A DNA stretch of 64,000 nucleotides, taken from the NCBI GenBank assembly GCA_020831775.1, contig JAFIFZ010000035.1, positions 1-64,000 of the forward strand, written 5' to 3'. Below are positions 1 to 64,000 of this stretch, piece by piece; position 1 is the first letter of the stretch; each line of letters opens with the position of its first letter. The notes under the pieces are model-generated. The model did no database searches. It worked only from the letters and a program-made list of their open reading frames with translations, and had not been told where the DNA came from. The position numbers and the translations under genes were made by a program. This DNA comes from Phycisphaerales bacterium. GTDB taxonomy: Bacteria > Planctomycetota > Phycisphaerae > Phycisphaerales > UBA1924.

Positions 1-292
1 GGCGCCCGGCTTTGGGGGGCTCGTGGTGGCGTTAGTCGCGCTGGCCCGCTGGTCACCCGGGCGACGGGCGTTGCCGGTCGACAACAGGAGAGGGTCGAGC
101 AGGCGAGCAGGTGAGCCGGGCGACCGGCGTTGCCGGTCGAGAACAGGAGAGGGTCGAGTAGGCGAGCAGGTGAGCCGGAGAGGGTGTAGATGGGGTAGGG
201 ACTGCAGCGGATTTGGGTTGTCTTTGGGCACAAGATTCCGGAGAGCACCGACCTCGCCCGAGCCGAGGTCGGTGGCACGGCGCGCGGTTGTT
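1..292. other. Gene-poor left edge
   Basis: I see no convincing gene here. A reading frame on the plus strand from 23 to 337 is arginine- and glycine-rich and is mostly translation of a tandem repeat, so I do not call it. The stretch holds the two-copy 59-bp repeat (57-174) and then about 120 bases with no visible structure up to the stop codon of the first minus-strand gene. Confidence 0.6.
57..174 (+). repeat. 59-bp tandem repeat, two copies (family A)
   Basis: Copy one is 57-115 and copy two is 116-174, differing at only a few positions. Each begins with a short inverted repeat. In copy two (121-139) it is a perfect 8-bp stem, CGACCGGC paired with GCCGGTCG around a GTT loop. Copy one has one mismatch in the same stem. 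A third, diverged copy lies after rpsG (41940-41996). The hairpin followed by a conserved purine-rich tail resembles a REP-like element; no transposase is seen nearby. Confidence 0.8.
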
Positions 293-1498
293 TTAGATGG
301 GCTTGCGGCGGAACGGGAAGCCCGGGCCGCCGGGTAGGGCGAGTCTTGCGCCGAGGATGATGAGCAGGCCCGGGATCAGCAGCAGTTCGACACGCTGGAT
401 GTAGCCGACGAAGTAGAGCGGGATCGCGACGCCGACGGCGAAGGACCAGACGCGGATCTTCTTTCGCGTGGGCCCGTCGCGGCCGTCTTTGGTGGGGACC
501 ATGCAGAGCCAGGCGTAGGCGGGGAAGACGAGGCCGTAGAAGGAGATGAAGACGCGGTAGAGCAGCTCGCCGGCGGGCAGGCCGAAGCGGTCGGGGAGCG
601 ACGGGGCGACCATGCCCAGTGCGCCAAAGGCGCCGAGGATGGCGAGCACCATCACCAGGCGGCGGATCGGGAATGGGCCGTTCTGCTGCGGCATGACTTC
701 GCGCCCGTGCAGGCCGATGGTCAGGCCGAGCTGGGCGGAGACATGCAGTGCGAGTGCGGTGGCGAGGGCGAGCGAGGCGTAGGCGCCCCAGAGGGAGGCG
801 ATGTCGCGCGAGGCGAAGGTGAGCAGGATCATCGCCGGGAAGAGGACGAGGTAGCCGACTGTAAAGGCGAGTCGGCGCTGCGTGCCTTCGGTCGCAAAGC
901 GGGCGCGGAGGAGGGTCAGGTCCATCCATGGGCAGGCGAGGAAGCCGAAGATGACGACGGGGGCGAGGGGGAGGAGGCCGGCGAGCAGTGTGCGCGTCGG
1001 GTCGTCGCCCGCGAGCCATGGTGCGGACCAGTCCAGACCGCCGCCGACCTGGAGGCGGATCAGGACGATGATCGAGAGGGCGTAAACGCCGAGGGCGATG
1101 AGGCGTGCGGCGGCGTCGCGCGAGGGCCAGGCCGCGGCGATCGTGACGAGGAGGAGGACGGGCGCGAGAATCGCCGCGGTCTGCGGGCCGAAGCCCGAGA
1201 GCATCCATCCTGCGAAGAAGGCCTGGAAGGCCATGGTGACGAAGCTGAATGCGCGGAGGGCGCCGGCGTGGCGGTCCATCCATGCCCGGGAGGGGTGTGC
1301 GAACCAGCCGACGGCCGCGGCGCCGAGGCAGTTTGGGATGGCGAAGACGAGGAAGCCGAGAGCGCCGTAGTCGCGGACCATGAGCACGGGCAGGAACATG
1401 CCGATGCACCAAGTCCAGGAGGCGGCGAGGAAGACGGACCAGAGCAGGGCGGCGCCTGTGCTGGTTCTGAGGTCGGGGTTTGCGGGGCGCTCGGGCAC
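293..1498 (-). CDS. Polytopic membrane protein, function unknown
   Basis: A 401-residue inner-membrane protein with about twelve hydrophobic segments (roughly residues 15-41, 45-66, 80-100, 108-124, 133-149, 170-197, 210-230, 236-259, 279-297, 314-336, 351-368 and 374-390). The motif FAIPNCLGA in segment two faintly recalls the first helices of sodium:solute symporters, but I see no complete family signature and assign no substrate. The start is GTG at 1498, nine bases after the TAA of the upstream DUF4442 gene, which suggests co-transcription. No strong ribosome site is visible, so the start is the least certain part. Confidence 0.7.
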   Translation of the reverse strand: MPERPANPDLRTSTGAALLWSVFLAASWTWCIGMFLPVLMVRDYGALGFLVFAIPNCLGAAAVGWFAHPSRAWMDRHAGALRAFSFVTMAFQAFFAGWMLSGFGPQTAAILAPVLLLVTIAAAWPSRDAAARLIALGVYALSIIVLIRLQVGGGLDWSAPWLAGDDPTRTLLAGLLPLAPVVIFGFLACPWMDLTLLRARFATEGTQRRLAFTVGYLVLFPAMILLTFASRDIASLWGAYASLALATALALHVSAQLGLTIGLHGREVMPQQNGPFPIRRLVMVLAILGAFGALGMVAPSLPDRFGLPAGELLYRVFISFYGLVFPAYAWLCMVPTKDGRDGPTRKKIRVWSFAVGVAIPLYFVGYIQRVELLLIPGLLIILGARLALPGGPGFPFRRKPI

Positions 1499-1507
1499 GG
1501 GCCGAGT

Positions 1508-2113
1508 TTACTCGCCGTTCTCGGCGGCGCGGGCCTGCTCGATGCGCTGGGCGTCCTTGGGGTCGAAGGTTCGGCCCTTCTGCCAGCGGCCCTTCTGCTT
1601 GAGGTGCTCTTTGGGCGTGACATGGAAGGTCACGGTGACGCGGCCGACGCGCTTGTCTTTGAGGCGGGGGAGGAGCGTCTGGGGCTCGCCCTGTTCGTTG
1701 ACGGGCTTTTCGGGGAGGGGGAGCTGCTGGACGACATCCATGCGGAGGGTGACATTGAACTCGCCGCCCTGGGCGACGAGGGCTTCGATGTCGTCGAGGG
1801 GCTTGATGCGGTAGATGGCGGGGCCGAAGCAGGGTCGGAGGAACTTGTAGTCGAGGTGCTTGCAGACGACGGTGTACTCGCCGCCGCAGGCGCCGAAGAC
1901 ATACATGCCGCCGGCGATCTCGGAGTTGCCCAGGAGCGCGGCGCCGGCCATGGCGTTGTAGAAATTCCGATTGAACTTTTTGAAGGGGAGGACGGCGGTG
2001 AAGGCCTTCTCGTCGACGCGCTTCATGCGGATGCCGCTGCGGAAGGCGTAGGGGAGCCAGAAGAGCGAGCAGATGCGGTGCCAGAAGTTGTTCTTGGTGG
2101 AGAGGCGGCTCAT
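1508..2113 (-). CDS. DUF4442 (hotdog thioesterase-like) protein
   Basis: A 201-residue protein with the look of the DUF4442 family, a hotdog-fold group related to PaaI/YiiD-type thioesterases. The conserved block FNRNFYNAMAGAALLGNSE (about residues 46-64) corresponds to the helix-rich core where acyl-thioester hydrolases bind substrate; the substrate here is unknown. The first ATG is at 2113. The frame stays open upstream to a stop near 2265, and its codons look coding (Ala/Asp-rich, then SFVDRFEAF), but the only unusual start there is a CTG at 2176. The true N-terminus may therefore be longer. It lies in a minus-strand row between the MBL hydrolase and a membrane protein. Confidence 0.75.
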   Translation of the reverse strand: MSRLSTKNNFWHRICSLFWLPYAFRSGIRMKRVDEKAFTAVLPFKKFNRNFYNAMAGAALLGNSEIAGGMYVFGACGGEYTVVCKHLDYKFLRPCFGPAIYRIKPLDDIEALVAQGGEFNVTLRMDVVQQLPLPEKPVNEQGEPQTLLPRLKDKRVGRVTVTFHVTPKEHLKQKGRWQKGRTFDPKDAQRIEQARAAENGE

Positions 2114-2344
2114 GAACGCCTCGAAACGGTCGACGAAGGATCGCTTGGAGGGCTTTGCGTCGTTGCGCGTGGCCAGAGCGCCGGGCTTGGGCGTCTGGGC
2201 GCCTTCTGCGGCGTCTTTGGCGTCAGCGCCTGCGGCGCCGGCCTCGTCCGGGGTTGTCTAGACATCCGCTGTCGTGGTCGATTCACGCACGATGGATGGT
2301 ATCCGCGCGGCGGGGTCCGCTCTTGATGGGGCCGGGGTGGACGC

Positions 2345-3334
2345 TCAGGCGTCGGTGAGGCGGTACCAGCCCTTGCTGTCGGACTCGACGCGGCGGAAGG
2401 GGTCGCCCGGCTCATGGTCGAGGGCGAGGACCCAGCCCCGGTCGGCGGCTTCCTTGAGCAGCCAGTGTTTGGTGAGCATGCTGGTGTAGGGCTCGATGTC
2501 GTAGGAGAGGCTGAAGGCCTGTCCGGCGTGCCAGGCGGTGGGGAGGACATCGGGGGTGAAGACGATGGTCCTGCCGCGATCGTCGGTGAACTTGACGGCT
2601 TGCTGGCCCCAGGTGTGGCCGGGGACGAGGAAGACGCTGATGCCGGGGAGGACTGTGGTCTCGCGGTCGGGCAGCGGGGTGTCGGGGAGTGCGTCGCGGC
2701 GGGGGATGACGCTGGCGGGGAAGGGGGCGGGGGACTCGACCATGCGGAGGCGGGGGCGGCCGCTGGGCAGGGGGATCTGGAGCGGGAGGAGATGGTCGCG
2801 GTAGTAGGTGCGGGTCATGACGGCGTCGTTGGCGAGGGCGTTGTTCCACTCGGCCCGCTGGGTGATGACCTCCGCGTTTGGAAAGGTGAGCTTCACGCGG
2901 GGCTCGTCGCCCGAGGCGTCGTCGCCCATGGCGGTCCAGTCCGGCGTTTCGCCCTCGCGGCAGCGGCGGCTGAGGCCGCCGGCGTGGTCGAAGTGCAGGT
3001 GGCTGATGATGGCGGCTTCGATTTCTTCGGGTTTGTGGCCAGCGTCGGTGAGGGCGGTTTCGACGGTTGTGGCGTCGAGGCCGAAGATGGACTGCATTTT
3101 GGCGTCGAGCTTGTCGCCGGTGCCGGACTCGATGAGGACGAGCTTGGGGCCTTCGCCCTCGCCGACGCGCTGGAGCAGCAGGCAGTTGTGGGCGATCTCG
3201 ATGCGGTTCTTGTCGTCGGGCTGGACCTGGCGAGTCCAGACAACTTTGGGGATGACGCCGAACATGCCGCCGCCGTCGAGGAGGAGGCGGCCTGCGCGGA
3301 GGAGAGTGACGCGGTAGCGGGTGTCTTGGCTCAT
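2345..3334 (-). CDS. MBL-fold metallo-hydrolase
   Basis: A 329-residue metallo-beta-lactamase-fold hydrolase. The metal-binding motif HLHFDH is at about residues 112-117, preceded by GTGDKL and followed by later metal-ligand regions such as VPGHTWGQ near residue 240. These are features of soluble Zn/Fe hydrolases acting on lactones, thioesters or phosphoesters; the substrate cannot be read from sequence. I chose the ATG at 3334 (MSQDTRYR) over an upstream in-frame start at 3415, because the extra 27 residues are low-quality and would overlap the end of the neighbouring gene. The upstream gene's stop is 34 bases away on the same strand. Confidence 0.88.
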   Translation of the reverse strand: MSQDTRYRVTLLRAGRLLLDGGGMFGVIPKVVWTRQVQPDDKNRIEIAHNCLLLQRVGEGEGPKLVLIESGTGDKLDAKMQSIFGLDATTVETALTDAGHKPEEIEAAIISHLHFDHAGGLSRRCREGETPDWTAMGDDASGDEPRVKLTFPNAEVITQRAEWNNALANDAVMTRTYYRDHLLPLQIPLPSGRPRLRMVESPAPFPASVIPRRDALPDTPLPDRETTVLPGISVFLVPGHTWGQQAVKFTDDRGRTIVFTPDVLPTAWHAGQAFSLSYDIEPYTSMLTKHWLLKEAADRGWVLALDHEPGDPFRRVESDSKGWYRLTDA

Positions 3335-3368
3335 CTGGCCATGGTACGGGGGGTGTCGCGGCGGATGG

Positions 3369-5633
3369 TCAGTCCGCGGGATCTTCCCTGACGACCTCGA
3401 AGGCCTGCAGCCCACGCTCGGAGGCGAGAACGAGCAACGGCGAGTCTCCGTTTCGGGCCAGCCAGTCGAACTCCGCCCCGAACACGGTCTGAATGGTCGC
3501 GACTGTTTCCCCGTCCGCCAGGTCGAGGATGGTCAGTTGTCCGTTGGTGGTTACGCCCGCGGCGAGCGATCCGCAGGGGCTGACCGATGAGCAGCGGATG
3601 TGCTGTCCATTCGGTTCGAGTCGGGCCGTCCAGCGAACTTCGCCGTCGGGGGCGATGCGAGCGGCGATCGGCTGGAGGGAGGCGTCGGCGGCCGAGCCGA
3701 GCAGCAGCAGTTCGTCGTTGGCGCCGGTGGGTATCGCGTGGACGAGTGTGGCGTAGAGCGGGGGGCGCAGCAGGTTGGTCTGATTCCCGCTTTCGTCGAA
3801 GATGTGCACCGTTCCCCCGGCGGAGGTGGAGACGGGGCGGCGGACACCGTCGCCACTGATGTCGGCCGCGGTCACTGACCAGACATTGCCGATGTGGCGG
3901 GTGCGCCAGAGCTGGTTGCCTTGGTGGTCAAAGAGCCTGAGCCCGCCGTTGCCGTTGTAACCCACGAGCAGCTCGTCGACGCCGTCGCCGGTGATGTCTG
4001 CGGCGATCACATCGTTGACGCCGTCGAGTTCGGGCACTCGGAATCTGACAGCGCCGTCGGCGCCGAACACGACGGGAGCAACGCCCCATTGCCTGAAGGT
4101 GACGATGCTCGGGGCTTCGGCGTCGTTGAAACGGGCGATGCGGAGGGTTTGCCCCTCGCTGACGAGTTGGATCTCGCCGAGCGGCTCGCCGGTGGGGCTG
4201 ACGCGTGTGACGCCGCGGCGGCTGATGGCGTAGACCTCGCCCGCGTTGTTGTCTGCCGCGACGCCGCCCCATCGGCCCTGCAAGGCCCAGACTTCGTGGA
4301 GATTCTCTGTGCGCGAAACGGGCTGGGCGGGGCCGACTTGATCGAGAGGTCGGCCTTCGACGGCGTCGTCGATGTCCCGGCGGATGTCGTCTTTCATGTT
4401 CATCGCGAAGCCGACATGCACGCTGCGGACCGTGCCGTCGGCGCCGATGATGACGGTCTGGGGGATGCCCGAGACGCTGTAGTCGCGTGAGACCGAGCCG
4501 TCGGTGTCCATGGCGACGGTGAGTTCGAGGCCCTGGCGGTCGAGGAAGCGTCGGATGGTCGCTTCGTCTTCGCGGACATTGATGGCGATGAAGGCGACAT
4601 CGCCATCATGCGCGTCGGTCAGTTCCTTGAGCACGGGGAGTCCGGCGACGCAGGGCGGGCACCACGAGGCCCAGAAGTCGATGACGACGGCTTTGTGGTC
4701 CTTGATGGCGTCGGAGAGGCGGATCTCGCCGCCGTCGAAGCGGTGCAGCGCGAAGTCGGGGGCGCGTGCGCCGATGAGATGCGCGAACTCGTCGCGGTCG
4801 TCGGCCATTGCGTGGTCGTCGAAGTCTTCGTCGAAATCGAAGCCGAAGTCGCCCCAGAAGGCCGTGACGATGCTTTGTGCGGATTCAGCGTCGTCGGGCG
4901 GTACGAATGCGAACGCGTTCTCGGGGAAGCTGTTGATGCGCTGCCAGTTGGAGAAATCGGTGATTGCCGTCGTGGCGATGTCCGGGTACCAGGCTGTGTA
5001 TGACTCGTCGGGCTCCTGCTCGTACAAGGTCCGCAGCAGCCAGGCGGAGTCGCCTGCGTCGACCCAGATCTCCAGCTTCCGTCCGCCGAGCGATGTGCGG
5101 ATGCGGTGGGCTTCGGTCCCGTTGACTTCTTCCAGGCCGATGTACTCCGCGTCGCCCTTGATCCGCTGGATCGAGCGGTGCGGCTCGTGCGAGAGAATGG
5201 CGAGCAGCCCGGGCGGGACCATCATGTCGGCAAAGCCGCCGAGCGCCGACGGATCCTCGCTGAACAGCCTGACATCCTCGGTGTTGGCGGGTTCTTTCAC
5301 GAATCTGTTGGTCGGGCGGACATAGATGTAACGCTGCTCGCCGTCGCTGTAGAAGTCCGCCGATCGCGTGCCGCCGGTGCGGCGGAGCGCGTACTTGCCG
5401 GGCAGCTCGCGCGACGCTTCGAGATCGATCGTGTAGACAATGAGCATCCCCTCGGCGGTGGTCCGCCACTCGATGCTGTAGTTGAAGCTGAGGCGGGGGG
5501 AGGACTCGAGATTGCTCGCCATGTCCCTCAGCACCTGCGCGGCTTTCTCGCGGGCGTCGTTGGCGTATGAGGGTGTCGAGCAGGGCAGGAGCGTTGCGCC
5601 GGCGGCCAGAACGATCGCGAGTGTCCGAGTCAT
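3369..5633 (-). CDS. Secreted DUF2092-thioredoxin-propeller fusion protein
   Basis: A 754-residue exported protein starting at the ATG at 5633, which gives a clean signal peptide (MTRTLAIVLAAG...). Residues about 25-265 resemble DUF2092, a periplasmic lipoprotein-carrier-like fold. Residues about 285-430 are a TlpA/ResA thioredoxin domain with the redox motif WCPPC (W324-C328) and a later cis-proline region SGIPQTVI. The last 300 residues contain repeated blades of the form ADITGDGVDELLVGYN, as in FG-GAP/VCBS or WD-like beta-propellers. The protein probably performs thiol-disulfide chemistry outside the cytoplasm on a partner bound by the other domains; the partner is unknown. It heads a minus-strand run of four genes. 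Confidence 0.82.
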   Translation of the reverse strand: MTRTLAIVLAAGATLLPCSTPSYANDAREKAAQVLRDMASNLESSPRLSFNYSIEWRTTAEGMLIVYTIDLEASRELPGKYALRRTGGTRSADFYSDGEQRYIYVRPTNRFVKEPANTEDVRLFSEDPSALGGFADMMVPPGLLAILSHEPHRSIQRIKGDAEYIGLEEVNGTEAHRIRTSLGGRKLEIWVDAGDSAWLLRTLYEQEPDESYTAWYPDIATTAITDFSNWQRINSFPENAFAFVPPDDAESAQSIVTAFWGDFGFDFDEDFDDHAMADDRDEFAHLIGARAPDFALHRFDGGEIRLSDAIKDHKAVVIDFWASWCPPCVAGLPVLKELTDAHDGDVAFIAINVREDEATIRRFLDRQGLELTVAMDTDGSVSRDYSVSGIPQTVIIGADGTVRSVHVGFAMNMKDDIRRDIDDAVEGRPLDQVGPAQPVSRTENLHEVWALQGRWGGVAADNNAGEVYAISRRGVTRVSPTGEPLGEIQLVSEGQTLRIARFNDAEAPSIVTFRQWGVAPVVFGADGAVRFRVPELDGVNDVIAADITGDGVDELLVGYNGNGGLRLFDHQGNQLWRTRHIGNVWSVTAADISGDGVRRPVSTSAGGTVHIFDESGNQTNLLRPPLYATLVHAIPTGANDELLLLGSAADASLQPIAARIAPDGEVRWTARLEPNGQHIRCSSVSPCGSLAAGVTTNGQLTILDLADGETVATIQTVFGAEFDWLARNGDSPLLVLASERGLQAFEVVREDPAD

Positions 5634-5797
5634 GGCTGTCCCTTCAGATTGAATCAACCGGATCCACCAGCGCCGCTCTGAAGGTCGGCGCACATCGACC
5701 AAGATACACGCTTTGCTGGAGAACGGGAAGCGCGGTTTTCAGACCGGCGGCGAGGGCGGGCGATGTTCGGGATCTGGAGGTGCGGTATCCTCGCGCC

Positions 5798-5967
5798 ATG
5801 AAGTACGAACGCTTCGAGGAGCTGCCGGTTTGGAAGGATTCGGCGAGGCTGTATGTCTCGGTGGAGGAGGTGGCCCGCGACGGTTCGCTCGATCGGCATG
5901 GGGTCTGCGCGATCAACTGTTGCGGGCGTCGCTCTCGGTGTCGAACAACATCGCCGAGGGGTTCCGG
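5798..5967 (+). pseudogene. Broken four-helix-bundle (23S rRNA IVS-type) protein gene
   Basis: The ATG at 5798 opens MKYERFEELPVWKDSARLYV, typical of the four-helix-bundle family found in 23S rRNA intervening sequences (TIGR02436-like). After about 35 residues, at a four-G run near 5901, the frame shifts by one base and the family sequence resumes as LRDQLLRASLSVSNNIAEGF. Homology then ends abruptly at 5967, about half way through the expected 110-120 residues. Loss of one G from a five-G run would explain the shift. The truncation point abuts the 3' end of the GIY-YIG gene. The gene is therefore disabled by both a frameshift and a truncation. Confidence 0.8.
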
Positions 5968-5971
5968 CTAA

Positions 5972-6442
5972 TCAACGTGATCGCACATTCATCAGTCGAG
6001 GGAACGGGCTGTGATTGCGCTTGCGCCCGCACGACGAAATCTCGTGGTGGCGAATCTTTGTCCCCGCCTTGTTCAGTAAGTCGAACCCAAGAGACAGCGA
6101 ATGCTCGATGTAAGCTCGCTCAACGATGTCCAGCACTTTCTTGATCTGCTGGCCTCGCTTCGTGATTACAGTCGCATAGAGCAAGCGGCGGCTGCCTCTC
6201 CTGAAGTGATCTTCCAGCCCCTTCATGAGGCGGAGATTGTTCGTCTGCTGGCGAACTCTCTTTTGTAGGTTGTCGGCTCGCCCGACATAGAACGGGGTGG
6301 TCTTGTCACCCCAATGTCGCGAGAAAACATAGATGCCAGGGGAAGGAGGCAACAAGTCCCAGTCGAGCTCGTAGATTAGCCCATCTCCGCCCGGGTACAG
6401 GTCGAGTGGCCTATGCCACTCCACTTCAATGTTCAAGGCCAC
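5972..6442 (-). CDS. GIY-YIG domain protein
   Basis: A 156-residue protein with a GIY-YIG nuclease core: PGIYVF (residues 35-40), YVGRADNLQKRV (52-63) and a candidate catalytic glutamate in IVERAYIE (near residue 108). The family cuts DNA in homing endonucleases, UvrC and some restriction enzymes; no partner domain is present, so the role is open. It starts at GTG 6442 behind an AGGAG eight bases upstream, and 15 bases after the stop of pdhC, so it can be read from the pdh operon. Its composition is visibly lower in GC than all neighbours, and it contains one of only four ACGT sites seen in the window. It is probably acquired. Confidence 0.85.
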   Translation of the reverse strand: MALNIEVEWHRPLDLYPGGDGLIYELDWDLLPPSPGIYVFSRHWGDKTTPFYVGRADNLQKRVRQQTNNLRLMKGLEDHFRRGSRRLLYATVITKRGQQIKKVLDIVERAYIEHSLSLGFDLLNKAGTKIRHHEISSCGRKRNHSPFPRLMNVRSR

Positions 6443-6457
6443 AATACGCTCTCCTGA

Positions 6458-8113
6458 CTACACCAACTGCTCGGGCTCCTGCAGCAGTCTGACGATCTCG
6501 GCGAGGCAGAGGGCTGCAGTGGCGCCGTCGACGACTCGGTGGTCGCAGGCGAGGCTGAGGGGCATGAGTTTGGCGACCATCGGCTGGCCGTCGCGGACGA
6601 CGACGCCGTCGTAGGCCTTGCCGACTGCGATGATGCCGACCTCGGGGTAGTTGATCACGGGGGTGGCGAAGCGGCCGGCGTGGCTGCCGACATTGCTGAT
6701 GGTGAAGGTCGAGCCGGTGAGCTGTTCGCGCGGGATCGAGCGGTCGCGGGCGGTCGCGGCCAGCGTCGCGATCTGATCGGACAGCGTGAAGACATCGGCG
6801 CGGTCGGCGTCGCGGAGGACGGGGACCATGAGGCCGCTGTCGGTGTCGGTCGCGATGCCGAGGTGCACGGCCTCGTGCTGGACGATCTCGTCGCGCTCGT
6901 CGTCGACGCGGGCGTTGAGGGCGCCGTAGGAGCCCGAGAGTGCGCGGCAGACGGCCGAGGCGATGAAGGGCAGGAAGCTGAGCTTGCGCCCGGACTCTGC
7001 CGCGAGGCGCCGGCGGAGGTCGTCGAGGGCGGTGACATCGGCTTCGTCCATGACGGTGAAGTGGACGGCGGTATCGACGGACTGGCGGAGCTTGCCGGCG
7101 ATGACACGGCGCACGCCCTTGAACGGCACGCTGGCGGTGCCTGCGCCGGGCTCGACGGAAGAGACCTGGGCGGGCGGGGGGACGGGGCGGCCGGACTGGA
7201 AGGGGGTGAAGCCGGGGGCGGTCGGGATGCCGCCGGGCTGCATGCCCGGGTGCATGCCGGGCATCTGGGGCATGGGCATCTGGGGCATGTAGCCCCAGGG
7301 CATCGGCATCATGTAGGGCGGGTACGGCGCGTAGCCGGGCATCATCATCGGGTGCTGCGGGTAGGGCTGGGGATACGGCTGCGGGTATGGCTGGGCATAG
7401 CCCTGCTGTGGGTAACCCTGCTGGGGATAGGGCTGTTGGTAGGGCTGGGGCTGCTGGTAGTTGGGTTGCTGGGGCTGCGAGGCGGGGCGCTGGGCCTGCG
7501 GCTGGGCCGGCTGGCTGGGGAGCGGGCGGCGGGAGGTGCCGCGCTCGGGAGCCTCGGGTCTCGGCGTTGTGGTTCCGGCGGCGCGGGACTGCGTGCCTGC
7601 GCCGGACTTTGCGTTCTCGACATCGCGCTTGGTGACGCGCCCGCCGATGCCTGTGCCCTTGACGCTGTCGATGTCGACGCCGAGGTCGCGGGCGAGGCGT
7701 CGGACGGCGGGGGTCGCGAGGGCCTTGCCTTCGGCGCGGCTGACGCCGGCGAGGTCGCCGGACATCTGGCCGACGACGGTGCCCGCGTCTTCGCGTTCTT
7801 CTTCCTGCGCGGCGCTCTTGGCGGGCGGGGCCTTGGGCTCGGCTGCCGCGCCGCCGGCGCCGACATACGAGACGAACGGCGCGCCGACTTTCATGACCTC
7901 GCCGTCGGCGCCGTGGAGCTTGGCGATCTTGCCGGCGCGGGGGCTTGGGATCTCGGTGAGGGCTTTGTCGGTCTGGACCTCTGCGAGGGCCTGGTTTTCC
8001 TCGACCTCGTCGCCTTCAGAGACGAGCCACTTGATGACCTCGGCCTCCTGGAGGCCTTCGCCGATGTCGGGGAGGAGGAAGACATTGGGGTCTGAAGAGA
8101 CTTTGCCGGCCAT
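6458..8113 (-). CDS. pdhC: Pyruvate dehydrogenase E2, dihydrolipoyl acetyltransferase
   Basis: This is the core subunit of the pyruvate dehydrogenase complex. It passes the acetyl group from the E1-bound intermediate via a swinging lipoyl arm to CoA. One lipoyl domain (residues 8-85) has the lipoylated lysine in EVQTDKALTE (K50). The peripheral subunit-binding domain is at 131-167, and the catalytic acyltransferase domain occupies about 330-551, ending in the active-site motif DHRVVDG (H525). Between them, residues about 175-325 form an unusual linker made almost only of Pro, Gln, Tyr, Met and Gly. Ordinary linkers are Ala/Pro-rich. It lies downstream of E1-alpha and E1-beta on the same strand. 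A branched-chain E2 is the alternative, but the E1 partners look like PDH. Confidence 0.93.
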   Translation of the reverse strand: MAGKVSSDPNVFLLPDIGEGLQEAEVIKWLVSEGDEVEENQALAEVQTDKALTEIPSPRAGKIAKLHGADGEVMKVGAPFVSYVGAGGAAAEPKAPPAKSAAQEEEREDAGTVVGQMSGDLAGVSRAEGKALATPAVRRLARDLGVDIDSVKGTGIGGRVTKRDVENAKSGAGTQSRAAGTTTPRPEAPERGTSRRPLPSQPAQPQAQRPASQPQQPNYQQPQPYQQPYPQQGYPQQGYAQPYPQPYPQPYPQHPMMMPGYAPYPPYMMPMPWGYMPQMPMPQMPGMHPGMQPGGIPTAPGFTPFQSGRPVPPPAQVSSVEPGAGTASVPFKGVRRVIAGKLRQSVDTAVHFTVMDEADVTALDDLRRRLAAESGRKLSFLPFIASAVCRALSGSYGALNARVDDERDEIVQHEAVHLGIATDTDSGLMVPVLRDADRADVFTLSDQIATLAATARDRSIPREQLTGSTFTISNVGSHAGRFATPVINYPEVGIIAVGKAYDGVVVRDGQPMVAKLMPLSLACDHRVVDGATAALCLAEIVRLLQEPEQLV

Positions 8114-8215
8114 CGTTGTCCTCGTGTCTTGCTGTCGTGCGGGGGGAGGCGTCGATGGCGCTGCCCCCGTTCGGTTTTGATTCTTTCGCGTCCGGTACGC
8201 TCGGGCGAGTCGGCG

Positions 8216-9190
8216 TCAGTACGCCAGGCACTCGCGCACGGCCTGGACGATGCGGGGCGACTCGGGCAGGTAGTCCAGCTCGAGCTTGTAGTAGGGCATG
8301 ACGGTGTCGAAGCCGGTGACACGCTGCACCGGGGCTTCCAGGTGCAGGAAGCAGGCTTCCTGGATGACCGTTGCGATCTCGGCGCCCATGCCCGCGGTGC
8401 GCGGGGCCTCGTGAACGACGACGCAGCGCCCGGTCTTGCGGACGCTCTCGATGATCGTGTCGGTGTCCATCGGATAGATGGTGCGGAGGTCGATGAGCTC
8501 GACGGAGACATCGTCGGGCAGTTCGTCCATGGCCGCGAGGCACTGGAAGACGGGCGCGCCCCAAGTGACGACGGTGATGTCGTCGCCCTCGGAGACGACC
8601 TTGGCCTGGCCGATGGGGACCTCGTAGTCGCCCTCGGGGACTTCTTCCTTGAAGGAGCGGTAGACGCGCTTGGGCTCGAAGAAGATGCAGGGATCGGGGT
8701 CGCGGATGGCGGCGAGCAGCATGCCCTTGGCGTCGTAGGGGGTCGAGGGCATCAGCACCTTCAGGCCCGGGCTGTGCGAGTAGATGGCCTCGGGCGAGTC
8801 GGAGTGGAGCTCGGGGGCGTGGATGCCGCCGCCGACGGGCACGCGGACGGTCATCGGGATGGTGATGGCGCCGCGGGTTCTTGTTCTGAAGCGTGCGGCG
8901 TGGTTGACGAGCTGGTCGTACGCCGGGCCGAGGAAGCCCTCGAACTGGATCTCGGGGACGGGGCGCATGTCGGCCATCGCCAGGCCGATCGAGGCGCCGA
9001 TGATGCCCGATTCGGCGAGCGGGGTGTCGACGACGCGCTCGCGTCCGAACTTGGCCTGCAGGCCTTCTGTGACGCGGAAGACGCCGCCGTTGAGGCCGAC
9101 ATCCTCGCCGAGGACGACGACGCGTTCGTCGCGTTCCATCTCCTGCGCGAGGGCCTGGTTGATCGCCTGGACGAGGTTGAGTTCGGGCAT
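8216..9190 (-). CDS. pdhB: Pyruvate dehydrogenase E1 beta subunit
   Basis: A 324-residue transketolase-like subunit that pairs with E1-alpha to decarboxylate pyruvate using thiamine diphosphate. Diagnostic stretches are VLGEDVGLNGGVFR (residues 26-39), DTPLAESGIIG (about 55-65), FGG-type loop PVGGGIHAPELHSD (near 116-129), and the C-terminal swivel domain with VVVHEAPRTAG. The sequence follows the Gram-positive-type PDH E1-beta closely from end to end at full length. The ATG at 9190 lies 62 bases after the stop of a small gene that separates it from pdhA. Confidence 0.94.
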   Translation of the reverse strand: MPELNLVQAINQALAQEMERDERVVVLGEDVGLNGGVFRVTEGLQAKFGRERVVDTPLAESGIIGASIGLAMADMRPVPEIQFEGFLGPAYDQLVNHAARFRTRTRGAITIPMTVRVPVGGGIHAPELHSDSPEAIYSHSPGLKVLMPSTPYDAKGMLLAAIRDPDPCIFFEPKRVYRSFKEEVPEGDYEVPIGQAKVVSEGDDITVVTWGAPVFQCLAAMDELPDDVSVELIDLRTIYPMDTDTIIESVRKTGRCVVVHEAPRTAGMGAEIATVIQEACFLHLEAPVQRVTGFDTVMPYYKLELDYLPESPRIVQAVRECLAY

Positions 9191-9252
9191 CTCGGTGGTG
9201 CTCCGGTTTCGGTTGCTCGGGCTTGCTTGCCCGCGTGTGCTTGGTGTCTCTG

Positions 9253-9534
9253 TCAGCCGATGAAGGCGGCGCCTGCGCCCCCGGTGTGGTCGTCGTCGGA
9301 CTGCTGCTCGTCGAGGGCCGGCGTGTAGGCGCCCAGGTCGGCGGGCATCGCGGCGTTGAGGCGGTCGATGATTTCGTGCAGCTCGCCCGTCGCACGCATG
9401 GTGGGGGCGCCCCAGTTCGCGGTTACGGCCATGAAGAGTTCGACGACGCCGGGCTTCTTCTGGCGGACCATTTTGATATGGACCGGGTTGATCCAGACCT
9501 CGTTGCCTTTGTGATCTGTGAGCTGGACAAGCAT
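9253..9534 (-). CDS. Small FlbD-like protein inside the pdh operon
   Basis: A 93-residue protein beginning MLVQLTDHKGNEVWINPVHI. The N-terminal 60 residues (short beta strands, a central VELFMAV, then a helix HEIIDRLNAA) recall the small FlbD family, named from flagellar gene clusters, but no flagellar gene is nearby. The last 25 residues are acidic and probably unstructured. It sits between pdhA and pdhB on the same strand with short gaps of 28 and 62 bases, so it is probably translated from the same message. A role as a PDH accessory factor is only a guess from position. Confidence 0.7.
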   Translation of the reverse strand: MLVQLTDHKGNEVWINPVHIKMVRQKKPGVVELFMAVTANWGAPTMRATGELHEIIDRLNAAMPADLGAYTPALDEQQSDDDHTGGAGAAFIG

Positions 9535-9562
9535 GGTCGCCTCCGCGTGCCTTCGGGGCCGA

Positions 9563-10690
9563 TCAGCGAGTGTGCGCGTGCTCGGTTTTCAGGCCAGTCT
9601 GCGACGGGTCCTGGCCCAGCGAGTTGGTCCGCATCGTGTCGCGCTGGACCCTGAGCTGCTCGGGGATCTCGGCGAAGGTGTAGTTGAAGATGTCCGCGGG
9701 GGAGGGCTTCTCGATGCCCTCTGCGGTCTTGATGATCTCGTCGACGATCTTCTTGGCCTTGGCCTCGACCTCCGCGTGCTTCTTGTCCGACCAGAGGCCC
9801 TTGGACTCGAGGAACTTGCGGTGGCGGATGATCGGGTCTTTCTTCGTCCAAGCCTCGACCTCTTTGACATCGCGGTAGCGCTTCGCGTCGTCTGCGGTGG
9901 TGTGGTCGGCGAGGCGGTAGGTGACGGCTTCGATGAAGGTGGGGCCGCCGCCCTTGCGGGCGCGGTCGAGCGCGTCGCGCGTGGCCTTGAAGACGGCGAA
10001 CATGTCGTTGCCGTCGACCTGCATGCCGGGCATGCCGTAGGCGAGGGCCTTCTGCGCGACGGTCTCTGAGGCCATCTGGACCTCACGGGGGACGGAGATG
10101 GCCCACTGGTTGTTCTGGCAGAAGAAGACGCAGGGGACTTCGAGCGTGGAGGCGAAGTTCATCGCCTCGTGGAAGTCGCCCTCGCTGGTGGCACCGTCGC
10201 CGAAGTAGGTGACAACGCAGCGGGGCTCCTTGCGGATCTTGTAGGCCCAGGCGATGCCCGTGGCGTGGAGCATCTGGGTGCCGATGGGGATGGAGATGGG
10301 CGTGCAGTTGACATTGTCGGGGATCTGGTTGCCCCGCTCGTCGCCCATCCAGTGCAGGAGGATCATGTGGGGCGCCAGCCCGTGCAGGAAGAGCGCCGCG
10401 TTCTCGCGGTAGCAGGGCACCAGGAAGTCCGTGCCCTTCTTTGCGGCGAAGCCTGAGCCGAGGGCCGCGGCCTCCTGCCCCTTGTTCTGCGGGTAGGTGC
10501 CCATGCGCCCCGAACGCTGGAGCTTGAAGGCGACCTCGTCGAAGTGGCGCCAGATGACCATCTGCTCGAAGAGGAAGGCGACCTCCTCGTCGGTCAGCGT
10601 ATTTTTGGCGAGCGAGGCGTCGAGCTTGCCGTCCTCGTTGAGGATCTGGAGGTGCTCGATCGTCGCCTTATAGACGGTTTTCTTCGGCAT
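9563..10690 (-). CDS. pdhA: Pyruvate dehydrogenase E1 alpha subunit
   Basis: A 375-residue thiamine-diphosphate-binding subunit of pyruvate dehydrogenase. The cofactor motif starts at GDGATSEGDFHEA (residues 164-176) and ends at QNNQWAIS (192-199). The blocks LQILNEDG, GRMGTYPQNKGQEAA, GNQIPDNVN and KDPIIRHRKFLESKGLWS match the Gram-positive PDH E1-alpha pattern, rather than the branched-chain enzyme. It heads the unit pdhA-small gene-pdhB-pdhC. The 165-bp stretch upstream holds a strong hairpin (10710-10746). The E3 dihydrolipoamide dehydrogenase gene is not in the window. Confidence 0.94.
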   Translation of the reverse strand: MPKKTVYKATIEHLQILNEDGKLDASLAKNTLTDEEVAFLFEQMVIWRHFDEVAFKLQRSGRMGTYPQNKGQEAAALGSGFAAKKGTDFLVPCYRENAALFLHGLAPHMILLHWMGDERGNQIPDNVNCTPISIPIGTQMLHATGIAWAYKIRKEPRCVVTYFGDGATSEGDFHEAMNFASTLEVPCVFFCQNNQWAISVPREVQMASETVAQKALAYGMPGMQVDGNDMFAVFKATRDALDRARKGGGPTFIEAVTYRLADHTTADDAKRYRDVKEVEAWTKKDPIIRHRKFLESKGLWSDKKHAEVEAKAKKIVDEIIKTAEGIEKPSPADIFNYTFAEIPEQLRVQRDTMRTNSLGQDPSQTGLKTEHAHTR

Positions 10691-10709
10691 GGATCACTCC
10701 GTGGCTGGA

Positions 10710-10746
10710 GGGCGCGGACCGACATCGTCGGTCCCGCGTCGCGCCC
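10710..10746 (-). other. Hairpin between the acyl-CoA dehydrogenase gene and pdhA
   Basis: The inner stem GGACCGAC (10716-10723) pairs perfectly with GTCGGTCC (10727-10734) around an ATC loop. Outer arms GGGCGC (10710-10715) and GCGCCC (10741-10746) extend it past an unpaired six bases on one side. There is no T run on either strand, so it is not a standard intrinsic terminator. It lies 20-56 bases before the pdhA start codon and could be leader structure or processing site for the pdh message. Confidence 0.5.
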
Positions 10747-10855
10747 AGTGTAGGTCGGTTCGCGGCGGCGGGGATCGCGCGGGCGTTTGGGCGTCCGTCG
10801 TCGGGTCCTGGGGTCGCCGCCAGAGGCTCGGGCGTCGGATTTCAGGCGTCTGTTT

Positions 10856-12841
10856 TCAGGCGTCTGGGCTCTGCTGCGCCTCGACGGCGCTGCCTCCGGG
10901 GAACTGCTTGACACCCTCGTTGCGCGGCTCTCGTCCTTCGCCCTTTGCGACGGGGGAGCGTTCGGGGATGATGAACAGGTCGTTGGGAAGGGAGTCGTTG
11001 TAGGCGATCGCCTTGTCGGCGGCCTTGAGCATGGTCTCGTCGGTGTTGCGATAGAGCTCGCTGAAGACCTTGTCGATCTCGGTCTCTGCGATGGCGAAGA
11101 AGTGCTCTGCTGCGGCGCGGTCGCGCTCGAACTCGGTGCCGTCGGCGCCGGCTTTGAGCTGCGCGTCGAGCCTGGAGAGGGTGCATGCCCAGGCGTGGAG
11201 GTAGATGGCGCTGTCGGCGAGGCGGGCCTGGACGATCTGGCGGGCGAGGAGCTTCTCTTCGTAGCGGGCGCTGGTGCGCTTGAACTCGTGGGCGTGGTCG
11301 CGCACATAGCGGGCGAGCCTGGAGGCGACCTTGCGCAGCGAGGGATCGACCTTGGTGATGCTGGGGGCCTTGGGGCGGACGCGGAGGAAGATCTCGATGC
11401 CCAGGGGGATCGCGGCCTTGCGGATGGTCTTGCTGCGCATGCCGGTGCTGATGCGCTTGAAGTTCTGGCCGAAGCCCTCGTCCTTGTCCCAGCCGACGGC
11501 GTCTTTGACGCCGACCATCTTCTCGGCGAGCTGCTTGCCGCCGTAGCCGAAGACGAAGGACTGCATGACCTCGTTTGCGCCCTCGACAATGATGTTGATG
11601 CGGCTGTCGCGGAAGATTCGTTCGATCTCGTTCTCTGTCATGTAGGACTCGCCGCCCATGATCTGCATGGCGTCGTTGACGACGCGCCAGCCCATCTCTG
11701 AGCAGAAGACCTTGCAGATGGCGGTTTCGAGCATGATGTCTTCGTCGCCCCGGTCGAGGAAGCCGGTGGTGGCGTAGAGGACGGATTCCATGGCGTAGTT
11801 GAGGGCCGCCATGTTGGCGATCTTGGAGCGGACGAGCTCGAAGTCGCTGAGTGGGCGCTGGAACTGGTAGCGGGTCTGTCCCCACTTTGCGCCCTGTTCG
11901 GCGGCACGCTTGGCGCCGCCGAGCATGCCGGCCGAGAGCGTGCAGCGCCCGTAGTTCAGGCAGGTGAGTGCGACATTGAGGCCCTTGCCTTCCTTGTGGA
12001 GGAGGTTGGCCTTGGGCACGCGGACATCCTTGAAGCTGATGCGCGCCTGCCAGGTGCCCCGGATGCCGCACTTGGAGCGGTTCTTCTGGAAGATGTCCAC
12101 GCCCTCCATGTCGGGCGTGCAGACGAGGGCGGAGACTTTCTCTGAGCCGTCTGGCATTTTCTGCTTGGCCATGACGGTGAAGATGCTCGAGAGCGCGCCG
12201 CTGGTGGCCCACTTCTTCTCGCCGTTGAGGATGTAGTGCTCGCCGTCTTCAGAGAGCTCGCAGCGGGTCTCCTGCCCGCCGGCGTCGCAGCCGACATTGG
12301 GCTCTGAAAGGCAGAACGCGCTGAGCCACTCGGTCGCGAGCTTGGGCAGCCAGCGGACCTTCTGCTCGTCGGTGCCGAAGAGCATGATGGCCTTGCAGCC
12401 GATGGACTGGTGGGCGCTGACGACGACGGCGGTGGAGCCGCAGTACTTGCCGATCATCTCCAGCACGCGGTTGTAGCTGGTGATGCCCATGCCCAGCCCG
12501 CCCTGCTCCTTGGGGATGGTCATGCCGAGCACGCCGAGCTCGAAGAGCTTGCGGATCACCCAGTCGGGGATCTCCTGGTCCTGGTCGATGAGGGTGGCGG
12601 GGTGCTCGTGGCGGAGGTATTCCTCGAGCTTGGCGAGGAGTTGGTCGCACTCTGCCGTTTCCTGCGCGCGCTCCTGGCTCATGTCCGGGTATGGGAAGTA
12701 GAGGTCTTCGCGGAAGCGGCCCCAGAACATGTTCTTGACCGCGCCCATGTTGGTGGGCTCTGCGCCGAGGAGGGACTCGGCGTCTTCCAGCAGACGGCGG
12801 TCTTTCTCGGAGACGCCTTTCAGGTTCTTCAGGTCCGCCAT
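10856..12841 (-). CDS. Acyl-CoA dehydrogenase, long form
   Basis: A 661-residue FAD-dependent acyl-CoA dehydrogenase that introduces the alpha-beta double bond in acyl-CoA oxidation. The FAD/substrate segment FCLSEPNVGCDAGG (about residues 177-190) and the C-terminal helical signature DAMQIMGGESYMTENEIERIFRD (about 389-411, with R-D ending the FAD site) are clear. Length is well above the usual 380-400 residues. The extra 200 C-terminal residues resemble the VLCAD/FadE-type extension, so long-chain substrates are plausible. GGAAGGAG lies just before the ATG at 12841. Its stop region is duplicated: CAGACGCCTGAAA occurs twice in a row with a 15-base period. Confidence 0.88.
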   Translation of the reverse strand: MADLKNLKGVSEKDRRLLEDAESLLGAEPTNMGAVKNMFWGRFREDLYFPYPDMSQERAQETAECDQLLAKLEEYLRHEHPATLIDQDQEIPDWVIRKLFELGVLGMTIPKEQGGLGMGITSYNRVLEMIGKYCGSTAVVVSAHQSIGCKAIMLFGTDEQKVRWLPKLATEWLSAFCLSEPNVGCDAGGQETRCELSEDGEHYILNGEKKWATSGALSSIFTVMAKQKMPDGSEKVSALVCTPDMEGVDIFQKNRSKCGIRGTWQARISFKDVRVPKANLLHKEGKGLNVALTCLNYGRCTLSAGMLGGAKRAAEQGAKWGQTRYQFQRPLSDFELVRSKIANMAALNYAMESVLYATTGFLDRGDEDIMLETAICKVFCSEMGWRVVNDAMQIMGGESYMTENEIERIFRDSRINIIVEGANEVMQSFVFGYGGKQLAEKMVGVKDAVGWDKDEGFGQNFKRISTGMRSKTIRKAAIPLGIEIFLRVRPKAPSITKVDPSLRKVASRLARYVRDHAHEFKRTSARYEEKLLARQIVQARLADSAIYLHAWACTLSRLDAQLKAGADGTEFERDRAAAEHFFAIAETEIDKVFSELYRNTDETMLKAADKAIAYNDSLPNDLFIIPERSPVAKGEGREPRNEGVKQFPGGSAVEAQQSPDA

Positions 12842-13011
12842 CGGAATCGCTCCTTCCGCGTTTCGTCCGCCTTGGGCTCTGTGTCGCCCGCGGACGCTTG
12901 ATTGTGTTGACCCACGGCATCACCTTAGCGGAGATGCTTCCCTGTGAGAAACCGCTTCGCACCGTGTCCGCGATCGGATCGGGTGCTGTCGGGTGTCGGC
13001 CGGAGCCGAGC

Positions 13012-13929
13012 CTAGGCCCGCTTGCCCGAAGCTTCCTTCGCGGCGGGCTTTGCGCCGGACTTGGCGAAGAAGGCGGCGATCGCCTCCCGACCTGCCGGTT
13101 CGTTGCGCAGCCGGATCAGACTCGCGCGTTCTGAGGCCAGGGCGGCCTGCCAGCCCTCGTCGAGGCCCGCTCCGACCGCTTTGAGGACCTCCTGGGCGGG
13201 GTCGCCCGAGAGTTCTGACTGCAGCCCCTCAAGGGCCTTGCGGACGCCGGCCTTCAGATCGTCGCGGCCGATCCAGCGGGTCGGGGCGTTGTCTCGCTTG
13301 GGCTTGGGCTGGGCGAGCACCCACTCGCGGGCGGTGGCGACAAGGTTCTCGGGCTTCTCCACAACGGTGTCGAAGAGCGTCGCTTCGACCGCCTCGGGGA
13401 AGGTCATCGGCTTGCCTGTCGCGGTGCGCGTGATCGCTTCGGAAGCGTCCATCCGCGCCGGGAGCAGGTTGGTCCCGCCCCAGCCGGGGCAGATCGAGAG
13501 CCCCGCCTCGGGCAGGCCGACTGGGTAGGGCTTCCCGGAGGGAGAAGGGGCGGCGACGAGCCCGTCGCAGTGCATCGCGATCTCCAGTCCGCCCCCGAGG
13601 GCGGCGCCGTTGATCGCCGCGGCGGTCGGGCAGGGCATCGACGAGAGCATCGCGAAGACCTTCGAGCCGTAGGAGAGGTAACGATCGAGCGAGGCGTCGT
13701 CGAGGCCTGAGATCGACTTGAGGTCAGCGCCCGCGACGAAGACCCGCTCGCTCGCCGAGGCGAGCACGACGCCCGCGAGGCCTTCGGGCAGGCCGGAGAG
13801 GGTCGCCTCGAGTCGCTGGATCAGGCGGCGGTCGAGCACGACCACCGGCGAGTCGGGCTGTTCGAGGTAGACAACGGCGCACCCGCCCCCCGCCGGATCG
13901 ATCTCTGTTCGCAGCGGTTCGGTTGTCAT
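13012..13929 (-). CDS. Enoyl-CoA hydratase/isomerase (crotonase) family, catalytic residues present
   Basis: A 305-residue crotonase-fold protein that would hydrate enoyl-CoA in acyl-CoA oxidation. The oxyanion-hole segments are FVAGADLK (about residues 68-75) and GAALGGGLE (about 109-117). Both glutamates used by true hydratases are present, one in GGGLE and one in GLPEAGLS. The C-terminal 90 residues are Ala/Lys-rich and longer than in a plain hydratase, similar to the N-terminal part of multifunctional FadB-type proteins. GAGGAG precedes the ATG at 13929. The 105-bp stretch upstream is AT-richer and holds a possible -10 box. Confidence 0.85.
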   Translation of the reverse strand: MTTEPLRTEIDPAGGGCAVVYLEQPDSPVVVLDRRLIQRLEATLSGLPEGLAGVVLASASERVFVAGADLKSISGLDDASLDRYLSYGSKVFAMLSSMPCPTAAAINGAALGGGLEIAMHCDGLVAAPSPSGKPYPVGLPEAGLSICPGWGGTNLLPARMDASEAITRTATGKPMTFPEAVEATLFDTVVEKPENLVATAREWVLAQPKPKRDNAPTRWIGRDDLKAGVRKALEGLQSELSGDPAQEVLKAVGAGLDEGWQAALASERASLIRLRNEPAGREAIAAFFAKSGAKPAAKEASGKRA

Positions 13930-13993
13930 AGGAATCTCCTCGGTCTTGATTCAATACTTTTGGGTGTGTTTGCGATAAATCTCTGTTGCGGAC

Positions 13994-13999
13994 ATTGTA
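13994..13999 (-). promoter_or_regulatory. Possible -10 box for the crotonase gene
   Basis: TACAAT on the minus strand lies about 65 bases upstream of the ATG at 13929, inside an intergenic stretch clearly richer in A and T than its surroundings. No good -35 hexamer is seen at the normal distance, so this is only a candidate. Confidence 0.3.
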
Positions 14000-14034
14000 T
14001 CAGTCTTCCGACGAGTCGGCGGCGGCAAGAGATG

Positions 14035-14778
14035 TCAGCCAAAGCGGGCCTTGAGCCGGGCCTGCGCTTCGGGCTCTGAGACCATCTGGGCCGAGAGGCG
14101 GGCGCCTTCGGTGATGAGGTCGCGGTCGTCGGAGCCGTCGATCCTGTTGAGGAGCCCTTTGGTCGCGGCCATCGCTTCTGGGCCGCCCGATGCGAGGCGT
14201 TCGGCGAGGGCGTCGGTCTCTTCGTCGAGGTCGTCGGTGGTTGGTGTGAGGATGTCGACGAGCCCGGCCTCTGCGGCCCGCGCCCCGTCCATCACCCCGC
14301 CCAGCAGCAGCACCCGGCGGGCGCGTCCCGGGCCGACCTTTCTGACCACCCAGGGCGCGACGACGGCGGGGCAGAGGCCGAGCTCGACCTCGGGGAAGCC
14401 GAGCTTGGCGTTCTCGTGGGTCAGCGCGATGTCGCAGACGCAGACGAGCCCGCACCCGCCGCCGATTGCGGCGCCGTTGACCTTCGCGACGACGACTGAT
14501 GGGAGCGAGCGGAGCCTGAGGGTCAGGGCGCCCAGTGAGGAGAGGAGTTCGTAGGCGGTGTCGTACCCGCCGAGGACCTGCTTGAGATCCATGCCGGCGC
14601 AGAAGGCCCGGCCCTCGCCGGTGAGCACGGTGACGGGGGTCGGGGTTCGCTCGAGCTCGTCGAGGCGGTCGTGCAGCGCAGCGAGCAGGTCGATCGAGAG
14701 CGCGTTGCGAGCGTCGGGGCGGTTGATCGTCAGCGTTGCGACGGGGCCGTTGCGGCTGAGATTGGCGAGGTTGCTCAT
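14035..14778 (-). CDS. Enoyl-CoA hydratase family, methylglutaconyl-CoA hydratase-like
   Basis: A 247-residue crotonase. Oxyanion-hole segments are AFCAGMDLK (about residues 59-67) and GAAIGGGCG (about 104-112). The first catalytic Glu position of classical hydratases is Gly here, while the second is kept in GFPEVELGLCPAVVAPWV. That combination, and the P-A-V-V-A-P-W block, is typical of LiuC/methylglutaconyl-CoA hydratase-type enzymes of leucine breakdown. An HMG-CoA lyase gene lies 6.7 kb upstream on the same strand, which fits that role. Substrate remains inferred. Confidence 0.85.
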   Translation of the reverse strand: MSNLANLSRNGPVATLTINRPDARNALSIDLLAALHDRLDELERTPTPVTVLTGEGRAFCAGMDLKQVLGGYDTAYELLSSLGALTLRLRSLPSVVVAKVNGAAIGGGCGLVCVCDIALTHENAKLGFPEVELGLCPAVVAPWVVRKVGPGRARRVLLLGGVMDGARAAEAGLVDILTPTTDDLDEETDALAERLASGGPEAMAATKGLLNRIDGSDDRDLITEGARLSAQMVSEPEAQARLKARFG

Positions 14779-14818
14779 CGGCTCATGGTATGGGTCGTTG
14801 TGCGCTTTGGGCGTGGGT

Positions 14819-14848
14819 AAAGAAAACGCCCCGGCGCGGGCCGGGGCG
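14819..14848 (-). terminator. Rho-independent terminator of the giant protease gene
   Basis: On the minus strand a perfect 9-bp stem, CGCCCCGGC pairing with GCCGGGGCG around a four-base loop (14827-14848), is followed directly by TTTTCTTT. It lies 34 bases after the protease stop codon at 14883. This is the cleanest intrinsic terminator in the window. Confidence 0.9.
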
Positions 14849-14882
14849 GGTGCGTTGCGTTCGGGATAGAAGTGTCGCGTGC

Positions 14883-17800
14883 TTACTCGCTCGCGGGGAT
14901 CGGGATGGGCAGGCCGAGGGGCGTGCCCAGTGTGCCGAAGCCGCCGGGGAAGAACGAATCGAAGTGCGACATGTAGGCGACGATCGGGACGGAGGACTTG
15001 ACGGTGATGCTGAAGAAGAGACGGCCGTCTCCGCGCTCGGGGAGGATGAGCTCGTCGATGATGTTGAACTCGCGGACGCGGTTGCCCTCGATGGAGCGCC
15101 GGACGACATCGGAGGTGCCGTCGGTGTAGATGAGGGCGATCTCGACGGTTGCGGTCTCGTCGGTGGGGTTGAAGAGGCGGAGGAACTCGAAGACGGGGTT
15201 GTTGTTCTGCTGCTGCTGGCCCGGGCGGAAGCCCTCGCCGAAGCCCCAGAAGGTGTGCGCCGCGGCGCCGTAGGCGGCGGCGAACTCGTCGCCCCGGGCC
15301 TGGGTCAGCAGGGAGATGGCGACGGGGGTCGGGGACTGGAAGGAGATGCCGTAGGGCTCATCAGCGGGGAAGTTGGGCAGCGAACCGACATCGAGTGTCT
15401 GTCGCCCGAAGGCGGGGACATTGACGGTTGTTCTGTAGCTGGTGCCGCTCTGGAACTGGAACTTGAGCAGAACAGTGGCGGCGGTGGAGTTGGGGTTGGT
15501 GAGGCCGAGCTTCTCGCTGTCGCCCTCCAGGCCGATCTGGCCCTCGGGGATGACGCCCGTGGTCGAGCCGCGGCCGGGCGTTCCGGCGACGCCGGAGGTG
15601 GCGCGGTTGTTGGCGTCGTAGTGGCTGAGCGCTGCAACGACGAGGCCTTCGGCCTCGATGAGGAAGCCGTAGTTGCCGTTGGGGAGCTGCTGGTTGAACT
15701 GGCCGGTGTTGAGGTTTGTGAAGTTGCTGGCGTCGCGGATGTCGATGCCGCCGCGGGCGTAGGGCTGGAGCGTGATGGTGAGCTCGTAGCGTTGGCCGCC
15801 CTCGCCCAGAGCGGTCGCGGTGACCTTGACAGGCTGGGCGGTGGGGTTCTGGAAGAGCATGAAGTCGCGGACGCCCGGGCCCTTGGTGACATCGCCGAAG
15901 ATCCAGTCGCTGCTGACATTCGAGAGGAATGACTCTCCGAGGCCGCCGGACTGGCCGCCGGCGAAGAAGAACTCGTCGTAGTGGCTGAAGGTCGCGGCGA
16001 CGGGGAGCTCCGAGCGGATCTCGATGGCGTAGGGCGTGTCCCGCTCGACCAGAATGGTGTCGTTCTGGTACATGTCGGGGGTGGTGACGGTGATGCCGCC
16101 GCGTGCGCCGGGCTGGAGGAGCTGGTCGGCCAGCACGACATCGCGGACGGGGTTGCCCTGCGCGTCTGTGACGAAGCCAGTCTCGTAGCGGGCGATGACG
16201 ATGACGCGGACGGGCTCTGTGTTGGGATTGCTGATGGGGATGAAGGTGCTGGTGGCGGGGCCGGCGAAGCCCTCGGGGTAGAAGAGGCGGTAGGGGAGTG
16301 TGGGCGCTGTGTCGGCGATGCTTCTTCCGCCGGGGTCGACCTGGAGAGGCTCGACGGCCGGGGTGGCGCGGTTCACCGTCAGGTGGCCCGTGCCGACGCC
16401 CATGTTGAGGTCTTCGTAGACGGCGCGGACATCGGCGAGTGAGTCGCCGAGGAAGATGAAGTATCGCATGTTGACGGCCTGGCCCGCCTCGACATCGCCG
16501 AGGTCGAAGGCGAGGCCCATCGCCTGGTTGCTGCCCGAGGCGGCGAGGATGGCGCCGATGTCGCTGGTGCCCGGGGTCGGGTCGTTGATCGGGCGGTTGA
16601 GCAGGAACGACGGGTCGCGCATGACCTCCGTCGGGCTGAAGAAGGTCGCGATGGCGCGCGAGTCGTTGGCCGGGGCGGCCAGGGCGATGGACAGGCCCTG
16701 GTTGAAGCCGCCGGCGGTGACCGAAGCGCTGGCGAAGGGGAGGAAGCCCGAGCCGTTGCTGAGGACATCGTTGAGTGTGTTTGCGCTGCCGCCGGTGAGA
16801 CCGAGGCCGTGGAGGGGGTTGAACGCCTCCATCCACGAGACGCCCGGGACCTTCGTGGTGGTGTTGTTGCGGAGTGTGACATCGATCGCGAGGAACGAGT
16901 CGCCGTTCGCGAACGCGACGGCGCGAGTGAAGTCCATGCCGCGGAAGACGCCGTCGCCGATGATGCGGCTGTTGAACGCGTCGGACTGATCGGTGAGTGT
17001 GACGGGGATGCCGGTCTCTCCGGCGGGGCCGTCGTTTCGGAAGGTGCCGCCGTCGACGCGTGCGCCGAAGAAGTGGATGGGGTTGCCCGTGGTCTGCGCG
17101 CCAGCGGGGAGGAGGAAGTCCAGGCCGTTGTAGCGGAGGCCGGTGGTCACGCCGCCCTGAGTGAAGCGGAATGTGCCGTCGGCGTTGGCGCCGATGGCGA
17201 GCTGGTCGCCGGCGAGGGAGCGTGCGGGGTCTGAGACGCCCCGTGCGAGGGTGACGGCGAGCGTGTAGTCGCCGATGGTGGCGCTGGGCGTGCCGCTGGT
17301 GACCGCGTTGGGGTCGTACTGGACATTGGCCGCTTCGGAAACTGCGAGGAAGTAGGTGCCGCTCTCGGTGAAGACGAAACGGTCGATCCGGGAGTTGAGC
17401 GAGTCGGCGCTGGTGACGCTGAAGATCTCTGTGCCGGCGCTGTTGAACAGACGCATGGCTGTGTTAAGCGTTCCGGCACTGGTGAGGACGGCGCGGAGCG
17501 TCTCGCCTCTGAGTGCCTCGAAGCGGTAGAGGTCGCGGTCGAGGAGACCGAAGCCGCCGTCGCCGATACGGGCGTTGATGGTGACGCCGCCGGAGTTGCG
17601 GAGCGGGCTCTGGATGTCCGCGGCGTTGCTGAGCGTGTCGTTGGGCTCGAAGGGGCCGGAGACCTGATTCTCGAGTGTGAAGTCGAGGCTCCAGTCGAGG
17701 AGGAAGCCGTTGTCGCCGGCTTTGAGATCGTCGACGCGGAGGACCCAGTTGCCCGCGGCGCTCTTGCTGTTGAAGGCGTTGAGCGACTGCTCGGGCTTGT

Positions 17801-20501
17801 AGCCTCCGGCGCGGTCGAAGGGGGCGACGCCGTTGCCGATCTCGACGGCGGCCTCGTCGTTGAAGACGGTGCCGACGAGGTCCTGGCCGGTGCCGCCGCG
17901 ACGCTCGAAAAGCACAACGGAGGTTCCGTCGGGCGCAAAGAGCGTGAGGCGCAAATCGCTGACGAAGCTGTGCTGGATGTTGACGCGGACATTGAGATCG
18001 AGGATCGGCCTGGTCTCGTCGACGGTGAGGGTCGAGATGGTGGAGCCGGTGGGCGGCTGGGTGACGCCGTCGCCCTGGGGGATGCGGAGCGGGTCGTCGG
18101 AGTGGTCTCTTGTGAAGGTGCGTCGGTCCTCGAAGACGAGGTCGACGCCGATGGAGAGGTCGTAGACGCCTGTGCTCTGCGACTGCACGCCGCTGGCGGA
18201 GGTATTGGGGTTGTAATCGATGTTGGGGAAGGCGCTGACGGCGAGGTAGTAGGTGCCGTTGGTGGTGACGAAGTAGTTGATGAGCGAGTCGGAGCCTTCG
18301 TACTGGTCGTTGGCGGCGATCTCGTTGCCCGACGCGTCGAAGAGGCGGAGGTAGGAATCGAGGTTGGAGCCGCCGAGCCTGCGCTGGGCGAAGACCTCTG
18401 CGCGGATCTGTCCGGCGCGTTCGAGTTCGAGGCGGAAGATGTCGACATCGCGGGTGCCGCCGGTGCCGTCGCCGATGACCAGGCCCTGGATGTAGGCCTC
18501 GCCCGAGACGGTGAATGGGACGAGGGTCGCGTTTGCGAGCGTGTCGTTGGGCTCGAAGCTGGAGGTGGCGCCGAGGACGCGGAAGTCGTAGACCTTTTCG
18601 TCGCCCCCGAACTCGTCGCCATTGAGGAAGTTGCCCGCGGTGTCCTTGAAGGCGCCCGGGAGAAGGGTGAGGCGGTACTGATCGACGGGGAGTCGCCTGG
18701 GCGTGAACGGGTTGAGGTTCAGGCCGATGGTGACTTCGCGCGGATCGTCGGGGTTGAGCTCGATCGAGGTGATGCCGATGGGCTGGTCGTCGCCGGTGCC
18801 GAGCTGGCCGTCCTGCCCGGCGCGGAAGAGCGAGATTGCGCCGGCGAAGCCCGAAGAGCTGATGACATCTTCGAGCACGCCCGCGTCGATGTCGTTGCTG
18901 AAGCGGACCGTGATGCTGTCGACCGCCTGACCGGTCACGCGGTCGAGCTGGGTCGTCAGCGGGCCGGGGCTGATCGCGATGGCTTCCGGGCCCTCGACGA
19001 AGAGCGCCTCGAGGGCGGCGGCGATGTTGATCACCCCGCCCGAGGTGACGCGGCCCGTGAGGTTCTCGACGGGGCGCGAGGTCTCGATGAGCAACTCGCG
19101 GACTCGGTCGGCGGAGATGTCCGGGCGGACCGAGCGGATGAGGGCGACTGCGCCGGCGACGATCGGGGCGGCGAAAGAGGTGCCGCTGGTGTACTCGTAG
19201 AGCGCGGTGCCCGGGAGGTTGGACGCTCTGGTGGTGAAGATGTCCTCGCCCGGGGCGGCGACCTGGACGCGCTCTGCGCCGAAGTTGCTGAAGCTGGCGA
19301 GCTCGTCCAGGTTGTTTGTGGCGGCGACGGAGATGATGCCGGGGATGTTGTAGGAGGCGGGGAAGGCGGTGAAGATGGAGTCGTTGTCGTTGGCGTCGTT
19401 GCCGGAGGCGGCGATGAAGATGCCGCCCGCGTTGATGTAGCGCTCGATGGCGGCGCGTTCGCTGGCGATTCCGTCCTCGAAGTCGGCGAAGAAGTCGGAC
19501 CCGAAAGCGCCGTAGCTGTTGTTGCTGGCGACGATGTTGATGCCTCGCTGGCGCATCATGGTGACATAGTCGTGTGCGCCGAGGATTGCGGACTCGAGGA
19601 GGCTGCCGTCGTTGTCGGCGATCTTGATCGCCATGAGCTTGACATCCCAGGCGACGCCGGTGACGCCGATGCCGTTGTTCCCGACGGCGCCGATCATGCC
19701 CGCGACGCCTGTGCCGTGGCCTTCGAGGTCTTGGGGGTTGTTGTTTCCGATGCCGCCGTTGGCGCCGAAGTCCCAGCCGTTGATGTCGTCGATGAAGCCG
19801 TTGCCGCTGGTGTCGGTGCCGTCGGCGACCTCGAGGGGGTTGACCCAGATGTTGTCGCGGAGATCGGGGTGGTTGAGGTCGATGCCGGTGTCGATTACGG
19901 CGACGACGATGTCCTCAGAACCGGTGGTGGTGGCCCAGGCGGCGATGCTGTTGATGTCGGCGCCCGTGACGCCTGTCGGCCCGCTGGGGGGTGGGACAAC
20001 CTGGCCGATGTTCTGGTGGTGCCACTGATCGTTGAAGCGGGGGTCGTTGGGCACATTCTGGGGGGCGCGCCGGGCGAAGTCGGGGTAGAACTCCAGCAGC
20101 CAGTCGTGCTGGGCGACGACCGCGTCGACCGCCGCGGGGCTGGGCATCTGCCCCGAGATGTTGATGACGGCGTTGTGCCCTCGTGCGATCGAGCGGACAT
20201 TCTCGACCGAGAGGCCGAGCTCGGCCGCGACGGCAAGGGCCTTGGTCTCGGCGAGCTCGTGGCCCATCATGTCGGTGAACGAGGCGATCCATTGGTTCTG
20301 AACAGCGCGGACATCGAAACCGCGCCACTCGAACTCAACGATGTGCGAGGCGTTGGCCGAACCGTTCGCGCCGCCATGGTCGGGCGGGAAGGGGCCCATT
20401 GGCACGAACGAGAGCAGCACGCGAGGCTCGAGGGCCTCGAAGCCGCCGCCTGGCACAAAGTCCGAACGACCAGACCGAACATTCCTGCGGTTCGTCGGCA
20501 T
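14883..20501 (-). CDS. Giant secreted subtilisin-like (S8) protease with planctomycete LEPRVLLS tag
   Basis: A 1872-residue exported serine protease. The N-terminus carries FEALEPRVLLS (residues 21-31), a tag common on secreted planctomycete proteins. Residues about 50-145 look like an inhibitory propeptide. The S8 catalytic triad is Asp204 (AVIDTGID), His262 (GHGTGVAG) and Ser442 (GTSFAAP), with the Asn oxyanion region SGNDANDN. Further on are PPC-like domains with YYLAVSAFP-type strands, a P/Homo-B-like domain (HSFVSDLRLTLFAPDGTSV...NWVLRVDDL) and several beta-rich C-terminal domains. No C-terminal anchor is seen. I chose ATG 20501, which has GGAG eight bases upstream, over GTG 20510. It lies between catabolic genes and has its own terminator. 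Confidence 0.9.
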   Translation of the reverse strand: MPTNRRNVRSGRSDFVPGGGFEALEPRVLLSFVPMGPFPPDHGGANGSANASHIVEFEWRGFDVRAVQNQWIASFTDMMGHELAETKALAVAAELGLSVENVRSIARGHNAVINISGQMPSPAAVDAVVAQHDWLLEFYPDFARRAPQNVPNDPRFNDQWHHQNIGQVVPPPSGPTGVTGADINSIAAWATTTGSEDIVVAVIDTGIDLNHPDLRDNIWVNPLEVADGTDTSGNGFIDDINGWDFGANGGIGNNNPQDLEGHGTGVAGMIGAVGNNGIGVTGVAWDVKLMAIKIADNDGSLLESAILGAHDYVTMMRQRGINIVASNNSYGAFGSDFFADFEDGIASERAAIERYINAGGIFIAASGNDANDNDSIFTAFPASYNIPGIISVAATNNLDELASFSNFGAERVQVAAPGEDIFTTRASNLPGTALYEYTSGTSFAAPIVAGAVALIRSVRPDISADRVRELLIETSRPVENLTGRVTSGGVINIAAALEALFVEGPEAIAISPGPLTTQLDRVTGQAVDSITVRFSNDIDAGVLEDVISSSGFAGAISLFRAGQDGQLGTGDDQPIGITSIELNPDDPREVTIGLNLNPFTPRRLPVDQYRLTLLPGAFKDTAGNFLNGDEFGGDEKVYDFRVLGATSSFEPNDTLANATLVPFTVSGEAYIQGLVIGDGTGGTRDVDIFRLELERAGQIRAEVFAQRRLGGSNLDSYLRLFDASGNEIAANDQYEGSDSLINYFVTTNGTYYLAVSAFPNIDYNPNTSASGVQSQSTGVYDLSIGVDLVFEDRRTFTRDHSDDPLRIPQGDGVTQPPTGSTISTLTVDETRPILDLNVRVNIQHSFVSDLRLTLFAPDGTSVVLFERRGGTGQDLVGTVFNDEAAVEIGNGVAPFDRAGGYKPEQSLNAFNSKSAAGNWVLRVDDLKAGDNGFLLDWSLDFTLENQVSGPFEPNDTLSNAADIQSPLRNSGGVTINARIGDGGFGLLDRDLYRFEALRGETLRAVLTSAGTLNTAMRLFNSAGTEIFSVTSADSLNSRIDRFVFTESGTYFLAVSEAANVQYDPNAVTSGTPSATIGDYTLAVTLARGVSDPARSLAGDQLAIGANADGTFRFTQGGVTTGLRYNGLDFLLPAGAQTTGNPIHFFGARVDGGTFRNDGPAGETGIPVTLTDQSDAFNSRIIGDGVFRGMDFTRAVAFANGDSFLAIDVTLRNNTTTKVPGVSWMEAFNPLHGLGLTGGSANTLNDVLSNGSGFLPFASASVTAGGFNQGLSIALAAPANDSRAIATFFSPTEVMRDPSFLLNRPINDPTPGTSDIGAILAASGSNQAMGLAFDLGDVEAGQAVNMRYFIFLGDSLADVRAVYEDLNMGVGTGHLTVNRATPAVEPLQVDPGGRSIADTAPTLPYRLFYPEGFAGPATSTFIPISNPNTEPVRVIVIARYETGFVTDAQGNPVRDVVLADQLLQPGARGGITVTTPDMYQNDTILVERDTPYAIEIRSELPVAATFSHYDEFFFAGGQSGGLGESFLSNVSSDWIFGDVTKGPGVRDFMLFQNPTAQPVKVTATALGEGGQRYELTITLQPYARGGIDIRDASNFTNLNTGQFNQQLPNGNYGFLIEAEGLVVAALSHYDANNRATSGVAGTPGRGSTTGVIPEGQIGLEGDSEKLGLTNPNSTAATVLLKFQFQSGTSYRTTVNVPAFGRQTLDVGSLPNFPADEPYGISFQSPTPVAISLLTQARGDEFAAAYGAAAHTFWGFGEGFRPGQQQQNNNPVFEFLRLFNPTDETATVEIALIYTDGTSDVVRRSIEGNRVREFNIIDELILPERGDGRLFFSITVKSSVPIVAYMSHFDSFFPGGFGTLGTPLGLPIPIPASE

Positions 20502-20643
20502 CACACACACTCCGTCTCGTTGGGCACGGGTCGTCCGGCCCTGGTTTCCGGTTGTGGCTGGGGTGCGTCGGCGGGCCCGGTCGGGCCGCTCACCATGGAC
20601 GCACCGGGGCGACCCTCGCGGGGGTCGCAGGCGGGCTTCGGCC

Positions 20644-20649
20644 AGTATA
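20644..20649 (-). promoter_or_regulatory. Possible -10 box for the giant protease gene
   Basis: TATACT on the minus strand lies about 145 bases upstream of the ATG at 20501, within a 228-bp gap. No convincing -35 hexamer precedes it, so the call rests on the -10 match alone. Confidence 0.3.
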
Positions 20650-20696
20650 TCCGATTTTCGGCCACCGTTGGTTCCTCAGCCCGAAAAGATACCCCT

Positions 20697-20715
20697 GCCC
20701 GGCGTGGCGCCGGGC
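20697..20715 (-). terminator. Hairpin after the third crotonase gene
   Basis: GCCCGGCG (20697-20704) pairs perfectly with CGCCGGGC (20708-20715) around a three-base loop, 15 bases after the stop of the minus-strand crotonase gene at 20730. On that strand it is followed by AGGGGTATCTTTTC, a weak and delayed T run. It probably separates the crotonase transcript from the protease gene. Confidence 0.55.
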
Positions 20716-20729
20716 GTCGCGGCGATACC

Positions 20730-21488
20730 TTAGCGTTTTTTGAGCCCGGCGATGCGGGACCGCTCCTCCGCCCCGCCCGCCAGCGACAGGGAAGCCTCCA
20801 GTGCGGGCTCGCGGAGGCTTCCAGACCCCGTGATCCGGTCCAGCCATCGCCTGGTGGCCGCCGCCGCATCTGGGGGGAGGGCCGCGAGCCGGTCGGCGGC
20901 CGCCCGGGCCGCGGGCTCGACAGAATCCGGCTCCGAGACCAGTTCATCGACCAGCCCGATGCCCAGGGCGTGGGGGGCGTCGAAGAGCTCGGGTTCGAGC
21001 AGGTGGCGCCGGCACGAGCCTGTTCCAACGGATTCTGTGAGGTATGGGGCGGTGACCGCCGGCGAGACCCCCAGCCGGAGGACGGGGTACCCGAAGCGGG
21101 CGGCGTTGTCGGATACGACGAAGTCGGCCCCACCCAGGAGGGCGCAGCCCCCGGCGACCGCAGCGCCCTGCACGCCGATGACCGTGGGAAAAGGTGCGGC
21201 CCGGAGAGCGCGGATCGTTTCCGACAGGCCGCTGAGCAGGGCCCGCATGGTGTCGCCATCGGGATCGGCGGCGCAGAGGTCCAGGTCGAAGCCGGCGCAG
21301 AAGACCTTGCCCTCGCCCAGGAGGAGGAGGGCGCGGGGCGGGTCGGGGGCGGCCGCGGCGTCGTCGATGGCGCGGGCCAGCGAGGCGAGCATCCGCGGCG
21401 TCATGGCGTTGCGTCGCTCGGGGCGGTTGAGCCGGACGGTCAGGACTTGCCCGTCTCTGGCGGAGGTGAGTTCGTTGGGCGGGCTCAC
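20730..21488 (-). CDS. Crotonase-fold protein lacking both hydratase glutamates
   Basis: A 252-residue crotonase-fold protein. The oxyanion-hole regions are intact (VFCAGFDLD about residues 63-71; GAAVAGGCALL about 108-118). Where active hydratases carry Glu in GGGCE and in GxPExxLG, this protein has Ala (GGCAL) and Val (GYPVLRLG). It may therefore be an isomerase, hydrolase or non-hydratase member, or a degenerate paralogue. The GTG start at 21488 overlaps the TGA of the HMG-CoA lyase gene (GTGA), so the two are translationally coupled. Co-expression with HMG-CoA lyase suggests a role near leucine or acyl-CoA breakdown. Confidence 0.85.
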   Translation of the reverse strand: MSPPNELTSARDGQVLTVRLNRPERRNAMTPRMLASLARAIDDAAAAPDPPRALLLLGEGKVFCAGFDLDLCAADPDGDTMRALLSGLSETIRALRAAPFPTVIGVQGAAVAGGCALLGGADFVVSDNAARFGYPVLRLGVSPAVTAPYLTESVGTGSCRRHLLEPELFDAPHALGIGLVDELVSEPDSVEPAARAAADRLAALPPDAAAATRRWLDRITGSGSLREPALEASLSLAGGAEERSRIAGLKKR

Positions 21489-22456
21489 GCCTGGCGTCCC
21501 CCGGCGTGCTTGCCGGCCGGTCTGCCGTGCTTGTCGGCGGTCATGGCCGAGGCAAGGCTCGTTGCCTTGGCCAGGGCGTCGTCGTCGATGTCGGTTGCGA
21601 GGCCGGGCAGGTAGCCCGCGTCGCGGATGGTTCGGACGAGCAGGCCGGTGTCGATGTTGCCTGGCGCGCGCTTGTCGGCTGTCGAGGCGAAGGGGCAGCC
21701 CCCGAGGCCGGCGACGGCGCTGTCGAAAGAGCGGACGCCCCGGTCGAGGGCGGCGCGGACGCAGTCGGCGGCGCGTCCGTGGGTGTCGTGCAGATGGAGG
21801 GTGAGGTGTTCGAGGTAGTGCTCTCCGACGGCTTCGAGCACCGCGTCGAGCATCTGGGTGATCTGCTCGGGCGTGGCGACGCCGATGGTGTCGGCGACAT
21901 CGAGCTCGTCGACACCCAGGGCGACGAGCTTGGAGGCGACCTCGGCGGCTTTGGCGGGGGCGATCGGGCCCTCGAAGGGGCAGGCGATCGCGCAGGAGAG
22001 GTAGGCCCGCACACGCATGGCGCCCGCCCCGGCGAGCTGCAGGACGGGGATGAACCGCTCCAGCGTCTCGTCGATGGTGGCGTTGGTGTTCTTCTTACAG
22101 AATGTTTCGCTGGCTGCGGTGAAGACCGAGACCTTGGAGATCAGGCGCCAGCCGGCGGCTTCGTTGGCGTCGATCGCGCCCTGCACGCCCTTCTCGTTGG
22201 GCACGAGGGCGGAGATCATGGGGGCATCGGCGCTGTGGAGGGTTTCTTCCTGGCCGAGCAGGTCGAAGAGGAGGGGTGCGTCGCCGAGCTGGGGGACCCA
22301 CTTGGGCGAGACGAAGCTCGAAGCCTCGATCTCGTCGACGCCCGATCTGGCCAGCGACATGACAAGCTCCGCCTTGTCGGCGGTCTGCACGATGCCGGGC
22401 TCGTTCTGGAGCCCGTCCCTTGGGGAAACATCCGTGATACGCACGCGCTGCGGCAT
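21485..22456 (-). CDS. mvaB: Hydroxymethylglutaryl-CoA lyase
   Basis: A 323-residue TIM-barrel lyase that splits HMG-CoA into acetyl-CoA and acetoacetate, the last step of leucine degradation. It opens with MPQRVRITDVSPRDGLQNEPG (residues 1-21), where SPRDGLQNE gives the metal-binding Asp and catalytic Arg. Later come the conserved YLSCAIACPFEG block, the metal-ligand histidines in LHLHDTHGR, and the mobile-loop cysteine in GLGGCPFA. The start at 22456 is chosen because homology begins exactly there; the longer reading frame upstream is arginine-rich shadow. It overlaps the following crotonase gene by four bases. Homology to 2-isopropylmalate-type enzymes is more distant. Confidence 0.93.
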   Translation of the reverse strand: MPQRVRITDVSPRDGLQNEPGIVQTADKAELVMSLARSGVDEIEASSFVSPKWVPQLGDAPLLFDLLGQEETLHSADAPMISALVPNEKGVQGAIDANEAAGWRLISKVSVFTAASETFCKKNTNATIDETLERFIPVLQLAGAGAMRVRAYLSCAIACPFEGPIAPAKAAEVASKLVALGVDELDVADTIGVATPEQITQMLDAVLEAVGEHYLEHLTLHLHDTHGRAADCVRAALDRGVRSFDSAVAGLGGCPFASTADKRAPGNIDTGLLVRTIRDAGYLPGLATDIDDDALAKATSLASAMTADKHGRPAGKHAGGRQA

Positions 22457-22497
22457 GTTGGGCAGATGGTACCACGCCGGGCGGGATTGTGCCCGGG

Positions 22498-23175
22498 TTA
22501 TTTCACGCTGGGGAGCTTGGCGATGTCTTCGTCCTTGCCCATGAGGACGAGGACATCGTCGGCGTCGATGGGTTCGGTGGGGCCTGGGACCTCGATGCGG
22601 AGTTCGGTGGCGCCGCCGCCCTGGGCGGGGCGGTCGCGTTTGCAGGCGACGACATGGAGCCCGTAGCGGGCCCGGACCTCGAGCTGGGCGAGGCTTTTGC
22701 CGACCCAGTCCTCGGGGGCGCGGATCTCGACGATCGAGTAGCCCTCGTGGAACTCGATCTGGTTGAGGACCGAGGGGCCGATCAAGCGGTTTGCCCAGCG
22801 GTCGGCGGCCTCGTCTTCGGGCATGACGACGGCGTCGGCCCCGACCCTGCGGAGCACGCGGGCGCTGATGCGGGTGCGGGCGCGGGCGATCACCCGCTGG
22901 ACGCCGAGCTGCTTGAGGGTGACGGTGGCGAGGACGGTCGCTTCGAAGTCGGTGCCGATGCCGATGACCGCCGCGTCGCACTTCTGGACGCCCTTGGAGC
23001 GGAGGGCTGCCTCGTCGGTCCCGTCCATCGCCAGGGCGAGGGCGGCGTAGTCGGCGATCTGCTCGATGCGGTCTCGGTCGCGGTCGATGGCGATGACATC
23101 CTGCCCCGCGTTGGCGAGGTTGCGGACGAGGCGTGTGCCGAATCGTCCCAGACCGATGACTGCGATGGAAGCCAT
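22498..23175 (-). CDS. ktrA: Potassium uptake regulatory subunit, KtrA/TrkA type
   Basis: A 225-residue cytoplasmic gating subunit for a potassium channel-transporter. Residues 1-120 form the TrkA-N Rossmann domain with the nucleotide-binding GLGRFG (8-13) and an acidic D after strand two (IDRD). The TrkA-C domain follows at about 140-215. A single N/C pair makes it KtrA-like rather than the double-domain E. coli TrkA. It follows its membrane partner by 19 bases on the same strand. Confidence 0.92.
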   Translation of the reverse strand: MASIAVIGLGRFGTRLVRNLANAGQDVIAIDRDRDRIEQIADYAALALAMDGTDEAALRSKGVQKCDAAVIGIGTDFEATVLATVTLKQLGVQRVIARARTRISARVLRRVGADAVVMPEDEAADRWANRLIGPSVLNQIEFHEGYSIVEIRAPEDWVGKSLAQLEVRARYGLHVVACKRDRPAQGGGATELRIEVPGPTEPIDADDVLVLMGKDEDIAKLPSVK

Positions 23176-23194
23176 GAGTTCGTCTCCGATCCGC

Positions 23195-24940
23195 TCAGCC
23201 GAGCGAGACCGTTTCGTGAGGGTACGAGTACCGGCCCCCGTGGGCCTTGCCCTGGAGGAGGGCGGCGAAGAGGGCCAGGGCGCCGACGCGCCCGAGGAAC
23301 ATGGTGAAGATGAGCACGACCTTGCTCGCGGAACTCAGTTCTTCGGTGATGCCCAGCGAGAGGCCGGTGGTGGTGCCGGCGCTGATGCACTCGAAGAAAA
23401 TCCGCTCGAAGTCGAAGGGTTCGAGGATGCACAGGAGCAGGGTGGCGGCGAGGATCAGGGCGAGCAGGCTGAAGGCGATGGTCGCGGCCTTCTTTACCAG
23501 CGCGTCGGGGATCGCCCGCCCGAAGGCCTCGGTCTCGTTCCGCTGGCGGAGCGTGGCGATGACCGAGAGGGCGAGGAGTGCGACCGCGACGGTCTTGACC
23601 CCGCCCGCGGCCGAGCCGGGCGAGCCCCCGATGAGCATCAGCACCATCAGCGAGAAGCGGCTGCCTGGCGCCAAATCCTCCATCGGCAGGGTGTTGAAGC
23701 CGCTGGTCCGGCCCGCGAGCGCCATGAACTGGGCGTCGGCCATGGTCTGCCCGAGCCCGGCGAAACCGGCGTAGGCGAGCTGCGAGCTGAGGATCGCGAC
23801 GAATCCGAAGAGGTAGACGATCAGCGTCGTCGAGATCACCAGCTTGGAGTGGAGGGTGAGCCTCGGGGGCTTGTGCCCCTTCCGCCTTGCTCTCTTGCGG
23901 GCCGGCGGCCAGATCACGCGTCCGATGTCCTGGAGCACGAAGTAGCCCGTGCTGCCGATGACAACCAGCGTGAGCACGAGCAACTGCGCGAGCATCGCGG
24001 TGCGGTAGGGGACCATGCTCTCGCCGGTGAGGTCGAACCCGGCGTTGCAGAAGGCGCTGACGGAGTGGAAGAGGCTCAGGCCGACGCGCTGGATCGTGCC
24101 GATCTCCGAGCCGTCGACGGAGCGCCAGAGGGGGAACATCGCCGCGGCGAGGGCGAGTTCGATGATGATCGTTGCGATGACGATGAAGCGGATAAACGAG
24201 GTGATCTTGTGGGCGGGGTACTGCTCCATCGCGCCCGACAGGGTGATGTTCTGTCGGAACGAGAGCCTGCCGCCCAGGAGCAGGGCGAGCGTCGAGCCGA
24301 AGATGATCAGGCCCAGCCCCCCGAGCTGGATGAAGACGCCGATGATCGTGTGCCCGACGGGCGTGAAGTCGCTCAGTGTCTCGCGGACGGTCAGCCCGGT
24401 GACGCAGACCGCGGAAGTCATGGTGAAGAGGGCGTCGACCCAATTGATGGGGTTGTCTTCGGGCGTGGCGACGGGGAGTTTGATCAGCAGCGTGCCGCTG
24501 GCGATCAGGAAGATGAACGAGAGCGGGAAGAGCAGCGAAGGGTTGACGAGGCGGCTGGAGAGGAAGGCGTTGAGCCTCCAGAGCTCTCGCAGCAGCAGGA
24601 ACACCATCGCGCCGTGGGCTGTGAGGGACCCAGGGCCGTAAACCGCACCGGCGATGATCCCCAGGACGACGAGCACGCCCAGCGAGACATCGAGCAGGCG
24701 GGCCGGCGCATCGGGCAGCTTGCGGGCCCGCATCCGGATCAGGACGACCAGGGTCGCGGCGGCCAGCGCCTGCACCACCTGCGGCAGGGCGGGGTGCAGC
24801 GGGGGCTCTCTGAAGCCGAGCTGGATGGCGGTCATCCCGACGCCGAGCGTGGCCAGGGCGGTGCCGATGGCGTAGAGCCCGAGCCCCGGCTCGGAGGGCT
24901 TTCGGATGCGCTTGATCAGTGGGCGTGGTTCGGTGCTCAT
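23195..24940 (-). CDS. ktrB: Potassium uptake membrane subunit, KtrB/TrkH type
   Basis: A 581-residue membrane protein of the TrkH/KtrB superfamily that moves potassium, coupled to KtrA. It has four M1-P-M2 repeats. Selectivity-filter-like glycine turns are visible in TSAVCVTGLT, SAFCNAGFDLTG, LAGRTSGFNT and SAGTTTGLSLG. Roughly 120 residues of N-terminal hydrophobic helices precede the first repeat. The ATG at 24940 is chosen (MSTEPRPL), because the sequence upstream in frame is the promoter region of a divergent regulator. The gene is first in the operon with ktrA. Confidence 0.92.
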   Translation of the reverse strand: MSTEPRPLIKRIRKPSEPGLGLYAIGTALATLGVGMTAIQLGFREPPLHPALPQVVQALAAATLVVLIRMRARKLPDAPARLLDVSLGVLVVLGIIAGAVYGPGSLTAHGAMVFLLLRELWRLNAFLSSRLVNPSLLFPLSFIFLIASGTLLIKLPVATPEDNPINWVDALFTMTSAVCVTGLTVRETLSDFTPVGHTIIGVFIQLGGLGLIIFGSTLALLLGGRLSFRQNITLSGAMEQYPAHKITSFIRFIVIATIIIELALAAAMFPLWRSVDGSEIGTIQRVGLSLFHSVSAFCNAGFDLTGESMVPYRTAMLAQLLVLTLVVIGSTGYFVLQDIGRVIWPPARKRARRKGHKPPRLTLHSKLVISTTLIVYLFGFVAILSSQLAYAGFAGLGQTMADAQFMALAGRTSGFNTLPMEDLAPGSRFSLMVLMLIGGSPGSAAGGVKTVAVALLALSVIATLRQRNETEAFGRAIPDALVKKAATIAFSLLALILAATLLLCILEPFDFERIFFECISAGTTTGLSLGITEELSSASKVVLIFTMFLGRVGALALFAALLQGKAHGGRYSYPHETVSLG

Positions 24941-25052
24941 GGCGTCGGCGTCGAGTCGAGCCGCAAGGGTAAGGGGTGTGCGGGGGCGTAGGGGTCGGGA
25001 GTGGCGGCGTGCGCCGATTGTCGGTAGATTTCGGACCGAACACGGGGCATCC

Positions 25053-26045
25053 ATGAAACAGACACGCCTGCTCAGACTCCTGAAACTGCTCACCCTGATT
25101 CAGGGTGGCTCAAGATGGACGCCGACGAAGCTCGCCGAGGCCTGCGGCGTCAAGGAGCGGACGATCTTCCGCGACCTCTCGGATCTGCGGGCGACGGGGA
25201 TCCCGATCCGGTTCGACAACGCGAGCAAGGAGTACCGGGTCGACCCGGACTTCTTTCTGCCTCCGGTGCAGTTGACGCGGGACGAGGCGCTGGCGCTCTC
25301 GGTGCTGTGCGAGCATGTGGCGGGGTCGGAGCAGATCGCGTTTACGGGCCCGGCGTGGCGGGCGATGCAGAAGGTGCGTGCCGCGATGCCTGCGGAGGTG
25401 CGCGAAGAGGTCGAGAAGCTGGGCGGCGCGCTGAGCGTGCGGGTGGGGGCGTCGAGCCCGCCCGACGGGTACGCGGATGTGTTCGAGCGATTGCAGGAGG
25501 CGGTGGGGAATCGGCGGGCGCTGGTCTGCCGCTACGAGTCGCTAAGCGGATCTGGAGAGGGCGAGGCGTTCGACTTCGAGCCCTACGCGCTGTTTTTCTC
25601 GGTGCGGGCGTGGTACGCGGTGGGGTTCCACGCCGGTCGGGGCGAGGTGCGGACGCTGAAGCTTTCGCGCTTCACGCAGGCGAAGCCGACGGAGCGTCCG
25701 TATGAGATCCCCAAGGACTTCAGCCTTGATGCGCACATCGGCAACGCGTGGCGGATGATCCCGGGCGAGCCGGAGTACGAGGTCGAGATCGTCTTCGAGC
25801 CGTCGTTTTCTGAGACGGTCGCCGACACGCTCTGGCACAAGACGCAGACGGTCGAGGAGCACGAGGACGGTCGGGTGACCTTCCGGTGCACGGTCGCGGG
25901 GCTGGACGAGATCGTGTGGTGGGTGCTGTCGATGGGGCCGCACTGCCGCGTGGTCAAGCCCGAGGCGCTGGCGTCGCGCGTGCGGGAGCTTTCCGAGCGG
26001 ACGGCGGCGAGGTACCGGGCGTCTGGTTCGCGGGCGGGGCTGTAG
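25053..26045 (+). CDS. YafY-type HTH/WYL-domain transcriptional regulator
   Basis: A 330-residue DNA-binding regulator. A DeoR-like winged helix-turn-helix occupies residues about 8-58 (TPTKLAEACGVKERTIFRDLSDL). The central WYL-like domain follows at about 145-225, with R-x-W-Y-A-V-G-F in FSVRAWYAVGFH, and a WCX-like C-terminal region ends the protein. Such proteins sense a ligand, in some cases a nucleic acid, through WYL; the target here is unknown. It starts 112 bases from the divergent potassium operon, so that operon is one possible target. Confidence 0.88.
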   Translation: MKQTRLLRLLKLLTLIQGGSRWTPTKLAEACGVKERTIFRDLSDLRATGIPIRFDNASKEYRVDPDFFLPPVQLTRDEALALSVLCEHVAGSEQIAFTGPAWRAMQKVRAAMPAEVREEVEKLGGALSVRVGASSPPDGYADVFERLQEAVGNRRALVCRYESLSGSGEGEAFDFEPYALFFSVRAWYAVGFHAGRGEVRTLKLSRFTQAKPTERPYEIPKDFSLDAHIGNAWRMIPGEPEYEVEIVFEPSFSETVADTLWHKTQTVEEHEDGRVTFRCTVAGLDEIVWWVLSMGPHCRVVKPEALASRVRELSERTAARYRASGSRAGL

Positions 26046-26170
26046 CGGAACAGGGATCGGGAGGGAATCACCGACCACGGGCCGGGGTTGTCGACGCGTA
26101 CGCTGTCTTGAGCGATGGCGGCGGGCTGGTTAGCGCGCCGGGCAAGAACAGCGGACCGGAAGGTGATTCG

Positions 26171-27310
26171 ATGGCGTCGGGCGGAGAGCCAGAACAGCGG
26201 GCGCGCCCCGAGCGGCGTGTGGGCGGTGCGGTCCGGATCGGCCGGCTCTTCGGGATCGGTGTCTTTATCCACTGGTCGTTCTGGCTGCTGATCGCGTTTG
26301 TGATCTACCTGCACGCGGCGCAGGGGGCGACGGTCTGGCAGATCGCCGAGGGCGTGGCGCTGATCTTTTCGATCTTCGCGTGCGTGGTGCTGCACGAGTG
26401 CGGGCACGCGCTGGCGGCGAGGCGGTACGGGATCGGGACGCGGAGCATCACGCTGATGGTGATCGGCGGGATCGCGAGTTTGGAGAGGATGCCGCGCAAG
26501 CCTTCGCAGGAGCTTGTTGTGGCGGTGGCGGGGCCGATGGTCAATGTGGTGATCGCGGGTGTGCTGTTTGTCGGGCTGCTGCTGGTGCGGGGCCATGTGC
26601 GTCAGGACGAGGCGCTCCTGCAGGCTGGCGGGGCGTACTTCGACAAGCTGATGTGGATCAATGTGATCCTCGTGGTGTTCAACATGATCCCCGCGATGCC
26701 GATGGACGGGGGGCGGGTGCTGCGGGCGTTGCTCGCGATGCGCTTTGGGTACGAGCGGGCGACTCGGGCGTCGGCGAGGCTTGCGCAGACGCTGGCGATC
26801 GGGTTCGCGATCGTGGGGATCTTTGAGTGGCAGCCGCTGCTGATCATCATCGGGGTGTTTGTCTTCTTCGGGGCCGCCGCGGAGGCGCAGATGGCGATCG
26901 CCCGCAGCGCGATCGAGAGTCTGAAGGTTGCGCGGGCGATGATGCCCGACTACCTGGTGATCGAGCCGGGCGCGAGGATCTCCGACGCGATCGAGGCGTT
27001 GGTGACTTCGCGACAGAGCGCGTTCCCGGTGATGGAGGGGAACGAGGTGATCGCGATGCTCACGCGCGAGCACATCCACAAGGCTGCCGAGGCGGGCGAG
27101 CAGGATGTGCCGGTGATGGACTACGCCGACCGGGACTTCCTCAGGCTCTCGCCCGACGAGCCGCTGGTCGACGCGGTCGACCGGCTGCAGCAGGCGGAGA
27201 AGAGCGCGGCCCTGGTCGAAGACGACAGCGGCCCTGTCGGCATCCTGACCCGAGAGGGTGTGGGGGAGCTGATCTCGCTGCGGGCGTCGTTCAAGGGGCG
27301 CCGGGGCTGA
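26171..27310 (+). CDS. Site-2 protease family (M50) metalloprotease with CBS domains
   Basis: A 379-residue intramembrane zinc metalloprotease. The metal motif HECGH (residues 75-79) lies in the second hydrophobic segment, and the third metal ligand is the Asp in MIPAMPMDGGRVL (near residue 178). C-terminal residues about 255-375 form a pair of CBS domains that usually bind adenosyl nucleotides. The architecture is that of S2P group III enzymes, which cut membrane-bound regulators. The ATG at 26171 has GGAAGGTG seven to ten bases upstream; the longer frame upstream is not needed. Confidence 0.9.
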   Translation: MASGGEPEQRARPERRVGGAVRIGRLFGIGVFIHWSFWLLIAFVIYLHAAQGATVWQIAEGVALIFSIFACVVLHECGHALAARRYGIGTRSITLMVIGGIASLERMPRKPSQELVVAVAGPMVNVVIAGVLFVGLLLVRGHVRQDEALLQAGGAYFDKLMWINVILVVFNMIPAMPMDGGRVLRALLAMRFGYERATRASARLAQTLAIGFAIVGIFEWQPLLIIIGVFVFFGAAAEAQMAIARSAIESLKVARAMMPDYLVIEPGARISDAIEALVTSRQSAFPVMEGNEVIAMLTREHIHKAAEAGEQDVPVMDYADRDFLRLSPDEPLVDAVDRLQQAEKSAALVEDDSGPVGILTREGVGELISLRASFKGRRG

Positions 27311-27360
27311 GCAGGGCATGACGGCTGGGGATCGGGGTTGCGGGGCGATACGCTGGGGGC

Positions 27361-29145
27361 ATGATCGCACGAACGAGATTGTTGTGGGCGCCGGCCCTGG
27401 CCGGGATCGGCGTGGTGTTGGGTCTGCTGTCGGGCGGCTGCGCGAGGGACATGACCCACCTAAATGTGACTCCTGCCCAGCCGAAGCACGCCGCGAGTTT
27501 CTCGAACGGGGCCGTCGCGGCCGACCACCGTGCCGCGTCGGAGGCCGGGGCGGAGATGCTCAGGCAGGGAGGCAACGCGGTCGACGCGGCGGTGGCGGCG
27601 AGCTTCTGCCTGTCGGTCGTGCGCCCGCACTCGTGCGGGATCGGGGGCGGGGGGTTCATGGTGATCTTCGTCCCCGCCGATGAGCGCGGGGTCGAGCGGC
27701 GGGTGGTGATCAACTACCGCGAGGTTGCGCCCGGGGCTGTCGGGCCGGAGTACTACACCGGGCTGGATGTCGCCGATGGGAGCACTTTCGGCGTCCACGC
27801 CTCGGGCGTGCCCGGGACGGTCGCGGGGCTGCTGCACGCGCTCGAACACTTCGGGACGATGGATCGGCGCGAAGTGCTGGCCCCGGCGATCCGTGCGGCC
27901 GAAGAGGGCTTCATCGCCGACGCGAACCACATCGAGGCGATGGAGAACATCCGGGGCAAGATCGAGGACGATCCGGCCCGCCTGGCGATGCTCGGGGATC
28001 TCTGGGAGAGGCTGTACAAGAGCGGCGAGATGCGGATCGGTGATCGCGTGCAGAACCCGGAGCAGGCGCGGGCGCTGCGGCTGATCGCCGAGCGGGGGGC
28101 GGGGGCGTTTTATCGCGGCGATATCGCCGACGCGATCGTGGGGGTGATGGAGGAGGGGGGCGGGCCGATCACGCGTGAGGATCTGGCGTCGTACCGGGTG
28201 CGTCGGGGCGAGCCGTTGCGCGGGTCGTTCATGGGGCATGAGCTGCTGACGATGCCGCCGCCATCGAGCGGTGGGATCGCGATGATCCAGATCTTCGGGA
28301 TCCTTGAGCGAACGCTCGACGGGGTGGAGTTGCCGGCCCGGGGCTCGCCCCTGTACACGCACCTATTAACCGAGGCGATGAAGCACGCGTTTGCGGATCG
28401 GGCCGAGTGGCTGGCCGACGATGCGTTTGTGGAGGTGCCGGTCGCGAGGCTGACCTCGCCTGCGTACATCGCCGAACTCGCGTCACGCGTCGACCCGGAG
28501 CGGACGCTGGACGACTTGTTCGCGTACGGGTCTGTGACGCCGGAGAACGCCCAGGAGAACGCGGGCGGTGGGACGAGCCATCTGTCGGTGGTGGATTCGA
28601 GCGGGATGGCGGTGGCGTGCACCGAGACGATCAACCTTATCGGCGGGTCGCTGGTGGCGGTGCCGGGGTTCGGCTTCCTGATGAACAACGAGATGGATGA
28701 TTTTACGACCGTGCCCGGAGCGCCCAACGCGTTCGGGCTGCGCCAGTCGGACCGCAACCTGCCCGAGCCGGGCAAAAGGCCCTTGAGCAGCATGTCGCCG
28801 ACGATCGTGCTGATGGACGGGCGGGTGGTCATGGTGGCGGGGGCGAGCGGGGGGCCCAGGATCATCAGCGGGACGTCGCAGGTGGTGCTGAACGCGTTGC
28901 TGTTTGGGATGCGGGCCCAGCGCGGCGTGGAGGCGCCGCGCGTGCATCACCAGTGGACTCCGGACCGCCTCCAGTTCGAGCCGGGCTCCGAGACCCGGGC
29001 CCTGCGTCGGGCGATGCGCGGGTTCGGGCACTCGACGGACGAGACGGGGACGGTCGGCGTGGTGCAGGCGATCTATGTTGACAAGCACGGATGGAAGCAC
29101 GCGGCGAGCGATCCGCGCAAGGGCGGGCGTCCGGCCGGGCACTGA
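27361..29145 (+). CDS. ggt: Gamma-glutamyltransferase
   Basis: A 594-residue exported enzyme that hydrolyses or transfers the gamma-glutamyl group of glutathione and similar compounds. The N-terminus is a lipoprotein-like signal ending in LLSGGC (Cys near residue 27). The large-subunit motif with SGIGGG-like loop is seen as SCGIGGGGFMV. The self-cleavage and nucleophile residue is Thr405 in GGGTSHLSVVD. The small subunit keeps MNNEMDDF and PLSSMSPTIV. Length and layout match the family. One of the few ACGT sites of the window lies in this gene (28873). Confidence 0.93.
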   Translation: MIARTRLLWAPALAGIGVVLGLLSGGCARDMTHLNVTPAQPKHAASFSNGAVAADHRAASEAGAEMLRQGGNAVDAAVAASFCLSVVRPHSCGIGGGGFMVIFVPADERGVERRVVINYREVAPGAVGPEYYTGLDVADGSTFGVHASGVPGTVAGLLHALEHFGTMDRREVLAPAIRAAEEGFIADANHIEAMENIRGKIEDDPARLAMLGDLWERLYKSGEMRIGDRVQNPEQARALRLIAERGAGAFYRGDIADAIVGVMEEGGGPITREDLASYRVRRGEPLRGSFMGHELLTMPPPSSGGIAMIQIFGILERTLDGVELPARGSPLYTHLLTEAMKHAFADRAEWLADDAFVEVPVARLTSPAYIAELASRVDPERTLDDLFAYGSVTPENAQENAGGGTSHLSVVDSSGMAVACTETINLIGGSLVAVPGFGFLMNNEMDDFTTVPGAPNAFGLRQSDRNLPEPGKRPLSSMSPTIVLMDGRVVMVAGASGGPRIISGTSQVVLNALLFGMRAQRGVEAPRVHHQWTPDRLQFEPGSETRALRRAMRGFGHSTDETGTVGVVQAIYVDKHGWKHAASDPRKGGRPAGH

Positions 29146-29167
29146 GGCGCGATCGCAGGAGTCGGGT

Positions 29168-29728
29168 GTGCGTGTCGAAGAGACAACCTATTTCTACGAG
29201 ATGACCGACCGGTCGCTGCTGCGGCCGGGGCGCAAGCCGCCCGATGGAGCGAAGCTCTGGAGGGCGGAGGAGCCCTGCCCGCACCTGAACCGGTATCTGT
29301 ATGTCGCGGTGGGGCACGGGTGGTGGTGGGTCGACCGGCTCGGGTGGACGCCCGAGCGGTGGCTGGAGGTGATCGGGCGAGAGGGGTATCAGACCTGGGT
29401 CGCCTCGATGCGGGGCACGCCCTGCGGGTACTTCGAGCTGGATCATCGGGAAGCTGAGGGCGGCGGGCGGGAGACCAGCATCGAGCAGTTCGGCCTGCTG
29501 CCCGCGTTTGTCGGGCGGGGGCTGGGCGGGTGGCTGCTGACCGAGTGCCTGAAACGGGCGTGGGAGGGCGAGCCGGACCGTGTCGTGCTGCACACCTCGT
29601 CGCTGGACCACCCGGCGGCGAGGGCCAACTACGAGGCGCGGGGGTTCACGCTCGTGCGCACAGAGACGCAAGAGAAAGACCTGCCGGACCCGCCTCCGGG
29701 CCCGTGGGGCTGCCTCCAGAGGGGCTGA
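29168..29728 (+). CDS. GNAT-family N-acetyltransferase
   Basis: A 186-residue acetyl-CoA-dependent acetyltransferase. The CoA pyrophosphate-binding loop is VGRGLGG, in the stretch LLPAFVGRGLGGWLL. The following SSLDHPAARANYEARGF matches the C-terminal GNAT motif that ends in N-x-Y-x-x-x-G-F. The GTG start at 29168 has AGGAG six bases upstream, and no in-frame ATG lies before the domain. It begins 22 bases after ggt and probably shares its transcript. The acceptor substrate is unknown. Confidence 0.85.
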   Translation: MRVEETTYFYEMTDRSLLRPGRKPPDGAKLWRAEEPCPHLNRYLYVAVGHGWWWVDRLGWTPERWLEVIGREGYQTWVASMRGTPCGYFELDHREAEGGGRETSIEQFGLLPAFVGRGLGGWLLTECLKRAWEGEPDRVVLHTSSLDHPAARANYEARGFTLVRTETQEKDLPDPPPGPWGCLQRG

Positions 29729-29791
29729 GAAGGGGGCTGAAAGCGTCTCTTCGGTATCGGCGGGCTGGCGGGGGGCCGTATCATCGCGGCG

Positions 29792-31138
29792 ATGGCCAAA
29801 CTCCAAGACGCTTCATCTCAGGGCGGCAAGACCGATGTGCTGCTGATCGGCGGCGGGGGGCGCGAGCACGCGCTGGCCCGCGCGCTGGCCGCCTCGCCAT
29901 CGCTGGGCACGCTCTATGCGACGCACATGTCCAACCCGGGCATCGCGCAGCTCGCCCAGCCCTGCGACCAGCCGACCGAGGTCCGCGAGTCGTACCGGCT
30001 GGTGCAGTGGTGCGAGAAGCGGGGGATCGGGCTGGTCGTCGTCGGGCCGGAAGACCCGCTGGCCGAGGGGATCGCCGACAAGCTCGCGGCGCCCGACCGG
30101 CTGGTCTTCGGCCCCACGCGCGACGGGGCTCGCCTCGAAGGCGACAAGGCGTGGGCGAAGCAGCTCATGCGTGCGGCCGCGATCCCGACGGCGGAGTCGC
30201 GGACCTTCACCGACCCCGACTCGGCCCTCTCGTATGTCCGCTCGCGCGAGCAGGCGCCGGTGGTCAAGGCGGCGGGGCTGGCCAAGGGCAAGGGTGTCGT
30301 CGTCGCCAAGGACACCGAAGAGGCCTCCAAGGCGATCGTCTCGTTCATGATCGACCGGATCCACGGCGACGCGGGCCGGGCGGTGGTGATCGAGGAGAAG
30401 CTCGAAGGCCCGGAGGTTTCGGTCTTGGCGCTGGTCGACGGGCGGAACATCATGGTGCTGCCGCCCTGCCGCGATCACAAGAGGCTCGGCGACGGGGACA
30501 GGGGCCCGAACACGGGCGGGATGGGGGCGTTCTGCCCGACGGTGGACCTTGACGATCGGATGCTCCAGCGGATCGAGCGGGAGATCCTCGTGCCGACGGT
30601 CGACGCCCTGACGCGCGAGGAGATCGCGTATCGGGGGGTGCTGTACGCGGGGATCATGCTCACGCACGCGGGGCCGAAGGTGCTGGAGTTCAATGTGCGC
30701 TTCGGCGACCCGGAGTGTCAGCCGCTGATGGCGAGGTTCCGTGGCGATCTGGTGCGGCTGCTCAAGCTCACGGCCCAGGGGCACCTGGACCGGGCGGACT
30801 TTTCTTGGGACCCCAGGCACGCGTGCTGCGTCGTGCTCGCCAGCGGGGGTTACCCGGAGAAGCCCAAGACCGGCGCGGCGATCACAGGGCTGGCTGCGGC
30901 GGAGAAGCTCGAAGGCGTGGTGATCGACCACGCGGGGACGAAGCGACAGAATGACGGGACGATCGTGACCGCCGGCGGTCGTGTGCTGGGGGTGACCGGG
31001 CTTGGCGAAACACTGGAGGCGGCGCGGGCGAAGGCGTACGAGGCGTGCCGCCTGATCCGCTTCGACGGGATGCAGATGCGGTCCGATATCGGCGTGGTGC
31101 GCGAACCTGCGCCGCGTGTCTTCCGAGGAACCCGCTGA
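29792..31138 (+). CDS. purD: Phosphoribosylamine--glycine ligase
   Basis: A 448-residue ATP-grasp enzyme that makes GAR in the second step of purine synthesis. It shows the N-terminal loop LLIGGGGREHALA (about residues 17-29), the ATP-grasp segment APVVKAAGLAKGKGVVVA, the P-C-R-D-H-K-R block (PPCRDHKRLGDGD), GPNTGGMGAF, and EFNVRFGDPECQ near the metal site. It is full length. The TGA shares its last base with the ATG of the sigma factor gene, so purD is joined to a signalling pair. Confidence 0.95.
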   Translation: MAKLQDASSQGGKTDVLLIGGGGREHALARALAASPSLGTLYATHMSNPGIAQLAQPCDQPTEVRESYRLVQWCEKRGIGLVVVGPEDPLAEGIADKLAAPDRLVFGPTRDGARLEGDKAWAKQLMRAAAIPTAESRTFTDPDSALSYVRSREQAPVVKAAGLAKGKGVVVAKDTEEASKAIVSFMIDRIHGDAGRAVVIEEKLEGPEVSVLALVDGRNIMVLPPCRDHKRLGDGDRGPNTGGMGAFCPTVDLDDRMLQRIEREILVPTVDALTREEIAYRGVLYAGIMLTHAGPKVLEFNVRFGDPECQPLMARFRGDLVRLLKLTAQGHLDRADFSWDPRHACCVVLASGGYPEKPKTGAAITGLAAAEKLEGVVIDHAGTKRQNDGTIVTAGGRVLGVTGLGETLEAARAKAYEACRLIRFDGMQMRSDIGVVREPAPRVFRGTR

Positions 31139-31764
31139 TGGACCCTTCCGAGCAGCCAGAACTGACGAACCTGATCAACGACGCCAGCGCCGGCGACCGC
31201 GAGTCGCAGGAGAAGCTGTGGACGATCCTGTACGCGGATGTCAGGCGCCAGGCCGCGGCGCTCGTGCGGCGCAAGAGCGACGACATCGAGCCGACGGAGG
31301 TGGTCAGCGCGGTGTTCCTGCGTCTGCAGAGCGACAAGCCCCAGAAGTGGGACAACCGTCGGCACTACTTCGGCGCCGTGGCGCGCGCGATGCAGCAGTA
31401 CCTGATCGACGAGGCGCGGGGGCGGAATAGGCTCAAGCGGGGCGGGGGTCGCGCGCGGATCCCGCTGACGATCGCCGAGGGCGAACTCTCCGACCCCGAG
31501 CCGTTCGACGAGGGGATGCTCGCCGATGTGTTCAAGGCGCTCGACGGGCTGGAGGCTGAGAAGCCGGAGTTCGCCGAGGTGGTCCGTCTGCGCTTCCTGA
31601 TGGGGATGAAGGTGGACGAGGCCGCCGCGATCACGGGGATGGCGCCTCGGACGGTCAAGAAGTACTGGCGTCTCGCTCGCGCCAAGCTGCTGGTGGCGCT
31701 GGAGGAGATGGGCCACCAGGTCGGCGCCGACGACGCCGAGCCCGAGCCAGAGGACGGACCCTGA
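31138..31764 (+). CDS. ECF-subfamily RNA polymerase sigma factor
   Basis: A 208-residue sigma factor with only regions 2 and 4. Region 2 (about residues 15-100) has EVVSAVFLRLQ and the core-binding NRRHYFGAVARAMQQYLID. Region 4 (about 140-195) contains FAEVVRLRFLMGMKVDEAAAITG and a helix-turn-helix PRTVKKYWRLARAKL. It resembles the TIGR02999-like group common in planctomycetes, which often partner Ser/Thr kinases instead of membrane anti-sigma factors. The ATG overlaps the purD stop by one base, and the kinase gene starts three bases after its stop. Confidence 0.9.
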   Translation: MDPSEQPELTNLINDASAGDRESQEKLWTILYADVRRQAAALVRRKSDDIEPTEVVSAVFLRLQSDKPQKWDNRRHYFGAVARAMQQYLIDEARGRNRLKRGGGRARIPLTIAEGELSDPEPFDEGMLADVFKALDGLEAEKPEFAEVVRLRFLMGMKVDEAAAITGMAPRTVKKYWRLARAKLLVALEEMGHQVGADDAEPEPEDGP

Positions 31765-31767
31765 GCG

Positions 31768-33678
31768 ATGCCTTCCGACCGCGCCGATCGACTGGCCGAC
31801 GCGTTCGAGGCTGTCGTGTCGGCCGAGGGCGATGAGCGGGCACGCGTGCTCGACGAGTGCTGCCGCGCTGATCCGGAGATTGCTGACGAACTGCGGAAGC
31901 TCGTCGCGGCGGATCTGGCCAACCCCGAGCCCGAGGACGAATCGCCCGTGCTGCCCGTCGCCTCGGCGCTGGTCAGCGATGAGCCGTTCAAGCCGGGCGA
32001 CCGCGTCGGGTCTTGCGTGATCCGGCGCCGGATCGCCAAGGGCGGGATGTCGGTCGTGTACGAGGCGGTGCAGGAAGGGCCGAACCGGCGTGTGGCGCTC
32101 AAGGTGCTGCGGCAAGGGCTCAGCGAGGCGGACGCGAAGCGGTTCCAGCTCGAGATGCGCGTGCTGGCGAGGCTCAAGCACGAGGCGGTGGCGCAGATCT
32201 ACGAGGTCGGCGTCCACCGAGGTCCCGAGGGGGAGATCCCGTTCTTTGTGATGGAGTTGGTGCACCGGGGCCGGTCGATCACCGACGCGGCGAGGGACAT
32301 GCCGCTGCGCCAGCGGCTGCTGCTCTTCTCGACGGTCTGCCGCGCAATCCATCACGCGCACCAGCGTGCGGTGATCCACCGGGACATCAAGCCTGCGAAC
32401 ATCCTCGTCGACGACGAGGACCGTCCGAAGGTGCTCGATTTCGGGATCGCCTCGACGCTGGACAACCAGCTTGCGGGGACGGTGGACCCGACCGAGCGGG
32501 TGGGCTTTGTCGCGGGCACATGGGAGTACATGAGCCCCGAGCAGTGCGATGTCGACCGGGCGGACATCGACACGAGGGCGGATGTGTACGCGCTGGGGGT
32601 GCTGCTGTACGAGCTGCTGGCGAACAAACGCCCGCTGCGTTTCAACCCCGACGAGCAGACGCCGATCGAATCGGCGAGGATCGTGCGTGAAGATCCGCGG
32701 ACGCCGATCGGGGAGGTCGTGCCCGGGCTGCACGCGGATCTGCGGGCGATCGTGTCCAAGGCGATCGCGATCGACCGCGACGAGCGGTACCAGCAGGCGT
32801 CGGAGTTCGCAGACGACATCGACCGGTACCTGCGGCGAGAGCCGGTCTCGGCGCGCCGGGCGGGGGCGACGCGCCGGCTGGTGATGTTTGTTCGGCGCAA
32901 TCCGGTGCCTTCGGGGTCGCTGATGCTGCTGGGCGTCGTGCTGCTGGCCTTTGCGCTGGTGTCGACGGTGCTGTGGCGGCGGGCGCAGGCCAATTTCGCC
33001 TTCGCGGAGGAGCAGCGGGTGATCCTCGATCGCGAGCGTGCTGAGTTGCAGGAGGCGAATGAAGCCCTCGACGAGCAGCGCCGGACGGCCAACGCGATCC
33101 GCGAGATCCTGGTCGACATCCTTGAAGAGGGCAACCAGCCCCGGGCGGGCAGCCTGAACCCGCCGACGGTCGTCGAGGCGGTCGAGGACTACCTCGCCAG
33201 GCGGACGGGGCGGGTTTCGGAGTTTCCCGCGGCCGAGGCGGTGGTGCGGGTCGCGCTGGCGCGGGCGTACCGAAACCAGGCGAAGTACGAGGCCGCGGCG
33301 AGGGAGTACCGGCGGGCGGTGGGGCTGTGGTCGGACGCGGGTCCCCGCTTCCTGGATTCGGCGCAGTGGGCGAGGCTGGGTCTGGTGGATGTCCATCTGG
33401 ACGCGGGGGACGACGAGGAGGCAGAGGCCCTGGCCCGAGTCGTCATCACGATCGACGGGCAGAACAGCGGGGGCTCGGGCGTTGGCGTTCGCCTGGCTCG
33501 CGCGCAGATCGGCCTGGCGCAGGCGCAGCTCGGGCTGGGTCGTCCGGAGGCGGCGTGGCGGTCGATCGAGGAGGCGGGGACCCTCATCGGGGGGATGGAA
33601 CAGGGGGCCGCCGAGGCGCTGCGCTGGCGGTACCAGCAGGTTCGCGAGCAACTGGAATCGGCGCAGGGCCGGGGCTGA
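31768..33678 (+). CDS. Membrane Ser/Thr protein kinase with coiled coil and TPR-like tail
   Basis: A 636-residue Hanks-type kinase. The catalytic domain covers residues about 78-355: glycine loop IAKGGMSVVYEA, ATP lysine K112 (VALKV), catalytic D206 (HRDIKPAN), and metal-binding D224 (DFGIAS). One transmembrane helix lies at about 384-402. A basic/acidic coiled coil follows at about 405-450, and TPR-like helices at about 480-610 (VALARAYRNQAKYEAAAREY). The kinase faces the cytoplasm and the tail is outside. It follows the sigma gene by three bases, so it probably phosphorylates or controls that sigma factor. Confidence 0.93.
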   Translation: MPSDRADRLADAFEAVVSAEGDERARVLDECCRADPEIADELRKLVAADLANPEPEDESPVLPVASALVSDEPFKPGDRVGSCVIRRRIAKGGMSVVYEAVQEGPNRRVALKVLRQGLSEADAKRFQLEMRVLARLKHEAVAQIYEVGVHRGPEGEIPFFVMELVHRGRSITDAARDMPLRQRLLLFSTVCRAIHHAHQRAVIHRDIKPANILVDDEDRPKVLDFGIASTLDNQLAGTVDPTERVGFVAGTWEYMSPEQCDVDRADIDTRADVYALGVLLYELLANKRPLRFNPDEQTPIESARIVREDPRTPIGEVVPGLHADLRAIVSKAIAIDRDERYQQASEFADDIDRYLRREPVSARRAGATRRLVMFVRRNPVPSGSLMLLGVVLLAFALVSTVLWRRAQANFAFAEEQRVILDRERAELQEANEALDEQRRTANAIREILVDILEEGNQPRAGSLNPPTVVEAVEDYLARRTGRVSEFPAAEAVVRVALARAYRNQAKYEAAAREYRRAVGLWSDAGPRFLDSAQWARLGLVDVHLDAGDDEEAEALARVVITIDGQNSGGSGVGVRLARAQIGLAQAQLGLGRPEAAWRSIEEAGTLIGGMEQGAAEALRWRYQQVREQLESAQGRG

Positions 33679-34018
33679 TCTCGGCGGCCGGTCGGGCGCA
33701 CGCGTCGCGTGGTTGCTGCTGCGCCGCGATCGCCCCTGGCGCGTGCGGGGCGGGGGTTGGAACGCTGTTCTGGGCCTGATTCAAGGTGGGCGGCCCGTTC
33801 GCGGCGCATGCCCGAAGCGGGGCCCCTGGACACGCGAGTGGTTGTCGCAGACCGACCGCCGGGCGCGGCGGATTCGTCAACTCCAGAGGAACGCGTGCAA
33901 AGTCGCCACTCGGATTCGTCGACAAACCCGTTGCAACCGGAACGCGATCGGTGTTCGCGACCGGCACCCCCAAGCTTGCCGCCTATGAAGCCGGCGGCCG
34001 ACCCCTGGAGCAACGGTG
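33679..34018. other. Intergenic stretch before the secretin gene
   Basis: No gene is called in these 340 bases. Frames that stay open here are extensions of neighbouring or opposite-strand shadow frames. The only functional signal I see is GGAG at 34007-34010, the ribosome site for the secretin ATG at 34019. No convincing promoter hexamers or terminator hairpin after the kinase gene were found by eye. Confidence 0.6.
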
Positions 34019-36532
34019 ATGAACCTCAAGCGACGCCTCTTTGCCGATGGCCAGTTTCCGCGGCGTGTGGCGCAGGGCGCCGCAGCCCTCGCGCTGTTCG
34101 CCGGCGCCCCGATCGCGCTCGCCCAGAGCGGTGTCGAGGACGCTGCGGACTCGAACGATGTCTTTGTCAGCGAGTTCGATCTCGTGAACCTCACGGTCCG
34201 GGACGAAGACCTGACAACGGTGCTGCAGATGCTCTCGATGCAGAGCCAGCGGAGCATCGTGGCGACCCAGAATGTCTCTGGACGCGTGACCGCGAACCTG
34301 TACTCTGTCACCTTCGGCGAGGCGCTGGACGCGATCTTGCTGTACAACGGATTCGGGTACTACGAAGAGGGGAACACCATCTTCGTGATGCCGATCGAGG
34401 AGATCCAGGCCCGCGAGGCGGCGCGGATGCGCCGCGTCAGCCGAGTGATCGCCCTGAACTACCTCAACGCGGTCGACGCGGCCCAGTTCGCCTCGCCGCT
34501 GCTCTCTGACGGGGGCACGATCACAACGATCGGCGCGACGCCCGACTTCTCGATGGGCAGCGACCTGCCGACGGGCAAGGACAACTACGCCTCCGAGGCG
34601 CGCCTGGTCATCAACGACTTCGATGACAACATCGAGGTCATCAGGGAACTGCTCTCCTCGCTGGACACCCGTCCCGCGCAGGTGCTCGTCGAGGCGACGA
34701 TCCTCCAGAGCTCGATCAGCGAAGCCAACGCCTTCGGCATCGACTTCTCGATCCTGGGCGGTCTCGACTTCGTCGACTTCACCGACATCGGCGGACCCCT
34801 CCGCGTGGTCGACGGGCTGATCACCGGCGGCGCCGGCGCGGGCAACGGTGACGGTGAGCCCGGTACCGGCGGCAGCGCCATCCCCGACGACGGTCGCGGC
34901 GTCGCCATCGGCAGCACGGTCGGCAACACACTCGGCAATGCGGGCTTCAAGGTCGGCGTCGTCAACGACTCGTTCGCCGTCTTCATGCGTCTGCTCGACG
35001 AGGTCGGCGACACGACGATCATCAGCAACCCCAAGGTGCTGACGCTCAACCGCCAGCCCGCCAGCGTGCAGGTCGGGCGTCGCGTGGGCTACCTCAGCAC
35101 CACCACGACCGACACCGCTACGAGCCAGACCGTCGAGTTCCTCGATACCGGCACGCAGCTCTACTTCCGTCCGTTCGTGACCAACGAGGGCTTCATCCGC
35201 ATGGAGCTGCGCCCGAAGGTCAGCCAGCCGATCATCCGGACCGTCAGCGACACCGCCGGCCGGACCCTGACCATCCCCGACGAGGACACCAGCCAGCTCG
35301 TGACCAATGTCTTGGTGCGTGACGGGCAGACGATCGTGCTCGGCGGCCTGTTCACCGAGCGCACCGCCTCGACCCGCCGCCAGGTGCCGTTCGTTGGCGA
35401 CCTGCCGCTGGTCGGCGCCGCCTTCAGGGGCCACAGCGATTCGACGGACCGTGCCGAGATCATCTTCATGATCACGCCGACGATCCTGAACGACCAGATC
35501 CTGCTCGAGCAGGGCGAGCGTGCGAAGGAGTTGGTGCACAACTCCCGCGCCGGGGCCAGAGAGGGCCTGCTGCCCTGGAGCCGCGAGCGTCAGTCGTCGC
35601 AGCTCCTGATCGAGGCGGAGCGTCTGGCTTCGCAGGGCCGGACCGAGCAGGCGCTCAACCGCGTCCAGCGCTCGCTGTCCCTGCACCCCAACCAGCCCGA
35701 GGCGATCGGGCTCCGCACCCGCCTGATGAACGAGCAGACCCACTGGCCGACCCGCAGCCTCCTCAACGAGATCATCAACGAAGAGGCCTCGCATCGTGCG
35801 ACCACCTACGGCTTCAGCGACGAGGCCGACGACTTCGAGGTCGCGTCCGACGAGCAGACCGAGAAGGTCGCCGGCGGAGTCGCCAAGACCTCGACCGCCA
35901 AGGCCGAGTCGATCGACCCGCCCCTGACCCCGCTGACCGACGAGGGCGACGACACCTACCCCGTGCCCCCGTCGCAACGGTTCGGACCCGCGGACTTCTC
36001 GTGGGTTGGTGACGAGCTTCGGGTGCCCCCGTCGCGTGAGTTCGTGGTCTCCACCGAGGACGACGCGCCCTCGACGGACGGCCGGGTCGCCCCGACCGAG
36101 ACTGTCGACGCGGGCGAGCCGAGCCGCGAACTGCCCGAGAACTTCCGCGAGATGGCCCGCGAGGCCTCCGAGCGGTACGAGCGTGAGCGTGCCGAGGAGC
36201 GTCGGGCCCAGCCCCGCCGGACCTCGACGACGCGCAGCAACGAGGACTTCATCGATCAGTACCTGACGATGACAGGCCGCGGGGCGCAGCCGACCGAGGC
36301 GCAGACCCCGTCGAGCGATTCGCCCACGCAGATCGCCGACGCAGATACCGCGGCCGAGGAGAGCTTCGACCGCGACGCCAGCTCGATCGACGCTGACACC
36401 TTCACCTTCTTCAACATCTTCGACCGCGAGCTGGCCAACAGCTTCAGGCGGGCGGCGCTCCGGGCGTACCGCGAGATGCGGGACACCGGGACCGAGGTCA
36501 CCGGGGTGCCTGAGAGCGACGGTAACGACTGA
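34019..36532 (+). CDS. Secretin (type II/IV pilus-type) with long C-terminal extension
   Basis: An 837-residue outer-membrane channel protein with a signal peptide (residues 1-34, ending IALAQ). An STN/N0-like domain (about 45-125) and two N-domain repeats (about 135-240) precede the secretin core (about 300-490), which has GFKVGVVNDSFAVFMRLL, ISNPKVLTLNRQPASVQVG and the closing VLVRDGQTIVLGGLF. The last 300 residues are not secretin. A TPR-like helix pair (about 520-570) leads into a long acidic, Glu/Pro/Thr-rich region. ATG 34019 has GGAG eight bases upstream and is preferred to the GTG at 34016. A clear terminator follows. Pilus ATPase genes are not in the window. Confidence 0.88.
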   Translation: MNLKRRLFADGQFPRRVAQGAAALALFAGAPIALAQSGVEDAADSNDVFVSEFDLVNLTVRDEDLTTVLQMLSMQSQRSIVATQNVSGRVTANLYSVTFGEALDAILLYNGFGYYEEGNTIFVMPIEEIQAREAARMRRVSRVIALNYLNAVDAAQFASPLLSDGGTITTIGATPDFSMGSDLPTGKDNYASEARLVINDFDDNIEVIRELLSSLDTRPAQVLVEATILQSSISEANAFGIDFSILGGLDFVDFTDIGGPLRVVDGLITGGAGAGNGDGEPGTGGSAIPDDGRGVAIGSTVGNTLGNAGFKVGVVNDSFAVFMRLLDEVGDTTIISNPKVLTLNRQPASVQVGRRVGYLSTTTTDTATSQTVEFLDTGTQLYFRPFVTNEGFIRMELRPKVSQPIIRTVSDTAGRTLTIPDEDTSQLVTNVLVRDGQTIVLGGLFTERTASTRRQVPFVGDLPLVGAAFRGHSDSTDRAEIIFMITPTILNDQILLEQGERAKELVHNSRAGAREGLLPWSRERQSSQLLIEAERLASQGRTEQALNRVQRSLSLHPNQPEAIGLRTRLMNEQTHWPTRSLLNEIINEEASHRATTYGFSDEADDFEVASDEQTEKVAGGVAKTSTAKAESIDPPLTPLTDEGDDTYPVPPSQRFGPADFSWVGDELRVPPSREFVVSTEDDAPSTDGRVAPTETVDAGEPSRELPENFREMAREASERYERERAEERRAQPRRTSTTRSNEDFIDQYLTMTGRGAQPTEAQTPSSDSPTQIADADTAAEESFDRDASSIDADTFTFFNIFDRELANSFRRAALRAYREMRDTGTEVTGVPESDGND

Positions 36533-36538
36533 ATCGAG

Positions 36539-36566
36539 CGGCCCGGGCCTTCACCCGGGCCGTTTT
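36539..36566 (+). terminator. Rho-independent terminator after the secretin gene
   Basis: CGGCCCGGG (36539-36547) pairs with CCCGGGCCG (36554-36562) around a six-base loop and is followed by TTTT. It begins seven bases after the secretin stop codon. Confidence 0.88.
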
Positions 36567-36627
36567 CGGACCGATACCCCGCCAGTGATCTGATAGAAAC
36601 GCAACCTCCAACCGGAGACAAAGACCC

Positions 36628-37866
36628 ATGTCCCGCAAGAACGCAAGGATGCTGCTGGTTTCCCTGGTCTGCTCGGCCGGCCTCCTCACCGGCTGCACGC
36701 AGAGCAACCGGAACAAGGAGTATGTCAGCACCGCCAAGGCCAAGGCCGACGCGATGAAGGCCGGCACCGAGTTCCAGATGGCCCACCAGGCCTTCCTCGC
36801 CGGCGACCTCTCCAAGGCACGCACCAAGGTCGAGCAGTCGCTGTCGCTGAACCCGAATGTGGCGCGCTCGCATGTGCTCCGCGGCCGGATCCTGATGGAG
36901 CAGTCGCAGCTCGGCCCGGCCCTTGAAGCGATGGAGATGGCCAAGGCCGTCAACGAAGAGTTCCCCGAGGCGTGGTACTACGAAGGCATCGTCTTCGAGC
37001 GCCTTACCCAGCGTGAGCGGGCTCTGAACAGCTTCGTGACCGCCGCCCGCCTGGACAACACCAACGCCGGTTACCACATCGCCGCTGCCGAGGTGTTCGT
37101 CGACCTCGGCCGCTACGACGACGCCGAAGAGTACCTGCTCAACGCGGGCTCGCAGTTCGAGCACAACTCGGGCGTGCGTCACACGCTCGGGCAGATCGCG
37201 ATGCTGCAGGGCGACTTCGAGCACGCCGCGGTGCTCTTCAACGAGGCACGGCTGCTCGCCCCCGACGAGCTGGCGATCGTCGAAGACCTGGTCGACGCGC
37301 AGATCCGCTCGAACCGCTTCAACGACGCGGAGAGCAACCTCTCGCGTCTGCTCAGCCGCACCGACTACAAGAACCGTCGCGACCTGCAGCACCTGCGGGC
37401 CAACTGCCTGATCGAGCTGGACCGCTTCAGCGAGGCTCGCCAGGTGCTCATGGAGCTGACCAGCGACAGCGAGGGCGCCAACGACATCGACGCGTGGATC
37501 AAGCTCGGACGCGTGAGCGTCGCGATGCGTGACGAGCGTCAGCTCCGCCGGTGCGCGCAGCGAGCCATTGCGATCGCGCCCAACCGGGCCGACGGGCACA
37601 TGCTCATGGCCGTCTCGCTCCGCCTGCAGAACCGCAACGAGGACGCGCTCCGCAGCGTCGACCGCGCGATCAGCGCGGAGTCCACCAACATCAACGCCCA
37701 CACCATGCGGGGCATGATCCTCCAGGACCTCGGACGCACCGTCCACGCCCGCGAGGCCTTCCGCAACGCACTGGCCCTCGATCCCAACAACCAGACCGTC
37801 CGGGCGCTCGCCCGCGGCGGCTCGGCCAGCCCCGTCGCCACCGTCCCGACCGACGGCAACGACTGA
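36628..37866 (+). CDS. TPR-repeat lipoprotein
   Basis: A 412-residue lipoprotein. The signal peptide ends in a lipobox LLTGC with the lipidated Cys23. Residues about 50-400 form a series of roughly ten tetratricopeptide repeats, with examples A-x-x-x-L-x-x-x-P in QSLSLNPNVARSHVLRG and RNALALDPNNQTVRAL. Such proteins act as assembly scaffolds, for example PilF/PilW for secretins. Its place just after the secretin gene, separated by a terminator and 60 bases, makes a pilotin-like role a fair inference but not a demonstrated one. GGAG lies about ten bases before the ATG. Confidence 0.85.
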   Translation: MSRKNARMLLVSLVCSAGLLTGCTQSNRNKEYVSTAKAKADAMKAGTEFQMAHQAFLAGDLSKARTKVEQSLSLNPNVARSHVLRGRILMEQSQLGPALEAMEMAKAVNEEFPEAWYYEGIVFERLTQRERALNSFVTAARLDNTNAGYHIAAAEVFVDLGRYDDAEEYLLNAGSQFEHNSGVRHTLGQIAMLQGDFEHAAVLFNEARLLAPDELAIVEDLVDAQIRSNRFNDAESNLSRLLSRTDYKNRRDLQHLRANCLIELDRFSEARQVLMELTSDSEGANDIDAWIKLGRVSVAMRDERQLRRCAQRAIAIAPNRADGHMLMAVSLRLQNRNEDALRSVDRAISAESTNINAHTMRGMILQDLGRTVHAREAFRNALALDPNNQTVRALARGGSASPVATVPTDGND

Positions 37867-37886
37867 GTCCTCCCCGCAAGAGCGCT

Positions 37887-39719
37887 TCAGGCTGGCCGAA
37901 GGTCCACCAGAAGCGGCTCGACGCGGCACAATCCGTTCCACCGGTTGAGCCCCGGCGTGACGATCGCTTCGATCCTCGCGCCGGGGCTTATCCCTTGCAC
38001 CCGCTCGGCCCAGCGCCAGCCCAGGAGCTGGACGGTCTGGCGTCCGTCGGTGACGGTCAGGCGGGCGTGGTCGCCCGCGGATCCGAAGTAGCGGGGGAGA
38101 GCGCTCACGCGAAGCCCGCGCAGGCGCACCTGCACCGGCGGGTTGTCTCGCCCGAACGGCTCCATGCGGGCGAGCTCGTTGATCGAGTCGATCGTCAGCT
38201 CGCCGAGCGTGGCGTCGGTGTCGTAGCGTGTGGTGCGCACGAGGTCGTGCGGCCCGAGCTCGGCGTTGGTCCGCTCGATGAAGCGGTCTGTGAAGTTTTC
38301 GAGGTTCGAGGTCTTCAGGCGGAGGCCCGCGGCCATGTCGTGCCCGCCGTAGTTGGTGAGCAAGTCGGCGCAGTTGGTCAGGGCCGCGTGGAGGCTGAAA
38401 CCGTCGATCGAGCGTCCCGAGCCCCCGGTGAGTTCGGCCGCCCGCTGCATCAGGATCACCGGTCGCGCGAAGCGTTCGACGAGCCTCGAACAGACGATGC
38501 CGACGACGCCCGGGTGCCAGTCCTCGTGGGCCAGCACGATCGCCCGGCGGTCGTCGCCGGTCATGCCCGAGGCCTCGGCGAGCTCGCAGGCCTGGTCGAA
38601 GATCGCCTTCTCAACCCGTCGGCGCTGGTCGTTCTGTCTCGCGAGCTGGGCGGCGAGCTCTTCGGCCCGTTCGCCCGTGGCCGTGGTCAGCAGCTCGACG
38701 GTGTCGCGCGCATGCCCGAGTCGGCCGCAGGCGTTGATCCTCGGGGCCAGACGGAACGCCACATCCTCGGACCGCACTTTCTCATTCCCAAGATCGCACG
38801 CCTCGACCAACGCCCGCAGCCCGCCCAGGGGCGAGCCCTTGATCCGCCCGAGCCCGAATTTGGCGATCGCTCGGTTCTCGTCCGTCAGCGGCACCACATC
38901 CGCGACCGACCCCAGCGCCGCGAGGGCCAGAAGCTCGATCAGCAGCGCCCGCAGCGACGGCTCGACCTTGGCCGAGCCGGATTTCATCGTGCACATCCGC
39001 CAGGCGAGCTTGTACGCCACGCCCGCCCCGCACAACCCCTCGAACGGATACGCCGAGCCCGGGGCTCGCGGGTGGACGATCGCGAAGGCGTCGGGCAGGT
39101 CGGCCTCGTTGGCCGGGGGATTGTGGTGGTCGGTGATGATCAGGTCGACGCCGAGCTTTCGGGCGACCGCCGCGGGGCCAACGGCCGTGATCCCGCAATC
39201 GACCGAGACGATCAGCGTGCAGCCGTCTTCGGCGAGCGAGGCGATCGCGTCTTCGTGCAGGCCGTAACCCTCGTCGATGCGGTGGGGGACATAGCAGACG
39301 ATCTGCCCCTCGCCCTCGGCGTCGGGCGCGGCCTGCGGACGGATCGCGGTCATGGTGTGGTAGAGGATGGCTGTGGCGGTGGCGCCGTCGGCGTCGTAAT
39401 CGCCGTAGATCGCGATGCGTTCGCCCCGCTCCAAGGCGGCGAGGATCCGTTCTGCGGCCCGGTCGAGCCCGGGCATCAGCGATGGGTCGTGGAGATGGCC
39501 GAGGCTGGGGTGCAGGTACGCCCCCGCGGCCTTTTCACCGACGATCCCTCTGGCCAGGAGCACCCGGTCCAGCAGCGAGACGCCCGGCGCGGGGGCCTCG
39601 GGGGCGCGGGGCGACCAGCGAAAGAGCATGCCCCGGTCGTCTTGGGCGGGGTGATCTCCCGGAAGGGCGGGCTGTGGCGTGGCGGTCGTCCGGGTTGTAC
39701 TGTCGGCGGGGCTCGGCAT
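37887..39719 (-). CDS. recJ: Single-stranded-DNA-specific exonuclease RecJ
   Basis: A 610-residue 5'-3' single-strand exonuclease acting in recombination and mismatch repair. DHH-family metal motifs are visible: YGDYDADG (about residues 103-110), VDCGI, ITDHHNPP (DHH at about 196-198) and the later GHDMAAG of the DHHA1 domain. The ATG at 39719 has AGGAG twelve bases upstream. A second in-frame ATG at 39629 (MLFRWSPR) is nearer the start of conserved sequence, so the first 30 residues are uncertain. The gene runs towards the TPR lipoprotein gene, with only 20 bases between their stops. Confidence 0.93.
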   Translation of the reverse strand: MPSPADSTTRTTATPQPALPGDHPAQDDRGMLFRWSPRAPEAPAPGVSLLDRVLLARGIVGEKAAGAYLHPSLGHLHDPSLMPGLDRAAERILAALERGERIAIYGDYDADGATATAILYHTMTAIRPQAAPDAEGEGQIVCYVPHRIDEGYGLHEDAIASLAEDGCTLIVSVDCGITAVGPAAVARKLGVDLIITDHHNPPANEADLPDAFAIVHPRAPGSAYPFEGLCGAGVAYKLAWRMCTMKSGSAKVEPSLRALLIELLALAALGSVADVVPLTDENRAIAKFGLGRIKGSPLGGLRALVEACDLGNEKVRSEDVAFRLAPRINACGRLGHARDTVELLTTATGERAEELAAQLARQNDQRRRVEKAIFDQACELAEASGMTGDDRRAIVLAHEDWHPGVVGIVCSRLVERFARPVILMQRAAELTGGSGRSIDGFSLHAALTNCADLLTNYGGHDMAAGLRLKTSNLENFTDRFIERTNAELGPHDLVRTTRYDTDATLGELTIDSINELARMEPFGRDNPPVQVRLRGLRVSALPRYFGSAGDHARLTVTDGRQTVQLLGWRWAERVQGISPGARIEAIVTPGLNRWNGLCRVEPLLVDLRPA

Positions 39720-39760
39720 CCGTGCCTGTCTCTCCTGCCCTTCCCGAAAGGACGGCGTTG

Positions 39761-40363
39761 ATGGTCAAGCTCAACAAGATATACACCCGCACCGGTGACG
39801 ACGGCACAACCGGCCTGGTGACCGGCGGGAGGGTGTCGAAAGCCTGCCCGAGGGTCGAGGCGTACGGCGCGGTCGACGAGGCGAACGCCACGATCGGCCT
39901 GGCGATCGTCGAGGCATGCCGCCCGACGGCCAACGCACCGACCGACCGGGCCATTGCAGATCTGCTCCGATCGATCCAGCACGACCTGTTCGACCTCGGG
40001 GCGGATCTTGCGACCCCGATCACGCCCGACCCCGAGCACCCGCCCCTCCGCATCGTCGAGAGCCAGACCAAGAGGCTGGAGGAGGCGATCGACGGGTACA
40101 ACGAGAAGCTCGAACCGCTCCAGAGCTTCGTGCTGCCCGGGGGCTCGCCGATCGCCGCGGCGCTGCACCTGGCCCGGACGGTGGTGCGCCGGGCCGAGCG
40201 CCACGCGGTCCTGCTGCGTGAAGGAGGCGGGGCGGAGGCGGCCCACGACGAGGCGATCCGCTATCTCAATCGCCTGAGCGACCTGCTGTTTGTGCTCTGT
40301 CGTGTCGCCAACGACAACGGGAGCACGGATGTGCTCTGGAAGCCGGGGAAGAACAGGGGGTAG
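39761..40363 (+). CDS. Cob(I)alamin adenosyltransferase, PduO type
   Basis: A 200-residue ATP-dependent adenosyltransferase that makes adenosylcobalamin. The N-terminal ATP motif is IYTRTGDDGTTGL (residues 6-18). The helix with the conserved Arg/Asp pair is RVEAYGAVDEANATIGLA, and the C-terminal block HLARTVVRRAERHAV and NRLSDLLFVLCR complete the family pattern. The ATG at 39761 has AAAGGA about ten bases upstream. It is divergent from recJ with a 41-bp gap. No other cobalamin genes are seen in the window. Confidence 0.93.
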   Translation: MVKLNKIYTRTGDDGTTGLVTGGRVSKACPRVEAYGAVDEANATIGLAIVEACRPTANAPTDRAIADLLRSIQHDLFDLGADLATPITPDPEHPPLRIVESQTKRLEEAIDGYNEKLEPLQSFVLPGGSPIAAALHLARTVVRRAERHAVLLREGGGAEAAHDEAIRYLNRLSDLLFVLCRVANDNGSTDVLWKPGKNRG

Positions 40364-40405
40364 GGCGCTGGGAGCGGGGGACCGCTTGGATCGATTTTGA
40401 CAGAT

Positions 40406-40457
40406 CGACCCGACCCTTCGCTTTGCTCAGGGATCGGCGTCCAGGTTGCGGGCGTCC
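40406..40457 (-). repeat. Dispersed 52-bp repeat, family B copy 1
   Basis: This copy and copy 2 (42704-42755) are identical except for one base. It lies three bases beyond the stop codon of the minus-strand MazG-like gene. Read on that strand, it runs from a CGC-rich part through GACGCCGA to CTGAGC and GAAGGGTCGGGTC. Confidence 0.85.
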
Positions 40458-40459
40458 TC

Positions 40460-40795
40460 TCAGTCCTTCGTCCCCTTGACCCTTTCGGGGTCGGTGTACT
40501 TGACCAGGGCGTCGGCCATTCGGATGCCGTTGATGTTGGCGAGGGTGATCAGCCACGCGAGGACATCGGCGAACTCTTCTTCGAGGTTCTTGAGTTGTTC
40601 GGGTGTGGGGGTCTGGCCGGGGCCGCACTCGTGGAGGCTGGTGGCGAGCTCTCCGACCTCCTCGATGAGCCACATGAAGGTGCCGGGGGTGCCGCGGGCG
40701 CTGTCGGTGGCGTAGTACCGCTCGCGGATGAGCTCCTGGAAGCGGTCGATGGTGAGGTCGGCGTTGGGCGGGTCGGCCGGTCGTTCGCTGGTCAT
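40460..40795 (-). CDS. MazG-like nucleotide pyrophosphohydrolase
   Basis: A 111-residue all-helical NTP pyrophosphohydrolase of the MazG-like superfamily, which hydrolyses (often non-canonical) nucleoside triphosphates to monophosphates. The metal motif reads EEVGELATSLHE (about residues 45-56) followed by LEEEFADVLAW (about 70-80), giving the E-x-x-E and E-x-x-D metal ligands. It is a single-domain form, much shorter than E. coli MazG. It is flanked by a family B repeat just beyond its stop. Confidence 0.9.
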   Translation of the reverse strand: MTSERPADPPNADLTIDRFQELIRERYYATDSARGTPGTFMWLIEEVGELATSLHECGPGQTPTPEQLKNLEEEFADVLAWLITLANINGIRMADALVKYTDPERVKGTKD

Positions 40796-40847
40796 GGGCG
40801 GAGGGTAGCGGACGGGGGATCTTGAAGGCGCTTGTTTGCTCGGGGGC

Positions 40848-40875
40848 TTGCCGGGCCCCTGTTGGCGGGTACCAT
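40848..40875 (+). promoter_or_regulatory. Possible rpsL promoter
   Basis: TTGCCG (40848-40853) and TACCAT (40870-40875) are separated by 16 bases and lie about 60 bases upstream of the rpsL start. The match to a sigma-70 consensus is moderate and the surrounding GC content makes chance matches possible. Confidence 0.35.
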
Positions 40876-40933
40876 TGTCCCCTTACAGAAATACCCACGG
40901 CGTTGGTGCGCCGGGGACGGAGCAGGACAGTAC

Positions 40934-41308
40934 ATGCCGACGATCAATCAGCTCATCCGCAACCCGAGGCGTACGCCCAAGGCCAAATCCAAGGTCCGCG
41001 ATCTCGAAGCGTGCCCCCAGCGCCGCGGCGTCTGCCTCAATGTCCGCACCGTCACGCCCAAGAAGCCCAACTCCGCCCTCCGCAAGGTCGCCCGCGTCCG
41101 CCTCTCCAACGGCAAGGAAGTGACGGCCTACATCGGCGGCGAAGGCCACAACCTCCAGGAGCACTCGATCGTACTCGTCAGAGGCGGCCGAGTCCGCGAC
41201 CTCCCGGGTGTCCGCTACCACATCGTCCGCGGCACGCGCGACTGCCTCGGCGTCGACGGACGCAAGCAGGCCCGCTCCAAGTACGGCGCCAAGCGCTCGG
41301 GCAAGTAA
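40934..41308 (+). CDS. rpsL: 30S ribosomal protein S12
   Basis: A 124-residue ribosomal protein of the decoding centre. It has the standard start [12 protein letters not shown] and the streptomycin-linked blocks [15 protein letters not shown] and [17 protein letters not shown], ending RSKYGAKR. Lys at the classical position 43 (PKKPNS) is unchanged, so no resistance allele is evident there. AGGAC precedes the ATG at 40934. The Asn before Val at 41040 is AAT while all other Asn codons here are AAC, an example of ACGT avoidance. Confidence 0.97.
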
Positions 41309-41434
41309 GACAATCCGATTTTTCAGGGCGGCCGCAGTGGTCGCCCGGGCAAGTAATCGCCCCGGTCTTCCGACCCGCGGGGCGGTGAACAGTGCCGGCA
41401 GACGCCGGCGGATGAGCCGAAAGGAAGGCAGCCC

Positions 41435-41926
41435 ATGGCTGGCCGCATCACCAAAAGCGAAGAGCAGCTCCGCCCAGACCCGCGTTACAACGACAAGGTC
41501 TTGGCGAAGTTCATCAACTGCATCATGTACGGCGGCAAGAAGTCCGTCGCCCAGCGCGTGATGTACGACTGCCTGGACATCATCCAGGAGAAGCTCAAGA
41601 CCGAGACGGACCCGAACGCCCCGCAGGAGGCGATCGAGGTCTTCCAGATGGCGATCAACAATGTCAAGCCGGCGGTCGAGGTGCGTTCCAAGCGCATCGG
41701 CGGCGCCAACTACCAGGTGCCGATGCAGGTGAACCGCAAGCGTCAGCAGTCGCTGGCGTTCCGCTGGATCATCCAGTCCGCCCGCTCTGAGCGCGGGCGC
41801 CCGATTTCCGCCAGCCTGGCCGAAGAGATCTACAACGCCGCCAAGGGCGAGGGCAAGGCGATGACCACCCGCGACCAGACCCACCGCATGGCCGACGCCA
41901 ACAAGGCGTTCGCGCACTTTGCGTGA
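41435..41926 (+). CDS. rpsG: 30S ribosomal protein S7
   Basis: A 163-residue 16S rRNA-binding protein that nucleates the 30S head. Conserved blocks include RYNDKVLAKFINCIMYGGKKSVAQRV, VKPAVEVRSKRIGGANYQVP and FRWIIQSAR. GAAAGGAAG lies about ten bases before the ATG. It follows rpsL by 126 bases; fusA and tuf, usual next genes of the str operon, are absent. Asn-Asn-Val at 41657-41665 is written AAC AAT GTC. Confidence 0.97.
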   Translation: MAGRITKSEEQLRPDPRYNDKVLAKFINCIMYGGKKSVAQRVMYDCLDIIQEKLKTETDPNAPQEAIEVFQMAINNVKPAVEVRSKRIGGANYQVPMQVNRKRQQSLAFRWIIQSARSERGRPISASLAEEIYNAAKGEGKAMTTRDQTHRMADANKAFAHFA

Positions 41927-41939
41927 CGAGAGGTGTAGG

Positions 41940-41996
41940 GCGACCGCCTTCGGCGGTCGACAGGGGCGAGCGGTAGAGCAGGCGATCAGGCGAGCG
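41940..41996 (+). repeat. Hairpin repeat, family A copy 3
   Basis: This 57-bp element shares the layout of the tandem repeat at 57-174. Its stem CGACCGCC (41941-41948) pairs with GGCGGTCG (41952-41959) around TTC. Relative to copy two at 121-139, the seventh base pair has changed from G-C to C-G on both arms, so pairing is kept. It lies 14 bases after rpsG. Confidence 0.75.
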
Positions 41997-42002
41997 GAGC
42001 AC

Positions 42003-42054
42003 AAACGCCCGCAGCCTTGACGCCGAGCCCTGAGCGGAGCGAAGGGTCGGGTCC
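42003..42054 (+). repeat. Dispersed repeat, family B copy 3
   Basis: It matches the reverse complement of copies 1 and 2 at most positions, sharing GACGCCGAGCCCTGAGC and GCGAAGGGTCGGGTC. It lies downstream of rpsG in the same orientation that copies 1 and 2 have relative to their upstream genes. Confidence 0.8.
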
Positions 42055-42088
42055 GGACCGGCCTCGACGGACAAGCAGAGCAAGATCG

Positions 42089-42121
42089 ACCGCCGCCGGC
42101 ACATGCCGGCGGCGGTGTTTG
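42089..42121 (+). terminator. Terminator hairpin after rpsL-rpsG
   Basis: ACCGCCGCCGGCA (42089-42101) pairs perfectly with TGCCGGCGGCGGT (42104-42116), a 13-base inverted repeat, followed by GTTTGT. The T run is weak but the stem is very strong. It lies between rpsG and the DUF899 gene. Confidence 0.75.
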
Positions 42122-42158
42122 TATGCTCTCATCGGGACAGTCTTGTGCGGAGAACCCC

Positions 42159-42659
42159 ATGCACGACATCGAACAAAAGCACGGCGACCTCGCCGAACTC
42201 ATAGGCGGGTACTCGTTTGTCACACCCAACGGCGCGGTCACGCTCGCCGAACTGTTCGCGGGTAAACGCGACTTACTCATCATCCACAACATGGGCAGGC
42301 GCTGCGCGTACTGCACCATGTGGGCCGACGGGTTCAACGGGCTGCTGCGACACCTCGAAGACCGGGCCGCGTTTGTCCTCGCCTCGCCCGACGAGCCGGG
42401 TGTGCAGCGCGAGTTCGCCGAGAGCCGCGGCTGGGGCTTCAGGATGGTCTCGACGAAGGGGTCGAGCTTCAACGCCGATCTCGGCTTCGAGCCCGAGCCG
42501 GGCAAGGTCGCGCCGGGCGTGAGCGCCCTTTACAAACAAGACGACGGCACGATCGTCCGCACCGGCAAAGCCGTGTTCGGCCCGGGCGATCCGTTCAACG
42601 GCGCGTGGCACCTGTTTGCGTTGCTGAAGGACGGGGCGAACGGGTGGGGGCCGAAGTAG
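42159..42659 (+). CDS. DUF899 thioredoxin-like family protein
   Basis: A 166-residue protein of the DUF899 group, distant relatives of AhpC/TSA thioredoxin-fold proteins. Conserved features are HNMGRRCAYCTMWADGFNG (about residues 44-62), where two cysteines take the position of a redox pair, then LASPDEPGVQREFAESRGW. The enzymatic role is not known. I chose the ATG at 42159 (MHDIEQKHGDL), which has GGAG seven bases upstream. Confidence 0.85.
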   Translation: MHDIEQKHGDLAELIGGYSFVTPNGAVTLAELFAGKRDLLIIHNMGRRCAYCTMWADGFNGLLRHLEDRAAFVLASPDEPGVQREFAESRGWGFRMVSTKGSSFNADLGFEPEPGKVAPGVSALYKQDDGTIVRTGKAVFGPGDPFNGAWHLFALLKDGANGWGPK

Positions 42660-42703
42660 CCGAGTGCGCGGCACTGTCTCGGCTCGCAGACGAAAGCGCG
42701 AAG

Positions 42704-42755
42704 CGACCCGACCCTTCGCTTTGCTCAGGGCTCGGCGTCCAGGTTGCGGGCGTCC
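42704..42755 (-). repeat. Dispersed 52-bp repeat, family B copy 2
   Basis: It differs by one base from copy 1 and lies five bases beyond the stop of the minus-strand pgi gene, in the same orientation relative to that gene. It also lies 45 bases after the DUF899 stop, in the opposite orientation to that gene. Confidence 0.85.
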
Positions 42756-42760
42756 GCGCC

Positions 42761-44176
<1,416 letters not shown>

Positions 44177-44303
44177 GGCATCAGGGTAGCGGAATCCGGT
44201 CCGATCGTGGAGGAATCGTGCTCCCCCCGGCTACGCTGAGCGTCCCGGAGGCTCCGCCCCGGCACGCCCCCGCCCCTCCGATGAACCCCCAGGACGCATC
44301 CCG

Positions 44304-44864
44304 ATGACCAACCCCTGGCACGATGTCACGCCCGCGACCGACAAGCATGCCCTGCCCGAGCATGTCAAGGCGATCATCGAGATCCCCAAAGGCTCGAGCA
44401 ACAAGTACGAGCTGGACAAGAAGTCCGGCATGCTCAAGCTCGACCGGGTGCTCTCCTCGGCGGTGTACTACCCGGCTAACTACGGGTTTGTCCCCCAGAC
44501 AATGGCCGAGGACGACGACCCGCTGGACATCCTGGTCTTCTGCGCCGAGAAGATCCCGGGCATGTGCGTCTGCGAGGCGCGGGTGGTCGGCCTGATGACG
44601 ATGGTCGACGACGGGCAGCCGGACCACAAGATCATCTCCGTGCTCGTCAACGACCCCGAGTACGCCGACTACAGCAAGGCGAGCAACTTCCCCGTCCACA
44701 CCTTCAAGATGCTCAAGCGGTTCTTCGAGGACTACAAGCAGCTCGAAGAGAAGCAGGTCGAGGTCGACGAGATCATGCCGGCCCAGGCGGCCTACGCCGT
44801 GATCGAGGACGCGCTGGCCCGCTACTGGCAGCTCCGCCAGCGGGGGGAGCTGGCGGGGCTGTGA
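44304..44864 (+). CDS. ppa: Inorganic pyrophosphatase
   Basis: A 186-residue soluble family I pyrophosphatase, driving biosynthesis by hydrolysing PPi. The metal-binding signature is DDDPLDILVF (about residues 71-80), with earlier EIPKGSSNKYELDKKSG and YPANYGFVPQT, and a later KILVLVNDPEY-like segment SVLVNDPEYADY. It is full length and starts at ATG 44304. The hpt gene follows after 50 bases. Confidence 0.96.
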   Translation: MTNPWHDVTPATDKHALPEHVKAIIEIPKGSSNKYELDKKSGMLKLDRVLSSAVYYPANYGFVPQTMAEDDDPLDILVFCAEKIPGMCVCEARVVGLMTMVDDGQPDHKIISVLVNDPEYADYSKASNFPVHTFKMLKRFFEDYKQLEEKQVEVDEIMPAQAAYAVIEDALARYWQLRQRGELAGL

Positions 44865-44914
44865 CAGGGACCGCCCGTGGGCCGGGGTGGTCTGTGCCGC
44901 CCTACGCTCGCCCC

Positions 44915-45508
44915 ATGTTCCGGGATATCGACCGGGTGCTGATCGATCGCGAGCGGATCGCAAGCCGTGTGCACGACATGGCGGCCGATCTCGCCGACGA
45001 TCTCGTGCGCGACATGGGGCCGGCTGGGCCTGACGGCGAGCCGGGGCAGGTGGTCTTCATCCCGATCCTGACCGGAGCGATCGTCTTCGTGGCCGACCTG
45101 ATCCGGCACCTGCCCTTCAAGCTGAGGCTGGAGCTCGTGGCGATCTCCAGCTACCCCGGGCGTTCGATGACCTCGCGCGGGGCGGCGATGCGGTCGGCCC
45201 TGCCCGACAACCTCGGCGGGCGCCATGTGGTCATCGTCGACGACATCCTCGACTCGGGGCGGACGCTCGCGCTGATCACCTCGCTGGTGCGTGAGCAGTC
45301 GCCCGCGAGCGTGCGGACCTGCGTGCTTCTGGACAAGAAAGTCCGCAGAGCTGAGGCGATCACCCCGGACTACGCGGGCTTCGAGATCCCCGACGAGTTC
45401 GTTGTCGGATACGGGCTCGACTACGACGGGTACTACCGCAACCACCCCGACATCGCGGTGCTCAGGCCCGACGCGATCTCGCCCAAAGGCGCCGGGGGCG
45501 GGGCGTGA
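44915..45508 (+). CDS. hpt: Hypoxanthine phosphoribosyltransferase
   Basis: A 197-residue purine-salvage enzyme that makes IMP or GMP from free bases and PRPP. The PRPP-binding loop is VVIVDDILDSGRTL (about residues 107-120), and the purine end shows PDYAGFEIPDEFVVGYGLDYD. The ATG at 44915 gives an N-terminus typical for the family (MFRDIDRVLID). Its TGA overlaps the GTG of coaE by four bases. Confidence 0.95.
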   Translation: MFRDIDRVLIDRERIASRVHDMAADLADDLVRDMGPAGPDGEPGQVVFIPILTGAIVFVADLIRHLPFKLRLELVAISSYPGRSMTSRGAAMRSALPDNLGGRHVVIVDDILDSGRTLALITSLVREQSPASVRTCVLLDKKVRRAEAITPDYAGFEIPDEFVVGYGLDYDGYYRNHPDIAVLRPDAISPKGAGGGA

Positions 45509-46113
45509 CGCCCGTCATCGGCCTGGCCGGGGGGATCGGCAGCGGCAAGAGCACCGTGGCGCGTGCGTTCGCCGAGCTCGGGTGCCTCGTACTCGATTCC
45601 GACGCGGAGGCGAAGCAAGCCCTGCAGCGGCCCGAGGTCCGCGACGAGCTTGTCGGTTGGTGGGGGCCGGGCGTGCTCGATGAGTCGGGCGCGATCGATC
45701 GGAGGCGTGTGGCGCAGATCGTCTTCGCCGATGCCGCCGAACGCCGGCGCTTGGAGGGGCTGATCCATCCCCTGGTCAAGAAGAGCCGCCAGGAGGCGAT
45801 CGGGTTGGCCCGGGGGAAACCCGGGGTGGTGATCGACGCGCCGCTGCTATTCGAGGCGGGGCTGGAGGGCGAGTGCGACGAGGTCGTCTTTGTCGAGGCG
45901 TCGCGGGCGACGAGGCTGGAGCGGGTGCTCCGGACGCGGGGGTGGGACGAAGAGGAGTTCGACCGGCGCGAGGCGGCCCAGATGCCGCTGGAAGAAAAGC
46001 GCCGCAGGTGCCGTTTTGTGATCCAGAACGAGGACGACGGGCCGCGGGTCGAGGAGGCCCGGGCGGTCCTCGAAGCGATCCGAGAGGGATCAGCGGGCGG
46101 GTCGGGGGCGTAG
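45505..46113 (+). CDS. coaE: Dephospho-CoA kinase
   Basis: A 202-residue P-loop kinase, the last step of coenzyme A synthesis. The Walker A motif is GGIGSGKST (residues 9-17). The lid and substrate regions show LDSDAEAKQALQ, HPLVKKSRQEAI, and VIDAPLLFEAGLEGECDEVVFV. The GTG start overlaps the hpt stop (GTGA), so the two are translationally coupled. Confidence 0.95.
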   Translation: MTPVIGLAGGIGSGKSTVARAFAELGCLVLDSDAEAKQALQRPEVRDELVGWWGPGVLDESGAIDRRRVAQIVFADAAERRRLEGLIHPLVKKSRQEAIGLARGKPGVVIDAPLLFEAGLEGECDEVVFVEASRATRLERVLRTRGWDEEEFDRREAAQMPLEEKRRRCRFVIQNEDDGPRVEEARAVLEAIREGSAGGSGA

Positions 46114-46458
46114 GGCGAACCCGTGCCTGTCGGCTGGGTTGGGCCCGGGGTTGTTTGACCGGGCGTGGGCGGGGTACAATGCAGCGTCGAAGCCGTGGGG
46201 CCTCCATGCCCCGCGGGTGACCCTCGCCATAGTTTTCCTCCCCGAGCGTGTTTGTGACCTGAATGCAGGTCATCCGGTTCGTCTGCAAGGCTGTCCGGGT
46301 CCGCGCGTGCGGAGGGCACGATCTCCGGCCATTTCAGCGGCAGCGTTTTCAGTCGCACGGTCGGGAGGATCCGAATCTGAGCCGCAGAACGGGCCAAGGC
46401 CGGCCCGGTGCGCCCCTGTTTTCAGTTCAGAACAAGCAAAGAGAAGAGCGACCGGCAC
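46114..46458 (+). other. Long leader region of rho
   Basis: No gene is called in these 345 bases. A candidate promoter lies at 46151-46180, so the rho message would have a leader of about 270 bases. Within it is a small hairpin, GACCTG (46256-46261) pairing with CAGGTC (46266-46271), and a GC-rich inverted repeat around GGGCCAAGGCCGGCCC near 46395. Rho genes in several bacteria are autoregulated through their leaders; this one could be, but no specific site can be named. Confidence 0.5.
46151..46180 (+). promoter_or_regulatory. Possible rho promoter
   Basis: TTGTTT (46151-46156) and TACAAT (46175-46180) are separated by 18 bases. The -10 match is good and the -35 match moderate. Confidence 0.4.
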
Positions 46459-48237
46459 ATGGCCAGATCGAGCAAAGCCGTTGATGAAGAGCGCCGTGAC
46501 GAGGACGGCGGCGGGACGAAAGCGCCCGCGAAACGCAAGACGCGTTCGCGCAAGGCCCCGGCCCAATCGGAGGGATCGACCGTGAGCACCGGCGAACAGC
46601 AGGCCAAGTCCGAGCCCCGCAACGAGCCCAAGGCCCCCGACGCGCCCAAGGAGGCGAAAGCGCCCGAGCAGCCCAGGGAGCAGAAGCCCTCCGGCGACGA
46701 CTCCCGCGGCTCGGGCAACGGCTCCGGCCAGAACAACGACCACAAGCGCCAGGACCAGAACCAGCGCAGCAACCAGCAGGACCAGAACGATCGCGGCGGC
46801 CGCCGCAAGCGCAAGAAGCGCAAGGGTGGCAGCGGCGGAGGTGGCGGCGGGGGACAGGGCGGCCACCGTCCCTCCGACAGGCCCGACCACCACCTGCCCA
46901 GCGACGAGGAGTTGGAGCGCGAAGCCGCGGAACTCGAGCGCATCGTCGCCAAGAGCGGGTACCAGGAGGCCAAGGACGCGCTGACGATCACGCAACTGCA
47001 GCGGATGGAGATGGAGGAGGTCTTCAAGGTTGCCGAGAGCGAGGGCCTCGAAGAGTTCCACCAGATCCCTAAGCAGGACCTGATCTTCAAAATCCTCAAG
47101 GCCCGCGCCGCCAAGCAGGGCCTGATGTTCGGCGAGGGCACGCTCGAGGTAATGCCCGACGGCTTCGGCTTCCTGCGTTCGCCCGAGCAGAGCTATCTCC
47201 CCGGCCCCGACGACATCTATGTCAGCCCGAGCCAGATCCGGCGCTTCGGCCTGCGCAAGGGGATGATCGTCCGCGGCGCGGTCCGCCCGCCCAAGGAGAG
47301 CGAGCGGTACTTCGCGCTGCTCCGTGTCGAGAAGGTCAACGGGCGCGAGCCGTCGGCGATCAACAGCCTGATCAACTTCGAGGACCTGACTCCGCTGCAC
47401 CCCGAGGAGCGGTTCGTTCTCGAGACGACGCCCGAGCGGTTCGAGTCGCGCGTGATCGACCTGGTCACGCCGGTCGGCAAGGGTCAGCGTGCGTTGATCG
47501 TCGCCCCGCCCCGAACCGGCAAGACTGTCATCCTCCAGCAGATGACCCAGGCGATCAACAAGAACTACCCCGAGGTCAAGATCTTCGTCTTGCTCGTCGA
47601 CGAGCGCCCCGAGGAGGTGACCGACTTCCGTCGCAACAGCGGCAAGGATGTCGAGGTCGTCGCCAGCACCTTCGACGAGCAGTCGTCCCGCCATGTGCAG
47701 ATCGCCGATGTGATCATCGAGAAGGCCAAGCGGATGGTCGAGTTCGGCGACGATGTGGTCATCTTCCTCGACTCGATCACGCGTCTGGCCCGGGCCTACA
47801 ACTCCGAGATGCCCCACTCGGGCAAGATCATGACCGGCGGCATCGACGCCAACGCCCTGCAGAAGCCCAAGAAGTTCTTCGGCGCCGCACGCGCCATCGA
47901 GAACGGCGGCAGCCTCACCATCATCGGCACGGCGCTGGTCGACACCGGCTCGAAGATGGACGAGGTCATCTTCGAGGAGTTCAAGGGCACCGGCAACAGC
48001 GAGCTGCACCTTGACCGGCGTCTGAGCGACAAGCGCATCTACCCCGCGATCGACATCGCCTCCAGCGGCACCCGGCGCGAGGAGCTCCTGCTGGATCCCA
48101 AGGAGCTCGAGTTGGTCTACCGCCTGCGCAAGATTCTGTCGGACATGAACCCGGTCGAGGCGATGGAACTGCTCAAGAGCCGCCTGAAGAAGTCCAAGAG
48201 CAACGCCGAGTTCCTCGTGACGATGGCGATGGGCTGA
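46459..48237 (+). CDS. rho: Transcription termination factor Rho with long low-complexity N-terminus
   Basis: A 592-residue hexameric RNA helicase that ends transcription. Residues about 1-155 are a low-complexity region rich in Lys, Arg, Gln, Asn, Asp and Gly, ending in a glycine run. A Rho N-terminal helical domain follows at about 175-215, then the cold-shock-like RNA-binding domain ([14 protein letters not shown]). The ATPase domain has Walker A APPRTGKT (349-356) and [16 protein letters not shown] with the Walker B Asp. Typical Rho is about 420 residues. The ATG at 46459 gives [11 protein letters not shown]; a purine-rich AGAGAAGAG lies upstream. Large inserts near the N-terminus are known in high-GC phyla. 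Confidence 0.95.
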
Positions 48238-48277
48238 GCCCGTCCGGCGGCGCGGCTCCGGCGGTACACTCTGCCCG

Positions 48278-48302
48278 GGGCCCGGCGCGTCAGTCCGGGC
48301 CC
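48278..48302 (+). terminator. Hairpin after rho
   Basis: GGGCCCGG (48278-48285) pairs with CCGGGCCC (48295-48302) around a nine-base loop, 40 bases after the rho stop. No T run follows, so it may be a weak terminator or a structure in the leader of the next gene. Confidence 0.4.
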
Positions 48303-48320
48303 TGAAGGGAGCCGGCCGGC

Positions 48321-48668
48321 GTGCACCTCGATCGACGGGCGACAAGACTGCTTGTGGTGCTCTCGGCGACGCCCTGGGCGGCGGGGTGGACCGTGCTGGG
48401 TCTCTGGATCCTGCTGGTCGCGCCGTCCTCGGTGCAGATCGGCTCGTTCGAGTACACGATGCCCGGGATGCTCCGGTTCACGGCCGGGCTGACCTCGCTC
48501 GCGGCGGGACAGCTTGTGTTTATGTGCTTTGTGTGCGACCGCCTGTTCCCGCAGGCGCACCGTCCGGCCGTCTGGACCGCCCAGCTCACGGCCAGCGGCG
48601 CGATCATCCTCGGCGCGGTCGCGTTGTGTTTCCAGGTTTTATGGATGTACGCGGGGGGTGTGGCTTGA
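48321..48668 (+). CDS. Small three-TM membrane protein, unknown
   Basis: A 115-residue membrane protein with three or four hydrophobic helices (about residues 8-34, 46-72 and 85-112). I recognise no family. The start is GTG at 48321. Its TGA overlaps a TTG that starts the next gene, so the two are coupled. The arrangement suggests that it works with the 825-residue exported protein and the flippase-like protein that follow. Confidence 0.65.
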   Translation: MHLDRRATRLLVVLSATPWAAGWTVLGLWILLVAPSSVQIGSFEYTMPGMLRFTAGLTSLAAGQLVFMCFVCDRLFPQAHRPAVWTAQLTASGAIILGAVALCFQVLWMYAGGVA

Positions 48669-51142
48669 ACCGCCTGTTGTCCGGATTTGTTGCGGCGGTC
48701 TCTGTCCTTGTTCTGACGGGCGTCGGGATCGCGGCGTCCTCGGGAGAGGTCGCTGCGAGGGAAGCGGTGCGCATGGCGCTCCTGGACCTCCGCCTGCACC
48801 CCGAGCCGTCCGACGAAGACTTCGAGATCGCCGACATCGTCTTTTCGATCGCGCAGGAGCGGCTGCCCGCCGACGCGGAGCTCGCCCGGCGTCGCGTCGA
48901 GGCCGCCTACCGGCGGGGCGACGCCGACGCGCTCCGCGAGGCCACCCGCGTGCTGGTCCGCATCGACCCCGGCGACACGGTCGCCACGCTCCGCCTGATC
49001 TCGATGCGGATCGGCGATCTGCAGACCGCCGAGCGGCGGCTCGCGGCCTACCAGCGTTACCTTGACGAGGGCGCGTCGGTGCTCGACGCGTCGGTGCGCA
49101 GCCGCCTTGCGCTCGACGCGGCGCTCCTCGCCAGGGAGCAGGCCGACAATCGGCGGTTCACCCAGTTGCTGATCCAGGCGAGCCGGCTGGACCCGACCAA
49201 CAAGGAAGCGGCCGCGGTCGCGGCGACGGTCTTCGCAGAGCGATTCCCCGACGACCCCGGGGGTGCGATGGAGCTCTCGGCGAACCTGCTGCTGTCGGAT
49301 CCGCACGATCCCAATGTGCACTTCTCGATCGCGCGCCAGTGCGCCGAGCAGGGGCTGTTCGACCAGGCCGAGCGGTTCCACGCGATGGCCCGGCGGCTGA
49401 TCGAGGCGGACGCGGGGCGGCTGCCCTTCGGACGAAACGCCGAGCGGATCGTGCTCACCTGGCACCGGCGCGGGCCGCAGGCCCCGATCGCCGAGCTCGG
49501 CGAGTCGCTGGCGCAGAACCGCTACCGGGCGCAGCAGCGGATCGAAGCGCTGCGCGAGCGGGGCCTCCCGACCGCCGACGAGCTGCAGCCCGAGGATGTG
49601 CGCCTCGCCCTGCCCTTGGAGCGGATCCGGGTGCTGGCGGCGATGGCGGCGGGCGACACCGACGAGCTGGACCGCTCGCTCGCCGACGCCAGCGCGACCG
49701 TCAACACCTTCCTCGGTGAGCTGGGCTCGCCGGGCAACCGCCCCGCGGGCTTGTCAGAGCGAGAGGCCCAGAGCCAGACGCTCGAACTGGGGCGCGAGCT
49801 TCTGGCGATGCACTACTGGGCCGGACGCCATGAGGCGGAAGACATCCGGAGGTGGTCGCAGACGCCGCTCCTTCGCGGGGATCGCCCCGACGAGGTGCTG
49901 GTCGCCTGGCGGAGCGCGCTGCGTGGCGAAGACGGCGCCGTTGAAAAGCTCGAAGAGTTCGCCGAGAGTGACAGCCGCGCCTTGGGGGCGCTCTCGACCC
50001 TGGCGATCGCCTCGGGCCAGCAGGAGCGTGCGCTGTCGAGCCTGCGCGAACTGACCAAGGCCGATCCGTACAGCCCGGTGAGCGCGTGGGCTCGGAGCGT
50101 GGCGATGTCGATCGCCGACGAGGACCCGGCGCGGACCGAGCACACGCGGGACATGGAGCGGTTCGTCCGGTCCATCCCCTCATGGCTGGACCGCATGACC
50201 GAGTCGCCCAACGCGTTCATGTCGCTGGAAGCGAGGTTCGAGGGTTCGCGTCTTGACCCGCTCGAACCGCTGCGGCTGGTGCTGCGTCTACGCAACATCG
50301 CGCCGGTGCCGCTGGGCGTCGGGTCGGGGCGGCCGATCAGCGGGCGTTTCATCGTGATGCCGACGATCGACATCGGGACGCGGGGTCGCCAGCTCCGCGT
50401 GCTTCCCGAGGTGTTCGAGCTGGACCGACGCCTGCGCCTTCGTCCTCGCGAGTCGGTCGAGGTGACAATCTGGGCGGACGCGGGGTACACGGGCTGGCTC
50501 GGCTCGATCCACCTCTCGGAGATGCAGCGGATCAGGGCGCGGGCGGTGCAGGGCTTCCGTTTCATGGGCGGGATGCCTGTCGCGGGGTCGCTGGCTCTGA
50601 CTTCAGAGACCGACGCGATCTCCCGTCGCCCGCTCTCTTTGGCGAGGGCGGAGTTCTCCGAGCTGATCGAGGCGATCGCCGAGTGCACCGACGAGACCGC
50701 TCCGACGGTCGGCGCCGCGGTGCGTGCCCGGCTGCTGACCGATATCGAGAGCCTGCAGCTCAGCGAGGCCGAACGCCAGAACCTCGCCGGCGCCTTGCTG
50801 CGCCGGATCAACGCGCTCGGCCCGGACGGGCTGCTGGCGTGGACGGTGATGCTGCCGCACGGCAGGATGGCGCCCGAGCTCGCGCCGCTGGACAACGCGC
50901 TCCGGGCGAGGCTCTCGGGCGATGACGATCCGTTGCTGGTCGCGGTGGCGATGGTCTCGCGCGGGGCGACACGCGACGACCGGCTGCTCGACCCCGAGCG
51001 GGAGTGGGACGATCCGCGCCTCGGACGGCTCGCCTCGCTGGTGCGTGAGCGGCTTGACGACGAGCAACTCGCGACGCTCGCGCGGATTTCCCGTCCGCGC
51101 GACCTGATCGGCGAGTACGGCACGATCGGGGACGCGAGGTGA
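48665..51142 (+). CDS. Large exported TPR-like protein, unknown
   Basis: An 825-residue protein with an N-terminal signal-like helix (NRLLSGFVAAVSVLVLTGVG). Residues about 40-320 are helical repeats of TPR type (VRIDPGDTVATLRLISMR; LIQASRLDPTNKEAAAVAA). The middle is helical too, and residues about 500-660 look beta-rich with a possible Ig-like region (LEPLRLVLRLRNIAPVPLGVG). No enzyme motif is seen. The start is TTG at 48665, overlapping the previous stop (TTGA); no in-frame ATG or GTG lies close by. Its own TGA overlaps the GTG of the next gene. Confidence 0.75.
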   Translation: MNRLLSGFVAAVSVLVLTGVGIAASSGEVAAREAVRMALLDLRLHPEPSDEDFEIADIVFSIAQERLPADAELARRRVEAAYRRGDADALREATRVLVRIDPGDTVATLRLISMRIGDLQTAERRLAAYQRYLDEGASVLDASVRSRLALDAALLAREQADNRRFTQLLIQASRLDPTNKEAAAVAATVFAERFPDDPGGAMELSANLLLSDPHDPNVHFSIARQCAEQGLFDQAERFHAMARRLIEADAGRLPFGRNAERIVLTWHRRGPQAPIAELGESLAQNRYRAQQRIEALRERGLPTADELQPEDVRLALPLERIRVLAAMAAGDTDELDRSLADASATVNTFLGELGSPGNRPAGLSEREAQSQTLELGRELLAMHYWAGRHEAEDIRRWSQTPLLRGDRPDEVLVAWRSALRGEDGAVEKLEEFAESDSRALGALSTLAIASGQQERALSSLRELTKADPYSPVSAWARSVAMSIADEDPARTEHTRDMERFVRSIPSWLDRMTESPNAFMSLEARFEGSRLDPLEPLRLVLRLRNIAPVPLGVGSGRPISGRFIVMPTIDIGTRGRQLRVLPEVFELDRRLRLRPRESVEVTIWADAGYTGWLGSIHLSEMQRIRARAVQGFRFMGGMPVAGSLALTSETDAISRRPLSLARAEFSELIEAIAECTDETAPTVGAAVRARLLTDIESLQLSEAERQNLAGALLRRINALGPDGLLAWTVMLPHGRMAPELAPLDNALRARLSGDDDPLLVAVAMVSRGATRDDRLLDPEREWDDPRLGRLASLVRERLDDEQLATLARISRPRDLIGEYGTIGDAR

Positions 51143-52101
51143 AGAAGGTCGCGGCGATCGTCCTCTGGGCGGTCGGCCTGGCGCTGCTGGTCGCCGCTTG
51201 TTTCGAGGCGTCGCGGCACGCCGAAGCGATCCGCGCGGCGTGGGGGGCGATGAGCGACGCGCCGCTCTGGCTGATCGCGTGTGTCGTGATCGGCCCGCTT
51301 GCGAACATGTTTCTCACCGGGGCCGCGTTCTGCGTGCTCAACCGGCACTACGCCAAGGTCGGGCTGGGCGAGAATGTCGTGCTCATCATGAGCGCGAACC
51401 TGCTGAACTACCTGCCGCTTCGGCCGGGCATGCTCGGGCGTGTGGCGTTCCACCGCAAGGTCCACGGCATCCGCGTGACCGACTCGGCCAAGGTGCTCGC
51501 GGGCTCGATGATCGGGTCGTCGGTCGGGGTGGCCGGGCTCATCGTCGCGGCGGCCGCGACACTCGTGACGAACGACGGACGCGTCGGGCTGCTGGTGGGG
51601 GCGGGGATCTGCCTGGGGCTGTTTGTCGGCGGGCAGGCGGCGCGGGTCGCCGGGCGGCCCTGGTGGAGGCTCGTGACCGCCTCGGGCATCAAGTTCCTGG
51701 ATTCGGCGGTCTGGGCGGGGCGGTACGCGGCGGTCTTCGCGCTCGTCGGCTCGCCGATCAATGCGGGGGCGGCGATCGCCCTGGCGCTGGTCGGGCAGGT
51801 CACGATGCTCGTGCCGCTGTTCGGCAACGGGCTCGGCCTGCGCGAGTGGTCGATCGCGCTGGTGGCGCCCGTCCTGGCGATCGGGGCGATGGACGGCTCG
51901 GTCGTCGATCCGACGGCGCTTGCGGCGGATCTGCTCAACCGGGGCGTCGAGGTGCTGGTGGCCCTCCCGGCCGGGGTGCTGGCGACCCTGCTTGCGGGGG
52001 CGTGGCTGAGGCGGTCGATCGCCAAGGGACGAACCTTGCCCGACGAATCAGACCAGCCGAACGAGGCCGATCGCCCCGGTGCCTCCGCCGATGCTCCCTG
52101 A
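51139..52101 (+). CDS. Lysylphosphatidylglycerol synthase-like membrane protein
   Basis: A 320-residue polytopic membrane protein resembling the transmembrane (flippase) half of lysylphosphatidylglycerol synthases (LPG_synthase_TM, UPF0104-type). Eight hydrophobic segments are visible. The conserved loop reads MSANLLNYLPLRPGMLGR (about residues 84-101), close to the family's N-x-x-x-P-x-x-x-G motif. There is no C-terminal aminoacyl-transferase domain, so lipid or polyprenyl-linked substrate flipping is more likely than lysine transfer. The GTG start overlaps the stop of the exported TPR-like protein (GTGA). Confidence 0.78.
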   Translation: MKKVAAIVLWAVGLALLVAACFEASRHAEAIRAAWGAMSDAPLWLIACVVIGPLANMFLTGAAFCVLNRHYAKVGLGENVVLIMSANLLNYLPLRPGMLGRVAFHRKVHGIRVTDSAKVLAGSMIGSSVGVAGLIVAAAATLVTNDGRVGLLVGAGICLGLFVGGQAARVAGRPWWRLVTASGIKFLDSAVWAGRYAAVFALVGSPINAGAAIALALVGQVTMLVPLFGNGLGLREWSIALVAPVLAIGAMDGSVVDPTALAADLLNRGVEVLVALPAGVLATLLAGAWLRRSIAKGRTLPDESDQPNEADRPGASADAP

Positions 52102-52274
52102 CGCATGGCTGAGGAGGGTCCGATACACGGTGGGAACAAACCGAGCCCGAACGCGTATCGCCCTACTGGGGATGTCGCCAGGAACGCACTCTCGCCGCAG
52201 GCGTTCGGAACGCTGGCTCGGGCTCATCGTCTGTCCGATGAACCTGGGGGCGGTGTGCCGAAGAACAGGATGTC

Positions 52275-53387
52275 ATGGTCAACAAGATCGAACAGGACCA
52301 CCAGCGCTTCAGGCAGATCGTCAAGGGGAAGATCCGCAAGGAGCTGCGCCGCTTCCTCTCTCGCGGCGAGCTGATCGGGCGTGAGGGCAAGCGGGTGGTC
52401 TCCATCCCCCTGCACGACATCGACATCCCGACCTTCCGCTACGGGGACAACTCGTCGGGCGTCGGCATGGGCGAGGGGGAGGAGGGCGAGAGCGTCGCCC
52501 AGCCCGGCGACGAGAACGCCGGGGGCGAGGAAGAGGGCCGGCACATCACCGAGGTGGATGTCACGCTCGATGAGCTCGCCGACCTGCTGGCCGAGGAGCT
52601 GGAGCTTCCCCGGATCAAGCCGCGGGGCGAGAGCCGCGTGACGACTATCCGCGATAAGTACTCGGGCATCCGCCCCGAGGGCCCCGCCTCGCTGCGCCAC
52701 TTCAAGAGGACTTATCGCGAGGCGCTCAAGCGTCAGCTCATGGCCGGGCTGTACGACCCCGACGACCCGGTGATCGTGCCGATCAAGCGGGACTTCCGCT
52801 ACCGGAGCTGGAACGAGGTCAAGAAGCCGCAGAGCAACGCGGCGATCATCTACATGATGGATGTCTCCGGCTCGATGGGCGACGAGCAGAAGGAGATCGT
52901 GCGTCTGACGGCGTTCTGGATCGACACGTGGCTGCGCCGGAACTACGAGGGGATCGAGAGCCGTTACATCGTGCACGATGTCCGTGCGGCCGAGGTCGAC
53001 AAGAAGACCTTCTTCAGCCTGCGCGAGGACGGGGGCACGCGGATCAGCTCCGCGTTCGACTTGTGCAAGAAGATGCTCGACGAGCACTACGACCCCAACC
53101 AGTGGAACATCTACCTGTTCCACTTCTCAGACGGCGACAACTCGTCGGAGGCGGACAACCGGCTCTGCATCGACCTGCTCGACAAAAAGCTGCTGCCCAG
53201 CTGCAACATGTTCGGCTACTGCCAGGTCGCTTCGGCCTACGGCTCGGGCAACTTCATCAATGTCCTGCGCGAGGCCTTCCCCGACGGCGTGCCCGACGAG
53301 GACGGGCCGAAGCTCATCATGAGCAAGGTCAACGACCGGGACGACATCCACGAATCGCTGCGGACCTTCTTCAAGCAGGGGCGGTGA
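52275..53387 (+). CDS. DUF444 family protein (YeaH/YhbH type)
   Basis: A 370-residue protein of the DUF444 family. It has the N-terminal basic helix (QDHQRFRQIVKGKIRKELR), a glycine/acidic linker (about residues 70-95), and a von Willebrand factor A-like half with the metal-binding loop MDVSGSMGDEQ (D-x-S-x-S, about residues 195-205). In many bacteria the gene lies with PrkA kinase and SpoVR/YcgB genes in a stress or stationary-phase operon. Neither partner is nearby here. It contains one of the four ACGT sites (52926). Confidence 0.88.
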   Translation: MVNKIEQDHQRFRQIVKGKIRKELRRFLSRGELIGREGKRVVSIPLHDIDIPTFRYGDNSSGVGMGEGEEGESVAQPGDENAGGEEEGRHITEVDVTLDELADLLAEELELPRIKPRGESRVTTIRDKYSGIRPEGPASLRHFKRTYREALKRQLMAGLYDPDDPVIVPIKRDFRYRSWNEVKKPQSNAAIIYMMDVSGSMGDEQKEIVRLTAFWIDTWLRRNYEGIESRYIVHDVRAAEVDKKTFFSLREDGGTRISSAFDLCKKMLDEHYDPNQWNIYLFHFSDGDNSSEADNRLCIDLLDKKLLPSCNMFGYCQVASAYGSGNFINVLREAFPDGVPDEDGPKLIMSKVNDRDDIHESLRTFFKQGR

Positions 53388-53614
53388 GTAGGGGGCGGTG
53401 AACGGGGCGCAGGGCGCTGGGCCGTGTCAGGGGCGATCCTGAGCGCAGGGGCGGACGCCGACCTCTGAGCGAAGCTAAGAGTCGGGTGGATCCGCACTTG
53501 GCGGGCGTTCACCCCCCCGATCCCCAGCTCAACGGATCCAGTGTCCTGCCCGGTGCATCCCCCGTAGTGTTCTGCGCGAACAGGTCTATACCCCTCTTCA
53601 GGAGTTTCCCGCCC
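53388..53614 (+). other. Intergenic stretch before the zinc-ribbon gene
   Basis: It holds family B copy 4 (53453-53488) and an AGGAG ribosome site about ten bases before the next start. No gene is called. Confidence 0.5.
53453..53488 (+). repeat. Dispersed repeat, family B copy 4 (diverged)
   Basis: It shares GACGCCGA, CTGAGC and GTCGGGT with copies 1-3 in the same order, but with several changes between them. It lies downstream of the DUF444 gene, in the same relative orientation as the other copies have to their upstream genes. Confidence 0.6.
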
Positions 53615-54256
53615 GTGATCCCCCTCTTCGTCGGTTACGCCCTGCTGGTCTGGTGGCCGGCGTGCGTCTGGCGTCGGCGTCCCTGGGGATTTCTGGCGGT
53701 GGTTGTCGGCTCTGTGGTGCTGTTCGGGGCGATTGTGCTGCACTCGTACATCGGGGCGGTGCTCAAGCAGCGGGGGATCGACATCTACACGCCGGTGCTG
53801 CAGCACCTGCTCTGGCCCTACATGCTGATGGTGGGGGGGATCGGGCTCTTCATCGCCTCTATGCCCAGGCGGTACGCCGAGGGCAGGTGCCACGCCTGCG
53901 GGTACGACCTGGCCGGGGCCGCGCCCGACGACCGTTGCTGCCCCGAGTGCGGCAAGGAGATCCCGGTCCAGACCAAGAGCAGCCGCTGCGCAATCTGCGG
54001 CAGCTCTGCGCTGAGCCCCTATGTCATGGAGGGCGTCTGCCCCGACTGCGGCTCGGAGTTTCGCCAGCCCCCCTCCAGCGAGCGGGTGAGGGCGAGGCAG
54101 GAAGCGATGTGGGGCCGGGCGCCGGACGAGCCGCTGCTTGAGCGGGGGCGAGAGGGCTCGTTCTCAGCCCCGCACGAGCCGCCACATGGCGCCGAGGAAG
54201 AGGATCAGGAGCGGGAGCCCGCCGATCATCGCCCAGCCCAGAGCGCGGCTTTCTGA
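53615..54256 (+). CDS. Membrane protein with two zinc ribbons
   Basis: A 213-residue protein. Two or three hydrophobic helices (about residues 3-35 and 66-86) anchor it, then two zinc-ribbon motifs follow: CHACGYDL with CCPECGKE, and CAICGSS with CPDCGSE. Zinc-ribbon membrane proteins of this look are common in planctomycetes and mostly uncharacterised. The GTG start at 53615 has AGGAG about ten bases upstream. The last 30 residues, acidic and proline-rich, are encoded antisense to the 3' end of the GldG-like gene (93-bp tail-to-tail overlap). Confidence 0.78.
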   Translation: MIPLFVGYALLVWWPACVWRRRPWGFLAVVVGSVVLFGAIVLHSYIGAVLKQRGIDIYTPVLQHLLWPYMLMVGGIGLFIASMPRRYAEGRCHACGYDLAGAAPDDRCCPECGKEIPVQTKSSRCAICGSSALSPYVMEGVCPDCGSEFRQPPSSERVRARQEAMWGRAPDEPLLERGREGSFSAPHEPPHGAEEEDQEREPADHRPAQSAAF

Positions 54257-56353
54257 TTCTTCCAGACGCGTGATCCGCGGCGTCGGGCGAGAGCCCGGGC
54301 CGGGGGCGATCAGTTCATCCAAGCCGGCGAGCCAGTAGATCGAAGCTTCGAAGAGTTCGGCGTTGCCGGGGTTGGCAGCGATGCGTCGGCCGTCGACGAC
54401 TTCCGTGGCGAGTGTCGCGTTGTCGAAGAACCACCCGTTGGCGCCGACCGCGATCACACGCTGTCTTCCCGCTCGGTTGTCGAACGGGCGCGAGACCGCC
54501 GTAGCGAAGGTCCATGGGCCGCCGGTGCGTCCCGGCTCGGTTCTGTCGGTGTCGACCCAGGCGTCGAAGCGGGCGGAAGGGTCGTCTGCGTCGCGGTGGC
54601 GGAAGAAACGCACCCAGTCGTCACGCTGTCGCCCAGCGCCCCGCAGCGTGAGCAGGGGCGTACGCGTGATCGTGTCGTCGTTCTCGTCTGTGAGGGCGAT
54701 CGGTGAGGCGAAGCGGAGGGTGACCGGCAGCCCCGCGAGGGCCTGGGCGACCGTGTGCGGGTCGTCGGCTGACTGGTCGACGCTCGGGCGGACGGAGGCC
54801 TCGACCATCAGGTCGCCCGAGACCACGCGCTCGACGAGGACCGGCGCGTCGGATTGGACGCGCAGGCCGAGGGCTTGGAGGGGTTCTGTGGCCTCGTCGC
54901 GGAGGCCGCGCCCGCCGATCGCGGCTGGCGCGTCGAAGGGGGCGGCGCAGACGAGCAGGGCGTCGCCTTGTTCGAGCACGCGACCGACGGCCTCGCCCAG
55001 CGCCCGGTTGCGGGTCGGACCGTCGGGGCCGGAGGCGAACCGCCCGCCGGGATCGGTGCCGATCGAGACGAAGACGACCGGGCGGCGGCGTTGCGGGTCG
55101 ATCGAGAGCAGGCTCGGGGGCGAGGGGTCGTCGGTGGGGTTCCACTCGACGAACGAGATGCGTCGAAGTTCCATCCGCTGACGGAGCGTCCGCATGACGC
55201 CGGTTTCGAGCAGGCTTTGCGGGTTGGGGTTGATGAAGACGACGATCGGCGCGTCGCCGCCCGCCAGCGAGAGCAGGCCGGCGATGAAGGCTTCTTCGGC
55301 TCTGCGCCGCAGGTCGGCGTCGCGCCCCCGCTCGGGGGGCGGGAAGAGGGCGTCGAACGAGATGGCGGTGACGCCCCGCCCGGGCGGGCCGGCGATGATG
55401 GCCGCGTCCTGGCTGAGCAGCAGGCGGGCGATGCGGACGGTGTCGGGGACGCGGAGGCGTTCGACCTGGTCGAGCCTGCGGGCGAGATCATCGCGGAGGC
55501 GTGCGGTGTCGCCCGCGGCGGCTCGGAGCTCGCTGGAGGCCGCGCCGGGAACGCCTGCGCCCGCGGCCTGCTCGAAGACGCGCCGGAACCGGGGGAGCTG
55601 CGACTCGACCGCCTGCAGCACGGACCGGACCGAGTCGCGGGCGCGGTCGATCCCGGGGACGCCGGGGATGCCGAGCTGTTCGGTCAGGGCCTCTGCGGCA
55701 TTGGCCGAGGCAGTGCGGAGCGACTCGGCGTCGCGTTCGAGGATCGACGCCCAGGATTCGAACTGGCGGGCGGGGCCATCTTCGGCCTCTGTAGGCGGAA
55801 AGGCGTCGGCGGCGCGGCGAAGGCGAGCGCCGATCGCGGCCAGCCGATCGCCCGAACGCTCGATCGCTTCGATCGCCTCGGCGAGGGTCCGGCGCTGCTG
55901 CTCGACGGCCTCGGCGTCTCTCGTCGCCAGGCGCGACAGGAGCTCGGCGAAGCGGGCCTGGTCGGCGCTGCGCGTCGTGTCGAGCAGCGTGACGCGGAGG
56001 CGGGGCGAGGCCTCATCGAAGCGGCGGGCGACATCAACGACGCCCTGGACGGCTTGCGGCGGGTGGCCCAGAAGCTGGGCGGTGTCGCCCGACCATGGCC
56101 CCGCGAGGACGAGTTCCCACCCGTCTTCGAGCCCGTTGATGACGCGGGTGGTCCTCGCCGAGAGGGTCTGCTCGCCCCGGGCGGTGACATCGATCGCGAA
56201 GTTGTGACGCTCGGCGAGGATGTTCACCAGGACGATCGAACCGAAGATCGAGAGCGTGAGGGCGAGCGTGAGCAGGGCCGCGCCGAAGCGGCGGAGCTTC
56301 GGTGAGCGGGAGGGTGAGCGGTCGGCGGGAGTTGAGGGTAAAGGCGCGTTCAT
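54164..56353 (-). CDS. GldG-like ABC transporter auxiliary protein
   Basis: A 729-residue protein with an N-terminal helix (about residues 22-47), a large exported portion and a C-terminal helix (LGWAMIGGLPLLILFLGAMW). It resembles the GldG/ABC_transp_aux group, in which a soluble domain of GATase-like fold faces the periplasm (FINPNPQSLLETG). It is encoded with an ATPase and a permease, and its ATG at 56353 overlaps the permease stop (ATGA), with AGGAGG five to six bases upstream. A coiled, Arg/Ala/Glu-rich stretch (about residues 125-260) interrupts the domain. Substrate unknown. Confidence 0.8.
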   Translation of the reverse strand: MNAPLPSTPADRSPSRSPKLRRFGAALLTLALTLSIFGSIVLVNILAERHNFAIDVTARGEQTLSARTTRVINGLEDGWELVLAGPWSGDTAQLLGHPPQAVQGVVDVARRFDEASPRLRVTLLDTTRSADQARFAELLSRLATRDAEAVEQQRRTLAEAIEAIERSGDRLAAIGARLRRAADAFPPTEAEDGPARQFESWASILERDAESLRTASANAAEALTEQLGIPGVPGIDRARDSVRSVLQAVESQLPRFRRVFEQAAGAGVPGAASSELRAAAGDTARLRDDLARRLDQVERLRVPDTVRIARLLLSQDAAIIAGPPGRGVTAISFDALFPPPERGRDADLRRRAEEAFIAGLLSLAGGDAPIVVFINPNPQSLLETGVMRTLRQRMELRRISFVEWNPTDDPSPPSLLSIDPQRRRPVVFVSIGTDPGGRFASGPDGPTRNRALGEAVGRVLEQGDALLVCAAPFDAPAAIGGRGLRDEATEPLQALGLRVQSDAPVLVERVVSGDLMVEASVRPSVDQSADDPHTVAQALAGLPVTLRFASPIALTDENDDTITRTPLLTLRGAGRQRDDWVRFFRHRDADDPSARFDAWVDTDRTEPGRTGGPWTFATAVSRPFDNRAGRQRVIAVGANGWFFDNATLATEVVDGRRIAANPGNAELFEASIYWLAGLDELIAPGPGSRPTPRITRLEESESRALGWAMIGGLPLLILFLGAMWRLVRG

Positions 56354-57108
56354 CGCCACCTCCTCGACGCGTAGGCGGCCCAGGAGAGCACGACGAAGCC
56401 GGCGCTGAGCGAGAGGAAGAACACGACATGGCGGAGTTGGACGCCGCCGCCGGCGAAGTCGTCGATCCGCTGGGGGATGCGGAGCCTCGCGAGCGTGTCG
56501 CGGACCCAGGCGGGTGCGCCCGGGGGCAGGGCGTCGGCGAGGAGCCCCGGGCCCAGCAGCAGCGCCAGGAGGGCGAGGAAGGTGCCCAGGAAGGCGAGCG
56601 TCTGGCTGGAGGTCAGGCAGGAGGCGAGCAGCCCGATCGCGAGGTAGAGGCTCCCGACCAGGAGCAGGCTGAGGTAGCCCGCGACGATCGGCCCGGCCTC
56701 GGGCGTCGGGTCGCTCCGCCAGAAGAGCACGCCGACGAAGACGAGCGTCGGCAGCAGCATCGCGCCGAGGAAGGCGACAGCGCCGAGGTACTTGCCCAGG
56801 ACGACGGAGATGTCGCGGGCGGGCATGGTCATCAGGGATTCGATGGTGCCCGAGCGGAGCTCGTCGCTGACCAGCCGCATCGAGACCGCCGGGGCGACGA
56901 CGATGAGCAGGGGGGCGCAGAAGGCGAAGAAGATCCGCATCGTCGCGGCCTGGCCGGGGACGAGGGCGAATTGGGTGAACAGAGCCGCGGTGAGGAAGAC
57001 GAACAGGGCGATCACCACCCAGCCGACGGGCAGGCGGAACATCGAGCCGAGCTCGCGCGAGGCGAAGACGAGGCTCTGGCGGATGGGACCGGAGTTCGCG
57101 CCGGTCAT
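56350..57108 (-). CDS. ABC transporter permease, GldF-like
   Basis: A 252-residue ABC-2-type permease with six hydrophobic segments. The segment SMRLVSDELRSGTIESLMTMPARD (about residues 77-100) is the coupling region typical of this group. It is the membrane partner of the ATPase and GldG-like proteins. The start at 57108 overlaps the stop of the ATPase gene (ATGA). Confidence 0.86.
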   Translation of the reverse strand: MTGANSGPIRQSLVFASRELGSMFRLPVGWVVIALFVFLTAALFTQFALVPGQAATMRIFFAFCAPLLIVVAPAVSMRLVSDELRSGTIESLMTMPARDISVVLGKYLGAVAFLGAMLLPTLVFVGVLFWRSDPTPEAGPIVAGYLSLLLVGSLYLAIGLLASCLTSSQTLAFLGTFLALLALLLGPGLLADALPPGAPAWVRDTLARLRIPQRIDDFAGGGVQLRHVVFFLSLSAGFVVLSWAAYASRRWR

Positions 57109-58067
57109 GGCCCGGCCTCCCGGCGTTCGTCCGCGTCGGTCTCGATCGCGTGCATGAAGACGGCTTCGAGCGTCGGGCGTTCGGTTTCGAGGCGTCGGAT
57201 CTCGACGCCGGCGCCGGCGAGCGCCCGCCCGATCGATTCGGCGAGGGTTTCTGCGCCCGGCGCCGGTGTCGCCCTGGCGTGCACCCAGCCCTCGCGGGTC
57301 TCGCATGTGAGGGTATGGACGCCCGAGACCGACTTGATCAGCGATTCGGGATCGACGCGTGGGCTGGCGCGGCACTCGACGATGCACGGCGACCCGCCCG
57401 CCGCCAGGGCGACGAGGTCGTTGGGCGAGCCGTCGGCCCTGACCCTGCCCCCCGCGATGACGATCACGCGGTCGCAGGTGCGTTCGACCTCGGCGAGGAT
57501 GTGCGAGCAGACGAGCAGGGTTCGGTCGTGGCCGAGTTCGCGGACCAGGGCCCGGGCGGCTCTGATCTGCGTCGGGTCGAGGCCGTTGGTCGGCTCGTCG
57601 AGGATGAGCACCGGGGGGTCGTGGAGCATGGCGGCTGCGAGGCCGACGCGCTGGCGGAACCCCTTGCTGAGCTGGCCGATTCTGCGCTTCCGGACGGGCT
57701 GGAGCTCGCAGCGGGCGACCACCTCGGCGATGCGTCGTTTTCGGTCGGCGCGGGTCATCGAGAAGACGCGGGCTCTGAAGCGGAGGTAGTCCAGGGTCCG
57801 CATTTCCGGGTATATCGGGGCAGATTCAGGGAGATACCCGATCCGTTTGCGTGCGGCGAGCGAATCCGAGAGCATGTCGAGCTCGCCTACTCTGATCTGG
57901 CCCCGGTCGGGGGGGAGGTACCCGGTGATCATGCGGATGGTCGTGCTCTTGCCGGCCCCGTTGGGGCCGAGCAGACCGACGACCTGGGGGTGTCCCAGCT
58001 CGAAGGAGACGCCTCTGACGGCGTGCACCGGACCGAACGACTTGTGCACTTCTCGGACCGAAATCAT
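57105..58067 (-). CDS. ABC transporter ATP-binding protein, GldA-like
   Basis: A 320-residue ATPase. Walker A is GPNGAGKST (about residues 35-43), the signature motif is LSKGFRQR, and Walker B is PPVLILDEPTNGLDP. The remaining 80 residues after the ATPase are the ABC-2-associated C-terminal domain. I chose the ATG at 58067 (MISVREVH), where homology begins, over an upstream start at 58133. It is first in the three-gene ABC operon. Its start is divergent from the PAS-GAF-receiver gene, 131 bases away. Confidence 0.92.
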   Translation of the reverse strand: MISVREVHKSFGPVHAVRGVSFELGHPQVVGLLGPNGAGKSTTIRMITGYLPPDRGQIRVGELDMLSDSLAARKRIGYLPESAPIYPEMRTLDYLRFRARVFSMTRADRKRRIAEVVARCELQPVRKRRIGQLSKGFRQRVGLAAAMLHDPPVLILDEPTNGLDPTQIRAARALVRELGHDRTLLVCSHILAEVERTCDRVIVIAGGRVRADGSPNDLVALAAGGSPCIVECRASPRVDPESLIKSVSGVHTLTCETREGWVHARATPAPGAETLAESIGRALAGAGVEIRRLETERPTLEAVFMHAIETDADERREAGP

Positions 58068-58198
58068 GGGCTCTTGGAAGGAATCGATCGGGTCGAACCG
58101 ATGTTTGGCATGAACGGGGCGTGGTGTTTCCATTCGACACGCCCATGGTTGGTGCGGTATCCTGCCCTGCTCCCCCCGCTGAGGAGTATGGCGGTGTT

Positions 58199-59881
58199 AT
58201 GGTGAAGAACCGGCTCAAGCTGGTGATACGCGATCCGGGCGATCTGCCCGTCGAGGACCTCGAAGCACTGCTCCGTGAGCACTTCGATGTCACCGTGCTC
58301 GGGCCTGAGGACGCGCCCCAAGCCAACGGGGACACCTCGGCGGTGGTGATCTCGGCGGGGGATGTCAACGGGGTGAGCTCCGGGGACGCGGGGGCCCTGC
58401 TCGACGCGATCGGGGAGGGCGTCTGCCTGGCGGACACCCAAGGCCGGGCGATTTGGTGCAACAACTGGTTCGCGCAGCTGAGCAGGTCCGTGAGAGCGGA
58501 CCTGTCTGTCTTCTGTCGCGAGACGAGCCGCTGGTTCCAGAGCAACAAGTCCGACCGGCCACGCCGGTTCGAGCTGAACGACCGGGGGGCCGAGCGGATC
58601 TACGACATCGAGATGTCGCCTGTGCCTGTTGAGAAGGGCGAAGAGGCGAGGATGGCGCTGGTCGTCCGCGATGTGACCGAGGCCCGTCGCCACCGCCAGA
58701 AGCTCGAAGCGCTGGAGCGGGCCGGCACCGAGCTCATCAAGCTCGAGCGGGAGCAGCTCCGCGAGATGAACATGATCGAGCGGCTCGCGCTGCTCGAGAG
58801 GAAGATCATCAAGTTCGCCCACGACCTGCTCCGCTTTGACCACTTCACGATCTGGCTGAAGGACGAGAAGTCCGGGCGGCTGGAGTGCGTGATGAGCCGC
58901 GGGCTGCCCGCCGAGATCCGGGGGCTGCAGCTGCACGCCGAGCAGGAGAACAACGGGATCTGCGGGTGGGTGGCGCTGCACGGGCGGAGCTACATCTGCA
59001 ACGACACGGAGAACGACCGGCTGTTCCTGCCCGGGATGGCCAACGCGCATTCGTCGCTGACGGTCCCGCTCCGCCTGCTCGACCAGGTGATCGGAGTGAT
59101 GGACATCGAGTCGGCCGAGCCCCACGCCTTCTCCGACCAGGACCGCCAGTTCGCCGAGCTGTTCGCCCGCCATGTGGCCCTGGCGCTGCACATGCTCGAC
59201 GCGCTGGTGGTCGAGCGTTCGGCGACGAACCAATCCGCGTGCGACCGGGTCGAGGGCGAGCTCTCGGGCCCGCTGGACGACATCATCGCCGAGACCGACG
59301 CCGCGATCCGCGAGGTCCGCGCCGGCGACGACGACCCCGAGATGATCCGCCACCTGACCCGCATCCGCGACGATGTCGACGCGATCCGCACGCGGATGCG
59401 CAATGTCGCGGCGGGCCCGCAGACGCTCCTGGGCATCGAGCGGGCGATGGCGGTCCGCGAGCGCGACCCGGTGCTGTCTGGGCGTCGGGTGCTGGTGGCC
59501 GACGACGAGCAGAAGATCCGGCGGGTGCTGGGCGATGTGCTCCGCCACCGCGGGTGCGAGGTGAGCGTCTGCGCCGACGGGGGCAAGGCGATCGAGGAGC
59601 TCGAGCGGGTCGCCAGGGGCGAGCTCGAACCGTTCGATCTGATCATCAGCGACATCAAGATGCCCGACCGCAACGGGTACGAGGTCTTCAGCGCCGCCCG
59701 CAAGGCGATGGGCGAGGTGCCGGTGATCCTGATGACCGGGTTCGGGTACGACCCGCACCACTCGATCGTGCGTGCCTCGCAGGAGGGGCTCCGGGCGGTC
59801 TTGTTCAAGCCCTTCCAGATCGAGCGGATGGTCGACGAGGTCCGCAAGGCGCTGGCTGAGGCGCAGCAGACCGACGCCTGA
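58199..59881 (+). CDS. PAS-GAF-receiver signalling protein
   Basis: A 560-residue cytoplasmic signalling protein. A PAS-like domain lies at about residues 60-165, a coiled coil at 170-200, and a GAF domain at 205-345 (FDHFTIWLKDEKSGRLECVMS, HSSLTVPLRLLDQVIGVMDIES). A helical dimer segment follows at 350-420, and a receiver domain at 432-555 with phosphoacceptor Asp485 (IISDIKMPDRNG), the acidic pair in VADDEQ, and KPF near the end. It has no recognisable histidine-kinase catalytic domain and no DNA-binding output. A kinase or partner elsewhere is expected. The ATG is at 58199. Confidence 0.88.
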   Translation: MVKNRLKLVIRDPGDLPVEDLEALLREHFDVTVLGPEDAPQANGDTSAVVISAGDVNGVSSGDAGALLDAIGEGVCLADTQGRAIWCNNWFAQLSRSVRADLSVFCRETSRWFQSNKSDRPRRFELNDRGAERIYDIEMSPVPVEKGEEARMALVVRDVTEARRHRQKLEALERAGTELIKLEREQLREMNMIERLALLERKIIKFAHDLLRFDHFTIWLKDEKSGRLECVMSRGLPAEIRGLQLHAEQENNGICGWVALHGRSYICNDTENDRLFLPGMANAHSSLTVPLRLLDQVIGVMDIESAEPHAFSDQDRQFAELFARHVALALHMLDALVVERSATNQSACDRVEGELSGPLDDIIAETDAAIREVRAGDDDPEMIRHLTRIRDDVDAIRTRMRNVAAGPQTLLGIERAMAVRERDPVLSGRRVLVADDEQKIRRVLGDVLRHRGCEVSVCADGGKAIEELERVARGELEPFDLIISDIKMPDRNGYEVFSAARKAMGEVPVILMTGFGYDPHHSIVRASQEGLRAVLFKPFQIERMVDEVRKALAEAQQTDA

Positions 59882-59893
59882 TATTCTCTCGAA

Positions 59894-60289
59894 ATGGCCA
59901 AGAAGAAGAAGAGCGCGGTCGCTGGGATCGTCCGGGTGCTGCTCGTCGCCCTCGTCGGGGTCGGGCTGATTGCGTACGCCGTCAGCCACAAGACCGGGGA
60001 GGAGGCCAGGCGGGTCGCCCAGTTCCGGGCGAGCACGGCCGATGTCGACAGGGAGATGCGGGAACGGGTGCTGGTGCACCTCAGCGGGTACGACGAGCGG
60101 CCCGCCCCGTTCGACGCGGCCTTTGACAGTGCCCGGGACGACGCCTTCAAGGCCGCCGAGGGCGACAACCCCCGCACCGATTTCGATCTGCAGGAGTACG
60201 AGGTGCAGCTCGCCCGGGCCCTGGTCCGCCACCTTGAGAGGGCGGGCAAGGACGCGACTCGGGTGCGACGGCTGTACGAGATCCCCTGA
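59894..60289 (+). CDS. Small single-TM protein, unknown
   Basis: A 131-residue protein: a lysine-rich start (MAKKKKS), one transmembrane helix (about residues 9-28), then a charged, helical exported domain (LQEYEVQLARALVRHLERAG). I recognise no family. It follows the PAS-GAF-receiver gene by 12 bases on the same strand and is probably co-transcribed. Confidence 0.65.
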   Translation: MAKKKKSAVAGIVRVLLVALVGVGLIAYAVSHKTGEEARRVAQFRASTADVDREMRERVLVHLSGYDERPAPFDAAFDSARDDAFKAAEGDNPRTDFDLQEYEVQLARALVRHLERAGKDATRVRRLYEIP

Positions 60290-60322
60290 GCAAGAGCCGC
60301 CCCGGCAGCGGTCGGGTGAGCT

Positions 60323-61333
60323 TCAGGCCCGGGTCGCGACCAGCACGCGGGGCAGACCCTCCAGATCGTTGACGATGCGGCAGTCTTTCAGGTCCGGGTG
60401 GGCCCGCGCGAGCTCCAGCACGGCGTCTGCCGTCGAGTCGGCGATCTCGATCGCCAGCAGCCCGCCCGGGGCGAGCAGGGCCGGGGCGTGCTCGATCAGC
60501 GGGCGGACGAACCGGAGCCCGTCGGGTCCGGCGCGCAGGGCGTGGGTCGGCTCGTGGTTTTTCACATTGGGCTCGACCTTCGCCCACTCGCAGTCGGGAA
60601 TGTAGGGGGGGTTGGAGACGATCGCGTCGAGGGGCGGTTCGCCCGCGAGCGGTTCGAGCAGGTCGCCCTGGCGGAACTCGACGCGGGGGAGGACGCCGCA
60701 GGATTCGGCGTTGGCTTTCGCAAGCTCGATCGCGTCGGGAGAGATGTCGGTGGCGATGGCGGTCGCGTGGGGGAGGTTTTTGAGCAGGGCGCAGACGATT
60801 GCGCCCGAGCCGACGCCGATGTCGACGATGCGGACGCTCGGTGGGGCGGGGGGCGGCGACGCTGCTGGGAGCTCGGGCTCGGTCTCAGTCTCGACCTCGG
60901 CTTGGGGCTCGGGTGTGATTTCGGGATCGACCGGCGGCTCCTCGGGCACCCTCGGCTTGAAGTGTTCGAGCACGAGATCAACGAGGGTCTCGGTCGCGGG
61001 GCGCGGGATGAGCACGCGCGGGTCGACGGTGAAGCGGATGCCGTAGAACCAGGCCTCGCCGGCGATGTACTGCACGGGCTCGTGCTTGAGCGCTCGTCCG
61101 ACCAGAGCGCGCAGGGCGTCGCGTTCGGCGCTGGAGGCGGGGCGGTCGGCGTCGGTGTAGAGCGACATGCGGTCGCAGCCGATCGCGCGGGTGAGCAGCA
61201 TCTCGGCGAGCAGGCGGGGCGAGTCCATCTCCCGCTCGGCGAAGGTCGTGCTCATCCACGCGAGCAGTCGCCGTGTGGTCCAGGCGTCTTCGCTTGCCGG
61301 TGTGGTGGGGGCTGGCTTTGGGGCTTCGGTCAT
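60323..61333 (-). CDS. prmC: Peptide chain release factor N5-glutamine methyltransferase
   Basis: A 336-residue SAM-dependent methyltransferase that modifies the GGQ glutamine of release factors. Its N-terminal helical domain (about residues 18-105) and the PVQYIAGEAWFYG block are followed by motif I VDIGVGSGAIVCALL and the catalytic NPPYIPD. Between them lies an insert of about 40 residues rich in Pro and Glu (residues about 133-170), absent from usual 280-residue enzymes. The ATG at 61333 overlaps the polA stop (ATGA), so the gene is read from polA. Confidence 0.93.
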   Translation of the reverse strand: MTEAPKPAPTTPASEDAWTTRRLLAWMSTTFAEREMDSPRLLAEMLLTRAIGCDRMSLYTDADRPASSAERDALRALVGRALKHEPVQYIAGEAWFYGIRFTVDPRVLIPRPATETLVDLVLEHFKPRVPEEPPVDPEITPEPQAEVETETEPELPAASPPPAPPSVRIVDIGVGSGAIVCALLKNLPHATAIATDISPDAIELAKANAESCGVLPRVEFRQGDLLEPLAGEPPLDAIVSNPPYIPDCEWAKVEPNVKNHEPTHALRAGPDGLRFVRPLIEHAPALLAPGGLLAIEIADSTADAVLELARAHPDLKDCRIVNDLEGLPRVLVATRA

Positions 61334-64000
61334 TTGCTCTCGTACCAGTTGGTGGCGATGCCCGCCTCGACCTTCAGCGGGACATCGAGCGACATGGCGC
61401 TTTCCATGCGGCTCGTGATGAGGGCGAGGGCCTCTTGCGCGTGTTCCTCGGGCGCTTCGAAGACGAGCTCGTCGTGGATCTGCAGCAGCATCTGCACGCC
61501 CGGGACCTCGGGGGCCTTGCTGTCGCGAAGATGCGAGGCGTGCTCTGAGAGGCGGGCGTGCAGGTCGACCATCGCGATCTTGATGAGGTCGGCGGCAGAG
61601 CCCTGCACGACCGAGTTGATCGCCATGCGCTCGGCGAGGGCCCGACGCTGCGGGTTGGTCGCGTCGATCTCGGTGATCGGACGCCGGCGTTTGAGCATCG
61701 TTTCGACATACCCGTGGCTTCGGGCGTACTCGATGCATTCCTGGAGGAAGGTGGTGATGCCGGCGAAGCGTCGCTTGTAGCCGTCGATGATGGCGGCGGC
61801 CTCGTCGTTGCCGACGCCGAGGCGCCGGGCGAGCCCGTAGGGTGTGATGCCGTAGACGATGCCGAAGTTGACCATCTTGGCGCCGCCTCGCTGCTCGCGG
61901 GTGACTTCCTCGGGTTTGACGGCGTGGATCTGTGCGGCGACGGCGGTGTGGATGTCGTCGTCGCGTTTGAAGGCCTCGATGAGGGCCGGGTCGCGCGAGA
62001 GGTGGGCGAGCAGGCGGAGCTCGATCTGCGAGTAGTCGGCGGTGATGAGCACGCGCCCTGGCGGGGCGACGAAGGCGCGACGGATCTCACGCCCGATGTC
62101 GGTGCGGATCGGGATGTTCTGGAGGTTGGGGTCGCTCGACGACAGGCGGCCGGTCGCCGCGACGGTCTGGTTGAACGAGGCGTGGATGCGCTTGGTCTCG
62201 GGGTGGATCTCGTCCTTGAGGGCGCCGAGGTAGGTGTTGACGAGCTTGGTGAGCTGGCGGTATTCGAGGATCAGGCCGGGGATCGGCGTGGTGATCTCGG
62301 GGGCGGAGGCGAGCTTGTCGAGGACTTCCGCGTCGGTGGAGGGGCCGGTCTTGCCGCGGCGGAGGGGGCGGAGGCCGAGGCCGGGCTCGTCGGCCTCGGG
62401 CTTGTTGAAGAGGACGCCCGCGAGTTGCTTGGGCGAGTCGGGGTCGAAGGAGCGGCCGGCCTCCTCCATCGCGGCGTCCTGGATCTTGCGCTTCAGCTCG
62501 ACGATCTGGGTTTCGAGGCGTTCGCGTTGGCGGTCGAGCTCGCTGGGATCGACGAGCACGCCGTTGTACTCGAGCTCGGCCAGCACCTCGACCAGCGGCA
62601 TTTCGAGCGTGGCGGCGAGGTGATCGAGGCCCATCTCGGTGAGCTTGGGGCGCATGAGCTGGCAGAGGCGGAGGGTGATGTCCGCGTCTTCGGCGGCGTA
62701 GTCGGTCGCCGCGTCGAGCGGGACGGTGTCGAAGGTGCGCTGGTGCTTGCCAGAGCCGATGAGGTCCTTGATCGAGATGGTCTGGTGGTTCAGCAGGGCG
62801 AGGGCGAGGGCGTCCATCGAGTGGCTGGAGCGTGAGGCGTCGATGAGGTAGCTGGCGATCATCGAGTCGCAGGAGGCGGGGTCGCTCAGCCCACGCAGTT
62901 CGACGCCGGCTCTGCGGAGCACCAGCAGGTCGTACTTGAGGTTGTGCCCGTACTTGGGCTTCTCGGGGTCTTCCAGGAGCGGGCGGAGGGCGTCGAGGAC
63001 GGTCTGCTCGTCGAGGTGCGTGTCGGGTTCGGGCGAGCGGACCGGGACATACCAGCCCGACCCGGCCTCAATCGAGAACGAGAGCCCGCAGAGCTCGGCC
63101 CGCATCGGGCTGACGCTCGTCGTCTCGGTGTCGACGGCGAAGACGGGGGCGCTCTTGAGAGCCTTGACGAGCGCGTCGAGCTCCTGCGTTGTGCGCACGC
63201 ACCGGTAGTCGCCGGCCGTCTCGGTGCGCTCGATGCGGGTCTGCTCGATGGAATCGAAGAGCCCGCCCGGCTCGGCACGCGCCGACGATCTGGTCGCGGG
63301 CCGGGTGTTGGCGCCTGCATCGGCGCCGGCATCGGCTTGGCCCGCTCCGCCGGTGATGGCCTTGAGCTCGTCCTGGTACCGGTTGAAGCCGAGCTCGCGG
63401 AGGATCGGGGCGAGGGCCTCGGGGTGCAGCGCATCCGTCGAGGCCCGGTTGAGGTCCAGCTCGAAGTCGACATCGTCGCGGAGTGTGACGAGCCGGCGCG
63501 AAAGGTCGAGGCGGCCCGCGGCTTCGCGCAGCTTCTCGCCCCGTTTGCCCTTGATCTCGTCGGCGCGCGCGAGCAGCTCGTCGAGGGAGCCGTAGTCGGC
63601 GATGAGCTTCGCGGCGGTCTTGGGCCCGACGCCTTCGACGCCAGGGACGTTGTCGACCGTGTCGCCCATGAGCGCGAGCATGTCGATCACGCGGTCGGGC
63701 GTGATGCCGGTTTCTTCCTTGAGGGTGTCGGCGGTGATGAGCTCGTCTTTGTGCGCGTCGTAGAGCTCGACGCGCCCGGTTTCGAGGAGCTGCTTGAGGT
63801 CCTTGTCCTTGCTGACGATGCGGATGCGCAGGTCGGGCTGCTCTTTTCGCAGCTTCCTCACCATCGTGGCGATGACATCGTCGGCCTCGAAGCCCTCTGC
63901 GCCAAGCAGGGGCACGCCCACCGCTTCGAGGATCTTCAGGCACCGCTCGACCTGCTGCGGCAGGTCCTCCGGTGGCGGGGGGCGCGTCGCCTTGTACTCG
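61330..64000 (-). CDS. polA: DNA polymerase I (partial, N-terminus beyond the right edge)
   Basis: About 890 residues of DNA polymerase I are present; the first 60 or so lie beyond 64000. The frame stays open to the edge with YKATRPPPPEDLPQQVERCL, normal for the 5'-nuclease domain. The 3'-5' exonuclease domain keeps DTET (in VFAVDTETTS), so proofreading looks intact. Polymerase motifs include DYSQIELR (motif A) and QIHDELVFE (motif C). It repairs gaps and removes RNA primers. One of the four ACGT sites lies here (63647). The gene is upstream of and coupled to prmC. Confidence 0.95.
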   Translation of the reverse strand, partial: EYKATRPPPPEDLPQQVERCLKILEAVGVPLLGAEGFEADDVIATMVRKLRKEQPDLRIRIVSKDKDLKQLLETGRVELYDAHKDELITADTLKEETGITPDRVIDMLALMGDTVDNVPGVEGVGPKTAAKLIADYGSLDELLARADEIKGKRGEKLREAAGRLDLSRRLVTLRDDVDFELDLNRASTDALHPEALAPILRELGFNRYQDELKAITGGAGQADAGADAGANTRPATRSSARAEPGGLFDSIEQTRIERTETAGDYRCVRTTQELDALVKALKSAPVFAVDTETTSVSPMRAELCGLSFSIEAGSGWYVPVRSPEPDTHLDEQTVLDALRPLLEDPEKPKYGHNLKYDLLVLRRAGVELRGLSDPASCDSMIASYLIDASRSSHSMDALALALLNHQTISIKDLIGSGKHQRTFDTVPLDAATDYAAEDADITLRLCQLMRPKLTEMGLDHLAATLEMPLVEVLAELEYNGVLVDPSELDRQRERLETQIVELKRKIQDAAMEEAGRSFDPDSPKQLAGVLFNKPEADEPGLGLRPLRRGKTGPSTDAEVLDKLASAPEITTPIPGLILEYRQLTKLVNTYLGALKDEIHPETKRIHASFNQTVAATGRLSSSDPNLQNIPIRTDIGREIRRAFVAPPGRVLITADYSQIELRLLAHLSRDPALIEAFKRDDDIHTAVAAQIHAVKPEEVTREQRGGAKMVNFGIVYGITPYGLARRLGVGNDEAAAIIDGYKRRFAGITTFLQECIEYARSHGYVETMLKRRRPITEIDATNPQRRALAERMAINSVVQGSAADLIKIAMVDLHARLSEHASHLRDSKAPEVPGVQMLLQIHDELVFEAPEEHAQEALALITSRMESAMSLDVPLKVEAGIATNWYESK

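Follow-up and report, generated by a model that had tools for sequence, protein, structure and literature searches.

Three overlapping genes on one strand of a Phycisphaerales genome raise the question of whether their products work together and, if they do, in what. They lie in a 64,000-nt stretch of contig JAFIFZ010000035.1, which was analyzed as a whole and is called the window below, and they encode a small membrane protein, an exported protein with tetratricopeptide repeats (TPR) and a flippase-like membrane protein. Knowledge of how lipids pass the inner membrane and the periplasm of double-membraned bacteria is incomplete, and little is understood of planctomycete envelopes. We propose that the three proteins probably cooperate in the cell envelope, in a form in which the TPR protein is the constant member and the flippase a later recruit.

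Gene arrangement and selection

The initial annotation had described three genes joined by TTGA and GTGA overlaps, and the coordinates of the three plus-strand open reading frames (ORFs) as well as the 4-nt overlap at each of the two junctions were confirmed (Table 1). A longer mechanical ORF for the TPR protein, starting at GTG 48386, crosses the small gene in another frame; homology and the signal peptide both favour TTG 48665 as the start. Compared with the close relative L108, the small, TPR and flippase-like genes had dN/dS values of 0.156, 0.130 and 0.182, respectively (rho, 0.075). Values of 0.13-0.18 point to purifying selection, and all three genes are therefore real and selected. Scans of the three proteins against Pfam, NCBIfam and PADLOC gave no informative match, and a collection scan with the TPR protein found two near-identical public loci and no others, both in Phycisphaerales metagenome-assembled genomes.

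Table 1. Features of the three-gene locus (positions in the window).
Feature	Position	Strand	Basis
Probable ribosome-binding site of the small gene, AAGGGAG, 9 nt before GTG 48321	48305..48311	+	sequence
Small membrane protein, 115 aa, family A2	GTG 48321..TGA 48668	+	ORF, homology
TTGA shared by the stop of the small gene and the start of the TPR gene	48665..48668	+	sequence
Exported TPR protein, 825 aa	TTG 48665..TGA 51142	+	ORF, family homology
Hydrophobic N-terminus of the TPR protein, residues 4-22, probable signal peptide	48665..48736	+	sequence
TPR-type helical superhelix, about residues 67-485	48863..50119	+	family profiles, model
Probable Ig-like beta-sandwich domain of the TPR protein, residues 512-662	50198..50650	+	weak evidence
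GTGA shared by the stop of the TPR gene and the start of the flippase-like gene	51139..51142	+	sequence
Flippase-like membrane protein of 320 aa, a diverged LPG_synthase_TM (PF03706) member lacking a synthase domain	GTG 51139..52101	+	relatives, profile comparison
Motif NYLPLRPGMLGR, residues 90-101, G97 and R101 invariant; first hairpin-like motif position	51406..51441	+	family alignment
Motif PLFGNGLGLREW, residues 226-237, G233, R235 and E236 invariant; second hairpin-like motif position	51814..51849	+	family alignment

The genes upstream of the trio, ppa-hpt-coaE-rho (44304-48237), keep their order in many genomes of the same family (f1). The small gene begins 83 bp after rho, and co-transcription with rho is possible. 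Directly downstream lies a gene for a DUF444/YhbH-type protein (52275-53387), which is kept in about half of the f1 loci. Convergent with the neighbours of the trio, the minus strand encodes a 731-aa GldG-type-like ABC accessory protein (54164-56359) that recurs in relatives; its label was given from reading the sequence, a family match being absent. It is followed by an ABC ATPase-like ORF (57105-58133).

The exported TPR protein

The TPR_19 model was matched by 22 of 50 relatives of the second protein (best 2.5e-9), and the family profile matched designed TPR proteins with values down to 3.7e-15, while the window protein alone stayed below threshold (0.0053). A hydrophobic N-terminal stretch was present in 56/59 relatives. 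By its family profiles the second protein is a tetratricopeptide repeat protein, and the N-terminus predicts its export, which agrees with its first description as exported and TPR-like. In its C-terminal half a domain of some 150 residues is conserved and resembles an Ig-like sandwich, an assignment drawn solely from weak matches to designed Ig proteins and to Ig-like and Fn3-like Pfam models. The AlphaFold2 model, built from near-identical rows only, was partly usable, with a pLDDT of about 50-79 in parts, and a fold search with it returned generic TPR matches only.

The protein was found in 93 of 120 genomes of the class Phycisphaerae, in class members only when a sample of the phylum was searched, and by single-sequence search in 57 of 61 related genomes. 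Outside the order its gene is accompanied by 2TM-TPR proteins, a PDZ protein, an HtrA-like protease or housekeeping genes. An exported HEAT-repeat protein of about 355-390 aa is encoded divergently beside the TPR gene in many Phycisphaerales (L068:5226-6392, L082:5327-6394, L087:9716-10852) and is possibly an older partner of the TPR protein. Families f5 and f6 have lptF/lptG-like genes, close to the TPR gene in L098 and L101 and close to unlinked flippase copies in L170 and L181; a link to LptF/LptG was considered and set aside, as these cases were too sparse to use.

The flippase-like protein

The third protein had been annotated as a relative of the LPG-synthase-type flippases. Searched alone, it matched nothing in Pfam at E values up to 1. 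LPG_synthase_TM (PF03706) was matched by 28 of 38 members of its family (best 1.8e-10), and the linked flippases of four genomes (G010, G012, G037 and G042) passed the curated PF03706 cut-off when their pieces were summed. Profile-profile comparison with other PF03706-type proteins of these genomes resulted in a probability of 99.7% over 275 columns, with both motifs aligned. From these comparisons the assignment holds: the protein is, as judged by family profiles, a diverged PF03706 member. Seven to eight hydrophobic segments are typical of the family, and the hairpin-like motifs occupy the places expected in the eight-helix flippase domain. E236 and R268 are invariant with a spacing of 32, compared with a spacing of 24 between E295 and R319, the conserved salt-bridge pair of PaMprF, the two pairs not being aligned directly. 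A fused lysyl/alanyl-PG synthase domain is absent, as the 320-aa protein stops after the membrane domain. PDB profile searches gave nothing useful, and the AlphaFold2 model, again from near-identical rows only, had a pLDDT of 36.6 and was too weak to test the fold.

Relatives were found by single-sequence search in 51 of 61 related genomes. A second PF03706 protein of the same genome (L160:4258-6268, contig C74) immediately follows a GT2-like glycosyltransferase, which is the arrangement usual for polyprenyl-sugar genes.

The small membrane protein

The small protein has three hydrophobic segments (residues 25-43, 53-71 and 89-107), predicted to be transmembrane, and three such segments were also present in 27 of 31 aligned members of family A2, in which W19, G27, G56 and G63 are conserved. 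Single-sequence search recovered it from 19 of 61 related genomes and a profile raised the count to 33 loci, or 31 without the two near-identical public loci; in 31 loci its gene was found preceding the TPR gene. It was detected neither in family f2, where the flippase is kept, nor in some f1 loci. Pfam and NCBIfam scans placed it in no known family. Kinship with YbhQ (PF11076) was rejected: two weak matches were followed by none over the cut-off in 41 genomes, and none of the YbhQ profile matches listed lay at the trio locus. In another family, a 94-aa membrane protein overlaps the start of the TPR gene behind an HtrA-like PDZ protease (L139:9327-9611), with no detectable kinship to the small protein of the window.

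Linkage and evolutionary history

By its own test, the initial annotation would have been refuted if the three genes did not stay together in related genomes; in f1 and two sister families they do. The flippase gene was adjacent to the TPR gene in 32 of 39 contexts of family f1 (7 without) and in 6/6 contexts of the sister families f2 and f3, counted on fetched regions from which loci cut by contig ends were left out. In three other families of the order (f4, f5 and f6), no flippase gene adjoins the TPR gene. The members of the trio keep the same order across dozens of genera. Two of the f2 and f3 contexts depart from this: the order is reversed in L083, with the flippase ahead of the TPR gene, and the two genes stand tail to tail in L086, a region obtained via its flippase with the TPR gene then found next door.

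Two chromosomal settings occur within f1, and TPR-flippase linkage is present in both. One places the trio behind ppa-hpt-coaE-rho and before DUF444, the other beside genes for OppA/OppB and the exported HEAT-repeat protein, frequently followed by a purM-like gene (Opp and purM labels given from reading sequences). The linkage also occurs without neighbouring rho and DUF444 (L047, L057, L068, L073, L081-L085). An exact 4-nt overlap was found at 22 of 33 same-strand TPR-flippase junctions and at 18 of 31 small-TPR junctions, with a 1-nt overlap in 2 more of the latter; starts were picked nearest to the junction, which favours overlaps, although an in-frame start is still needed there. Exact 4-nt overlaps recur in most genera although flippase identity is only about 25-43%. 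Because all three genes are under purifying selection, keep one order in dozens of genera and overlap recurrently, the arrangement goes beyond chance.

Several genomes have lost the flippase and retain the TPR and small proteins. For four genomes with no adjacent flippase (G006, G011, G018 and G033), single-sequence search found no relative elsewhere in the genome, and the family profile gave 63-86 bits, which is paralog level, or nothing, compared with over 300. In a TPR tree of 95 rows all flippase-linked genes fell into one clade of f1, f2 and f3 (SH-aLRT 81), with 4 changes of linkage state in total. Most simply, the flippase would have joined the TPR gene once, in the ancestor of the three families, and later been lost about three times; this direction comes from parsimony on a quick tree, which is not proof of it. 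In the flippase tree the linked proteins separated from the unlinked paralogs (99 SH-aLRT), with L173 dropped and L164, a 22%-filled fragment within the linked clade, ignored. With end branches of about 0.7 changes per column, the linked clade does not look like an artefact created by very close relatives.

The trio is thus not one indivisible unit: the class-wide TPR protein usually has no flippase beside it. The single complex of three that had been suggested at first is not supported in that form, given this distribution, the losses of the flippase where the other two genes stay, and the state of f4-f6.

Proposed function and alternatives

The reading that we prefer, and hold to be about an even call, is that a putative inner-membrane lipid flippase or scramblase of the MprF type is coupled to a TPR scaffold in the periplasm and to a membrane protein of three helices. 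The core of this envelope module would be the exported TPR protein, an old, Phycisphaerae-specific periplasmic scaffold. The small protein, its usual partner in the lineage, could be its anchor or its regulator. The flippase-like protein would move a lipid or lipid-linked precursor between the leaflets of the inner membrane by an MprF-type flippase/scramblase mechanism, and on the periplasmic side the TPR protein would receive or organize this lipid step. The 4-nt overlaps may couple translation and so keep the products in step. We infer export from the sequence, and likewise the membrane topology, the lipid transport activity, the substrate and the contact between TPR protein and flippase. 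That a stand-alone PF03706 member is held to an exported TPR protein suggests, by the logic of partner dependence (PMC11980842), that the TPR protein determines the place or the purpose of the lipid movement. As to the handling of lipids or polyprenyl-linked precursors that was proposed at the outset, membership of the flippase family is its one basis; evidence on the substrate was not found, and no substrate enzyme lies beside the trio. A bolder version, a Phycisphaerales-specific complex in which the flippase passes lipid to the large periplasmic TPR/Ig-like protein along a delivery route not described elsewhere, seems rather improbable to us.

Shared expression without contact is the strongest competitor; we hold it less probable than not, though nearly as likely as the coupled module. 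Here the TPR protein, together with the small protein, would have an older envelope role, and the flippase would be a later addition to the shared transcript, serving the same process or stress response. The occurrence of the TPR protein in 93/120 class genomes with other neighbours (PDZ, HtrA-like, HEAT and 2TM-TPR proteins) fits this account, as does a flippase gained once and lost about three times. Against it, the flippase in f1 either adjoins the TPR gene or is absent, and this holds across different chromosomal settings and gene orders; sharing a transcript would not usually require so much.

It is unlikely that the flippase-like protein moves a polyprenyl-linked sugar for a surface glycan, with the TPR protein belonging to the assembly or export system of that glycan. 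Unlinked paralogs of the order do lie directly behind a polyprenyl-phosphate-type GT2 glycosyltransferase, a label given from reading sequences (L105, L173 and L160, the last in the genome of the window), and archaeal family members have been tied to glycosylation (PMC5898192), but no glycosyltransferase or glycan gene was found to recur beside the linked clade. Chance packing of three unrelated genes in compact genomes can draw on the flanking rho and DUF444 genes, which are also often kept and indicate a generally conserved local order, yet is very improbable, since the TPR-flippase linkage persists away from both genes and the 4-nt overlaps persist despite low protein identity.

A class-wide TPR protein, predicted to be periplasmic, and a flippase apparently recruited once and probably coupled to it in translation offer a concrete gene pair to test.

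Comparison with known systems

No described system with this three-gene set was found in the open-licence literature, in keeping with the initial annotation, whose author knew of none. Periplasmic TPR scaffold proteins, of which P. aeruginosa LbcA is an example that turned up among many TPR fold matches, are likewise exported helical-repeat proteins; the match is generic to TPR folds, sequence kinship was not found, and the trio protein has an additional probable Ig-like domain. Further parallels are the stand-alone PF03706-type membrane proteins E. coli YbhN and P. aeruginosa GpgF, which, like the flippase of the window, are grouped with functionally linked genes (PMC11980842, PMC12713373). 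Those two adjoin lipid-making enzymes (cardiolipin synthesis; GpgS and GpgD), whereas the trio contains no lipid enzyme, and its small protein is not YbhQ. MprF-type domains transport lipids between leaflets. In vitro, the flippase domain of MprF is a promiscuous scramblase of lipids, its role has been proposed to depend on the partner, and stand-alone members exist (PMC11980842). With this domain (PF03706; COG0392/UPF0104) the window protein shares its sequence family, the aligned hairpin motifs and a pattern of polar E and R residues. It differs from MprF in having no fused aminoacyl-PG synthase domain and in its partners, which are the exported TPR protein and the small membrane protein.
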